NCBI GenBank assembly: GCA_016195715.1
Contig: JACPZA010000007.1
Span: 1 to 45,857, forward strand
Source of the DNA: Candidatus Daviesbacteria bacterium
Lineage (GTDB): Bacteria > Patescibacteriota > Microgenomatia > Daviesbacterales > UBA10151
Reading direction: 5' to 3'
Length of the DNA stretch: 45,857 nucleotides
The notes beneath the pieces were generated by a model, which saw only the letters and a program-made list of their open reading frames with translations, did not search any database and was not told the DNA's origin. The number at the start of each line of letters is the position of its first letter. The stretch's first letter is position 1. Positions 1-45,857 of the stretch are shown here, piece after piece. The translations under genes and the position numbers were made by a program.

Positions 1-402
1 GATGCTGGGAAATTAATTGGCCGAAATGGTGAAACACTTTCTTCACTGCAGCTAATTGTAAACCAAATTCTGGCTAATCTAAAGCGCAAACAAGGCAAAG
101 AAGAAGAGTTAGTTCGGGTAATAATCGATATCTCTAATTGGCGAAAGGGTAAAGAAGAGGAATTGGCTCATAAAGCCAGGCTTTGGGCAGAGAAAGTAAA
201 AGCCGATCAAAAAGAGATGGAGCTTGAACCAATGCCTGCTTGGCAAAGACGAGTTGTTCATGTAGTTATTCAAGAAACTGAAGGGGTGGAGTCGGAAAGT
301 TTTGGCGAAGGGGCTGATAGGCATTTAGTCATCAGACCAAGTTCAAAAGAAGTTTCAGCTGCCGATACTAAATCTTCAGCTGATGAAACTAGTACTGATT
401 GA
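1..402 (+). CDS. khpB: Jag/KhpB RNA-binding protein, C-terminal part (KH + R3H)
   Basis: The 5' end lies outside the window; the frame is open from base 1. The visible 133 residues start inside a KH domain with the G-x-x-G loop (IGRNGE). A charged helix follows, then an R3H domain with the R-x3-H signature (RRVVH). The tail after it is acidic and Ser/Ala/Thr-rich. Jag/KhpB proteins bind single-stranded RNA and usually lie after rnpA and yidC, which would be expected just upstream. The gene ends with TGA and its last 20 bases overlap the next gene. The domain order makes the family call firm; the RNA targets cannot be deduced. Confidence 0.9.
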   Translation, partial: DAGKLIGRNGETLSSLQLIVNQILANLKRKQGKEEELVRVIIDISNWRKGKEEELAHKARLWAEKVKADQKEMELEPMPAWQRRVVHVVIQETEGVESESFGEGADRHLVIRPSSKEVSAADTKSSADETSTD

Positions 403-1609
403 GAAAATATTCTTATTTTTAACCCTGCTTTTTTTACCAACTCAACTAGGTAAACATTTTTTTCTAAAATTTAGTTATATCTATTCCCTGCCAATAGATT
501 ATTTAGCTCCAACTCTATATTTTTGGGACTTACTAGTTTTATTCTTAGTATTTATTTGGTTGATTCAAAAACCAAAGATCAACAAACAAGCTCTATTTTT
601 GGGTTTAATTTTTATATTTTCTCAACTGCTCTCTTTAATTAAAGCTGTAAATGTTGGGTCAGGTCTATTTAGATTAGAGCAGCTAAGTTTGAGTTTAGCT
701 TTTGGAATTTATCTAGCATCCAAAGATTGGAAACAGTTAGAAGACTTTATAAAATTTCCTTTGATAGCAGCTTTAATTTTTGAATCTTTACTTTCAATTT
801 TACAATTTTTAACTAATCGCTCGAGCATTTTTTGGATTTTTGGTGAAAGAAGTTTTTCTGTGACTACTCCATCAATTGCTAAGTTTGATTTTTTTAATCA
901 GGTTTTTTTAAGGCCTTATGGGACTTTCCCGCACCCAAATTTACTAGCCGCTTTTTTGGTCTTATTAGTTCCTTTGCTTATTTTTCCTTTAAAAAATAAT
1001 TTTAAGTTTATTTTGTTTGGGTTATCTTTTTTGGTGGCGTTTTTAAGTTTTTCTAGAGTAGCAGTCTTAGTATTAATTTTAGAAACCTTCATATTTTTAA
1101 GAAGCAGACTGAAATTTTTAATCATCCCAGCATTGATCATTACCCCCTTTTTAATAATTAGATTTGGGGCAGCATTTAGTTTTGATTATTTATCAATTTT
1201 AAGACGAGAAGAATTGATTTCAATTGCTTGGAGCGATTTTTTATCATCACCATTTTTGGGAATTGGCCTAAATAATTTTATTAATCAAACTGCTGTTTCT
1301 AATTTAATTTCCGGACCGAATAGATTTTTACAACCAGTACATAATATATTTTTGCTTGAACTCTCAGAAACTGGTTTAGTCGGATTTTTGGGCTTTTTAA
1401 TGCTAATTTTATTACCAATGAAAAAGCTTATGAGAAATAAAACAAACTATTACGGCAAAATATTGTTATTTATTTGGGGGACAATTTCTTTTTTAGGGCT
1501 TTTTGATCACTATTTTTTAACCTTAGCCCAGGGACAAAGATTGCTTTTTCTAATTTGGGGATTATCCATGCTAGAATTAAAAAGTGGAAATCTTAAAAAA
1601 AGTCTTTAA
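383..1609 (+). CDS. O-antigen ligase/polymerase-like membrane protein (Wzy_C family)
   Basis: A 408-aa polytopic membrane protein with about ten to twelve hydrophobic segments. Residues 177-190 (RPYGTFPHPNLLAA) match the typical 'R-x-x-GTF-x-h-PN' loop of the O-antigen ligase/Wzy_C family. The C-terminal half has the family-like VHN...LLELSETGLVG segment. Such proteins polymerise or transfer lipid-linked oligosaccharides on the outer face of the membrane. The ATG at 383 lies inside jag, and the 3' end overlaps the flippase by 26 bases, so the genes are translationally coupled. Substrate unknown; ligase and polymerase cannot be told apart by sequence alone. Confidence 0.8.
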   Translation: MKLVLIEKIFLFLTLLFLPTQLGKHFFLKFSYIYSLPIDYLAPTLYFWDLLVLFLVFIWLIQKPKINKQALFLGLIFIFSQLLSLIKAVNVGSGLFRLEQLSLSLAFGIYLASKDWKQLEDFIKFPLIAALIFESLLSILQFLTNRSSIFWIFGERSFSVTTPSIAKFDFFNQVFLRPYGTFPHPNLLAAFLVLLVPLLIFPLKNNFKFILFGLSFLVAFLSFSRVAVLVLILETFIFLRSRLKFLIIPALIITPFLIIRFGAAFSFDYLSILRREELISIAWSDFLSSPFLGIGLNNFINQTAVSNLISGPNRFLQPVHNIFLLELSETGLVGFLGFLMLILLPMKKLMRNKTNYYGKILLFIWGTISFLGLFDHYFLTLAQGQRLLFLIWGLSMLELKSGNLKKSL

Positions 1610-2807
1610 ACAAACTGCTTGGCAGCTAATTGGTAAAGTTGCAAGTAGCATTTCAACTTTAATTATTTTAGGCTTAGTTTCCAGGTATTATGGAAAAGCT
1701 GGAATTGGTGAGTTTAGTTTGGCGCTGACTTATTTAAGTTTTTTTTATCTAGCCTCAGATTTAGGTTTAAACTCCTACCTACTCCCCCGACTAAAAACTG
1801 ATTTATCTGAAGTAAATAAATTAATTAATTTTCGATTTAGCTTTTCTTTGTTTTTGGTAGTTGTTGCCAATTTAGGAGTTTTTTTAATGCCATTTAAAAA
1901 CAGTAATTTTAATCTGGCAGTTTTTTTAGGATCCTTAACTATTATAGCAAGTAGTTTAATCACTTCTGCTAATTTAATATTCCAAAAATATTTGTCTTAT
2001 GAAAACGCAACTATTGCTTCATCAGTTGGTTCATTAGCTGTGATTCCCCTAATGGTTTTATTGGTTTTTTTTAATTTGCCAATTGGGTTTTTAATTTTAG
2101 CTCCCCTATTTGGACTAACCATTAATTGTTTAATTGCCTTAAGTTTAGTTAAAAAATTTTTTACCTTGGATATGGAAGATCCAGATTTAAAATATAGTTT
2201 TAATCTTTTAAAGTCTGCTTGGCCAATATCACTAACTTTAATTTTAAATACTCTTTATTTTCGAGTAGATAGCTTTATTTTATCAAGCTCTAAATCGTTT
2301 ACCGAGGTGGGGATTTATAACCTAGCCTATTCTTTTTTTCAAACTGCACTAGTTTTACCTACCTTTATTATGAATGGTTATTTTCCCTTGCTGCTTAATT
2401 TTTTAGAGAAAGGTAAATCTAGTTTTTTTATCCAAATTAAAAATGCGGGCTTACTTCTTTTTCTGATCTCCATCTTGGGTATTGTTTTAACATTTGGACT
2501 CGGACCTATCTTAATTAATTTAATAAGCGGGAATAATTTTTCAGAATCTGCCCATGCCTTAAATTTATTGTCACTTGGTTTTCCGGCTTATTTTTTATCA
2601 TCACTTTTAATGTGGACACTGCTGGCTTTAAAAAAGTATTATCACCTGGCTTTAATTTATTTTATTGGTCTGGTTGCTAATTTAGCACTAAACTTAATTT
2701 TCATCCCTAAATATTCTTATATAGCTGCTTCATTGAATACCGGAATTTCAGAATATTTAATACTTTTACTACTTGCACTTACTTTATACAAAATCATAAA
2801 ATCTTAA
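1584..2807 (+). CDS. Polysaccharide flippase, MOP superfamily (Wzx-like)
   Basis: A 407-aa protein made almost entirely of hydrophobic helices (about 12). The N-terminus (TAWQLIGKVASSISTLIILGLVSRYYG is its opening helix region, residues 11-37) is typical of Polysacc_synt flippases, followed by the 'G-x-x-S-x-A-L-x-Y' region. The expected role is moving polyprenyl-linked oligosaccharides across the membrane. The start is GTG at 1584, inside the preceding O-antigen-ligase-like gene; the pairing of polymerase/ligase and flippase supports one glycan export pathway. No glycosyltransferases follow directly, so the repeat unit must be built by genes elsewhere. Confidence 0.8.
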   Translation: MEILKKVFKQTAWQLIGKVASSISTLIILGLVSRYYGKAGIGEFSLALTYLSFFYLASDLGLNSYLLPRLKTDLSEVNKLINFRFSFSLFLVVVANLGVFLMPFKNSNFNLAVFLGSLTIIASSLITSANLIFQKYLSYENATIASSVGSLAVIPLMVLLVFFNLPIGFLILAPLFGLTINCLIALSLVKKFFTLDMEDPDLKYSFNLLKSAWPISLTLILNTLYFRVDSFILSSSKSFTEVGIYNLAYSFFQTALVLPTFIMNGYFPLLLNFLEKGKSSFFIQIKNAGLLLFLISILGIVLTFGLGPILINLISGNNFSESAHALNLLSLGFPAYFLSSLLMWTLLALKKYYHLALIYFIGLVANLALNLIFIPKYSYIAASLNTGISEYLILLLLALTLYKIIKS

Positions 2808-2810
2808 ACT

Positions 2811-3218
2811 GTGAATTTAATAGTTAACACTGATGGAGCTTCCCGCGGTAATCCAGGACCTGCATCCTATGGCTATGTTATTAAAACTGATACTGGTGTA
2901 ATTTTGCACCAGGAGGGTAAAACCATTGGCTACAATACTAATAATGTTGCCGAATATACCGCTGTTTGGAAGTCGCTTGAATATATTCATAATAAATATC
3001 TCCATAAAGCTCCACATAATATTGAAGTTGTCTCTGATTCTCAGTTAATAGTTAGACAACTTTCTGGAAAGTATAAAATTAAAAATTTAAACTTAAAGAA
3101 AATTTATAATCAGATTAAGATTTTGGAATCGAGTTTAGGAAGGGTAAAATTTAGAAGCGTTCCTCGAGAACAAAACTTTATAGCCGATAGGCTAGCTAAC
3201 ATTGCGCTAGATTCATAA
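2811..3218 (+). CDS. rnhA: Ribonuclease HI-family protein
   Basis: A 135-aa RNase H fold. The acidic catalytic set is visible: D8 in NTDGASRGNPG, E48 in NNVAEYTA, D76 in SDSQ, and D126 in the closing IADRLAN. The family cuts the RNA strand of RNA-DNA hybrids, for example primers and R-loops. Its length and the 'DGASRGNPGP' start are closer to the short RNase HI-like group than to E. coli RnhA, which has an extra basic handle. The start is GTG at 2811, 3 bases after the flippase stop, with no Shine-Dalgarno, so it is probably translated from the same mRNA. Confidence 0.88.
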   Translation: MNLIVNTDGASRGNPGPASYGYVIKTDTGVILHQEGKTIGYNTNNVAEYTAVWKSLEYIHNKYLHKAPHNIEVVSDSQLIVRQLSGKYKIKNLNLKKIYNQIKILESSLGRVKFRSVPREQNFIADRLANIALDS

Positions 3219-3357
3219 GTTTTCACAATTATTTATTGGTCCAATCTTTAGCAAAATTCTATAAATTGTTTAGTAAATACAATTTAACCCCTACGTTATA
3301 TTTCGATACTAATTCGCTATCTTGTATGTTCAACTAGCTTAGGTTTAACATTTATAC

Positions 3358-6291
3358 GTGCCTGAATTCGGAAAAAATATCAACCCAAAAAATAGTATTA
3401 TGGTTTCGCGAAATCGTCCGCTGGGATTTGTTGTGGGAGCAGCGGGGTTTTTAGGGTCAAAACTAGTCGAGACTTTGCTTAAAAAAAATATTCAGGTTAT
3501 CGGAGTTGATGACTTAAGTTATGGCAAGGTTGAAAATCTAAAAGAGGCAACCAAAGATAAAGACTTTCATTTTATCAATACTTCAATTAATGAAGATTTA
3601 ACTTTAACCCTGCCTCGTCTAGATTATGCTTTTTTTGTAGCTGAATCCTCAGATAGTTTTAAGCTTTATAAACAGGGTTTGCTTAATTTCTTAAGGTTTA
3701 TTAAGGAATACAAAGCAAGCTCACCAAAAATTGTTTTAGCTTCATCAATTGAGTTGTATGGCAGAAATTTAAATAACTTGCTTGAGGATTTAAAAGCAGC
3801 TGAGGTATTAATAGCTAAGTTCGTTAAAGAGCATAATTTAAATGCTCGGGTTGTCAGGTTGTCTTCTTTATACGGGCCAAAAATGCACTTTAGAAATGAG
3901 CAAGATCCATTAACTCGGTTAATTCAAGCTGCTTTATTAGATAAGTTGCAAGAAGAGCAAACGTCACTAGATTTTAGTACCCGCAGTTTATTTATTGATG
4001 ATGCGGTGGATCTACTTTTAAAAACTGTTTTTAAAGGTTCAACTTCACAGAAAATTTATGATGGAGTCGCAGATATTCCAGTTAAAATTTCAGAAATAAA
4101 GCAGATCTTGCTTGATCCAGTTTGGCATGATATGAAGGGCTTTAGCCCAACTGAACTGCCACCCTGGCCAACTCCTAATTTAAAAAAAACTGAAAGCGAG
4201 TTGGATTGGAGGCCAAAAGTTAATTTAGTTAAGGGTTTGCGAGAAACCATCAGTTACTTTAAAGATAACAGCATAGAAATTCCTGAGTTAAAAAAAGAAA
4301 GTCTAAGCGAACAAAAAAGAGAGCTACTTCTGGAGCAATCAATCGTCCCACCTCCAGCTAATAAATTGGCAGAAAATAAGGAGTCTTTGCCAAAAACTCA
4401 AATTGAAGAAAAAAGAAAAACTAAATTAAATATTAAAGCGGGGAAATTGAGAAAAAATTTTGGATTAGTCTTGGGTGTTGCAATTATTTGTTTTGGGTTA
4501 ATTTTGCCAATTTTTAATTTGGCTTATGGTGCAATTTCTATTAAACAACATTTACAACAATCGAAAGTCTATTTAAGTAAAGGGGATTTTAGCTCAGCCC
4601 TAAATGAAACTCAAGCTGCTGCAAATTCAGTTTCTGAAATGAAAGCATTTTTAGCAAGTCTATCAATTTTAGAAAGAGTCAGTTTCTTAAATAGTCAAAT
4701 TAATGGAGTAAATAATTTATTGGATGTAACAGAACAGGGGATTGAAGCAATTAACCAAGGAGCTTTGGGGATGAAAGCCTTATATCAAACCACGAAAGTG
4801 ATTTCTGGTGAAGATAGATCTGATCCGGATAATTTATATAAAGATGCCCAGCTTCATTTAACTGCCGCCGATTCGGAAATTGCTCAAGTAAAATTGGCTC
4901 TACAAAGTGATGAGTTTAAATCATTTCCTGGCTTTATCCAGCCAGAATTAAAAGATTTTCAATCTAAATTAAATTTATATGCTGATTTAATTGATAAAGC
5001 CAAAGATGCCTCTTACTTAATGCCTCAAGTCACCGCAGTTAAAGATAAAAAGGTCTATTTAGTGCTCTTGCAAAATAATTTAGAACTTCGCCCAACTGGT
5101 GGGTTTATTGGTTCATACGCCCGAATTGAGTTTTTAAATGGTCATATTAATAAAATTTCAGTTGATGATATTTATAATTTAGATGGGCAGTTAAAAGAGC
5201 ATATTGAACCACCAGCAGAGATCAAAAATGACCTAGGACAAAAAGATTTTTATTTAAGGGATTCAAACTTTGAGCCAGATTTTCCAACAGCTGCTCGTCA
5301 AGCTGAATTTTTTTACAATAAAGAAGCAGGGGAAAGGGTTAATGGAGTTCTTGCTATGGATTTATCTGCCTCAGCTAATTTAATTAATGCAATTGGTGGA
5401 CTAGATCTGCCAGATTATTCAGAAAATATTACCAAAGACAACTTATTTGAAAAAGTTATTTCTCATGCTGAGGTTAATTTTTTCCCAGGCTCACAAGCAA
5501 AGCGTAACTATTTAACAAATTTAGAAACACAGCTTTTTAATAAAATATTTTTTCTCTCGGATCAAAACTGGCCAGCTATAGTAACAGCCTTAGGCCAGTC
5601 TCTTGAGCAAAAACACTTTTTAATTTATCTATCTGATCCCCAAGTTTTTTCTTATATTGCTTCACAAAATTGGTCTGGGATTTTACCTCGTCAAGCTGCA
5701 AGCATTCCTGGTGAAACCAATGACTTTTTATTTCCAGTTGAAGCTAACTTAGGAGCAAATAAAGCTAATTTTTATTTAGATAGAAGCTATAAGTTAGAAA
5801 CAGAGATTGGTAAAGATGGAGAGATTTTACATCATTTAACTATTAATTATAAAAACAATAGCCCATCTGAAGTTTTTCCAGGTGGAATTTATAAAAATAG
5901 ATTTAGAATTTATTTACCAGCTGGTACAAAATTAACCAAAGCTATGCTAGGAACAGAAGATATTACCTCAAAAGTCAGTCCATTTGCAGATTATAATCGG
6001 GCTGGCTTTTCCATGTTAGTTGAGATTGCTCCTAAAGAACAAAAATCTTTAAGTTTAAATTATCAATTAGCTAAAGCTTTGAGTTTTAAAGATAGTCAAA
6101 ATAAATATCGCTTGGATGTAATTAAACAACCTGGGACAAATCAAGATAATTTCCAGTGGAATTTAACTTTTCCAATTAATTTACAGATAAAGTCTGACAA
6201 TAAAGATAATTTAACATCAAGTCAGGAGTTAGATATTGCGACTAGTTTAATTTCTGATAAATCATTTCTAGTTAACTTCCAAAAGAAATAA
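3358..6291 (+). CDS. Fusion: SDR/NAD-epimerase-like domain + membrane anchor + DUF4012 domain
   Basis: A 977-aa two-domain protein. Residues 20-300 are an extended SDR/epimerase-like Rossmann domain with GAAGFLG at 27-33 and SSIELYG at 129-135. The usual Y-x3-K is LLEDLK: K146 is present but L142 replaces the catalytic Tyr, so dehydrogenase chemistry is doubtful. A charged linker (about 305-365) and one membrane segment (369-391) follow. The rest, to 977, is a DUF4012 domain with its hallmark LRPTGGFIGSYAR. The topology suggests a cytoplasmic Rossmann part and an outside DUF4012 part. DUF4012 function is unknown. The start is GTG at 3358; an ATG at 3400 (residue 15) fits the Rossmann start better and is a serious alternative. 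Confidence 0.85.
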   Translation: MPEFGKNINPKNSIMVSRNRPLGFVVGAAGFLGSKLVETLLKKNIQVIGVDDLSYGKVENLKEATKDKDFHFINTSINEDLTLTLPRLDYAFFVAESSDSFKLYKQGLLNFLRFIKEYKASSPKIVLASSIELYGRNLNNLLEDLKAAEVLIAKFVKEHNLNARVVRLSSLYGPKMHFRNEQDPLTRLIQAALLDKLQEEQTSLDFSTRSLFIDDAVDLLLKTVFKGSTSQKIYDGVADIPVKISEIKQILLDPVWHDMKGFSPTELPPWPTPNLKKTESELDWRPKVNLVKGLRETISYFKDNSIEIPELKKESLSEQKRELLLEQSIVPPPANKLAENKESLPKTQIEEKRKTKLNIKAGKLRKNFGLVLGVAIICFGLILPIFNLAYGAISIKQHLQQSKVYLSKGDFSSALNETQAAANSVSEMKAFLASLSILERVSFLNSQINGVNNLLDVTEQGIEAINQGALGMKALYQTTKVISGEDRSDPDNLYKDAQLHLTAADSEIAQVKLALQSDEFKSFPGFIQPELKDFQSKLNLYADLIDKAKDASYLMPQVTAVKDKKVYLVLLQNNLELRPTGGFIGSYARIEFLNGHINKISVDDIYNLDGQLKEHIEPPAEIKNDLGQKDFYLRDSNFEPDFPTAARQAEFFYNKEAGERVNGVLAMDLSASANLINAIGGLDLPDYSENITKDNLFEKVISHAEVNFFPGSQAKRNYLTNLETQLFNKIFFLSDQNWPAIVTALGQSLEQKHFLIYLSDPQVFSYIASQNWSGILPRQAASIPGETNDFLFPVEANLGANKANFYLDRSYKLETEIGKDGEILHHLTINYKNNSPSEVFPGGIYKNRFRIYLPAGTKLTKAMLGTEDITSKVSPFADYNRAGFSMLVEIAPKEQKSLSLNYQLAKALSFKDSQNKYRLDVIKQPGTNQDNFQWNLTFPINLQIKSDNKDNLTSSQELDIATSLISDKSFLVNFQKK

Positions 6292-6362
6292 TTTTAAAAA
6301 CCATAGTAAAACAATTTCGGCCTAAATCGAACAAGCTTTGCACGTCCACTTTACTCTCAAAC

Positions 6363-6390
6363 TTGATTGTTCATACTTGAGTGTGATAAA
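6363..6390 (+). promoter_or_regulatory. Putative promoter of rplY
   Basis: TTGATT (6363-6368), a 16-base spacer and GATAAA (6385-6390) preceded by TG (extended -10). Transcription would start near 6397 and leave a leader of about 17 nt before the ATG at 6414. The promoter overlaps two interleaved inverted repeats: GAACAA 6329-6334 with TTGTTC 6367-6372, and ACTCTCAA 6353-6360 with TTGAGTGT 6377-6384 (one mismatch). Confidence 0.4.
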
Positions 6391-6413
6391 TTTACTAAAG
6401 CTAAAATTAAAAT

Positions 6414-7187
6414 ATGGATAGAATTAGTTTAAACGCCAATGAGCGAAGCGTAGTTGGTAAAAAAGTTAAAACTTTAAGAAAACAGGGTTTAGTTCCCGGA
6501 CATGTCTATGGTGATAAAGTTGAAGGAGAGAATGTGGCAGTGGTTGGGACTGAATTCTTAAAAGTTTTTGCTCATGCCGGAGAAACAGGACTTATAGATT
6601 TAAAAATTGGTAGCGAAAAAGTTAGACCCGTTTTAATTCGGGATATCCAATACGATCCAGTTAAAGATAATTTATTAAATATTGATTTTTATCAAGTTAA
6701 TTTAAGAGAAAAAGTTACAGTGCCAGTGCCAGTTGTTTTAATTGGTGATCAACCAGAATCAGTCCATATGGGTGAGGCTGTGGTGTTACAAACTTTATCT
6801 GAAGTTTCAGTTGAAGCACTACCAACAGATTTAATTGAAAAAATTGAAGTGAATATTAGTAACTTAAAAAATATTGATGATGCAATAAGTGTTGCACAGT
6901 TAAATATAGACCGCTCCAAATTAAATATTCTAGCAGATGGGGAAGAAATTGTAGTCAAACTAGCTCCAGCTATTACTGAGGAGATGAAGAAGTTAATGGA
7001 AGAACAGGCTGCTGAACAAGCTGCGGCTGCAGAAGCTGCTGCAACTGCAGAGGGAGTTGAGGGAGAAGCAAAAGTTGAAGGTGAAGAAGGGGCAGAAGCA
7101 GCAGAGGGTGAACAAGCTACAGAAGGTGGGGAAGTAGCAAAACCTGAAAGCTTGGAAGCTGAAAAAGCTCCTGAAGAAGCCAAATAA
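6414..7187 (+). CDS. rplY: 50S ribosomal protein bL25 (Ctc/TL5 type)
   Basis: A 257-aa protein. The N-terminal about 95 residues are the 5S-rRNA-binding L25 domain (R-x3-G-K-K-V-K-x-LRKQGLVPGHVYG). Residues about 100-185 are the TL5/Ctc C-terminal beta domain. The tail from about 190 is low-complexity Ala/Glu/Gly and strongly acidic. The long two-domain form is usual in Gram-positives and many CPR. It stands alone with its own probable promoter, between the DUF4012 fusion and a convergent gene. The acidic tail is probably disordered. Confidence 0.93.
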   Translation: MDRISLNANERSVVGKKVKTLRKQGLVPGHVYGDKVEGENVAVVGTEFLKVFAHAGETGLIDLKIGSEKVRPVLIRDIQYDPVKDNLLNIDFYQVNLREKVTVPVPVVLIGDQPESVHMGEAVVLQTLSEVSVEALPTDLIEKIEVNISNLKNIDDAISVAQLNIDRSKLNILADGEEIVVKLAPAITEEMKKLMEEQAAEQAAAAEAAATAEGVEGEAKVEGEEGAEAAEGEQATEGGEVAKPESLEAEKAPEEAK

Positions 7188-7417
7188 TTTTAGTTAAGCG
7201 GGGAACTTGCGTTAAATTTGCGGAGAATTTATCTATTAATTAGCCTCAAATAGATTGTCCGACATGATTAATTCAAAAGATTAGGAGTTAATCATCCTTG
7301 GCTTTCTGCCATTGTTCCTACCATTGGTTTTTACTCTCTACCCTAACTTTACCCTGGTTTAAAAGTTTATGGATTAAATATGTTTGTAGAAGATAGACTG
7401 AGTTAACTTTATATAAT
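7188..7417. other. Convergent intergenic region, no gene recognised
   Basis: A 230-base gap between bL25 (+) and a gene on the opposite strand. It holds a dyad GATTAA...TTAATC around 7266-7293, but no hairpin followed by a T-run and no open frame worth calling. It is unusual here because the other convergent pairs in the window are separated by at most 6 bases or overlap. Confidence 0.4.
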
Positions 7418-8296
7418 TTATCTTATTCGGAATCTTTGAAGTTGTGGACTATTTAAAAATGCTTGTATTGCTAAGTCAGTGTTTTGGCGAGCTATGAAAT
7501 AATATCTTTGGATCCCTTGTTGAGCACCAGTTTTTACCACTTTTTCAAGCATCCGGAAGGGGGTCTGTGAGGATTCTAAAACAGCAATAAACTCCGCGAA
7601 ATCTCTAGTCAGCATTTTAAACCCTGATTGACGAATCACATCCATAACTCGACTGATAGCTGGATCATCTGATGTTAATTCTTTTCGATAAAGTCCAAGA
7701 TTAACTAAATTAAGTAGTTCTTGAAGCTGCTCTGTGCTAGCTGCTAGATCCTTTAAACCAAGAATGATTCTTCTATTTTCTCTTAGCCTTTTTTTTAGAT
7801 GAGGTACTGGATAACCCCAACTTTCTAGAATCGGTTTAGCACTTGTAGCTTGTTGTTCTGACAGCCCTGCTTTTACAGCCGCTTCTTGAATAGTCATACC
7901 CTCCTCTAGTCCAGCAGCAATTGAAAGACTTACACCTCCAAGAGCTTGAGATATTCTTTGTCTACTTCTAAGAGATCGTGGTTTTGAAAGCTGAATCTTT
8001 TCAAGAGGAAATTGTTTCTGAAGCTCAGGGCTGGAATTTGCATGTATTTGCTGAATAGTCCAAGTTATTATTTGACCAATGCGTGAGTGTGACAAGGGTT
8101 TTTTTCCTTGTGCATAAGCAGCTGCCACATCTTTATAAGTTCCTTGGCTGGAAAAATAAGCCCCAGTAATATTTCTATCTCTAATCCAGTTTGGATTACT
8201 AGGTTCTATCAAATGAGCACCTTCAGCACAAGCAAGTTTTAAAAAAGTTCTAGTTTCGAAGTGAGCAAAAATTTGACCCTCTTTCGAGAAACTCAT
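7418..8296 (-). CDS. Unrecognised protein with HTH-like segments
   Basis: A 292-aa soluble, basic protein that I do not recognise. Two parts look like helix-turn-helix segments: about residues 52-80 (YKDVAAAYAQGKKPLSHSRI, then GQIITW), and about 132-160 (EGMTIQEAAVKAGLSEQQAT followed by a helix). The first resembles sigma-region-4-like 'T-x-x-x-V-A-x-x-x-G-x-S-x-x-R-I' patterns. There are no membrane segments and no cysteine clusters. The start is ATG 8296, with TATAAT 7 bases before it. It lies downstream of valS on the same strand but has its own strong promoter. A DNA-binding role is inference only. Confidence 0.6.
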   Translation of the reverse strand: MSFSKEGQIFAHFETRTFLKLACAEGAHLIEPSNPNWIRDRNITGAYFSSQGTYKDVAAAYAQGKKPLSHSRIGQIITWTIQQIHANSSPELQKQFPLEKIQLSKPRSLRSRQRISQALGGVSLSIAAGLEEGMTIQEAAVKAGLSEQQATSAKPILESWGYPVPHLKKRLRENRRIILGLKDLAASTEQLQELLNLVNLGLYRKELTSDDPAISRVMDVIRQSGFKMLTRDFAEFIAVLESSQTPFRMLEKVVKTGAQQGIQRYYFIARQNTDLAIQAFLNSPQLQRFRIR

Positions 8297-8303
8297 AAAG
8301 GAG

Positions 8304-8332
8304 ATTATACCCTATAGTTGGATTAAAATCAA
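8304..8332 (-). promoter_or_regulatory. Promoter with -10 box 7 bases before the start codon
   Basis: On the minus strand, TTGATT (8327-8332), a 17-base spacer and perfect TATAAT (8304-8309). Only 7 bases (8297-8303) separate the -10 box from the ATG at 8296, so the mRNA is predicted to start at or next to the start codon (leaderless). Confidence 0.7.
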
Positions 8333-8337
8333 AGTCT

Positions 8338-10440
8338 TTAGCTTTGTGACCATTTGGTGATCATGATAGATTTACCCTCATGGGGTAATTTTTGCCAGAG
8401 CTCTTCAGTGATAAAAGGCGTAAAAGGATGGAGAAGTTCAAGAGAAGTTCTGAAAACATATTCTAGAATTGGTTGAGATTCTTGTCTTCTAGATTTAGCC
8501 TTTTCTATATATTTATCAGCAAAAGCATGCCAAATAAACTCGTATAATTCCATTGCAGCCGCGTTGAATAAATACATTTCTAAGGCTTTAGTAGTAGTTC
8601 TTTGAATATCTTGTAACTTATTGAGAATATCCTCATCATCTTTATTATTTGGTTCAGGTATTTCACCAGCTATTAAGCCTCTTGTCTTTTCTGGTTTAAA
8701 TTCAATGATAAATCTGCCAATATTCCAGAGTTTATTAGTAAAATTTCTCATAGCTTGAAGCTTGGGGTGAGAGAGCGATTGATCATTACCTGTAGCAGTT
8801 CCAAAAATAAGCGCCATTCTAGCTGCATCAGCTCCATATTGATCTGCAATCTCAATTGGAGAAACCACATTGCCCTTGGATTTACTCATTTTTTGTCCCA
8901 ATGGATCTCTAACTATTCCATGAAGTAAAACATTATGGAAAGGAACTTCATCTGTCATATATAACCCAAGCATAATCATTCTAGAAACCCAAGCTTTTAG
9001 GATGTCATAGCCTGTTTCCATAACCGAAGTTGGGTAAAATTTTTCAAAATCCCCTGGCTTTCCTGTTTTTAATGTAACAACTGGCCATTGACCTGAAGAA
9101 AACCAGGTATCAAAAGTATCTGAATCTTGGGTGATATTTGTTGAAGCGCAGTGCTGGCATTTTTTTGGCTCTTCACCTTCTGTAACGCTCCATTTATTGC
9201 AATCTTCACAATACCAAGCTGGGATTCTAATTCCCCAAACAGGTTGTCTGGAGATATTCCAATCATGTAAATCTTCCATCCATTCAAAATATTGAGATTC
9301 ATAATTTTTAGGAAAAATTTTAATTTGTTCTTTTTTTACAACATCTATAGCTTTTTGTTTTAGATTCTCTACTTTTAAGTACCATTGTTCCAGCGGAAGG
9401 GGTTCTAAAACTGTGCCGCATTTATAGCAAGTTGCAACTCGGTGAGTATAATTTTCATCAATTTTTTCAATCAACTCTTTTTGCTGCAGCTCTTCAACGA
9501 TTGCTTGTCTTGCCTCTAATACTTTCATTCCGGAAAATTTGCCAGCTTTTTCATTTAATCTGCCATCAAAGTTAATGACTTGTTTTATTTCTAAATCATG
9601 CCTTTGTCCTATTTCTGCATCTGTAAAATCATGAGCTGGGGTGACTTTAACAACCCCTGTCCCAAATTCAGGGTCAACTGCTTTATCTCCAACTACAATT
9701 ATTTTTGATTGACCTAAAACGTCTTCTATCTCTAACTCTTTTCCAATATATTTTTGATAGCGAATGTCATCTGGATGAACTGCAACAGCGCTGTCACCAA
9801 ATTTAGTTTCAGGTCTGGTAGTAGCTAAAACTAAGGGACCATATTTGATGTAATAAAGTGGATCTTTTCTTTCAATATATAAAACTTCTAGATCAGAGAA
9901 GCTTGTACCCATTTTTGTGCAATAATTTACAAGTCTGTTGCCTCTATAAACTAATCCATCATCAAAAAGCTTTTTGAAAGTTTGATAGACAATTTTTACA
10001 ATATCCGGATCTAAAGTAAATTTTTCCCTAGACCAATCAAGGGAAAAGCCAAGACGTCTTAGTTGATTTTCCATACCTGATTTATTCTCTTGAACATAAT
10101 CCCAGATCATCTTATATAGAGTCTCTCTGTCAAAATCAAAACGAGACTTGCCTTCTTTGGAAAGTTTTTTTTCAAATACAACTTGAGTTTCAATCCCGGC
10201 ATGATCTGCCCCTGGCAGCCACAAAGCGCTGTAGCCTTTCATTCTGTGGTACCTAATTAAAATATCTTCCACTACAAACATAGCGTGTCCAAAATGAAGC
10301 GGGGCATTAGCGTTAGGAGGAGGTAAAATTATGGAGTAGGGAATACCTTCTGGATTAATCTCTGGTTTAAAATAACCTGACTGCTCCCAGAGCTTATACC
10401 ACTTTGTTTCTATCTTTGTTTGATCATAAACTTTATCCAT
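8338..10440 (-). CDS. valS: Valyl-tRNA synthetase (short form)
   Basis: A 700-aa class I aminoacyl-tRNA synthetase that charges tRNA-Val. HFGH (residues 49-52) is the HIGH motif, and WLPGADHAGIETQ is characteristic of ValS. KMSKS lies at about 517-521. The CP1 editing region contains TTRPETKFGD. Cysteine pairs near 338-341, 410-413 and 428-431 suggest bound zinc. Bacterial ValS is usually about 880-950 aa; here the C-terminal tRNA-binding part is trimmed and the coiled-coil arm is missing. The protein ends soon after the anticodon-binding helices. The ATG at 10440 has TAAAAT 6 bases before it. Confidence 0.95.
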   Translation of the reverse strand: MDKVYDQTKIETKWYKLWEQSGYFKPEINPEGIPYSIILPPPNANAPLHFGHAMFVVEDILIRYHRMKGYSALWLPGADHAGIETQVVFEKKLSKEGKSRFDFDRETLYKMIWDYVQENKSGMENQLRRLGFSLDWSREKFTLDPDIVKIVYQTFKKLFDDGLVYRGNRLVNYCTKMGTSFSDLEVLYIERKDPLYYIKYGPLVLATTRPETKFGDSAVAVHPDDIRYQKYIGKELEIEDVLGQSKIIVVGDKAVDPEFGTGVVKVTPAHDFTDAEIGQRHDLEIKQVINFDGRLNEKAGKFSGMKVLEARQAIVEELQQKELIEKIDENYTHRVATCYKCGTVLEPLPLEQWYLKVENLKQKAIDVVKKEQIKIFPKNYESQYFEWMEDLHDWNISRQPVWGIRIPAWYCEDCNKWSVTEGEEPKKCQHCASTNITQDSDTFDTWFSSGQWPVVTLKTGKPGDFEKFYPTSVMETGYDILKAWVSRMIMLGLYMTDEVPFHNVLLHGIVRDPLGQKMSKSKGNVVSPIEIADQYGADAARMALIFGTATGNDQSLSHPKLQAMRNFTNKLWNIGRFIIEFKPEKTRGLIAGEIPEPNNKDDEDILNKLQDIQRTTTKALEMYLFNAAAMELYEFIWHAFADKYIEKAKSRRQESQPILEYVFRTSLELLHPFTPFITEELWQKLPHEGKSIMITKWSQS

Positions 10441-10446
10441 ATAATT

Positions 10447-10452
10447 ATTTTA
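10447..10452 (-). promoter_or_regulatory. Putative leaderless -10 box of valS
   Basis: TAAAAT on the minus strand, 6 bases before the valS ATG. It lies downstream of the terminator hairpin at 10462-10499, so valS can be transcribed independently of tsaD. Confidence 0.5.
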
Positions 10453-10461
10453 TTCTTCCAC

Positions 10462-10499
10462 AAAAAAACACGCTACCCCCAGGTATTGGGACGAGCGTG
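10462..10499 (-). terminator. Rho-independent terminator after tsaD
   Basis: Read on the minus strand: CACGCT (10499-10494) pairs with AGCGTG (10474-10469), with an inner CCC/GGG pairing, followed by seven T (10468-10462). A second perfect hairpin, CGGTG-ATTG-CACCG (10504-10517), lies just upstream. The region is GC-rich compared with its surroundings. It ends tsaD transcription about 20 bases before valS. Confidence 0.7.
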
Positions 10500-10555
10500 C
10501 TAGCGGTGATTGCACCGAATCCGTCGTGGTAACCAGATAATTATAAAAATTTTAA

Positions 10556-11683
10556 TCAAAAATGCAAATTCTCAAGTGATAAATTTGGGTTTGCTTGTAA
10601 AGATAAGATATTTTTGATTGGCTTTTGGAAAAAAGCTGCTGAGGCGATCATAGCAGCGTTGTCAGTGCAAAGATAGGCAGGGGGAACAAATAGTTTAACC
10701 TCACGTGGTAAATTATCTTTAAGCTCAGAAATAAGTTTTTTATTTGATGCAACTCCACCTGCAATCATAACTTGTTCAACTTTATATTTTTGGGTTGCTA
10801 AAACAATCTTTTTAATTAAAGAATCTATAATTGCAGCTTCAATAGAAGCACACAAGTCAACTAAATATCGTGGGTTCTGTCGCTTCGGTATCTCAAAGCC
10901 GTTCCTCGACTCAATTAAATTTGCTACTGCAGTTTTAAGACCAGAAAAAGAAAAATCAAAATCTTTTGAGTTAATCATAGGTCTTGGTAGCTTATAAGCT
11001 TTGGGATTACCAGTAGCAGCATATTTTGAAATTTCTGGACCGCCAGGATAGGCTAAACCCAATAATCTGGCACATTTATCAAAACATTCCCCAGCTGCAT
11101 CATCCCTAGTTCCACCTAAGTACTCATACTTATTGTGGTCTAAGAATCGCACCAAATCAGTATGTCCACCTGAAACTAATAAACCCAAACAGGGAAAACT
11201 TGGTTTTGATTCCTCGGGGTCCTGCTGGTTCACAGCCCCATTCGACGTCCTCGCTTCGCTGCGGGCGCTCAATGGGGCGCCCCGTTCCCCGTCACCCCTA
11301 CCTTTTGGATAAATCCAATTAGCATAGAAATGCCCTAACAAATGATTAACAGCAATTATTGGTTTGCTCCAAATTAAGCTTAAAATTTTAGCTGTTTCTA
11401 CTCCAACTAGAAGTGATCCAATTAAACCTGGTCCAAAAGTAACTGCAATAGCATCAATTTGAGCTGGTTTTAACTTAGCTTGGGCAAAAGCTTCTTTTAT
11501 AACTGGAATGATTGATTTTATTTGTTCTCTAGCTGCTTGCTCTGGGATTATCCCACCATATTTAGATTGCATTAAAGCACTGGATGCAACTACATTGGAT
11601 AAAATAGTTATCCAATCATTATTTTTTTCAAGAATTGCTGCGGCGGTTTCATCACAGCTAGTTTCAATACCTAGGATTATCAC
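10556..11683 (-). CDS. tsaD: tRNA N6-threonylcarbamoyladenosine synthase subunit TsaD, with in-frame insertion
   Basis: A 375-aa Kae1/TsaD ASKHA-fold protein that makes t6A37 in ANN-decoding tRNAs. The start ILGIETSCDET, metal-binding H114-LLG-H118, LLVSGGHTDL, GGVASNKKL and DNAAMI are all present. About 39 residues (124-162) separate the HLLGHFYANW segment from FPCLGLLVSGGHT, where E. coli TsaD has about 7. The extra DNA (about 11210-11302) is GC-rich and palindromic, unlike the rest of the gene. The start is GTG at 11683, with TAAAAT 7 bases upstream. The frame is intact, so the protein is probably functional, with the insertion as a surface loop. Confidence 0.95.
   Translation of the reverse strand: MIILGIETSCDETAAAILEKNNDWITILSNVVASSALMQSKYGGIIPEQAAREQIKSIIPVIKEAFAQAKLKPAQIDAIAVTFGPGLIGSLLVGVETAKILSLIWSKPIIAVNHLLGHFYANWIYPKGRGDGERGAPLSARSEARTSNGAVNQQDPEESKPSFPCLGLLVSGGHTDLVRFLDHNKYEYLGGTRDDAAGECFDKCARLLGLAYPGGPEISKYAATGNPKAYKLPRPMINSKDFDFSFSGLKTAVANLIESRNGFEIPKRQNPRYLVDLCASIEAAIIDSLIKKIVLATQKYKVEQVMIAGGVASNKKLISELKDNLPREVKLFVPPAYLCTDNAAMIASAAFFQKPIKNILSLQANPNLSLENLHF
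11210..11302 (-). repeat. GC-rich palindromic insertion inside tsaD
   Basis: A block of about 93 bases with much higher GC than its surroundings. Arms GCCCCATT (11235-11242) and AATGGGGC (11271-11278) are a perfect 8-bp dyad around a GC-rich, partly self-complementary core containing CGCTTCGCTGCGGGCG. GGGGCGCCCC (11274-11283) is a second palindrome. It is open in frame with tsaD and adds about 30 residues rich in Gly, Arg, Ser, Ala and Glu. This resembles palindromic elements that insert in frame into genes, such as Rickettsia RPEs. Confidence 0.6.
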
Positions 11684-11690
11684 AGGAACT

Positions 11691-11696
11691 ATTTTA
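11691..11696 (-). promoter_or_regulatory. Putative leaderless -10 box of tsaD
   Basis: TAAAAT on the minus strand with an upstream TG (extended -10, TGTTAAAAT). It lies 7 bases before the GTG at 11683, in the 18-base gap after thpR. Confidence 0.45.
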
Positions 11697-11701
11697 ACAG
11701 A

Positions 11702-12256
11702 TTAAAGTTTGATTTCAGCGAGAGTGTTGTGTTGATGTAGACCATGATTTGGGATTGATTCAAAAAGTTTGATGGAACTGACTTTAATTGGCTTAAATGA
11801 CTTTTGGGTAATTCTTTCAAATTCTCTTTCAAGCTCTGGAGTGATTTGAAAATTGGAGACTTTAATTAAGGCAATATGAGGAATAAACCGCCTTTCGTCG
11901 GAAGGTAGATTTAAAGAAACTAAGCCATCTTTAATCCGTTCTCTTAAGATAAACAGCTTATCAATATCTCCTTTAATGCCCACCCAAATAACTTTTGGAA
12001 AATGTAGGGTAGGAAAGCCGTCTAAATATCCCGGGGTTACCTCAAAGGCTTTAATACCATCAACTGATTGAGCCAAAACTTCAGCTAGTTTTTGTTTAAA
12101 ATCCTCTGGTTGTTCACCGATAAAAGCAACGGTTAAATGAAGTTTTTCACTATTAGTAGGGTGGGATTTGGGAATTAAAGCTTTAATTTGTTTTTGCAGC
12201 AACTCAAGCTCTAACTTATTTTCCTCAGGAATTTCTAAAGCTATGAAGAATCGCAT
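11702..12256 (-). CDS. thpR: RNA 2',3'-cyclic phosphodiesterase (2H family, ThpR/LigT)
   Basis: A 184-aa protein of the 2H phosphoesterase superfamily, opening with RFFIALEIPEE. The first active-site motif is intact: H40-L-T42. The second is H127-I-A129, where the usual Thr/Ser is Ala, so activity may be altered. Family members open 2',3'-cyclic phosphates or act in RNA end processing. It precedes tsaD by 18 bases on the same strand. The ATG at 12256 is preceded by perfect TATAAT with 6 bases between. Confidence 0.85.
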   Translation of the reverse strand: MRFFIALEIPEENKLELELLQKQIKALIPKSHPTNSEKLHLTVAFIGEQPEDFKQKLAEVLAQSVDGIKAFEVTPGYLDGFPTLHFPKVIWVGIKGDIDKLFILRERIKDGLVSLNLPSDERRFIPHIALIKVSNFQITPELEREFERITQKSFKPIKVSSIKLFESIPNHGLHQHNTLAEIKL

Positions 12257-12262
12257 GGGTTT

Positions 12263-12268
12263 ATTATA
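12263..12268 (-). promoter_or_regulatory. Leaderless-type -10 box of thpR
   Basis: Perfect TATAAT on the minus strand, 6 bases before the thpR ATG (12254-12256). Confidence 0.6.
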
Positions 12269-12323
12269 TATAATGTTGATTCTTCTTACTCTCGCAATTT
12301 GCTCATGTAATAAAAAATCTCAT

Positions 12324-14117
12324 TTATCCTCCTGTTCCAACTAAAAATATGGCTTGCCAGGGCCTGTAATTTGATTGATATTTTTCATTGATAATTGTTT
12401 GGCCAGCTCTGGTGACTACTCTGCTAAATACTACATTAGCACCCCAAGCAGAAAAATCAACTTGTTTAACAGTGCCTTTGGGTAGGGTTGGGTCATCTTG
12501 GCGCAAATCCGATGGAGGTGGAGTTTGGTTGGTGATAACTGACTTTGAAATCCTGGCGACTCTACCATCAGATGTGCCATATAAATCTATAGTTAAACTT
12601 GTCCCAACTAAAGAAGTTTGAATTAAAATATGATGACTTGTATCATTTTTAAACTTTAAATCAACAGATGGAGAAAAAATGGTCGCGTCTAAGCCAGGTG
12701 GAAAGCCTTGTTCATAGTAGCCAACCCTGTAAGCGTGGGCAGTTCTTTCAATAACTGGCAGACCTGAGTTTAAAATCGCTCTAAAAAGGGTAGTTGAAAC
12801 TTGGCAAACTCCACCGCCATCATCTAAGACAGTTCGACCTTCTTTAATTACATAAGCTTGTTTATAACCAGAGGTTCCTGAAATATCGCCAACAATATTG
12901 ACAAAAGAAAAAATCTCCCCTGGTGCAATTAATACGCCATTAATTTTTGAAGAAGCTAAACCAATGTTAAAAATTCGGTTAGGAATTGAACCATTAAAAT
13001 AAGAAACTCCTTCACCCAACAGCTCTTTTATACCTAAATCGTTAGTCAATTGGTTTTTGGGGTGAGTAACCTGAACTGGTAAATCAATACTATTCTGAAT
13101 TGGTAAAGCTAAACTACTGGTGATTAAATTTTTGGTTTGGTTGATATCCAAATTTAATCCATCTTGGCCAGGATTAAACTCAGAAACTTTTTGTCCATCA
13201 AAGTTAAATAAGGGTTCTTCAACTGGTTGATTAATATCTAAAGCGATTTTTTTTATATAATTATCAAATTTTTGCGGATTTAAGACTAAAGTTGTATCAG
13301 ATAAATCGGTCTGACCAATTTGCAAAGATATTAAATTTATATCTGAGCCTAAAATATTTGCTGAAGCTAGCGATAGTTGATTATTGTTTAGATCAATTAA
13401 ATTAATTAAATCCTCAAAACTTAAATACCAAGTTTTATCTTTATAATGAAGTGAAATTGGGTTGAGCTTAACTTGATCCAAAACTTGTTTAATTTTTAAG
13501 GCAGTTTGATAAGAAAGTTTAGGTGAAACTAGCTTGGTGGGTAATTGATTATCAGATAATTTTCCAGTATTTAAATAATCAACTATTTTTTTCTTTAAAG
13601 CCTCACTATCTAGGTCTAAACCATTTTGGGATGGGGTAACATTAACTATTCCATCTTCAAGTTTAACTTGAGCATCAACTGGAGATTGACTAATTGCTTT
13701 TCTAATTTGATCTATTTTTTCGTCAACTGAGCTTTTAAAACTAATATTTAAATTTAAATTAACTTCTTGATAATAGATTTTAGTTCGACCGAAGTCAAAA
13801 GCTTGATTTAAACTACTTGAAAAATCAGGTTCTAGATCATTTGGAGATAAATTTAAAGTGAAAGCTTGATTTTGATATTTAAAGTTTAGATCTTTATTTA
13901 AGCGTTCTTTTAAATTTGCTTCAATTTTGAATTGAGCTTGAGTCTTAGTTAGAGCTGTTAAATTAGTATTAGCAATAAAAATTTCTGGATAAATTTTATC
14001 TAAAAAGAAGAATAAATTGCTTATTAAAATAATTAAAATAAAAAGTAAAGTTACTGAAAACCAAAATTTTTTAGAATGTCTCTTTTGAGTTTGGGGTTTT
14101 TTTGACTTTTTATCCAT
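12324..14117 (-). CDS. VanW-family protein with peptidoglycan-binding-like repeats, membrane-anchored
   Basis: A 597-aa protein. It has a basic N-terminus, one membrane segment (about 18-40) and a long outside region of repeated PG_binding_4-like units (segments such as Q-x-x-F-x-I-E-A-x-L, and D-L-x-x-D at about 60-340). A VanW domain covers about 370-510, with GEIFSFVNIVG, DDGGGVCQVSTTLFRA and RTAHAYRVGYYE. The C-terminal about 60 residues form a beta-rich tail like a G5/B-lectin end. VanW is linked to vancomycin clusters and cell-wall metabolism, but its reaction is not known. The gene is monocistronic; an extended -10 TGGTAAAAT lies at 14136-14144. Confidence 0.85.
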   Translation of the reverse strand: MDKKSKKPQTQKRHSKKFWFSVTLLFILIILISNLFFFLDKIYPEIFIANTNLTALTKTQAQFKIEANLKERLNKDLNFKYQNQAFTLNLSPNDLEPDFSSSLNQAFDFGRTKIYYQEVNLNLNISFKSSVDEKIDQIRKAISQSPVDAQVKLEDGIVNVTPSQNGLDLDSEALKKKIVDYLNTGKLSDNQLPTKLVSPKLSYQTALKIKQVLDQVKLNPISLHYKDKTWYLSFEDLINLIDLNNNQLSLASANILGSDINLISLQIGQTDLSDTTLVLNPQKFDNYIKKIALDINQPVEEPLFNFDGQKVSEFNPGQDGLNLDINQTKNLITSSLALPIQNSIDLPVQVTHPKNQLTNDLGIKELLGEGVSYFNGSIPNRIFNIGLASSKINGVLIAPGEIFSFVNIVGDISGTSGYKQAYVIKEGRTVLDDGGGVCQVSTTLFRAILNSGLPVIERTAHAYRVGYYEQGFPPGLDATIFSPSVDLKFKNDTSHHILIQTSLVGTSLTIDLYGTSDGRVARISKSVITNQTPPPSDLRQDDPTLPKGTVKQVDFSAWGANVVFSRVVTRAGQTIINEKYQSNYRPWQAIFLVGTGG

Positions 14118-14135
14118 TTATTTTTTTATTTGCCT

Positions 14136-14144
14136 ATTTTACCA
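14136..14144 (-). promoter_or_regulatory. Extended -10 promoter of the VanW gene
   Basis: TGGTAAAAT on the minus strand, with 18 bases between the box and the ATG at 14117. The predicted leader is only about 11 nt. Confidence 0.45.
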
Positions 14145-14166
14145 GAAATCGCGTTAGGGTTTAGGA

Positions 14167-14172
14167 TATAAT
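14167..14172 (+). promoter_or_regulatory. -10 box of the solute-binding-protein gene
   Basis: Perfect TATAAT, 15 bases before the ATG at 14188. The leader would be about 8-9 nt, too short for a normal ribosome-binding site, and none is seen. Confidence 0.5.
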
Positions 14173-14187
14173 AAATAAGCTTGTTTT

Positions 14188-15522
14188 ATGAAAAAAATTA
14201 TCATAGCAGTTGTAGTTTTGGCAATTATTATTGGGATTTTATTTTGGAAGTTTGGTTATTTACTGACTGCTAAAAAAACTGCTGAGCCAGTCACTCTAAA
14301 ATTATGGGGACTGTGGGAAGATGATAGTTTAGTCAGGCCAGCAATTGATGGTTATACTAAACTGCATCCAAATGTCAAAATTGAATATAACCACCAAAAC
14401 TCACCCAATTATCGAACTCGAGTCCAAACTCAAATTGAAGATTCCAAGGGCCCAGATATTTTTATGATTCATAATTCTTGGCTACCGATGTTTTTAAAAA
14501 ACTCTAATTTAGCTTCACTTCCGACAACTGTGATGACTAGTCAAGAATATAATCAAACCTTTTATCCAATTGCTTTTGCTAGTTTTGCTAAGAATAATAC
14601 AATTTATGCTCTGCCTTTGGAAGTTGATGGCTTAGCTCTTTATTATAATGAAGATTTAATAAATCAAGCGGGTGTAGCAATTCCAAAAAATTGGGATGAG
14701 TTTGTGGACGCCGCTGTTAAGCTAACCAAAAAAGATGATAAGGGTAATATTTTAGTCGCAGGAGCGGCGATGGGAGCGGTTTCAAATGTCGATCATTTCT
14801 CCGATATCATTGGCCTACTTTTTTATCAACAACCAGATGCCGATTTAGAACATCCAAACAATTTAGCTGGAGCTGATGTGATTAAGTTTTATACAAATTT
14901 TATTTTGGATCCATCTAAAAAAGTTTGGAGTTTAGCAATGGAGGGATCAACGCAAGCTTTTTATGAGGGGAAATTAGCTTTTTATTTTGCTCCGTCTTGG
15001 CGAGCTCATGATTTAAGAGTAGCTAACCCGCAACTGCATTTTAAAACCGCTCCGGTCCCTCAACTTCCCAAAGCTAATACGGCTAACTACTCTGGTTGGG
15101 GAACTTTTTGGGGATTTGCAGTATCTAGTAAATCCTCCCATCAAGATCAAGCTTGGGATTTTTTAAAATTTCTAACTTCCAAAGATAGCGAAAAGCTATT
15201 ATATTCTGAAGCATCAAAAATTAGACTTTTTGGCCAGCCCTACTCCCGAATTGATTTACAAAGTGAGCTACTTAATGATCCAATTGTGGGAAGTTTTGTT
15301 TCTCAAGCACCAATTTATAAAAATTGGTATTTATCTTCTCGCACCTTTGATCAAGGTTTAAACGATGAGATGATTACTTATTTTGAAAATGCCATTAATG
15401 CCACTTTGCAAGGAGCAAATCCACTGGGTGCACTGCAAACAACTGCTCAGGGAGTTCAGCAAACTCTAGATAAATTTGTTAACAATAAACCATCCCCATC
15501 TCCAACTAGCAATAAAATTTAA
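14188..15522 (+). CDS. ABC-type sugar-binding-like protein (extracellular solute-binding family 1)
   Basis: A 444-aa protein with an N-terminal membrane anchor (about residues 4-24) and no lipobox Cys. Family features are VTLKLWGLWEDD near 38, GPDIFMIHNSWLP near 90, YALPLEVDGLALYYNEDL (about 140-157), and the C-terminal WGFAVSS and AWDFLKFLTS segments. Such proteins deliver sugars or oligosaccharides to ABC permeases. No permease or ATPase gene lies nearby, so it is an orphan or pairs with a distant transporter. Its stop codon shares the TTAA tetramer at 15519-15522 with the stop of convergent murB. Confidence 0.88.
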   Translation: MKKIIIAVVVLAIIIGILFWKFGYLLTAKKTAEPVTLKLWGLWEDDSLVRPAIDGYTKLHPNVKIEYNHQNSPNYRTRVQTQIEDSKGPDIFMIHNSWLPMFLKNSNLASLPTTVMTSQEYNQTFYPIAFASFAKNNTIYALPLEVDGLALYYNEDLINQAGVAIPKNWDEFVDAAVKLTKKDDKGNILVAGAAMGAVSNVDHFSDIIGLLFYQQPDADLEHPNNLAGADVIKFYTNFILDPSKKVWSLAMEGSTQAFYEGKLAFYFAPSWRAHDLRVANPQLHFKTAPVPQLPKANTANYSGWGTFWGFAVSSKSSHQDQAWDFLKFLTSKDSEKLLYSEASKIRLFGQPYSRIDLQSELLNDPIVGSFVSQAPIYKNWYLSSRTFDQGLNDEMITYFENAINATLQGANPLGALQTTAQGVQQTLDKFVNNKPSPSPTSNKI

Positions 15523-16454
15523 ATTGGTGGTAAGTTAATTAGTTGAACTTCTGGTTCAAGAGAAATTCCAAATTTGGCTTTTACTTTTTGGTAATAAGTT
15601 TTAGCTAATTCATAAAAATCAGCGGCTTTTCCATCACCTTTATTAATAAATAAATTAGCATGATAAGTTGCTATCTCTATATCACCTAATTTTTGACCCT
15701 TAGCACCAACATCTTCTAAAAGTGCTCCAGCTGGGATTTTGCCAAAAACTATTTTTTCTGGAGGAATTTTTTGCAAAATTTCTTTAGATAAGCTCTCTAC
15801 TACTATATTTTTAAAAAAACTGCCTGGACAATTAATATCTTTGGGATATTTAACTAAACGTTTTTCTAAAATTTCTTGAGATTCTTTAGCTAAATTGTGA
15901 GAATCATTTTGGGCTAACTTAAAAGTTACCTCTAAGATAATAAAATGATTTTTCTTAAAAATGCTGTCTCGGTAATTAAATTCAGAACTTTCTTTATTTA
16001 AAGTTATACTTTTAAGAGTTTGAGGGTTAAGACAAGTGAGTTGGATTATATGATCAGAGATAGTTTGTCCATATGCGCCAGCATTGCCAAAAATTGCCCC
16101 ACCCAAAGTTCCTGGAATTCCAGTCATTTTTTGTAAACCCGCTAGTCCTTTTTCATTTGCAAAATCCAATAGATCTTGCAAAATTGTGCCTGATTTAACT
16201 ACTAAAGTTTGATCATTTTGCTCAATTCCAGATACCTCATTTTTAATAATTAATCCATTAAAGCCTTCATCTGAAACAAGCAAATTACTCCCACTGCCAA
16301 TAACTAAAAAGTTTAAATTATTTTCTTTAGCATATTTTATGGCATCAATTAATTCTTGCTCAGTTTTTACAACTATAAACTCTTTTGCAGGTCCACCAAT
16401 TTTTAAAGTAGTTAAATCAGAAAGAGTAGTATTTTTTTCAAAATTTTCATCCAT
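15519..16454 (-). CDS. murB: UDP-N-acetylenolpyruvoylglucosamine reductase
   Basis: A 311-aa FAD enzyme that reduces UDP-GlcNAc-enolpyruvate to UDP-MurNAc in peptidoglycan synthesis. The FAD-binding part has TLKIGGPAKEF, VIGSGSNLLVSDEGF and GIPGTLGGAIFGNAGAYG. The C-terminal domain has YRDSIFK, CPGSFFKN with the catalytic Ser, and ALLEDVGAKG. The final HANLFINKGDGKAAD region is also typical. It appears complete and is a type with the Ser in G-S-F-F-K. The ATG at 16454 has TATAAT 8 bases before it. It is divergent from the nucleotidyltransferase gene. Confidence 0.95.
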   Translation of the reverse strand: MDENFEKNTTLSDLTTLKIGGPAKEFIVVKTEQELIDAIKYAKENNLNFLVIGSGSNLLVSDEGFNGLIIKNEVSGIEQNDQTLVVKSGTILQDLLDFANEKGLAGLQKMTGIPGTLGGAIFGNAGAYGQTISDHIIQLTCLNPQTLKSITLNKESSEFNYRDSIFKKNHFIILEVTFKLAQNDSHNLAKESQEILEKRLVKYPKDINCPGSFFKNIVVESLSKEILQKIPPEKIVFGKIPAGALLEDVGAKGQKLGDIEIATYHANLFINKGDGKAADFYELAKTYYQKVKAKFGISLEPEVQLINLPPI

Positions 16455-16462
16455 AGCTAGTA

Positions 16463-16468
16463 ATTATA
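16463..16468 (-). promoter_or_regulatory. Leaderless-type -10 box of murB
   Basis: Perfect TATAAT on the minus strand, 8 bases before the murB ATG (16452-16454). Confidence 0.55.
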
Positions 16469-16492
16469 TCTTACTTTCAAATAGATTAGAGC

Positions 16493-16520
16493 TTGTAAAT
16501 GGACGATTTGGTAGTATAAC
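16493..16520 (+). promoter_or_regulatory. Putative promoter of the nucleotidyltransferase gene
   Basis: TTGTAA (16493-16498), a 16-base spacer and TATAAC (16515-16520). The predicted leader is about 39 nt. The left arm of a long inverted repeat (16501-16511) lies in the spacer. Confidence 0.4.
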
Positions 16521-16558
16521 TTAAATTGAATAAACTAAAAGTTTGTCCAAATCTGTCC
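16501..16558. promoter_or_regulatory. Inverted repeat with 35-base spacer before the nucleotidyltransferase
   Basis: GGAC-GATTTGG (16501-16511) is the reverse complement of CCAAATC-T-GTCC (16547-16558), apart from one bulged T. Exactly 35 bases lie between the arms. The left arm is in the promoter spacer and the right arm ends 7 bases before the ATG. This could be a two-site operator, or a leader stem if transcription starts further upstream. Confidence 0.5.
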
Positions 16559-16565
16559 AAAACAT

Positions 16566-17426
16566 ATGGAAAAAGCTATTTTGAAAACTTTGGTATATTC
16601 TGATATTTTTGATTATCCACTTAAAGCTTGGGAGATTCACAAGTGGTTGATTTTAAAAAAAGTTACCCTTTCTCAGATTGATAAAACCTTAAAAAAATTA
16701 GTTAAAAAAAAATCAGTTGGTGTTTATAAGGAATATTATTTTTTAAAAAAAAGACAAAAAATTGTCAAAATTAGAGTCAATAAATTCAAAGAGTCTCAAA
16801 AATTTTTATTTCAGGCCAAGTTAGCAGGTCAATTTTTTAAAATTATTCCTTGGGTAAAATTAGTGGGAATTTCTGGAAGTTTGGCAATGGAAAATGCTAC
16901 AAGTAAAGACGATATTGATCTGTTTATTATTACAGAAAAAAATCGATTATTTTTATCTAGAATTTTAATTTTAGCAATTTTGGCGATCACAGGTAAAAGA
17001 AGATTACCCAAAGAAAATAAACAAAAATCAGCTGGTAAAATTTGTGTCAATTTACTTTTAGATGAAAAGCATTTGTATCAAGCAAATAAAGATATCTATT
17101 TAGCCCATGAGATTTTACAGATGAAAGTTATTTGGCAAAGAGACAATATTTATTCTAAATTTTTAGAAGAAAATGCCTGGAGTTTTAAATTTTTACCCAA
17201 TTGGTCAGGGAGTTTTAAAAATAACCAAGTTAATTTAAAAAAAGCTCAACTAACTGAAAGTTTAGTTTTAGATTTGTTGGAAAGTTTAGTTAGAGATTGG
17301 CAGTTAAAGTATATGCAAAAAAATCAAACTTCAGAAAAAATAAACAATCATGCACTCTATTTTCACCCTAAAGATTGTCGCCAAGAAGTTTTGAATAAAT
17401 ATAATAAAAGAATTCAAAAACTCTAG
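16566..17426 (+). CDS. Nucleotidyltransferase-domain protein with N-terminal winged-helix-like part
   Basis: A 286-aa, very Lys-rich protein. Residues 1-80 look like a winged helix (DIFDYPLKAWEIHKWL, then TLSQIDKTLKKLVKK). About residues 100-118 carry a Pol-beta nucleotidyltransferase signature: GISGSLAMENA followed by DDIDLFII (G-S...D-x-D). A hydrophobic helix follows at about 127-140. The C-terminal half is not recognised. This architecture recurs in CPR genomes as an uncharacterised 'predicted nucleotidyltransferase'. Its substrate is unknown. It is unusual in having an apparent 5' leader with a strong dyad, and lies just upstream of groES. Confidence 0.65.
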   Translation: MEKAILKTLVYSDIFDYPLKAWEIHKWLILKKVTLSQIDKTLKKLVKKKSVGVYKEYYFLKKRQKIVKIRVNKFKESQKFLFQAKLAGQFFKIIPWVKLVGISGSLAMENATSKDDIDLFIITEKNRLFLSRILILAILAITGKRRLPKENKQKSAGKICVNLLLDEKHLYQANKDIYLAHEILQMKVIWQRDNIYSKFLEENAWSFKFLPNWSGSFKNNQVNLKKAQLTESLVLDLLESLVRDWQLKYMQKNQTSEKINNHALYFHPKDCRQEVLNKYNKRIQKL

Positions 17427-17432
17427 CACCTC

Positions 17433-17462
17433 TTGACAAGGATTGCTAGTTTGTTGTATATA
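17433..17462 (+). promoter_or_regulatory. groESL promoter
   Basis: Consensus TTGACA (17433-17438), an 18-base spacer and TATATA (17457-17462). Predicted transcription start is near 17469, with a leader of about 38 nt. No CIRCE (TTAGCACTC-N9-GAGTGCTAA) is present. Confidence 0.65.
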
Positions 17463-17496
17463 TTCATTCAATTCTGCTCCTTGTCTAAAAAGACAA
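17435..17496. promoter_or_regulatory. Inverted repeat with 35-base spacer and leader hairpin at groES
   Basis: GACAAGGA (17435-17442, overlapping the -35 box) is perfectly inverted as TCCTTGTC (17478-17485), with exactly 35 bases between. The right arm overlaps a local hairpin, TTGTCT-AAAA-AGACAA (17481-17496), 10 bases before the groES ATG. The arms flank the promoter, so a DNA-level operator is the simpler reading; the hairpin may act in the mRNA. Confidence 0.5.
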
Positions 17497-17506
17497 TTCC
17501 AAATTT

Positions 17507-19452
<1,946 letters not shown>

Positions 19453-19458
19453 GCTTGC

Positions 19459-19464
19459 TATACT
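19459..19464 (+). promoter_or_regulatory. Leaderless-type -10 box after groEL
   Basis: TATACT (5 of 6 to consensus), 7 bases before the ATG at 19472. It suggests that the downstream gene has its own transcript and starts at 19472, not at the upstream GTG 19442. Confidence 0.45.
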
Positions 19465-19471
19465 ATTAATT

Positions 19472-19999
19472 ATGCTTGAAGCAGGTCCCCCTAGTTTTCT
19501 AACTATTAGAAGTCGTATTGATGATAAAGTATTATGGGGGAATAGGGAGTATTTACTGAAGGTAGTGGGTTTAAGTCTAAGCGCATTCGATAATACAAGA
19601 CATTCTCCTATGATTCAACTAGATTGGGCGGAAAGAGAAAGTTTACCAAGATTGAGGCATCTTCTATACAGCGCAGATAGAGCACGCCAACTAGAACAAG
19701 ACAAAAGACAAGCAGAAGCTAAGATAGCCGATATGAAAGCATATAAAATAGTAGAAGGATTACTTGGGGATGATTTAAGATTTGGAATTAATCCTTTAGT
19801 AGATGTTTTGGAAGTTTTAGATCAGGTAATGTCAAGTCAATATGAAGCAGCTGATATATTAAAATTAGGACAGGCTATGGATTTCCTCGAGGGAGTTTAT
19901 CACAATATAAAAAAAGGCAGTAGAGATGTTGCTTTTCAACCAAGCTTTACTAGTTCCGCAATCTGGCGAGGGTGTTTTAGTAGTAAAATTGTAGCTTAA
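19472..19999 (+). CDS. Hypothetical protein
   Basis: I do not recognise this protein (175 aa from ATG 19472; 185 aa if GTG 19442 inside groEL is used). It is soluble and mostly helical, with a charged coiled-coil-like stretch near residues 70-95 of the shorter form (ADRARQLEQDKRQAEAKIAD). No catalytic motif or membrane segment is visible. Reasons to believe it: an uninterrupted frame, a -10 box 7 bases before the ATG, and a tight position between groEL and the next gene. Confidence 0.55.
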   Translation: MLEAGPPSFLTIRSRIDDKVLWGNREYLLKVVGLSLSAFDNTRHSPMIQLDWAERESLPRLRHLLYSADRARQLEQDKRQAEAKIADMKAYKIVEGLLGDDLRFGINPLVDVLEVLDQVMSSQYEAADILKLGQAMDFLEGVYHNIKKGSRDVAFQPSFTSSAIWRGCFSSKIVA

Positions 20000-20028
20000 T
20001 TTTTTCAATATCTTTTTAAATCTTAGTG

Positions 20029-20034
20029 TATGAT
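20029..20034 (+). promoter_or_regulatory. Leaderless-type -10 box
   Basis: TATGAT, 6 bases before the ATG at 20041. The alternative GTG start at 20026 would put the promoter inside the coding region. Confidence 0.45.
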
Positions 20035-20040
20035 ATTAAT

Positions 20041-20439
20041 ATGGCTGATCAGTTAGAGACAATTTCCAAAGAAGAAGCTAGGATTTTAAAAGAGACAGAG
20101 AAAATTGAGGAAGCAGAAGAAAGAATTAAGCAAGAAGAAAAAGAGATTTTGGAATCAGAACAAAAGATTTTAGCTACCGCCAAAGAGCATCCTTTAAAAA
20201 CTCTAGTTAGACATGGTTTAAGTAGGCGCGGAATTGGTTTTATCAGAGCAACATATTTAAAAAGACTTTCAAAGCATCGCTTTATTTATGCTTTAATTGT
20301 CCTTTTTGCTATTGTTTTAGTCTGGCGAGGGTTTTGGGAAACTACTAGTTTGGTGCCTTTTTTAGCAAATCCTGTTATAGCACTTCTGATAGGAATTGGT
20401 TTGCTTTGGATTCTTAAAAAATATACAAATCTTTTTTAG
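20041..20439 (+). CDS. Coiled-coil membrane protein, function unknown
   Basis: A 132-aa protein. Residues 1-50 are almost pure Glu/Lys/Ala heptads (ETISKEEARILKETEKIEEA and onward), predicted as a coiled coil. A basic segment (RHGLSRRGIGFIRATYLKR) follows, then two membrane helices (about 83-100 and 107-125). It lies directly before a PH-domain membrane protein on the same strand. The two may act together at the membrane, but there is no direct evidence and no known family was recognised. Confidence 0.65.
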   Translation: MADQLETISKEEARILKETEKIEEAEERIKQEEKEILESEQKILATAKEHPLKTLVRHGLSRRGIGFIRATYLKRLSKHRFIYALIVLFAIVLVWRGFWETTSLVPFLANPVIALLIGIGLLWILKKYTNLF

Positions 20440-20441
20440 AG

Positions 20442-20447
20442 TAAAAT
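20442..20447 (+). promoter_or_regulatory. Leaderless-type -10 box of the PH-domain gene
   Basis: TAAAAT, 6 bases before the ATG at 20454. Confidence 0.45.
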
Positions 20448-20453
20448 AATTTT

Positions 20454-21053
20454 ATGGGTAAACCAAAATTCAAAGATCCACCAGCTGAATCAGATAAAAA
20501 AAATTTTGCAAAATATTTAGCCGAAGATGAAGAATTAGTTCTAGTTACTGGTTATTCAAAAATTTATTTAAGACAAAAATTTATTATTTTTATTTTAATT
20601 CCTGGAGCGCTTTTTATTTTAGCTGGTTTGGGTTTAGCTTACTTTTTAAAGTATAACTTAGGTCAAGGGTTACTTTTTGGAATGCTATTTTCGATAATAG
20701 TTGCTTATTTAACTACTTTGCTGACTTTTCATTCTCATCGCTACCTTTTAACCACCAGGCGAGTGATGATTAAAGAAGGATTTTTTAAAGTTAATTTATC
20801 TTCAGCTTTATATGACAAAATTACCCATATTGAAGTCAAGCAAAGCTTTTATGATCGTCTGATTATGCATCATGGTACAGTCATAATTAATACAGCAGGT
20901 ATGAATAAGGTGGAGATGAAGTTAGAGTATGTTGACTCACCCATTGAGTTTAAAAATTTACTTGAAAGATTAATTACTAGGGAAAGAGAAGTTTTTTCCA
21001 GAAATTATGGAAATTTAGGTCAGGCAGTTGAAGGTGAGCTAGTCGAAGATTAA
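20454..21053 (+). CDS. PH-domain (bPH2/YdbS-like) membrane protein
   Basis: A 199-aa protein with a soluble N-terminus, two membrane helices (about 42-65 and 70-92) and a bacterial pleckstrin-homology-like domain (about 95-180) with YLLTTRRVMIKEGFF, YDKITHIEVKQSF and GTVIINTAG. This is the usual bPH2/YdbS layout. Function is generally unknown. The gene has its own -10 box and converges on the M23 gene; the two stop codons share TTAA at 21050-21053. Confidence 0.8.
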   Translation: MGKPKFKDPPAESDKKNFAKYLAEDEELVLVTGYSKIYLRQKFIIFILIPGALFILAGLGLAYFLKYNLGQGLLFGMLFSIIVAYLTTLLTFHSHRYLLTTRRVMIKEGFFKVNLSSALYDKITHIEVKQSFYDRLIMHHGTVIINTAGMNKVEMKLEYVDSPIEFKNLLERLITREREVFSRNYGNLGQAVEGELVED

Positions 21054-21673
21054 GAATTTTTGGTAGCGGAACTAGATGAGACAATTGGTAAAAATTGCTG
21101 TTTAGGTAAATCTTCTAGCACTGGCAAAATTGTTTGGGGATCAAAATTTATATTATCTTTAGAAACTTCCAAATGAGTGTGTGGACCTGAGGTATGTCCA
21201 GTTAAACCCACTTCTCCCAAAATATCCGAGACCTCAACACTTTGGCCTTTTTTGACTAAAATTTTTGCCATGTGAGCATAAAGTGATTTATAACCTTGAC
21301 CATGATCCACTAAAACATTAAGGCCTAAACCCCATGGGTTAAAGCCCAGATCTAGTATTATCCCTTTAGAAATTGGGTGAATGGGCGTCCCTAAGCTAGT
21401 AGCAATATCTATACCTGGGTGAAAAATGGAGAAATGAGTGCTGATGTAGCCACTGTGAGGTAGGCTAGCTTGAAAAGGCAAACTTTTAGCGTCCAAACTT
21501 TGAGTTTGTTCATCTGCAGCTTTAACAATTGCTTTTTTAATTGGTGGAAAACTTAAAGTTGGTTGATAATCAAATAAAAAAGTAACTAAAATTATTCCTA
21601 AAGCAATTTTAGTAGTGAGTTTGTTGAATTTAGAAAGATTGGGCAGCAGATAATTGATTGTTTTTTTAATCAT
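21050..21673 (-). CDS. M23-family metallopeptidase (LytM-like endopeptidase)
   Basis: A 207-aa protein. A membrane/signal segment lies at about residues 20-40. The M23 domain has GYISTHFSIFHPGIDIA (first zinc ligands H and D), GLGLNVLVDHGQGYKSLYAH and HTSGPHTHLEV (H-x-H zinc ligand), at about 75-180. All catalytic residues are present, so it is probably an active peptidoglycan endopeptidase acting outside the membrane. There is no coiled coil or LysM domain, so it is a minimal form. It is convergent with the PH-domain gene. A small terminator-like hairpin lies about 20 bases before its start. Confidence 0.9.
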   Translation of the reverse strand: MIKKTINYLLPNLSKFNKLTTKIALGIILVTFLFDYQPTLSFPPIKKAIVKAADEQTQSLDAKSLPFQASLPHSGYISTHFSIFHPGIDIATSLGTPIHPISKGIILDLGFNPWGLGLNVLVDHGQGYKSLYAHMAKILVKKGQSVEVSDILGEVGLTGHTSGPHTHLEVSKDNINFDPQTILPVLEDLPKQQFLPIVSSSSATKNS

Positions 21674-21693
21674 ATTTCTGCTAAAGGTCCAAT

Positions 21694-21713
21694 AAAAAAC
21701 CTGCTGATAGCAG
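21694..21713 (-). terminator. Terminator-like hairpin upstream of the M23 gene
   Basis: On the minus strand, CTGCT-ATC-AGCAG followed by G and six T. It could stop antisense transcription arriving from the element at 21791-21930 or attenuate the M23 gene. The stem is only 5 bp. Confidence 0.35.
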
Positions 21714-21790
21714 ATTGGGAACTGATAGTAGCAAACTCAAAGTCCAAAGTCAAATTAATCAAACTACAATTTTTAAAAAAACTTATCTAT

Positions 21791-21930
21791 AATCGCTTCG
21801 CTAGAACTCCACCTTCTTAAGGTGGGTGGTGAAAGCGAAGCAAGATTAAAACTTCCTACCTTACATCAAAAAAAGAGGCGAAGCTTCTTGTAAACTTAAG
21901 AAAACCGCAGACTTTTAGTCTGTGGAAGTT
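21791..21930. mobile_element. Hairpin-rich element, possible IS200/IS605-type remnant
   Basis: Structures in order: outer stem GCTTCGCT (21795-21802) with AGCGAAGC (21834-21841); inner stem CCACCTT-CTT-AAGGTGG (21809-21825); a second perfect-length hairpin CCGCAGACT-TTT-AGTCTGTGG (21905-21925, one G-T pair); and inverted AACTTCC (21850-21856) with GGAAGTT (21924-21930). No transposase or tnpB remains. Subterminal imperfect hairpins of this kind are typical of IS200/IS605 ends and related palindromic elements. The last bases lead directly into the promoter of the PEGA/SH3b gene. Confidence 0.4.
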
Positions 21931-21936
21931 TATAAT
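21931..21936 (+). promoter_or_regulatory. Leaderless-type -10 box of the PEGA/SH3b gene
   Basis: Perfect TATAAT, 7 bases before the ATG at 21944, immediately after the hairpin-rich element. Confidence 0.55.
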
Positions 21937-21943
21937 ATAGAGC

Positions 21944-22747
21944 ATGCGCAAAGCTGGCTATATTTTATTAATCTTTTTAAGTTTAATCTTAATTTTAATT
22001 CGTTTTGGAACAAAGCCCTTGATGGATGTGTTGGGACTTACACCTCGGGCTGGGTTGCGGGTTGAAGCAAGCCAAGAAGCAAGTGTTTCAATTAACAATC
22101 AAGAAATGGGCAAAACTCCTTTTCAAGGAGAAGACTTTAAGCCAGGGGATTACTTAGTAGTTTTAAAAAAAGATGACTTATTTTGGCAAGGTTATGTTAA
22201 ATTAAACTCTGGAACCTTATCTGTTGTTAATAGAGAATTAGCTTCAAATCAAGCCTCATCTTCTGGCGAGATTATTACTTTACAAAAAGGTATTGGTGTA
22301 ACGATTATTTCTAATCCATCTGAATCTGAAGTATCAGTTGATGGCAAAAGTTATGGGAGAACTCCTATTCAAATTACTGATTTATCCTCAGGTGAGCATT
22401 TATTTTTACTGTCTCATAATAACTTTTTAAAAAGAAGCATTAAAGCCGTCTTAGCGCCAGATTATAATTTAAATTTAATTGTCGATTTAGCAATCTCCAG
22501 CGCTGATTTTACTCAAGTAGCAACTGTGCCAATTGAATCTTCACCTCAAGTTATTATTAAACAAACTCCAACTGGATTTTTAAGAGTTAGAGCTTCTCCA
22601 TCGGTTGGGAGCGCTGAGGTGGGTAGAGTTTCACCAGGTGATACCTTAACTTTGCTTGAAGAAATTCCTTCTTGGTATAAAATCCGCTTACCTGATGGCA
22701 AAGAGGGTTATATATCATCTTCTTATGCAGATAAAAAATCGAGTTAA
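21944..22747 (+). CDS. PEGA- and SH3b-domain surface protein
   Basis: A 267-aa protein. N-terminal membrane anchor at about 4-22. Two PEGA domains follow: about 38-105 (VSINNQEMGKTPFQ) and about 112-185 (VSVDGKSYGRTPIQITDLSSG). The C-terminal SH3b domain (about 205-263) has GFLRVRASPSVGSAEVGRVSPGD, W-Y-K-I and EGYISSSY. PEGA domains are short beta repeats of surface proteins, and SH3b domains commonly bind peptidoglycan. The likely role is a wall-associated anchor or sensor; the partner is unknown. It converges on the UbiA gene with only 6 bases between. Confidence 0.85.
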   Translation: MRKAGYILLIFLSLILILIRFGTKPLMDVLGLTPRAGLRVEASQEASVSINNQEMGKTPFQGEDFKPGDYLVVLKKDDLFWQGYVKLNSGTLSVVNRELASNQASSSGEIITLQKGIGVTIISNPSESEVSVDGKSYGRTPIQITDLSSGEHLFLLSHNNFLKRSIKAVLAPDYNLNLIVDLAISSADFTQVATVPIESSPQVIIKQTPTGFLRVRASPSVGSAEVGRVSPGDTLTLLEEIPSWYKIRLPDGKEGYISSSYADKKSS

Positions 22748-22753
22748 TAAATT

Positions 22754-23701
22754 TTAAGCCCCTAAAAAATAAATTATAATTATTACTAGTCCAAGCCAAA
22801 GTAGAGTGGTAACAAGTAAAGGTGTATCAGTTAAAATAACTCGCTCCGGAGACTCACCTTCTTTTTTTTCATAAATAATATATAAATATCTCATTACTCC
22901 ATAAATCACCACTGGAACTGTAATCATTAAAAATTTGGCTTCGGTAAAGGGTAAAGACAGATTACTAAACCAAAGTAATATTCTGGGTCTGGCAGAAATA
23001 GGTGGTTGTAAAAATGCAAAAAAAGCAAATGACAACCAAGTAGCTGTAGCAAACATCCCAGTTAAAATATCCAGTAAATTTTCTGGATAATGAAGCAGGG
23101 TTTCCCGGTGTTTGGCAGCTTGGTGGGCAAGTAAAGTTAGTTCTGATCTTCTTTTTCCAATTGCTAAAAATAGCGCAAAAGAGGTAACTGCCAGTAAAAA
23201 CCAGACATTTAAATGAGCATCAATTGTCCAAACTCCAGCATAAATTCTTAAGACAAAACCAGCTGCAATCACCATTACATCCAGCAAAATTACAGTCTTT
23301 AAAAATGCCGAATAAAATAACTGCAATAGTAAATAAGCTACAACTGCTAAAAAAAATGATGGAGATAATAGGTAAGCTAAGGGGAGTAAAATTATGATTA
23401 ACAAAGTAGCTAAAGTAATTGCTAGTCTGGTTGGGACTACACCTGAGGCGATTGGCCGTTTTCTTTTAAAAGGATGAAGTCGATCTCGCTCAACATCAAA
23501 AACATCATTTAAAATATAGGAAACAGAGGTGATGCCACAAAAAATAATAAAAGCCTGAAGTGTCAGAGTTATGGCACTAGAGTTGTTTAAGTTACCAGAA
23601 AAAATTAAACCTGCAAAAAGTGCAAAATTTTTAATCCATTGTCTAGGGCGGACAACTTTAATTAGACCCCAAACTAAACTTGAGCCATCAAATTTATTCA
23701 T
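22754..23701 (-). CDS. UbiA-family prenyltransferase, DPPR-synthase-like (Rv3806c type)
   Basis: A 315-aa polytopic protein with about nine membrane helices. It opens with VRPRQWIKNFALFAGLIFSG, typical of decaprenyl-phosphate phosphoribosyltransferases. The first Asp motif is NDVFDVERD followed by RLHPFKRKRPIASG; the second region is LLDVMVIAAGFVLRIYAG. This group transfers phosphoribose from PRPP to a polyprenyl phosphate, making a lipid-linked pentose donor. The gene overlaps the phosphoglycosyltransferase by 8 bases. Other UbiA substrates are possible; the downstream oxidoreductases of the mycobacterial pathway are not in this window. Confidence 0.8.
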   Translation of the reverse strand: MNKFDGSSLVWGLIKVVRPRQWIKNFALFAGLIFSGNLNNSSAITLTLQAFIIFCGITSVSYILNDVFDVERDRLHPFKRKRPIASGVVPTRLAITLATLLIIILLPLAYLLSPSFFLAVVAYLLLQLFYSAFLKTVILLDVMVIAAGFVLRIYAGVWTIDAHLNVWFLLAVTSFALFLAIGKRRSELTLLAHQAAKHRETLLHYPENLLDILTGMFATATWLSFAFFAFLQPPISARPRILLWFSNLSLPFTEAKFLMITVPVVIYGVMRYLYIIYEKKEGESPERVILTDTPLLVTTLLWLGLVIIIIYFLGA

Positions 23702-24803
23702 TTATTTTTGATCTTCGATCATAAAAAGAATTTAAAGCTAAAATAAAACCAATAAAAATAACTGCGACAACTAAAACTCCAAAAAATTTGCTCTCGGTAT
23801 CAACAATTAGAGCAATTGATCCTAAAATAGCAGATACCACTATATAAAACAAGGCAATCTGAGGGTGAGATAATCCTAAATCAAGTAAACGGTGGTGCAA
23901 ATGTCCCCGATCTCCCCAGACTGGAGATTTACCAGATAAAATTCTTCTAAAAAAAGTATAGATAAAATCAATTGTGGGAATTGCTAAAACAAGTAAAGCA
24001 GTTGCCACTTTAGCACCAGATAAAATCGAGATAGTTGCTAAAACCAAAGCTAAAATTGTTGATCCAGAAAAACCGGGAAAAATTTTGGCTGGAAACCAAT
24101 TAAAAATTAAAAAGCCAAGTGAAGCTCCTGCTACAATAAATGATAATTGAGCTAGAAAAAATTGATTTGGGTCGCCTCCTTGCAAAAGTTTTAATGATAA
24201 AAAACCCAGAGTTAAAGCTGTAATACAAGTAATTCCTGGCATTTGACCATCTACGCCTTTTGACCAATTAATAACTTGAGTTAAAGTAGTTATATAAAAA
24301 AAAGCAAAAATGTCCGCAACTAAAACTAGATAATGATTTCCCAAAAAAACAAAGGGAATAATTATTTGATCAAACCTGATGTAAGGTTGATTTAGCCCAA
24401 ATGGTAAAAAATTAAATCCTGATAGCGGATTGGAGATAAAATTTATCCCCACTCCAAAACTAACCACAACTAAAGCGGCTAAAAAAAGTAGTAACAATCG
24501 AACATATGGATTAAATTTTTTAACTTTATCATCGATTAAGCCAACTAGCAGTAAAATTGTTGATCCAAAAATAATACCCAGAAAAGATCTTTCTAAAGGC
24601 AAAAAAATTAGTATTGAAAAAATAATCCCTAAATAAATTGGTAGTCCTCCTGCTCGGGCAATAATTCTGGTATGCAGATGGGCTGGATGTGGTCTAGTTT
24701 TGGGATTATCAACTAAACCAAACTTGAAAGCAAATTTTAAAGTTATAGGGATTGATAAAATTGTTATGATTAAAGAAACTAAAAAAGGTAGTATTAAGCT
24801 CAT
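23694..24803 (-). CDS. Polyprenyl-phosphate HexNAc-1-phosphate transferase (WecA/MraY family)
   Basis: A 369-aa protein with about eleven membrane helices. Family motifs: GLVDNPKTRPHPAHLHTRIIARAGG, VGLIDDKVKKFNPYVR (the DD motif), INWSKGVDGQ, GFSGSTILALVLATISIL, and the cytoplasmic DRGHLHHRLLDLG (H-x-H-H) near 290. It would attach a sugar-1-phosphate to undecaprenyl phosphate and so start lipid-linked glycan synthesis. HIHHRL-type endings favour the WecA/TagO branch over MraY. It is co-transcribed with the DPPR-synthase-like gene. Confidence 0.88.
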   Translation of the reverse strand: MSLILPFLVSLIITILSIPITLKFAFKFGLVDNPKTRPHPAHLHTRIIARAGGLPIYLGIIFSILIFLPLERSFLGIIFGSTILLLVGLIDDKVKKFNPYVRLLLLFLAALVVVSFGVGINFISNPLSGFNFLPFGLNQPYIRFDQIIIPFVFLGNHYLVLVADIFAFFYITTLTQVINWSKGVDGQMPGITCITALTLGFLSLKLLQGGDPNQFFLAQLSFIVAGASLGFLIFNWFPAKIFPGFSGSTILALVLATISILSGAKVATALLVLAIPTIDFIYTFFRRILSGKSPVWGDRGHLHHRLLDLGLSHPQIALFYIVVSAILGSIALIVDTESKFFGVLVVAVIFIGFILALNSFYDRRSKINE

Positions 24804-24808
24804 TAATT

Positions 24809-25168
24809 TTAGACAAAAATATAAATAATTCTAAGACTCGTTAGTAATATTAAAACTGAAATTAGCAAAGTTGAAATATAAATAATTTTTTTCAATAGGA
24901 CTTGAGATGTGTGTAAATGCCAGGAAATTATTAGATTGATCATAGCAGTTAAAATAATAATCAGTGGTAAAACAATAAATTGAGAAGAATTAGCTAATTG
25001 TTCATCACCCCAGGATAGTGAATAAAAAATAGGAATTTTATTAGGTAAGTTTTTAAGATTAATTATAAAAAGCCCAATAATAACTAAAGCAATAAAAAAA
25101 GATAGACTAATACAAAAAAAATTTATTTTATCTTGAGTTTTGTAAAACCTAATAGCTTTAGCAATCAT
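24809..25168 (-). CDS. Small membrane protein, DUF1648-like
   Basis: A 119-aa protein with three membrane helices (about 20-38, 62-84 and 92-117). The loop after the first helix reads LKNLPNKIPIFYSLSWG, like the 'LP-x-x-IP-x-H' segment of DUF1648 proteins, but with Phe in place of the His. It overlaps the GT2 gene upstream (4 bases) and precedes the phosphoglycosyltransferase by 5 bases, so it belongs to the same operon. Function unknown. Confidence 0.65.
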   Translation of the reverse strand: MIAKAIRFYKTQDKINFFCISLSFFIALVIIGLFIINLKNLPNKIPIFYSLSWGDEQLANSSQFIVLPLIIILTAMINLIISWHLHTSQVLLKKIIYISTLLISVLILLTSLRIIYIFV

Positions 25169-26934
25169 TTCATTCTGGCTTTATTAGTTACCCTAAATTC
25201 TAAGTACTTACCAAACATTAATGAAGTTTGAGCATCAATTGAAGGAATCGTAGAGATTGTGACTACTACTAAAGGCACAAGGAGAAATTGTAAATAAGAC
25301 CAAACTTTATGAAAAATACTCCAATTAGCTGGGCGTTTGGGAGCAGTTTTTTCATGAACATAAATCGTAGCAAATAATCCCAAAAACGCGGCAGTTAAAA
25401 TCCAGGAAGAGATAATTGGTAAATTAATTGCTAAAACTGATTGTTTATAATTTGGATTAATTAAAGGAATTAACATTCCACCAAAAGTTACAAATAACGC
25501 TAGTGTTCCCCATTTCCAGTAGCCCCAAAGAGCAAACAAGACCTTATCGGTTTTATCCCAAAAATCAATATCAGTTTGAGCAAAATATTGTTTAAAGATA
25601 TATGGATAAAACTCAACACCATAGGCCCAACGTTTAAGTTGTAAGTATTGATTCTGAATGGTTTTAAGCAAAGTTACATCCATGACAGTATCTGCATTGA
25701 TTGGCACAAAATGGGGAATAATTTTATAGTCGCCTTTAAAATAAAAATAGGCTTTCCAATAAAAACCTGAATCATCATTAACTTTATCTGGAATCCAAAG
25801 TCCAACATCAAGAAGTGATTTTAAATTGATGGAAAAAGAGGAAAAGTTACGATATTTATCTGAACTTAACATCTCTGTTAATTGCCAAAAAGCCGTTCCT
25901 GTGGCAATCATTCTCATCGGAGCTGGAGCTTGCCAGTAGTTATTATAGTAAAGAAATGAACCAGTATAAGTTCTTTTATCCCGAAGCTCTACTGGAGTAG
26001 ATAAATATTTATGTAAGGCACCAGCTAAAAACTCTTTATGGATTACAAAATCTGCATCTAAGGTGGTGACGAAAACTTTTTCCAAAGGGATATTTATTTT
26101 ATTAAATTCTAAAATTGCTTTTCTAACCATGAAATTACGGTTGCTAGCTGGGCCAGCAACCTCACCTGCTAAATTAGATGGGTGGATTGTAGTAAAAACT
26201 CCAGCAATATTTTTGGAGTATTTTTTCAGGTAATCAAGTGTTTCTTTAATTTTAATCGGATCATCGCGCTGCTCAAACCCAACACTTAAAAATATTTTTT
26301 GTTTAGGATAATTAGAGTGAGTTATAGCATCAAAAGCTGGAGCTAAAACCTGCAGGCTTTCTTTAAAAGTGGGAATAATTAACAGGTGGTAATATTTTGG
26401 ATATTCTTCTGGAAAATCCTTTTTTAAATTTTCTAACCAAGGTTGAGATTTTGCCCATTCAATTTTGCGATAGCCCACGTATATTAAAACAGCAGTTTTT
26501 AAAGCACTAATTAACCAATAAACATCTGCAATAATTAAGATATATGCAACTGCAAAGGGTAAAGTAAAAGACAGCCAAAAGGGTGAGGTTAAGGTAATCC
26601 AAGTTAGCGCTCCTGGTAAAATCTCAAGTAATCTTTCAAAAAAAGTTGCGTGTCGCTTGATAAAACCTTGTTCCAAACGCTCAGAGATAATATAGCGTTT
26701 GGATAAAAAATGATGCAAAGTTAAACCGGAACCTGATCCTAGCAAAAAAATAGCTAAGTAAATATTTAATGGATAAATTAGTAAATTCTCCCCAAAAAAA
26801 CCTACTAAAAATCCCATGAAAATAAATATTAACCCAAGAATGCTGTGTAAGCGCAATTTAGCAACTCGAGATAATAACTCAGCTAAGTAAAAAAAACCTA
26901 AAAAACCCAGTAAAAAACATAGGATTAATCGCAT
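25165..26934 (-). CDS. Processive family 2 glycosyltransferase, multi-pass membrane protein
   Basis: A 589-aa protein. About four membrane helices precede a GT-A domain (about 185-430), which starts HLLIIPTFKESLQVL and has the D-x-D-like TTLDADF. QLKRWAYG (Q-x-x-R-W) is the processivity signature of cellulose/hyaluronan-synthase-type enzymes. Three to four more helices follow. It could build a polysaccharide while extruding it; the sugar donor cannot be read from sequence. It is first in the operon with the DUF1648-like, WecA-like and DPPR-synthase-like genes. The start ATG 26934 has AATAAT 8 bases before it. Confidence 0.85.
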   Translation of the reverse strand: MRLILCFLLGFLGFFYLAELLSRVAKLRLHSILGLIFIFMGFLVGFFGENLLIYPLNIYLAIFLLGSGSGLTLHHFLSKRYIISERLEQGFIKRHATFFERLLEILPGALTWITLTSPFWLSFTLPFAVAYILIIADVYWLISALKTAVLIYVGYRKIEWAKSQPWLENLKKDFPEEYPKYYHLLIIPTFKESLQVLAPAFDAITHSNYPKQKIFLSVGFEQRDDPIKIKETLDYLKKYSKNIAGVFTTIHPSNLAGEVAGPASNRNFMVRKAILEFNKINIPLEKVFVTTLDADFVIHKEFLAGALHKYLSTPVELRDKRTYTGSFLYYNNYWQAPAPMRMIATGTAFWQLTEMLSSDKYRNFSSFSINLKSLLDVGLWIPDKVNDDSGFYWKAYFYFKGDYKIIPHFVPINADTVMDVTLLKTIQNQYLQLKRWAYGVEFYPYIFKQYFAQTDIDFWDKTDKVLFALWGYWKWGTLALFVTFGGMLIPLINPNYKQSVLAINLPIISSWILTAAFLGLFATIYVHEKTAPKRPANWSIFHKVWSYLQFLLVPLVVVTISTIPSIDAQTSLMFGKYLEFRVTNKARMK

Positions 26935-27006
26935 AAGGGTAGATTATTGCTTTTAAGTTTAAGGAATTTAAAATGAGATTGCAAATTTAGAAGAACCTAA
27001 GTTTTA

Positions 27007-27588
27007 TTAGCAAGAGCCACTGCCAACTTTGTAACTGCCATTATAAACAGTTTTTAAAATATCTAAAATAGTGGCGGTTTGAGTAACATTTGAGTCAGTG
27101 GTTTTAGTGGGATTGCTGGGGTCAAAATCAAAATTAATAGTGGTGGTTGTAGCTGTAGTTTGAGGCAAAACAGTGAAGTTAATTTGAGCTAAGATATTTT
27201 TTCCATGAATTGGTTGAGAAGCAGAGGCTAAAGCTGAAATAGAAATTTTGCCATTTATATTATCAATGCTATTTAAAACATAGTTAGGATACATCCTGGT
27301 ATCAATAATTGCTAAAATACTTAAGACTGTAGGGTCATAGAATAAAACCACATCTGTGCCATCAGTATCTAATCCTCCAGTATTTAAACCCACATTTAAT
27401 AAATAACTGCAGCCTTTATTAAGAGTTCCCCCGTAAGGATAAACAGCTAAAGTAGCACTCCCACTGCTGGCATTTGCTGTTTGAGCAAAACCTAAAGAGA
27501 AAAGGACTAGTATTAATAAAAAAATAGAAATCCCAAGAGCAGGTAAATTAAATAATCTAAATTTTTTGTAAGAATTTTTCACTCTCAT
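27007..27588 (-). CDS. Secreted cohesin-like-domain protein
   Basis: A 193-aa protein with an N-terminal signal/anchor (about 14-38, ending ANASSG). The rest is one beta-rich domain like a cohesin: SATLAVYPYGGTLNKGCSYLLNVGLNT, DVVLFYDPTVLSI near 83, and GKNILAQINFTVLP near 133. CPR genomes often carry such cohesin-like surface domains without any dockerin cellulosome. Two Cys (in KGCSYL and the last residue) could pair. TATAAA with upstream TGG lies 6 bases before the ATG. Confidence 0.75.
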   Translation of the reverse strand: MRVKNSYKKFRLFNLPALGISIFLLILVLFSLGFAQTANASSGSATLAVYPYGGTLNKGCSYLLNVGLNTGGLDTDGTDVVLFYDPTVLSILAIIDTRMYPNYVLNSIDNINGKISISALASASQPIHGKNILAQINFTVLPQTTATTTTINFDFDPSNPTKTTDSNVTQTATILDILKTVYNGSYKVGSGSC

Positions 27589-27594
27589 AGCAAC

Positions 27595-27603
27595 TTTATA
27601 CCA
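27595..27603 (-). promoter_or_regulatory. Extended -10 box of the cohesin-like gene
   Basis: TGGTATAAA on the minus strand, 6 bases before the ATG at 27588. Confidence 0.55.
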
Positions 27604-27676
27604 TAAATTAATTATTAATTCTAGATACTTTTTTGACAGATTAAGTAAGAATTGTGCCAGAATGAAGGAAGAGTTG

Positions 27677-28540
27677 TTAAGTTAATTTAAAAAGTTTTTT
27701 AGCATTATGGCTGGTAGCGCAAGCAACTTCTTTTAAGCTAGTTCCTTTTAGCTCTGCAATTAATCCTCCAATCTCTAAAACAGTATTGGGTTCATTTCTA
27801 GTTCCTCTTTTGCTCTGGGGTGGCAAAAAAGGACAGTCTGTTTCTAGGACAAATCTATCTAAAGGTAAATTTTTGGCAATCTGTCTTAAACTTTCATTCT
27901 TAGGATAGCTAATAGTAGCTGCAAAGGAGATTAAAAAATTAGTCCGTAAAACTTTTTGGGTAGTTGCTACATCTCCACTATAGCAGTGAAATAAACCATA
28001 ATGGTCAGTTACTAAATCAAAGATTTCATCCCAAGCTTCTCTGGTGTGAATTAAAAGTGGCAGATTTAATTTTTTTGCTAAATCAACTTGAGCTTTTAAA
28101 AGCATTTTTTGTAAATCTTTTATTTTTTCAATATCTAGTTTTGAATTCTTTATTGCTTTAGCTTTTATAGAAGCGGGTATGAAATCTGGATTACTTACAA
28201 AAATAAAATCTAATCCACATTCGCCAACTGCTACTACTTTTTTAGGATCTAAATGATAAATATTCTCTAATTTGTTAACAGCGTCTGTAATTTGTTTTTC
28301 TGGCTCATCTATAAATTTAATGGCATCATGAGGATGAATCCCAATTGAGGAATAAGTAGTTAACTTTGGAAAATTTGCTAATTCATTTTGGACTTGTAAA
28401 AGAGCTTGTCTTGATGAATCTAAATCTGTACCAACGTTTATAATGGTAGTTACCCCAGCCTCAATTGTTCTTTGAATCATCTCATCAAAATCTTTTTCAA
28501 AACTTTCCCAAAATAAATGGGCATGGGTGTCAGTTAACAT
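27677..28540 (-). CDS. tatD: TatD-family metal-dependent nuclease/hydrolase
   Basis: A 287-aa TIM-barrel metal hydrolase. DTHAHL gives the first H-x-H pair. AVGECGLDF holds the Glu ligand. LPLLIHTREAWDE, FHCYSGD and LETDCPFLPP complete the site. TatD proteins act as 3'-5' exonucleases or DNA-repair-linked deoxyribonucleases. The loop after GLDF (about 95-125) is about 25 residues longer than usual and Lys/Ile-rich. It is the last gene of the metG-pgeF-tatD run, 1 base after pgeF. Confidence 0.92.
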   Translation of the reverse strand: MLTDTHAHLFWESFEKDFDEMIQRTIEAGVTTIINVGTDLDSSRQALLQVQNELANFPKLTTYSSIGIHPHDAIKFIDEPEKQITDAVNKLENIYHLDPKKVVAVGECGLDFIFVSNPDFIPASIKAKAIKNSKLDIEKIKDLQKMLLKAQVDLAKKLNLPLLIHTREAWDEIFDLVTDHYGLFHCYSGDVATTQKVLRTNFLISFAATISYPKNESLRQIAKNLPLDRFVLETDCPFLPPQSKRGTRNEPNTVLEIGGLIAELKGTSLKEVACATSHNAKKLFKLT

Positions 28541-28541
28541 A

Positions 28542-29255
28542 TTAATTTTTTATCCCAAGCATTGTTGCAAAACGAAAGTCTGGTTCGTTGGTTTTTTGTG
28601 ACCTTCTATGAGAAAAATAATCTTTGGATTCAAAGGTGCAGAGCTTTGGATTATAAATATTTTCTTCTAGAACTCCTAAATTTATTAATTGATCTTTGGC
28701 AAATTGCCATAAATCTATACCATAGTTTTCATCAACATCTTTGGCGATATACTTTTTCCATTTTGGATCTTTGGTATTTCTCAGTTGGGGCGGACCACCA
28801 TAATGACAGGGACCAATTGAGGGGCTAAATTGCACAATCAGATTTTCTGAATGTGATCTAAAGTTTCTTTTCATTTGTAGAACTACATTATTTATAATGT
28901 CTTTATCTAACCCTTGCCAACCAGCATGGATTAATCCAATCGCTTGATTTTTTGGATCATAAAAGGCAATTGATAAACAATCTGCCAATTTTTTAATTAA
29001 ATAAATTCCTTTTTGATTGGTAATCATTCCATCAGCGTCAATCTCTCTACCTCCATCTTTATTGCTAACTTTCAAAACTTTATTACCATGAATTTGATTA
29101 ACACTAACTATTGAATTTTCATCAAAATCATTTTTTCTGGCAAACTTTTTACGATTTTCTAAAGCTTGATTTTTGTCCCCTGTTAAAAATGACATATTTC
29201 CATCGACAGCAGTCGAGACTGCATAAAAAATGTTTGGATATTTACTAAAAATCAT
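28542..29255 (-). CDS. pgeF: Peptidoglycan editing factor PgeF (YfiH/laccase-domain family)
   Basis: A 237-aa DUF152/YfiH-fold protein. The metal-site motifs are LADCLSIAF, IGLIHAGWQG and SIGPCHYGG, with the conserved C and H residues. The family was long labelled 'multicopper polyphenol oxidase'; YfiH is now known as a peptidoglycan editing factor that removes mis-incorporated L-Ser precursors, while FAMIN-like members act on purine nucleosides. It overlaps metG by 4 bases and is followed by tatD after 1 base. An envelope-linked job fits the rest of the window. Confidence 0.88.
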   Translation of the reverse strand: MIFSKYPNIFYAVSTAVDGNMSFLTGDKNQALENRKKFARKNDFDENSIVSVNQIHGNKVLKVSNKDGGREIDADGMITNQKGIYLIKKLADCLSIAFYDPKNQAIGLIHAGWQGLDKDIINNVVLQMKRNFRSHSENLIVQFSPSIGPCHYGGPPQLRNTKDPKWKKYIAKDVDENYGIDLWQFAKDQLINLGVLEENIYNPKLCTFESKDYFSHRRSQKTNEPDFRFATMLGIKN

Positions 29256-30667
29256 ATTCGAGGAAAAAGCGGATCGTTAACTTTGATCTTACCTGAAAAT
29301 TGATTTAATATTTTTTCAGCAGTTTGAGGTAAAAATGGTTGTAAATTAAAACCGATATGCTGTATTCTTTTAACATAATCTTCTAGCGCAGTTTTTGCTT
29401 TTTCACCATCTAACTCCCAGGGTTTTTCTTCATTGATTTTTTTATCAGCATCGGCAATTTCTTTCCAGATGTGAGATAGGGCATCATTAAATTTAAACTG
29501 TTTTAATGGTTCTTCTAATTTTGGATCAAAAGATAGAGGTAACTCACTAGCTTTTATATTGTGTTTCTCACAAAGCTTGGCAACTCTTGCAACTAAATTA
29601 CCCAAACCATTTGCTAAATCAGAGTTGTAGCCTTCTATAAATTTTTCCTGCGAAAAATCACCATCTTGAAAAGGAGAAATTTTAGCAAGACAAAAGTAGC
29701 GCAATGGATCTGCGCCATATTTTTCAATTAGCGGTAAAGGATCATAAACATTACCTAAAGTCTTGGACATTTTTTGTCCGTTAACTGTAAAGTATTCATG
29801 GACAAATAATTTTTTAGGTAATTCAAGCCCAGCAGATTTTAAAATTGCTGGCCAATAAACTGCATGAAATCTGATTATTCCTTTACCTATTACATGTAAA
29901 TCAGCTGGCCAATATTTATTATATTTTTCTTGATCTATTCCAAAACCAATCCCAGATTGATAAATATTTAATGCATCAAACCAAACATAAATTCGCTGGG
30001 TTGGATCATTTGGAACTGGGACTCCCCAATTTTTAGCTCTTTGGTTAGACCTTGAAATACTAAAATCCTCTAAACCACTTTTTAAAAAGGCTAGAATTTC
30101 ATTTTTTCTAAACTCTGGAATAATTTGATAATCATCTTTTTCAATAATTTCAATTAAATAGTCTTGATATTTTGAAAGTTTAAAAAAATAATTTTCTTCT
30201 TCGACCTCTTCTAATTTTTTACCAGGATGTTCAAAACACTCACCTTTTTCATTTAACTCTTGTAAAGTATAAAAACTTTCACAACCAACACAGTAAAGTC
30301 CTTTATAAGATTTTTTATAAATATCGCCGTTACTTAAACAAAGTTCCCATAATTTTTGAGAAGAAGTATGATGAGATTTACTTGAGCCTTTTTGCCAAAT
30401 ATCAAATTTAACATTCAGTTTTTCAGCTAATTTTCTAAATAGCTCTGTATGTTTATCTACAAAAGTTTGAACATCTTCACCAAAGCTTTCGGCTGCTTGA
30501 ACATTTTTAAGTGCGTTTTCATCCCCACCACAAAGTAAAACTACTTCTTCTTGGAGTAGTCTGTGGTAGCGAGCAATTGTATCTGACTGTATGAATTCCA
30601 ATGCATGTCCAATGTGAGGTTTAGCGTTTACATATGGTATAGCATTAGTGATAAAAAATTTATTCAT
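29252..30667 (-). CDS. metG: Methionyl-tRNA synthetase
   Basis: A 471-aa class I synthetase. FITNAIPYVNAKPHIGHA contains the HIGH motif. The knuckle YCVGCESF with a later ECFEHPGK suggests one zinc site. VWFDALNIY and KMSKT (in GQKMSKTLGN) are in place, followed by the anticodon-binding helical domain. There is no C-terminal tRBD extension, which makes it short. It follows the small membrane gene by 2 bases and is the one gene here with a clear Shine-Dalgarno. It overlaps pgeF by 4 bases. Confidence 0.96.
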   Translation of the reverse strand: MNKFFITNAIPYVNAKPHIGHALEFIQSDTIARYHRLLQEEVVLLCGGDENALKNVQAAESFGEDVQTFVDKHTELFRKLAEKLNVKFDIWQKGSSKSHHTSSQKLWELCLSNGDIYKKSYKGLYCVGCESFYTLQELNEKGECFEHPGKKLEEVEEENYFFKLSKYQDYLIEIIEKDDYQIIPEFRKNEILAFLKSGLEDFSISRSNQRAKNWGVPVPNDPTQRIYVWFDALNIYQSGIGFGIDQEKYNKYWPADLHVIGKGIIRFHAVYWPAILKSAGLELPKKLFVHEYFTVNGQKMSKTLGNVYDPLPLIEKYGADPLRYFCLAKISPFQDGDFSQEKFIEGYNSDLANGLGNLVARVAKLCEKHNIKASELPLSFDPKLEEPLKQFKFNDALSHIWKEIADADKKINEEKPWELDGEKAKTALEDYVKRIQHIGFNLQPFLPQTAEKILNQFSGKIKVNDPLFPRI

Positions 30668-30669
30668 GG

Positions 30670-31071
30670 TTATCTCCTTGCTCCAAGATGCTTAAGTTTA
30701 CTCCGATCAAAGCTTTTTGACAATCGGAGTGAAGGTATTCTAGGTTCTCTGATCAAGCGAGATGATTGATAAAACCTAAAACTCACCAAAGTTAACAATA
30801 CTACCGCTGCGGTTAAAAATATATTTAGCGCATTAATTGATTTTAAGACAATCAGTAACATTCCACCCAAACCCAGAATAAAACTTTTAGGTAAGTAACC
30901 AATAAAAATATTTGCCAAAAAAGTTAAAAAACAAAGCAAGGGAATAAAAAAAGATAAAATTTGAAAAGTAGAAGCCTCAACCCAACTACTAGGTGGTTCT
31001 GTAAAATAAATTACGTACAAAAGAACAGCTAAAGAAATTAAAACCGGCAGCAATCTTTTTAAAATCTTCAC
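30670..31071 (-). CDS. Small membrane protein, unrecognised
   Basis: A 133-aa protein with four hydrophobic helices (about 8-22, 35-58, 62-80 and 84-102), then a basic cytoplasmic tail (RFYQSSRLIREPRI, ending KHLGARR). No family was recognised. The start is GTG 31071, with TAAAAT 6 bases upstream. It directly precedes metG, so metG may be transcribed from its promoter. Confidence 0.6.
   Translation of the reverse strand: MKILKRLLPVLISLAVLLYVIYFTEPPSSWVEASTFQILSFFIPLLCFLTFLANIFIGYLPKSFILGLGGMLLIVLKSINALNIFLTAAVVLLTLVSFRFYQSSRLIREPRIPSLRLSKSFDRSKLKHLGARR
30674..30679 (-). promoter_or_regulatory. Shine-Dalgarno of metG
   Basis: AAGGAG on the minus strand, 6 bases before the metG ATG (30665-30667), overlapping the end of the upstream gene. 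It is the only convincing Shine-Dalgarno found in the window, and it belongs to an operon-internal gene. Confidence 0.65.
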
Positions 31072-31077
31072 TTCTAA

Positions 31078-31083
31078 ATTTTA
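31078..31083 (-). promoter_or_regulatory. Leaderless-type -10 box before the small membrane gene
   Basis: TAAAAT on the minus strand, 6 bases before the GTG at 31071, in the 14-base gap after sbcC. Confidence 0.45.
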
Positions 31084-31085
31084 AC

Positions 31086-33317
31086 TCAATTTCCTACTAC
31101 TTCAAAACTAGAACCAGCTGAGTCTTTTGTAACTTCAATTCTTGTTGGGAATTCTTCTTTTAGTTCTTCAAGATGAGTAATAATTAATATTTTTTCAAAA
31201 TCAGTTTTAATTGTATCTATAACTTCTACCAACCTGGCTCGACCTGGTGCATCTTGAGTACCAAAGCCTTCATCAACTACTAAAAACTGCAACTTTGCAC
31301 CTGCTCTATGAGCTAATAGTTTAGAGATAGCAAGCCTAATTGCAAAATTAACTCTAAAAGTTTCACCACCAGAATACATTTCATAGGATCTCTCACCCAT
31401 TTCATCAGAAATAATAATGTCCAAAGTTTCAACAATGGCATAATCTTTTTTGCCATCAATACTTGCCACTTTGGTTTTAGTTTCTTTTTGAGTTAGGAAA
31501 TTTACTTTCATTCTTCCTTCAGTTAATTTTTCTAATAATCTATTTGCCTCGTCTTCAATTTCTGGAATTGCTTGTTCAATAATCATGGCTTGTATTCCTT
31601 TTTTGCCAAAAGCTAAAGCGAGCTCTTCATAAATACTTTTATCTTCATTTAGTTTTTTCTTTTCATCTAGCTTTTTTTTGAATAAATCTTCAAGTTGTTC
31701 AAATCTGGTTTTAAGTTGGCTAGCAGCACCAACTTTAGCTTTTGCTTCCATGACTTTTTGAGTTAACTCTTCTTTGATAGTTTGTTTTGCAGAAAGCTTG
31801 CTTTCTATTTCTTGTAATTTATTCTCAAAAATCTCCAGTTCGTCTAAGTGTTTTGTAACATTATTAATCTGAGTTTCCTTTGATCTAGCTATTTTTTCTA
31901 AATCATCTATTGCTTCTTGTTGAGCTTTAACAGCAGTTTCAGCTTGCTGGAGTTTGGTATTTAAATCAGCGTATTTTTCTAAAAGCATAATTTGTTTGTT
32001 TATTTCTTGATAGTCTTTTGTTTGTTGTTCTAAGTCCTTTACTTCTTTTTCTTTTTCATCTGCTTGTGCTTGTTCTTTTAGTTCGAAGGTTTGGCACTTT
32101 TTTAATTTATCATTTAGCATTTGTAATTTCTGATCATTTTCTTCAATTTGCTTTTGGTTTTTGGCAATAATTTGTTTATTAACTTCTAGACCAATCGGTT
32201 GTTTACAAGTGGGGCAAATGTCTTTTCTTGCTTTTAATTGTTCAATTTCTTTTTGCAGACTGTCATTTTGGGTTTGATACTTTTTGATTTCTACTTCTAA
32301 GGTTGTTATGGCAATTTGCCTTCTATTTTCAAGTTCAATAATCTTTCTTTGAATAACTGCTAATTCATCTTTTACTTTTATTAATTCAGAACGTTTGATT
32401 TCTAAATCTTTTTTTTCTTCCTGAAGTCTTAATAATTTTTTATTTTTTTCTTCAATAATATCTTTTTGATCTAGAAGAGTTTGATAATCTTGCTTAGCTT
32501 TTAGCTTTAAATCAATTTGTAATTTAATTTCTTCTATTTCTTTTTTTATCTCATTAATTTGAGCGACCTTTTCTTTTAAAGATTGAATAGAGGAGACCAC
32601 TATCTGTTTTTCGTCCTCAATGGTTTTAATAAAATGTTCTGATTCTTTTAGCTCTTCTTGAAGATTTTTGGCTTCTTTTTCTGCTTGTTCTAGTTCTTTT
32701 TGTTTTTCCTCCTTTGTAGATAGTTCTGCCTCTATTTCTAAAACTTGATAGTCAAGTAGTGTTAGTTTTGTCTGAGCTTCTTTTGCTTTTTCTTTGGCCT
32801 TTTCTTCTAATTTGTCATAATGATCTAGTCCTAAAATATCTGCTAGTATTCTTTTTCTATCTGTTGGGCCTTTGGTGGTAAATTCGCCGGCGTTTCCTTG
32901 TCTAATAAAACTTGAGTTGGTAAAGGTCTCATAAGTTAAGTGAAGTGAATCTATGATTTTTTGTTGAGTAGCTTTTATAGTTCCTTCAGTTAAATTGTGG
33001 GAATTACTCCAAAGTTCAAGCATAGAGTGACCTCCACTTTTTTTATTTCGCAGTCTTTTTACAGTATATATATGAGAGTCTAATTCAAATGAAAACTCCA
33101 CATACATTTCATTTGCACCTAAGCGGACTAGAGCATCAGATGATTCTCCAGCTCTTGAATCTCCCCAAACACACCAGGTAATTGCATCAAGTAAAGAAGA
33201 TTTTCCTGCACCATTTTGGCCAGAGATTGCAGCTAATTTAAACTTTGTAAAATCCAGCTCTGGTGGATTTTCGCCGTAACTTGTAAAGTTTGATAGTTTT
33301 AATTTAACTGGAATCAT
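31086..33317 (-). CDS. sbcC: Exonuclease subunit SbcC / Rad50-like ATPase
   Basis: A 743-aa SMC-like protein. Walker A is SGQNGAGKSSLLDAI at about residues 33-47. Two long coiled-coil arms flank a Rad50 zinc hook (CPTCKQPIG, near 367). The C-terminal lobe has YSGGETFRVNFAIRLAIS (signature) and FLVVDEGFGTQD (Walker B). It powers SbcD in opening DNA ends and cutting hairpins. It is shorter than E. coli SbcC (about 1050 aa) because the coiled coils are short. It overlaps the Nudix gene by 4 bases. Confidence 0.95.
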   Translation of the reverse strand: MIPVKLKLSNFTSYGENPPELDFTKFKLAAISGQNGAGKSSLLDAITWCVWGDSRAGESSDALVRLGANEMYVEFSFELDSHIYTVKRLRNKKSGGHSMLELWSNSHNLTEGTIKATQQKIIDSLHLTYETFTNSSFIRQGNAGEFTTKGPTDRKRILADILGLDHYDKLEEKAKEKAKEAQTKLTLLDYQVLEIEAELSTKEEKQKELEQAEKEAKNLQEELKESEHFIKTIEDEKQIVVSSIQSLKEKVAQINEIKKEIEEIKLQIDLKLKAKQDYQTLLDQKDIIEEKNKKLLRLQEEKKDLEIKRSELIKVKDELAVIQRKIIELENRRQIAITTLEVEIKKYQTQNDSLQKEIEQLKARKDICPTCKQPIGLEVNKQIIAKNQKQIEENDQKLQMLNDKLKKCQTFELKEQAQADEKEKEVKDLEQQTKDYQEINKQIMLLEKYADLNTKLQQAETAVKAQQEAIDDLEKIARSKETQINNVTKHLDELEIFENKLQEIESKLSAKQTIKEELTQKVMEAKAKVGAASQLKTRFEQLEDLFKKKLDEKKKLNEDKSIYEELALAFGKKGIQAMIIEQAIPEIEDEANRLLEKLTEGRMKVNFLTQKETKTKVASIDGKKDYAIVETLDIIISDEMGERSYEMYSGGETFRVNFAIRLAISKLLAHRAGAKLQFLVVDEGFGTQDAPGRARLVEVIDTIKTDFEKILIITHLEELKEEFPTRIEVTKDSAGSSFEVVGN

Positions 33318-33712
33318 AATTTTAGATATTCTTTTAATGCTTCTGCTGCTTTTTTAACTGGTTCAATTTTGGAAGTAAGTGCTTGTTTGAAATCAATCCA
33401 TAGTAGAGGATTTTTTTTATCTAAAATATGAGTTGGAACTTCACCTTGATATTTGCTGATATAAAAAGGATTAACTATAACTTTATTGAAACCATAAATT
33501 CTTTCTTTAGTGGGGATCTGAGTGAATTCTTTTGGAACTATTCCCAACTCTTCCATTGTTTCTCGAAACATAGCCAGTTCTAAAGTTTCATTTTCTTCAA
33601 CATTTCCTCCAGGGAAGAGTAGTTCATCGGCCCAATTGGAAGTTTGATGTCTTTTTTCTACTAAGATTTTTTCATCATTTTTTATTAAAAATATAACGAT
33701 TTGTTTATTCAT
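33314..33712 (-). CDS. Nudix hydrolase
   Basis: A 132-aa Nudix protein. The Nudix box is complete: G-x5-E-x7-R-E-x-x-E-E-x-G-I, in GGNVEENETLELAMFRETMEELGI at about residues 36-59. Family members hydrolyse nucleoside diphosphates linked to another group, such as 8-oxo-dGTP. The QTSNWADELLFPGG segment before the box suits a MutT-like enzyme. It sits between sbcD and sbcC with 4-base overlaps on both sides, which suggests a repair- or nucleotide-pool-related job. Substrate unknown. Confidence 0.88.
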   Translation of the reverse strand: MNKQIVIFLIKNDEKILVEKRHQTSNWADELLFPGGNVEENETLELAMFRETMEELGIVPKEFTQIPTKERIYGFNKVIVNPFYISKYQGEVPTHILDKKNPLLWIDFKQALTSKIEPVKKAAEALKEYLKL

Positions 33713-34854
33713 TCCAATAATTTAGCAGCGTAATCTTCTATTTGCTTTTGTTTTTCAGGAGAATATTTTTTGGCTTCAAAGTATTTTTTTAAAGCGGCGA
33801 TTGGAGTTAAGGTTTCTACTTCAACTCCTTCAAATTTTTGTCTTTCTACTCTTTCTATATTTCTAGATATACCAGCAATAATATGTGCATTTGCTAGCGC
33901 TTTTTTTATTTTGTCCATTTGAACTTCTTGCTGGCAGGCAGCTGGAATATTGATAATTACTTTAACTACTTTTTCCTCAATCTCATGTTTTTTTATTTCA
34001 TTTAAAATTGTTTGGGTAGGATTTGGATCATCACCTTTTAAAGTAATAGTAATTGTTAAAAACTTTCTAGCATTAGTTGGGAGAAATTTAAAAGTAGTTT
34101 TTCCAGTTTTTGGAATATCTACTAAACAAATACCTTTCTCTTCTTTTTCTTCACCAAAATCAATTCTGTGTGGTGAACCGACGTAGACAATTAGAGGATC
34201 GGTAGATAAAACTTGGTGTTTGTGGATATGACCTAAAGCGACATAATTTAATCTTCTATCTTGAAGTAAAGAAAGAGGTAAAGTTACATCATTTGCAATT
34301 GCCATGCCTTTTTCAGATCCATACTCTGCACCAATAATTTCTGAGTGAGATAAAAATATTGCAGGATAACTTTTATCTATCTTGTCATATAATAAATGCA
34401 ACTTTTCTCCAACAGTTTTATAGTCATTTTTATGAAGCCAGGGAAGAGTGACAATTTGCAACTTCCCAGACTTGGTCTCTATTTCTAGAAACTCTGGTTG
34501 ACGAGAAACCCAAACATTATCTATCTCAAGTGCCGAATAAATATCTAAAGTGTTAGCTTTGCCTTCTGCGTTAGGAGTATCGTGATTTCCAACTACTAAA
34601 ACTACAGGAATCCTTTTAGCAATTTTTCTAATTCTTTCTCCAAAGCCTCGCTGTTGAGTGGGGTTAGGATCTCTAGTTTTATAAGCATCTCCTGCAAAAA
34701 CTACTGCATCAACACTCTCTTTAAAAGCAGTTTCTACTATAAAATCAAAAGTTTGAAAAAAATCTAAAAGCCTAGTAGATAACCCAGTTTGTGGATCTAA
34801 TTTGGCATAATTTTCCATCCCTATATGAATATCTGCAAAGTGAAGTAATTTCAT
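33709..34854 (-). CDS. sbcD: Exonuclease subunit SbcD / Mre11-like phosphodiesterase
   Basis: A 381-aa calcineurin-like phosphoesterase. Metal ligands are visible: D8-x-H10 (HFADIHIG), AGDAYK, VVGNHDTP, LSHSE and ALGHIHKHQ. The C-terminal capping domain (about 270-345) is present. With SbcC it forms the Mre11-Rad50-type nuclease for DNA ends and hairpins. It is first in the sbcD-nudix-sbcC operon. The ATG lacks a Shine-Dalgarno. A leader of about 108 nt with interleaved dyads precedes it. Confidence 0.95.
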   Translation of the reverse strand: MKLLHFADIHIGMENYAKLDPQTGLSTRLLDFFQTFDFIVETAFKESVDAVVFAGDAYKTRDPNPTQQRGFGERIRKIAKRIPVVLVVGNHDTPNAEGKANTLDIYSALEIDNVWVSRQPEFLEIETKSGKLQIVTLPWLHKNDYKTVGEKLHLLYDKIDKSYPAIFLSHSEIIGAEYGSEKGMAIANDVTLPLSLLQDRRLNYVALGHIHKHQVLSTDPLIVYVGSPHRIDFGEEKEEKGICLVDIPKTGKTTFKFLPTNARKFLTITITLKGDDPNPTQTILNEIKKHEIEEKVVKVIINIPAACQQEVQMDKIKKALANAHIIAGISRNIERVERQKFEGVEVETLTPIAALKKYFEAKKYSPEKQKQIEDYAAKLLE

Positions 34855-34860
34855 ATTTTT

Positions 34861-34928
34861 TGGACAATTCTTCCGACCTTACTTTGTTAGTTAAGTCACG
34901 TTATTGAATTGTCCATCACATAACGTGA
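34861..34928 (-). promoter_or_regulatory. Interleaved inverted repeats (pseudoknot order) in the sbcD leader
   Basis: Arm A TGGACAATTC (34861-34870) and A' GAATTGTCCA (34906-34915) are a perfect 10-bp repeat, 35 bases apart. Arm B TCACGTTAT (34896-34904) and B' ATAACGTGA (34920-34928) are a perfect 9-bp repeat. The order is A-B-A'-B'. As RNA it could form an H-type pseudoknot or two exclusive stems. It ends 6 bases before the sbcD ATG. On the plus strand, B-B' is followed by TCTTTT. Confidence 0.6.
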
Positions 34929-34968
34929 TCTTTTAAAAAGCTAGAGAACTCTTGATATCGGATTAAAA

Positions 34969-34977
34969 ATTATACCA
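34969..34977 (-). promoter_or_regulatory. Extended -10 promoter of sbcD
   Basis: TGGTATAAT on the minus strand, a perfect extended -10. Transcription would start near 34962 and give a leader of about 108 nt containing the interleaved repeats. Confidence 0.5.
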
Positions 34978-35013
34978 TGCAATTTGTCTTCCGCTTCTCT
35001 TACAAGAATTTAA

Positions 35014-35029
35014 TTGCTTTATTAAGCAA
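35014..35029. promoter_or_regulatory. Dyad before the GlsB-like gene
   Basis: TTGCTT-TATT-AAGCAA, a perfect 6-bp inverted repeat 22 bases before the ATG at 35052. TTGCTT could also act as a -35 box with GATAAG as -10 (19-base spacer). Confidence 0.3.
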
Positions 35030-35051
35030 CTAAATTAAGATAAGTTTTATA

Positions 35052-35303
35052 ATGAATCTGCTGTTTTTTTTGATATTTGGACTAATTACAGGAGTAGTAG
35101 CAAACTGGATAGATCCTCATCCAGAGTCAGGTGGAATAATTGGGGCAATTATTTTAGGGATTTTAGGAGCATTAGTTGGAGGATTTATTGGCAATTTAAC
35201 TGTTGGACAAGGAATAACTGGTTTTAATATCCCTAGTTTTGCTATCTCAATTTTGGGTGCACTACTAGTATTGTTTATTGCTAGAACTTTCAGAAGAGTG
35301 TAA
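35052..35303 (+). CDS. GlsB/YeaQ/YmgE-family membrane protein
   Basis: An 83-aa protein with three hydrophobic helices and the family pattern LLFFLIFGLITGVVANWI, GGIIGAIILGILGALVGGFIG and a last helix with GALLVLFIAR. The family ('transglycosylase-associated protein') is linked to stress responses in several bacteria but its mechanism is unknown. It is divergent from sbcD across a 197-base region rich in dyads. Confidence 0.85.
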   Translation: MNLLFFLIFGLITGVVANWIDPHPESGGIIGAIILGILGALVGGFIGNLTVGQGITGFNIPSFAISILGALLVLFIARTFRRV

Positions 35304-35498
35304 TAAAAGCAGTTAAACTATGAAAAATAAATCTGGAATAAAAGATAAAAAAATTAGAAGTTCTAACAACATGCAGATCATGAAGTTCAATTCAAAAAAT
35401 AGCTACTAATTTAGCCAAAGAAGATCAGATACAAGTACTTCATCGAGTTAAATCTACCAAAAAAAGAAAATAATTTTAGTTCTTAAAGGTTGCAATTT

Positions 35499-35515
35499 AT
35501 AACCAATTTGGTTAT
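35499..35515. promoter_or_regulatory. Perfect dyad before the sortase-substrate candidate
   Basis: ATAACCA-ATT-TGGTTAT, a perfect 7-bp inverted repeat ending 15 bases before the ATG at 35531. Its position suits an operator. A weak -10 (TATTGT) lies 7 bases before the ATG. Confidence 0.35.
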
Positions 35516-35530
35516 CTTATTGTATTACTA

Positions 35531-35911
35531 ATGAGACTGCCAAATTTGAGTATAATTTTTGTTTGCGCAATTTTTTTCCTGGTGGGTTTTGCAACTCCAA
35601 TCTATGCTCAAGATGCATCAGCAAGTGCCAGCCCAACCCCCACCAGTTCTGACACCCCAACTCCTACACCAACTTCCACCTCAACTGCTACCTCAACTCC
35701 AACACCTACTCCCACCAGCTCCAGTACTAACTCTGGAGGTACCTCTGCTACACCTACACCATCTGCTAAAGGAGCAGTCTTAGGAGCAGCTACTACGCTT
35801 GGTTCAACTGGTGGAGAGCATGATTTCTTAAAATTAGGAATTGGAGCATTTATTTTACTAACCGCTTTTATTTCTGGATTAATTCTGACTCGAAATCATG
35901 CTGAAGAGTGA
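35531..35911 (+). CDS. Thr/Pro-rich surface protein, candidate sortase substrate
   Basis: A 126-aa protein. A signal peptide covers 1-26, ending PIYA before QDAS. Residues 27-80 are low-complexity Thr/Ser/Pro and probably O-glycosylated or stalk-like. The C-terminal part has LGSTG (90-94), a membrane helix (about 101-120) and the short tail RNHAEE. This is the order of a cell-wall sorting signal: pentapeptide, hydrophobic helix, positive residue. The sortase gene begins within its last bases (14-base overlap), which strongly suggests an enzyme-substrate pair. Confidence 0.7.
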   Translation: MRLPNLSIIFVCAIFFLVGFATPIYAQDASASASPTPTSSDTPTPTPTSTSTATSTPTPTPTSSSTNSGGTSATPTPSAKGAVLGAATTLGSTGGEHDFLKLGIGAFILLTAFISGLILTRNHAEE

Positions 35912-36455
35912 GTTTTTTTTACAGCTGTTTTTTATTTCGTTGACTGCAGCGCTTCTGGCTTTAATAGCAGTTCGCTTTTTCCCAAGTAATTTATTTAACC
36001 CACCTTCCGCCCAAGCGTTCAGTATTATTAGTCCAATTCCTGATAATCTTAATATTGATATCCATCCACCAACTCAAATTACTATTCCATCTCTTGATAT
36101 AAAATTGCCAATTGCCCAGGCCCAAATTTCAGGTAATAGTTGGACACTTTATAATGATAAAGTTTCGTGGCTGACAACTTCAAAACTTCCAGGATTTGGT
36201 AATGTAATTTTATATGCTCACAATCGCCGCCACTTATTTGGACCATTAAAAAATATTGAAGTTGGGGAGCAAATTATAGTTGAGCAAGAAGGTAAAAATT
36301 ATACTTATTTAGTTTCGGAAAAAAGAAAAGTTTTGCCTGATAATGTTGAAGCGATTTTATCTTCTCGGGACCAGTTAACTTTATATACTTGTGATGGTAG
36401 TTTTGATCAAAGAAGGCTAGTGGTAATCGCACTTCCTCAAGAAAATAATCTTTAA
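35898..36455 (+). CDS. Sortase (class D/E-like transpeptidase)
   Basis: A 185-aa protein with an N-terminal membrane anchor (about 6-26). The sortase barrel follows: TIPSLDIKLPIAQAQ, LYAH108NRR (catalytic His), LTLYTC165D (catalytic Cys in the TL-x-TC motif), and R172/R173 (catalytic Arg). All three catalytic residues are in place. It would cleave a sorting motif of a secreted protein and link it to the wall. The gene overlaps its likely substrate, and its stop shares TTAA at 36452-36455 with the convergent methyltransferase. Confidence 0.88.
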   Translation: MLKSEFFLQLFFISLTAALLALIAVRFFPSNLFNPPSAQAFSIISPIPDNLNIDIHPPTQITIPSLDIKLPIAQAQISGNSWTLYNDKVSWLTTSKLPGFGNVILYAHNRRHLFGPLKNIEVGEQIIVEQEGKNYTYLVSEKRKVLPDNVEAILSSRDQLTLYTCDGSFDQRRLVVIALPQENNL

Positions 36456-36955
36456 ACCCGATACATCCAAAATTGATTAATTTTTTTATATGGCTTCCAG
36501 GATTTAAAATGATAAGTTTGAGTTATAACTACAGCTCCTTTTTTTAACTCTTTTTTAAGTTTTTTTTCTAACCGATCAACAGCTTTTTGCAACAAATAAA
36601 TATAAACAATATCAGCTGGATAAAAATTCCGATCAAAAATATTGCCATGAAAAAATTGAGCATTTTTTAAATTTAAACTGCTGGCTTTTGCTCTTGATAG
36701 CCAAACTCGAAGCCAGGATTGTTCTATTCCAAAACTTATAGCTTTTAATTTAGCCGCCTCAATTACCACTCGACCATCACCTGAACCAAGCTCATAAAAA
36801 ACTTTATTTTTTTTAACTCCAGCTAGAGTAAGTAAAGATTTTATCTTTCTAACTTGAGTTGGAATATAGGGTGCATCAGAGCCTGCAAACCAAGACAATC
36901 CTAAAAAAGACATTATTAAAACTATTAAACTAATAATTAACATTGGATCAACCAT
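36452..36955 (-). CDS. Membrane-anchored class I SAM methyltransferase (FAM173-like)
   Basis: A 167-aa protein from ATG 36955, 1 base after the FemAB-like stop; a TTG at 36985 is possible but would overlap it. One N-terminal membrane helix is followed by DAPYIPTQVRKIKSLL, like the 'APYVPT' entry of FAM173/ATPSCKMT lysine methyltransferases. The SAM-binding loop is VFYELGSGDGRVVIEAA, with an acidic residue after strand 2 (FGIEQS). The usual catalytic 'D/N-P-P-Y' is not seen. The target is unknown; a membrane protein Lys is an inference from the family. Confidence 0.75.
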   Translation of the reverse strand: MVDPMLIISLIVLIMSFLGLSWFAGSDAPYIPTQVRKIKSLLTLAGVKKNKVFYELGSGDGRVVIEAAKLKAISFGIEQSWLRVWLSRAKASSLNLKNAQFFHGNIFDRNFYPADIVYIYLLQKAVDRLEKKLKKELKKGAVVITQTYHFKSWKPYKKINQFWMYRV

Positions 36956-36956
36956 G

Positions 36957-37964
36957 CTATTTTCCAAGAATCTTAAGTAAAGCAACTTTCAGGCGGGTAA
37001 ATTGATCAATATTAGTAAATCCAAAATAAGTTAATCGATTTAGGACTAAATCAAAAGTTCCAATATATTCAACCAACTCTCCTCCATAGCCTTGCTTGAA
37101 ACGATGAAAGCCAAACCATGGATCACTGGAGTTAGGATCTTTCCCCAGCGCTCCCCACATGTCAAATGTTTTAAGTCCTAATTTTTTACCTAATTTAATT
37201 GCTTCCCACGCTACCAAATTTGAACTCATCACTTCTCGATTTTTTTCTGATGAGCCGCCATATGGATAATAAAGTGTATCTTTAAAATTAAGCAGCATCC
37301 AAGCAGTTAGTGGCTGTTTTTGATAAAATGCTATCAGTAACCTGGCCATGTTGGCTTTTTTTAGAGTTTGCCAAACTGCTTTATGGTAATTTTTATTATG
37401 TCCAAAATAACCCTGGCGTTTAGTAGTTTGAAAGTATAATTTTAAATAAATTTCAAAAGCTTTGTCATCAAATCTTTCTTCAACTTTGACACCTTTTTTT
37501 TCTGCCAAGCGAATATTATAGCGAGTTTTAGGATGCATATTCTTTAATAAGTCTTGCTCAGTCGGTTTTAAATCAAGTAAAAAATTATACTTGGTAAAAA
37601 GTGGTTTTGGAGAAGGTAAAAAATTTGGATAAACGATATAAGGGTCTGCATCTTTAATAATATCTGGCTCAATTTTAATAAAGGCACAATTTTTTTCTTG
37701 ACCAATTTTTTCTAAAGCTAAAAAAAGATTTTTATCTGGTTGTGGACCTTTGGGTAAATAACCGACATATTGATTAATAAGGGGTATTTTATGCAAAGTT
37801 AACTGAAAAGCATAAATTAATTTCCCTTTTTCAAATAATCCATATCGCAGTACTGGTAATCCTAAACTTTGGCGAAATTCTCCCCACTCCCATGATTGGA
37901 TGATGTGGTTGACTGATTTGTTATAGAGATTTTTTTGAGCAGGATTAATTATTCTTAAATCCAT
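36957..37964 (-). CDS. FemAB/FemX-like peptidoglycan-bridge aminoacyltransferase
   Basis: A 335-aa GNAT-superfamily protein. Family segments: HIIQSWEWGEFRQSLG near 20, KIPLINQYVGYLPKGP near 78, MHPKTRYNIRLAEKKGVKV near 143, and YYPYGGSSEKNREVMSSNLVAWEAIK near 235. WFGFHRFKQGYGGELVEYIGTFD lies near the end. FemAB-type enzymes add amino acids from aminoacyl-tRNA to the lipid II stem peptide, or are related peptidoglycan modifiers. TATAAT lies 6 bases before the ATG. Which amino acid is added cannot be read. Confidence 0.88.
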   Translation of the reverse strand: MDLRIINPAQKNLYNKSVNHIIQSWEWGEFRQSLGLPVLRYGLFEKGKLIYAFQLTLHKIPLINQYVGYLPKGPQPDKNLFLALEKIGQEKNCAFIKIEPDIIKDADPYIVYPNFLPSPKPLFTKYNFLLDLKPTEQDLLKNMHPKTRYNIRLAEKKGVKVEERFDDKAFEIYLKLYFQTTKRQGYFGHNKNYHKAVWQTLKKANMARLLIAFYQKQPLTAWMLLNFKDTLYYPYGGSSEKNREVMSSNLVAWEAIKLGKKLGLKTFDMWGALGKDPNSSDPWFGFHRFKQGYGGELVEYIGTFDLVLNRLTYFGFTNIDQFTRLKVALLKILGK

Positions 37965-37970
37965 GAGCTG

Positions 37971-37976
37971 ATTATA
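37971..37976 (-). promoter_or_regulatory. Leaderless-type -10 box of the FemAB-like gene
   Basis: Perfect TATAAT on the minus strand, 6 bases before the ATG (37962-37964). Confidence 0.6.
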
Positions 37977-38049
37977 TTGCCAATTAGGTCAGCAGCGCAA
38001 TTTGTATCTGACTTTTAAAATTGGAGCTTTTGTGGTAAAACATCATCCT

Positions 38050-38721
38050 ATGGAAAATAAGCGTAACTTAGTAGCTGCAGCAATAATTGTAATTTTACTG
38101 TTGGCGGTAATAATTGGAACAGCAATTTATTTAATAACTGCTTTTAAAGGTCGGATTAATTTATTTAACGGTCGCTCGTTTTTTCCGTTTAGTTCAACAA
38201 GGTCAATTTTTCCAGCTGCTTCTCCAACAGTACTTCCTACCCTTAAACCTAACCCAAGCATATTAGGAACTAATACAACAAGTAATAGTCCTACTAATTC
38301 TCCAACTCCTACTAACCCTCAACTGCAAATTTATCAAGGCAGTAATTTTCAGTTGAGTTATCCCAAAAATTGGGGAGTTTTGACTTGTAATAACTCAATA
38401 AACATTGAGCTTGATCCATATAATAGCTCCAATCAACCAAATTATCCTTGTGATTTTGCAATTAAACCAGTGACTTTCTTGGTTGGAGTGACTGGTAATT
38501 GTTTAAGTGAACAAACAATTAAATTAGGGGAAAGTAGTGTTATTAAACTCAAACAAAATGTTACAAGTGGAGTAAACTACCATTGGTGTGTGAAAGATGC
38601 TAGCTTAAATTTTGATATTACTCATCGAGTCAATTCGACTGGTAGTAGGGCTACAAGTAAAGATGATTTTTCATCTCAAGTTGAACAAATAATTTCTAGT
38701 ATTAAAGTCGCTGGTGGTTAA
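38050..38721 (+). CDS. Membrane-anchored secreted protein with one PsbP-like domain
   Basis: A 223-aa protein from ATG 38050; a TTG at 38002 is open but would put the signal anchor at residue 20 and overlap a likely promoter. A membrane helix at about 8-30 is followed by a Ser/Pro/Thr/Asn-rich linker. The outside domain starts at about residue 96 with GSNFQLSYPKNWGVL, the 'F-x-x-x-YP-x-x-W' opening of PsbP-like domains. Cys residues (about 104, 121, 140) could pair. First of four related genes on this strand. No catalytic residues are apparent. Confidence 0.65.
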   Translation: MENKRNLVAAAIIVILLLAVIIGTAIYLITAFKGRINLFNGRSFFPFSSTRSIFPAASPTVLPTLKPNPSILGTNTTSNSPTNSPTPTNPQLQIYQGSNFQLSYPKNWGVLTCNNSINIELDPYNSSNQPNYPCDFAIKPVTFLVGVTGNCLSEQTIKLGESSVIKLKQNVTSGVNYHWCVKDASLNFDITHRVNSTGSRATSKDDFSSQVEQIISSIKVAGG

Positions 38722-38746
38722 TAATAACTTGTCTTAAAAATTCCTG

Positions 38747-39868
38747 ATGCTTAAAATGAATTTAGTGAATAAAACTTTAATTATTTACGGAATAATCATT
38801 GCAGTTATTGGGATTTTAGTAGTAAAGAAATATTTTAATCAAACCCAACTGCCGACACAAAGTCCACTTTCTTTTAATCAAGATACAAGTAATTGGAAAA
38901 CATACCAAAATTCAGATATCGGCTTTTCAATAAAATATCCCAATAATTTTTATCCAGTAGAGTCTCAAGATAGCCCAGTTCTTTTATATGATAGCCAACA
39001 GAAGGCTCAAGACGAACTAGCTTGTCTTAATAAGAATGGGAATAAATCTTGTCCTCGTCAACTTTTTGATTTCTCAGTTTCGCGCAAAAATAAAAGCGAT
39101 TATAGACGGTTAAAGGAAGTTTACAAACAAACAGATAACATCCCCTCTCCAATTACTGAATATAGAGACTCGCAAAATAGAGTTTGGACAATTAGAGAAC
39201 CAGCGTACGGTTTAGGAGGTGACGAAATGGAAGCAGATTTAGAGATAAACGGTCAAATCTTTGTTGTTAATACCCATATATGGGATCAGGAATTTAAAAA
39301 CTATGTCAATTCAAGTTTATCAGAACATCAATTCGCTAATTTAGAGAGCTTTGAGATTAATTTATTTTTCAAAAAATTATTATCCTCATTTATGCTAAGT
39401 AACGTTTCAAATCAGGTAATCTGGAAAACTTATACTAATACCCAATTTGGTTATTCAATTTCTTATCCTGAAAATTGGCCTTTTGATCAATCAACTTATG
39501 GAGTCAATATCTCTAGCCCAAATAAAGCTAAAGATAATCAAGTTTTTCATATTGATATTTCTGTTGTTAAAACAGACCAACCAATAAATCAGTGGTTAAA
39601 AGGCAAAACAATTGGTGGGATTTGTTGTGCTGAGGAATTTAGCTTACAAGATTATAAACCAATCAATGAAGAAAGATTCTATAAAGTCATAGGGGTTCAT
39701 ACTAAGTATCCTGGAATTATCGGGCAGCATAATGGATATATATTTTGGATTACTGGTTCTAGTGGGTATCTAGATGGTGGAATATACTATTATGATATTA
39801 GTGACCCAGTATTAATGATTAATCTCAGAACCTTTGATCAAATTGTTGATACATTCAAACTTTTGTAA
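38747..39868 (+). CDS. Membrane-anchored secreted protein with two PsbP-like domains
   Basis: A 373-aa protein with a membrane helix at about 9-26. Two repeats begin alike: NSDIGFSIKYPNNFYPVES at about 53-71, and NTQFGYSISYPENWPFDQS at about 234-252. Each is about 150 residues and beta-rich, and they are clearly divergent copies. The first contains CLNKNGNKSCPRQ and the second GGICCAEEF, so disulfides are likely. It lies 25 bases after the preceding relative. Function unknown; these domains are frequent in CPR surface proteins. Confidence 0.65.
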   Translation: MLKMNLVNKTLIIYGIIIAVIGILVVKKYFNQTQLPTQSPLSFNQDTSNWKTYQNSDIGFSIKYPNNFYPVESQDSPVLLYDSQQKAQDELACLNKNGNKSCPRQLFDFSVSRKNKSDYRRLKEVYKQTDNIPSPITEYRDSQNRVWTIREPAYGLGGDEMEADLEINGQIFVVNTHIWDQEFKNYVNSSLSEHQFANLESFEINLFFKKLLSSFMLSNVSNQVIWKTYTNTQFGYSISYPENWPFDQSTYGVNISSPNKAKDNQVFHIDISVVKTDQPINQWLKGKTIGGICCAEEFSLQDYKPINEERFYKVIGVHTKYPGIIGQHNGYIFWITGSSGYLDGGIYYYDISDPVLMINLRTFDQIVDTFKLL

Positions 39869-39883
39869 TAACTTCCAAAATGC

Positions 39884-39889
39884 TACTAT
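39884..39889 (+). promoter_or_regulatory. Leaderless-type -10 box (extended)
   Basis: TGCTACTAT (TG-n-TACTAT) with 6 bases before the ATG at 39896. Confidence 0.35.
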
Positions 39890-39895
39890 TAAAGT

Positions 39896-40723
39896 ATGCA
39901 AAGAGGATTTTCTGCCTTAATCCTTTTAATATTAATTGCTGTTTTAGCGGCGATTGGTGTTTTTTATATTAAGTCCTTTTTAGATCTTTCTATATCCATG
40001 AATTATCCCTCTCCTTTTGTTGTAAAAAAAGAGCAAAATACCCTGAAAACTTATACCAATAATACTTTTGGATTTGAATTTAACTATCCAAAAAATTTAG
40101 AAGCTAAAGTAGATAGTGAGGAGAATTATTCCAAAAGAAATAATGGTGAGGTACGTAAAAATTTTGCTGGATATGTTGGATATCAACCAGGAGGTTTTTT
40201 AGCAGCAGTTTCAGTTATAGATAACTCTTCAAAAACTCCATTTGAAGATTCACCATTTAGCTTATGGGTATTTGATAATCCCAATAATTTAGATGAAAGT
40301 GCTTGGTTTAATAAATATTGGTACTATCCATTTAATTGGGGACAGTTTGAAAGTTCAGAAAAAATTAAAATTGCCCCAAGTCTTGATGCCACAATTGGGG
40401 GACAATTAGCCAGATATGGAGTAGTTAGCTATTCGCCTGGCAAACCTAAATTTATATATTTAAATGAGCAAGCTCTTTCTTCTGGAAATAAAGATGGCAA
40501 GATGTATTTGTTTAGAGTTTTAACTGATCCAAATCAAATTGGAGATCAAATTTTATCAAGTTTTAAATTTTTAAATAATCCAAAAAATTATATTTGTCCA
40601 AAGCCCGAGTTTACAAATTGTTTTACTGATAAAAATAATCCCACTAAAAATCAATGCTCTGATGATTATTTAAAATGGGCTAAAGCCAACTGCCCAGCTG
40701 TAGTTAACAATGCTGCAAACTAA
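39896..40723 (+). CDS. Membrane-anchored secreted protein with a PsbP-like domain
   Basis: A 275-aa protein. The start MQRGFSALILLILIAVLAAIG resembles a type IV pilin-like or simple membrane anchor, though without the G-F-x4-E pilin motif. The outside domain begins NNTFGFEFNYPKNLEA at about residue 54, the same opening as its two upstream neighbours. The C-terminus has four Cys (YICPKPEFTNCF, QCSDD, ANCP), a small disulfide-rich end. It overlaps the next gene by 14 bases. Function unknown. Confidence 0.65.
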   Translation: MQRGFSALILLILIAVLAAIGVFYIKSFLDLSISMNYPSPFVVKKEQNTLKTYTNNTFGFEFNYPKNLEAKVDSEENYSKRNNGEVRKNFAGYVGYQPGGFLAAVSVIDNSSKTPFEDSPFSLWVFDNPNNLDESAWFNKYWYYPFNWGQFESSEKIKIAPSLDATIGGQLARYGVVSYSPGKPKFIYLNEQALSSGNKDGKMYLFRVLTDPNQIGDQILSSFKFLNNPKNYICPKPEFTNCFTDKNNPTKNQCSDDYLKWAKANCPAVVNNAAN

Positions 40724-41314
40724 AATGCCAAAAGGGTTTGTATTTATCCCAGTTTTAATAGGAGTAATTTTATTGGGGATAGTTGGAGGAGCATATGTTT
40801 ATTTTTCTCAAAAAAATTCTAATTCTCAAATAATTCAACAACCATTACAGCCAAATATTATCCCAACACCTGTATCTTCCCAACCAATTCCAACAGGTTC
40901 CCCAGCTGCTAATTGTTCAACAAACTGGCCTGGAGCCAGTTCTGTCTATTCAGGCCCAACTTCACCTTTAAAAGTTTGTTTTTCTGATTGGAAAATTGGA
41001 GGATTGGGTAGTATTTAGGGGATCAGAAAATTCAACTTAGTCTTAGTGCAGAAATAGCAAAAGGAGCTATAGCTGGTGGAGGAGATGTACTTTTATTAAG
41101 AGTACAAAAAGACCAAACAGAAGCTAGTAAAAACTATTTTGATATTCCTAGCCCAGGAGATCAAGAAACTGATCAGTTATGTTCTTCAGACAATGATTGC
41201 CCAACAAATTATTATTGTGCTAGATCAGGTCCAATAATTTATGATCCCAAAACAAAACAGCAGATTAATGACTCAGCAACTTGCCATAAAAACGGTACAG
41301 CTATTCCTTTATAA
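40710..41314 (+). pseudogene. Membrane-anchored Cys-rich secreted protein, interrupted by a frameshift
   Basis: The first frame (40710-41018) encodes a membrane helix (about 9-31), a Pro/Thr/Ser linker and NCSTNWPGASSV...KVCFSDWKIGG, then stops at TAG 41016-41018. Reading shifted by -1 after ATT 41013-41015 continues as LGDQKIQLSLSAEIAKG through 98 more residues to TAA 41312-41314. The continuation has six Cys (QLCSSDNDCPTNYYCARSG, TCHKNG) and no stop. One missing T in the TTT run at 41014-41016 explains it. It may be a sequencing error, a true mutation or programmed slippage. Confidence 0.75.
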
Positions 41315-41318
41315 ATCT

Positions 41319-42014
41319 TTATAATAAATATATATCAACAAATTGAGCATGCCAGCCTGCAGTTCTAGCATCAGGAAAACCTAGATCAATAATTTTGCCC
41401 TTGATTGCACCACCTGTATCACCAGCCACTGCTTTACCATAACCTGGGATATATACATTGGATCGCAGTTTAATAACTGATGGATCAACAGCTATTACTC
41501 CTTTGCCCTGATGCATCCCAATAGCTGTCCACTCATCACAACCCAAACAGTGGGAATCATAATGAGTTGCCCAAACCCGAAGTTTTCTCCAGTAAGAAAT
41601 TTGCCCATCTGGAGTATCCAAGCTTCGCCAGACAATTTTAGTGCCTCTTAAAATAATTTTATCTTTGGGTGGGGTAATTTCAGTTGAAACTATTTCTCTG
41701 GAATATTCTGCTCCATCATAAAAAGTAATCTCTGTTTTAATAATTTTTTGGCCATCTGTACCTTCATCTAAAATTTTATCATCATCAATTTCTGCATCTG
41801 GGTTATCCTTATAAATAATATCTTTAGCTAAAGTAATTTCTTGAGTTTCAATTTTTGAACCAAATTTTGACTGCGTTTTAATTGGTTGAGATAAAGTCAG
41901 GGAATCATTTATTTGAGGAGATTCTTGGGCTGAAACTGGGGTAATAAATTTATTAATAATTGGAGAAATCGCAAATAGTACAAGTAAAAAAATTAGGGTT
42001 AGCGCTCTATCCAT
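41319..42014 (-). CDS. G5- and 3D-domain cell-wall protein
   Basis: A 231-aa secreted protein with a signal peptide (about 1-30, ending VSAQES). A G5-like beta domain covers about 75-130 (EGTDGQKIIKTEITFYDG, with I-V-S-T-E-I). A C-terminal 3D domain follows (VWATHYDS, WTAIGMHQGKGVIAVDPSVIKL, VAGDTGGAIKGKIIDLGF), with the three conserved Asp. This layout is like the end of YabE/RpfB resuscitation factors and MltA-type lytic enzymes. It probably acts on peptidoglycan. It follows pcrA by 3 bases and converges on the frameshifted gene. Confidence 0.88.
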   Translation of the reverse strand: MDRALTLIFLLVLFAISPIINKFITPVSAQESPQINDSLTLSQPIKTQSKFGSKIETQEITLAKDIIYKDNPDAEIDDDKILDEGTDGQKIIKTEITFYDGAEYSREIVSTEITPPKDKIILRGTKIVWRSLDTPDGQISYWRKLRVWATHYDSHCLGCDEWTAIGMHQGKGVIAVDPSVIKLRSNVYIPGYGKAVAGDTGGAIKGKIIDLGFPDARTAGWHAQFVDIYLL

Positions 42015-42017
42015 TTT

Positions 42018-43898
42018 TTAAACATTTAACCACTCTTCATCATCAGAAACTGGACTGGAAATATCTTCATTAAAATCTTCTGATTTTTTAAGTCTATTTT
42101 CAAATAAATTTTCTGGAATAGACACCAAAAATCTAGAAACTAAATTATTTGATCTTTGTCCAAAATATAACCTGGAGCGAGCATAAGTTAAAAATAGTTG
42201 ATCTTTGGCCCTGGTAATTGCTACATAAGCTAAACGCCTCTCTTCCTCTAACTCAGTTGGATTTAACATCGCTCTGGAGTGAGGAAATAAACCTTCTTCC
42301 ATACCCACAATAAAAATAACAGGAAACTCTAAACCTTTTGATGCGTGAATAGTCATTAAAGTGATTGCTTCACTGCTATTAATAGATTTTCTTTTGGTAC
42401 CATTTGGCATCTCTTCATTTTGAACTAAAGCCACATTTTCTAAAAACTCCACTAAACTGGGAAACTCTTCAGCTACAGAGCGTAACTCTTTAACATTTTC
42501 TATTCTATATTTTCCCTGATCGCTGCCATCATCTAAATAAGCTAAATAGCCAGTTTGAGCTAAAATTGCATCAAGCAACTCTAACGTGCTAAATTGATCT
42601 AGTTTTTCATTTAAATTTTCTGATAGTTCATAAAATTTTTGCGAGCGACCTTTGCCAATTTTTTCAACTCTTTTTTTAGAAACAGAATCTTTTTCGTTTT
42701 GCAACAACCTTAAAAAAGACAAGACATCTTTAATCTCTTTACGCTCGTAGAATTTAATCCCACCAATTAAAGTATAAGGAACGCCATGTTTTAAAAATGC
42801 TTCTTCCAAACTTCGAGATTGGGCATTAGTGCGATATAAAATAGCCACTGAGTTTAAAGATAAATTATTTTCTTTAACAGTTTGGATGATAAAATTAGCT
42901 TCATCAACTTCTGACTTGGCTTCATAAACTAAAATTTTTGGACCTATCTTTTTATCAGTCCATAATTTTAAAATTGGATGAGTTCGATTAGCAGATATTA
43001 CTGCCTGAGCTGCATCTAAAATAATTTGAGTTGATCTATAATTTTGCTCTAAATTAAATACTTTGGCTTCTTTATAATCTTTTTGGAAATTAACGATATT
43101 TCTAAAATCAGCCCCTCTAAAGCCATAAATAGATTGAGAAGCGTCTCCAACCACGCACAAATTGCGGGATCTGGCAGCCAACATTTTAATCAACTGATAT
43201 TGAGCTGCATTGGTATCTTGATATTCATCAACTAAAATATATTTAAAAGTTAGTTGATAGCGGGTTAAAACTGGGGGACTAATTTGAAAAAGCTGAATTG
43301 TTTTCATCAATAAATCGTCAAAATCCAAGGCTTGATTTTGAGTTAAAATTTTTTGATATTCCAAATAAACTTTAGCCACAGTTTCTTGAAAATAACCTCT
43401 GGCGTATTGGGGATATTCAAGCTCTGAGATTAATTCATTTTTAGCAGAAGAGATAGTATTTCTAATAGCATGAGGATTAGTTTTTTGAATAGCTAAATTT
43501 AAATTAGCCATTGCTTCTTTAATTGCATCCATGGAGTCTTGCTCATCATAGATAGAAAAGCCAGGTTTAAGTCCTAGCTGGTAGCCTTCTTTGCGTAAAA
43601 TTTTAGCGCAAATTGAGTGAAATGTGCCCATTAAAGGGTGATTATCTCTACTGATTAACCTTAAGATTCGCTCTTTCATCTCACCAGCTGCTTTATTGGT
43701 AAAAGTTACAACTAAAATATTTTCGGCTGGAATTTTTTTCTCGGCAATCAAAAAAGCAACTCTGTAAGTTAAGACTCTAGTTTTTCCAGAGCCTGCTCCA
43801 GCTAAAATTAAAACTGGTCCATCTGTTGCCATAACAGCTTGTTGTTGAGCTGGATTTAGATCATCTAAAAGGTTAGGCATATTTTGTTTTGTTGTCAT
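42018..43898 (-). CDS. pcrA: UvrD/PcrA-type superfamily 1 DNA helicase
   Basis: A 626-aa SF1A helicase. Q motif LNPAQQQAVMATDGP; Walker A AGAGSGKT near residue 33; VVTFTNKAAGEMKER (Ia); ILVDEYQDTNAAQYQ (II); VVGDASQSIYGFRGAD (III); EQNYRST (IV); MTIHASKGLEFPVIFIVGMEEG (V); ERRLAYVAITRAKDQL (VI). It is about 100 aa shorter than B. subtilis PcrA and lacks the C-terminal Tudor-like end. The ATG at 43898 lies inside a mobile-type repeat; the ATG at 43880 (residue 7) is the better start. No leaderless -10 box precedes either. Confidence 0.95.
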   Translation of the reverse strand: MTTKQNMPNLLDDLNPAQQQAVMATDGPVLILAGAGSGKTRVLTYRVAFLIAEKKIPAENILVVTFTNKAAGEMKERILRLISRDNHPLMGTFHSICAKILRKEGYQLGLKPGFSIYDEQDSMDAIKEAMANLNLAIQKTNPHAIRNTISSAKNELISELEYPQYARGYFQETVAKVYLEYQKILTQNQALDFDDLLMKTIQLFQISPPVLTRYQLTFKYILVDEYQDTNAAQYQLIKMLAARSRNLCVVGDASQSIYGFRGADFRNIVNFQKDYKEAKVFNLEQNYRSTQIILDAAQAVISANRTHPILKLWTDKKIGPKILVYEAKSEVDEANFIIQTVKENNLSLNSVAILYRTNAQSRSLEEAFLKHGVPYTLIGGIKFYERKEIKDVLSFLRLLQNEKDSVSKKRVEKIGKGRSQKFYELSENLNEKLDQFSTLELLDAILAQTGYLAYLDDGSDQGKYRIENVKELRSVAEEFPSLVEFLENVALVQNEEMPNGTKRKSINSSEAITLMTIHASKGLEFPVIFIVGMEEGLFPHSRAMLNPTELEEERRLAYVAITRAKDQLFLTYARSRLYFGQRSNNLVSRFLVSIPENLFENRLKKSEDFNEDISSPVSDDEEWLNV

Positions 43899-43971
43899 TG
43901 CGAGGAGCTCTTAGCGACGTGGCAATCTCATGATTTTGTCTTGAGATTTCTCGCTAGCGCTCGAAATGACA
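43893..43971. mobile_element. REP/MITE-like palindromic element at the start of pcrA
   Basis: About 79 bases. The ends TGTCATTGCGAG (43893-43904) and CTCGAAATGACA (43960-43971) are inverted (one mismatch and one offset). An inner stem AATCTCA (43924-43930) with TGAGATT (43942-43948) has an 11-base loop. The GTCATTGCGAGGAGC...GACGTGGCAATCTC wording is that of a repeat widespread in many bacterial genomes. It is more GC-rich than its surroundings and separates a putative promoter near 44000 (minus strand) from pcrA. Confidence 0.7.
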
Positions 43972-44034
43972 GCTGAGGGAATGGGCATGAGCCCTAGTTT
44001 ACCATCTCTATAACTCTTTGACAAAGGCTGAAAT

Positions 44035-44063
44035 TTGCTTTTGCTTGTATAGTTTGATATAGT
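44035..44063 (+). promoter_or_regulatory. Promoter with -10 box 7 bases before the ATG
   Basis: TTGCTT (44035-44040), a 17-base spacer and TATAGT (44058-44063), 7 bases before the ATG at 44071. Predicted to give a leaderless mRNA. Confidence 0.5.
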
Positions 44064-44070
44064 ATCAGTA

Positions 44071-44430
44071 ATGGAAGCAAGGGTTTTGTTTAAAAATAAC
44101 CCTGTCTTAAAGCCAGCAATAGCAAGCTTAATCTTTTTAGCAGTAGAATCTTTATTTATTTATCCGGTTTTTTACGGATACGCATGGATTATTTTTTCCT
44201 CAATCTTGCCCAAATCTAGTTCACCCCATTTTAGTGAATTTATTTTTCTAATAATTTTTTTATTTTTTATTCCCATAGCAGCATTTGTTTTAGGAATTGA
44301 TGCAGTTAAAAAATATTTTGAACTTAAAAAAACAAATATTAAGTTATTAATACTAACTAGTCTAAGTTTTTTATTAAGCAGTTTAAATCTTTTATATATA
44401 GCTTATATATTTCGAATCTTTAAATTTTAA
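44071..44430 (+). CDS. Small multi-pass membrane protein, unrecognised
   Basis: A 119-aa protein with three to four membrane helices (about 15-32, 52-78, 87-115) and a short basic loop (KKYFELKKTN). No family was recognised. Support for it: an open frame, a promoter at the correct leaderless spacing, and composition like neighbouring membrane proteins. The thioredoxin gene follows after 75 bases with its own -10 box. Confidence 0.55.
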   Translation: MEARVLFKNNPVLKPAIASLIFLAVESLFIYPVFYGYAWIIFSSILPKSSSPHFSEFIFLIIFLFFIPIAAFVLGIDAVKKYFELKKTNIKLLILTSLSFLLSSLNLLYIAYIFRIFKF

Positions 44431-44488
44431 AAATATTTAATTGTATGGAACTTTCCTTTTAGTGATCTCTTGCAAAGAAAAATTTGGG

Positions 44489-44497
44489 TGTTAAAAT
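44489..44497 (+). promoter_or_regulatory. Extended -10 box of the thioredoxin gene
   Basis: TGTTAAAAT (TG-n-TAAAAT), 8 bases before the ATG at 44506. Confidence 0.5.
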
Positions 44498-44505
44498 AGA
44501 TACCT

Positions 44506-44763
44506 ATGGTAAAACTAATTGATTTTTGGGCTCCTTGGTGTGGACCTTGCAAAGTCATGAACCCAATCTTAGATGAGTTAGAAAAAGAGCTTTCAGGTAA
44601 GATTGAAATTGAAAAAATCAATGTTGATGAAAATCAAGCTAGAGCCTCTGAATTTGGAGTGATGGGAATTCCTACTTATGTAGTTTTAAAAGATGGTAAA
44701 GAAGTAGGTAGAAAAGTTGGAGTAACTTCTAAAGACGATCTTAAAAAACTTCTTACAGCTTGA
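44506..44763 (+). CDS. trxA: Thioredoxin (short form)
   Basis: An 85-aa thioredoxin with the redox motif W-C-G-P-C (FWAPWCGPCKVMNPIL) and cis-Pro loop GVMGIPTYVV. It starts directly at the strand before the active site; the first strand and helix of the usual about 105-aa fold are missing, and no upstream in-frame start was found to restore them. Short thioredoxins occur in CPR. It should reduce protein disulfides in the cytoplasm. Its stop overlaps the start of the next gene (TTGA). Confidence 0.92.
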   Translation: MVKLIDFWAPWCGPCKVMNPILDELEKELSGKIEIEKINVDENQARASEFGVMGIPTYVVLKDGKEVGRKVGVTSKDDLKKLLTA

Positions 44764-45068
44764 ACTTTCAACAAAAAGTTATTCAGATTATTAAAAAAGT
44801 TCCTTATGGCAAAGTCACAACTTATGGCACAATTGCCACTTTAGCTGGGATGCCTAGAGGAGCAAGAATTGTTGGAGGGATTTTAAGTTCTTGTTCTGAA
44901 AAGTTTGATTTACCTTGGCAAAGAGTAATTAATAGGCATGGGTTTATCTCTATCAAATCCCTAGATCATCCAAAGCAGTTACAAAAAGCTTTGCTTGAAC
45001 AAGAAAGTGTAGAAGTGTCGTCTGATTTCATGATAGACTTGCTAAAGTACGGTTGGTTTGGGGATTAA
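44760..45068 (+). CDS. Alkyltransferase-like protein (ATL), MGMT-family without catalytic Cys
   Basis: A 102-aa protein that looks like the DNA-binding half of O6-alkylguanine-DNA alkyltransferase: FQQKVIQIIKKVPYGKVTTYGTIA, then AGMPRGARIVGGIL (the R finger region). The active-site PCHRV is PWQRV here, so the acceptor Cys is Trp. That is the mark of ATL proteins, which bind O6-alkylguanine and hand it to nucleotide excision repair. The start is TTG 44760, overlapping the thioredoxin stop by 4 bases. Confidence 0.88.
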   Translation: MNFQQKVIQIIKKVPYGKVTTYGTIATLAGMPRGARIVGGILSSCSEKFDLPWQRVINRHGFISIKSLDHPKQLQKALLEQESVEVSSDFMIDLLKYGWFGD

Positions 45069-45163
45069 CCGGGTCCTGTCACCTGAAGTATCCCGCGATT
45101 TTTCTTCACTTGCTTCAGGTACGTTACGAAAAATCGTAAGAGCCCTCTTCGGTGCCACCCGGT
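45068..45163 (+). ncRNA. Candidate structured RNA or regulatory element with pseudoknot-ordered repeats
   Basis: Three perfect inverted repeats in 96 bases: P1 ACCGGGT (45068-45074) with ACCCGGT (45157-45163); P2 ACCTGAAG (45081-45088) with CTTCAGGT (45113-45120); P3 CGATTTTTC (45096-45104) with GAAAAATCG (45128-45136). P2 and P3 interleave inside P1, as in an H-type pseudoknot. A local hairpin TTACGA-AAAA-TCGTAA (45124-45139) competes with P3. The region is GC-rich compared with its flanks and ends 12 bases before the tpiA ATG. It matches no riboswitch or ribozyme consensus that I could recall. Confidence 0.55.
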
Positions 45164-45175
45164 ATTCTTTATATT

Positions 45176-45847
45176 ATGAATAAAAATTTGTGGATAATAG
45201 CTAACTTTAAGTCGCGGAAAAATATTCAAGAAGTTTTAAATTGGATTGGGGAAGTTGGACCAAAATTAATTAAAAAAGATAATTTAAAAATTGCAGTTTG
45301 TCCAAGTTACTCTTGCCTTTCTGAAGCTAAAAAAGCTATTCAAGTAGGTAATTTCCCTTTGCTTTTAGGTTCACAAAATTTATCAAACTTTCCAGCTGGA
45401 GCATATACTGGTGAAGAACCAGCAGAAGCTTTAAAAGAGTTTGTAGATTTATCCATAATTGGACATTCGGAGAGACGTCAAAATTTTAAGGAAACAAATG
45501 AACAAATTGCTCAAAAAATTCACCTGGCAAATCAAAGTGGGATTGAGCCGCTACTTTGTATTCAAGGGGAAGATACGCTAATTCCAGATGTAGTCAAATT
45601 AGTAGCTTATGAACCAGTTTTTGCGATAGGTACTGGTACACCAGATACGCCGGAAAATGCCAATAAAGTAGCTTTGAGTGTCAAACAAAAACATTCTGCT
45701 AATTTAGAAGTTCTATATGGCGGTAGTGTTGATGAAAAAAATGTTAAGAGTTTTATAAATCAAGAAAATATTAATGGAATTTTAGTAGGTAACGCATCTC
45801 TTGATCCGTTGAGCTTTTTAAATATCATCAACAACTGCTTAAGTTAA
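45176..45847 (+). CDS. tpiA: Triosephosphate isomerase
   Basis: A 223-aa TIM-barrel enzyme that interconverts dihydroxyacetone phosphate and glyceraldehyde 3-phosphate. Catalytic Lys in IIANFKS (GNWK in most species), His in IIGHSERR, and Glu in AYEPVFAIGTG. The phosphate-binding LYGGSV and GILVGNASLDP are present. It is about 25 residues shorter than usual. The start chosen is ATG 45176; a GTG at 45152 is in frame but lies inside the repeat structure. A weak -10, TATTCT (45163-45168), is 7 bases upstream. The window ends with an ATG at 45855-45857, possibly the next gene. Confidence 0.95.
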   Translation: MNKNLWIIANFKSRKNIQEVLNWIGEVGPKLIKKDNLKIAVCPSYSCLSEAKKAIQVGNFPLLLGSQNLSNFPAGAYTGEEPAEALKEFVDLSIIGHSERRQNFKETNEQIAQKIHLANQSGIEPLLCIQGEDTLIPDVVKLVAYEPVFAIGTGTPDTPENANKVALSVKQKHSANLEVLYGGSVDEKNVKSFINQENINGILVGNASLDPLSFLNIINNCLS

Positions 45848-45857
45848 ACTATTTATG

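Follow-up and report, generated by a model that had tools for sequence, protein, structure and literature searches.

The window, by which we mean the whole analysed stretch of 45,857 nt of Candidatus Daviesbacteria DNA, contains an sbcD gene whose leader lies among sbcD itself, a NUDIX gene, sbcC and a divergent GlsB-like gene. The names sbcD, sbcC and GlsB-like had been given in an earlier note made from the sequence, and are borne out by Pfam matches to Metallophos (sbcD), AAA_23 and SbcC_Walker_B (sbcC) and Transgly_assoc (the divergent gene). Upstream of sbcD, two inverted repeats interleave in the order A-B-A'-B', with perfect pairing of 9 bp for A/A' and 10 bp for B/B', and six bases (AAAAAT) separate arm B' from the sbcD ATG at 34854, all exactly as the earlier note had described. 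The features of this leader, and of a second occurrence of the same element in the window, are given below, where R1 and R2 are covariance models of the element.

34857..34929, minus strand: element copy 1, in the sbcD leader (R2 model positions 1-73; 77 bits, E 3.4e-13 in its own genome; seed of R1)
34920..34928, minus strand: arm A, TCACGTTAT, read from 34928 to 34920; 5' arm of helix S1, copy-specific and common only to the rpsL paralogue
34906..34915, minus strand: arm B, TGGACAATTC, read from 34915 to 34906; 5' arm of helix S2, which covaries in 8 of 10 pairs
34896..34904, minus strand: arm A', ATAACGTGA, read from 34904 to 34896; 3' arm of helix S1, inside the S2 loop
34861..34870, minus strand: arm B', GAATTGTCCA, read from 34870 to 34861; 3' arm of the covarying helix S2, six bases 5' of the sbcD ATG
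34969..34977, minus strand: extended -10-like TGGTATAAT, read from 34977 to 34969; candidate sbcD promoter by sequence alone, without a two-hexamer site
33709..34854, minus strand: sbcD, 381 aa, downstream of element copy 1 (Pfam Metallophos)
16486..16563, plus strand: element copy 2 (43.9 bits, E 6.4e-6 in its own genome)

Chance is excluded as the origin of the interleaved arms. Inverted repeats of at least 9 bp arose in 4.5%, and of at least 10 bp in 1.3%, of 3000 dinucleotide-preserving shuffles of the 123-nt stretch, while an interleaved 9 + 10 bp pair arose in none of the 3000. In the nested minimum free energy fold of the leader (z = -2.8), helix B is present and helix A is displaced by other local hairpins. 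The perfect extended -10 reported upstream of the arms is present, whereas no two-hexamer sigma-70 site was found near the leader, and the promoter consists of the -10 match alone. No terminator-like site was found in the leader region towards the divergent GlsB-like gene, on which the earlier note had suggested the B-B' stem could act, and a search of Rfam against the window gave no match at the gathering score and no meaningful one when the threshold was relaxed.

When the leader was compared with its own genome by BLAST, two further places emerged, making three copies. The first, at 75% identity, lies on contig 5 with an rpoC-like C-terminus on one side and rpsL on the other; the second, at 76% identity, lies on contig 35 downstream of trmD, the gene names at both being read from the sequences. 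The part of the leader that matched was the pseudoknot region, not the promoter. R1, built from these three copies and searched over 45 genomes of the GTDB family, matched at E up to 1 in 23 of them, and R2, built from 48 R1 matches at E < 0.004 in the fetched loci, recovered 18 copies in the own genome at E < 0.004, including the two in the window. The second of these has arms TGGACGATTTGG (16500-16511) and CCAAATCTGTCCA (16547-16559), with a one-base bulge, and is separated by two bases from the ATG (16566) that opens a 286-aa ORF. In total, 115 distinct copies were recovered; the 23 genomes that hold them all belong to one Patescibacteria family (Ca. Daviesbacteria), with copy number ranging from 0 to about 14 within one genus and few sites in common between near relatives.

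The element is confined to this lineage. Across 374 genomes of the class, R2 matches at E < 0.01 came from the 23 family genomes, plus one at E 0.006 in another family, the only match, and a weak one, in the roughly 330 class members outside the family. An exact degenerate pattern searched in all 84,980 species genomes returned Candidatus Daviesbacteria or MAG records, no Rickettsia record, and one Rhodospirillaceae contig (L349), rejected as a chance match on a GC-rich contig where it overlaps reading frames on both strands. The bare arm-pair pattern had no power alone, occurring in 2 genomes besides the own among 95 relatives versus 3 in the reversed control, and its use in viral contigs was dropped as far too generic. 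The segment that precedes sbcD belongs to a dispersed family of palindromic repeats of ~70 nt that is restricted to this lineage, and the family has seemingly gone undescribed, as a literature search of limited reach found no description of such a repeat in Daviesbacteria or Patescibacteria.

The element, with a consensus of roughly AAGGTCGTRRTGGACAATTCGGYAG..ACTAAATTAACAGA..AAGGT..GAATTNGTCCAAAA, has one conserved helix (S2, the helix B of the sbcD leader) of 10-13 bp, often with a one-base bulge, and a loop of about 30-35 nt. Among 48 aligned copies, 97.9% of S2 cells were standard pairs (versus 23-62% pairing with a slid partner), two-sided changes were found in 8 of 10 pairs (64 two-sided cells versus 14.7 +/- 2.9 in shuffles), and across 119 rows all 9 predicted pairs showed two-sided change, although the model rewards pairing and so favours paired copies among the matches. 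The arm switches comprise GGACAATTC/GAATTGTCC, GGGCAATCC/GGATTGCCC, GGACGATTC/GAATCGTCC, GGACTTTTC/GAAAAGTCC and GGATGATTC/GAATCATCC.

Of the structured leader proposed in the earlier note, helix B thus stands, kept by compensatory change in a large family, whereas the pseudoknot as a conserved design does not. Helix A (S1) is strong in the sbcD copy, and the rpsL paralogue alone retains it, differing by one two-sided and one one-sided change; a strong helix at the A position in one tuf leader is unrelated to theirs. Over all 115 copies, complementarity between the 5' flank and the loop averaged 10.94, versus 10.58 +/- 0.21 for flanks matched with loops from other copies, and the observed value was reached in 10 of 200 shuffles of this cross-copy control. 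As this is barely above the control, the pseudoknot is not a family trait, and helix A was rejected as a general family helix; of the two helices that would both covary in an H-type pseudoknot, S2 does so and S1 does not. The sbcD leader itself may nonetheless form one. Two copies (L306:1002-1094 and L308:1011-1124) have a loop enlarged by an additional insert that is itself palindromic, suggesting that further repeats have nested there.

Copies are strongly biased towards, and oriented relative to, translation starts. Sixty of the 115 are followed after 0-7 nt by an ATG that starts an ORF of 60 aa or more, compared with 2.8% of random positions in the same loci and none on the opposite side of the element, and distance to a start codon is no part of the covariance model. 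The genes 3' of copies, named from their N-termini rather than by family search, include those for ribosomal proteins (rpsL, rpsG, rpsC, rpsS, rpsQ, rplN, rplX, rpsH, rpsM, rpsJ, rplT, rpsB and rpmA) as well as tuf, frr, efp, ssb, acpP, nrdR, dnaG, grpE, hrcA and sbcD. Some sites recur, namely rpsC in six genomes, tuf in three, and rpsS, rpsJ and acpP in two each. Elsewhere, four copies end 0-4 nt before tRNA genes, some lie between convergent genes, and head-to-head pairs occupy the 16S-23S spacer of three genomes (L171 in G021, L279 in G003 and L209 in G017). These pairs adjoin tRNA-Ala or the 5' end of the 23S rRNA, and could form processing-like stems in the rRNA precursor. Copies also occur in frame within coding genes, specifically those for NusG (nusG) and L7/L12 (rplL) in the own genome and for L1 (rplA), DnaX (dnaX) and TopA (topA) in relatives. 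All use one common reading frame, giving the peptide V-x-x-D-D/N-S-A...S-K, and the TopA site falls in a linker that varies in length in all relatives.

The position of the element bears on the spacing between the Shine-Dalgarno (SD) site and the start codon. In the linear leaders of 59 start-adjacent copies, an SD-like site lies 3-14 nt before the ATG in 1.7%, whereas after in silico excision of helix and loop this rises to 31%, with a peak at 8-12 nt, compared with 14% in a shuffled control and with 28% (peak at 8) for native genes of the same loci (n = 149). The signal is real but moderate, with a strong SD in about one third of leaders. The hairpin carries an SD-like AAGGT at its 5' foot, which is not significantly stronger at start codons than elsewhere (p = 0.21) and is therefore a property of the element and no proof of use. 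In contrast, an SD further upstream of the element is specific to start contexts (p = 0.0014). At the level of sequence, the family thus has an SD 5' and an AUG 3' of a hairpin that, when folded, places them at working distance, but the sbcD copy does not, its foot lacking a clear SD.

The rplV-rpsC junction illustrates this arrangement. In many element-free genomes, no more than 2-6 nt separate the L22 stop from the S3 ATG. Where the element is present, L22 ends inside it in G029 and G038, and the SD (AGGAGGTAAACAG or AGGAGGAAAACAG) remains upstream of the element, while in G000, G006 and G035 the L22 reading frame runs through the element and stops at its 3' end, and in G013 the copy has diverged, with outer arms that still pair. 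The order SD-element-ATG is also found at rpsQ and rplN (G003), rpsQ (G035), rpsG (own genome) and rpsM (G018). At about seven operon junctions the upstream gene reads through the element, and translational coupling may there take the place of bridging. At the same junction in the element-free genomes G036, G043, G010, G039, G044, G033 and G018 (loci L321, L338, L334, L335, L332, L327 and L322, respectively), an SD-like site is separated from the rpsC ATG by unrelated hairpin-folding sequences, and hairpins in this place may be a general habit of the lineage. In five copies the ATG falls inside the 3' arm, three of these being clear gene starts, namely rpsS in G003 (L294:10207-10279) and G035 (L317:5663-5735) and rplX in G013 (L165:1501-1573). 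These three have their own SD in the loop and a 5' arm altered to GGACAT, with which the start codon pairs, and could, judging from their sequences, act as start-codon locks.

Scattered sites with little overlap between near relatives, varying copy number, in-frame insertions and inverted pairs all favour mobility, and we infer that the element is mobile and is moved by a transposing enzyme. A spare 3' arm after the copy in L190 points to a possible second insertion at one site. Target duplication and the precise left end of the element could not be fixed at the sites examined, among them rplV-rpsC. Of the features of MITEs, terminal inverted repeats are present, while no duplication was resolved at rplV-rpsC and no parent transposon was found. 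RAYT-like Y1 transposase genes occur in 41 of the 45 family genomes, with up to 12 per genome (e.g. on C5, C12 and C27 of G000). However, neither R1 nor R2 gave a significant copy around 39 Y1_Tnp loci, and a link to these common genes was rejected, as none is flanked by the element; no cognate repeats of the lineage's RAYT-like genes were identified. An attC-like integron site was also discarded, RYYYAAC/GTTRRRY boxes not being apparent by eye.

Several known systems resemble the element in part. Rickettsia palindromic elements (RPEs) are dispersed palindromic repeats inserted in frame into housekeeping proteins in a common reading frame (PMC3767692, PMC10969869), and the Daviesbacteria element is likewise dispersed in a small-genome lineage and inserted in frame with a recurring peptide, as the NusG, L7/L12, L1, DnaX and TopA copies show. 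RPEs, however, are about 100-150 bp long and of other sequence, while the element described here is found mainly within a few bases upstream of start codons and tRNAs. REPs lie near the 3' ends of upstream genes at a varying distance to the next gene (PMC3733652), which is the reverse of the gene-relative position found here. The element shares with GTAG REPs a short palindrome with inverted pairs and a lineage containing RAYT-like genes, and has GTRR 5' of the stem in 62 of 115 copies, but exact GTAG is found in only 15 of 115, the loop is long and RAYT genes are not flanked, so that neither the tag at the palindrome foot nor the flanked RAYT gene of GTAG REPs holds for this family. The SD-hairpin-AUG arrangement is known from phage T4 genes 25 and 38, where a hairpin shortens a spacer of 27 or 22 nt to 11 or 5 nt (PMC3014915), and from E. 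coli thrS, where a hairpin likewise brings an over-long spacer between SD and AUG down to working distance (PMC3936740). Those are single-gene cases, whereas in Daviesbacteria the same order is seen from sequence in a dispersed repeat at many genes, with a predicted function.

We consider it probable that the element is a REP/RPE-like miniature mobile repeat, and that start codons tolerate it because its hairpin bridges a split ribosome-binding site. It would disperse as a repeat of the REP/RPE type, entering coding genes in frame and sites beside tRNAs and rRNA, and settling mostly a few bases from a start codon. Insertion there would split the ribosome-binding site, leaving the AAGGT foot on the 5' side of the helix, together with a native GGAGG still farther upstream in several genes, and the AUG immediately on the 3' side, and folding of the helix would bring SD and AUG to a normal distance. 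Restoration of this distance would explain why essential ribosomal genes tolerate the element, and we infer that their translation proceeds across the hairpin; such bridging may contribute to the pressure on the arms to stay paired. A bolder version, which we put forward only tentatively, is that the mobile element is itself adapted to translation starts, carrying its own SD-like foot and bridging hairpin, such that it can enter between the SD and the start codon of essential genes without silencing them, after which the host would come to depend on the hairpin.

The recurrence of the element at rpsC, tuf and acpP in several genera counts against the mobile-repeat reading, as it also fits a retained regulatory RNA. 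Under that alternative, the element would be an immobile cis-regulatory family, a hairpin for translational or RNA-processing control held by selection before translation genes, for example as a site for RNase III or a ribosomal protein. Strong covariation, the tight and oriented position before start codons, the bias towards translation genes and the repeated occurrence at rpsC, tuf, rpsS, rpsJ and acpP are what it would predict. However, a regulatory leader sits poorly with copies in frame in proteins, 5' of tRNAs, in the rRNA spacer, between convergent genes and head-to-head, or with the swings in copy number within one genus and the few sites common to near relatives, and we regard it as unlikely. 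A promoter or protein-binding DNA element, with paired operator half-sites and a -10-like TAGAAT in the 3' arm setting the transcription start just before the gene or tRNA, is improbable. Some copies do read TTGGTAGAAT with a suitably spaced start codon or tRNA 5' end, but the hexamer is not kept in most copies, on which ground a promoter inside the element was rejected; many copies lie inside operons or coding sequence, and arm letters change while pairing stays, which a sequence-specific site would not require.

Least credible of all is the reading from which the analysis started, a pseudoknotted leader through which SbcCD regulates itself. The perfect A/A' pairing and the changes that keep helix A in the rpsL paralogue speak for it. 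Against it, helix A is no family trait and goes unused in the nested fold, and the same element precedes dozens of unrelated genes as well as tRNAs. Furthermore, in the upstream regions of sbcD in relatives, the comparison by which the earlier note had proposed to judge its own idea, the element is absent from all 29 loci.

Taken as a mobile repeat that is tolerated at translation starts, the element would extend what is known of split ribosome-binding sites, which have been described in few genes, as here a repeat family appears to make them at many essential genes of one lineage, where compensatory changes attest to retention of the hairpin. It also provides a searchable marker for this candidate-phylum lineage, for which, to our knowledge, there is no cultured model. 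If confirmed, these findings would show a genomic repeat living in the most sensitive spot of an essential gene, a tolerance of the ribosome for hairpins in the SD-AUG spacer, and dependence on an inserted RNA structure that has arisen without adaptation.
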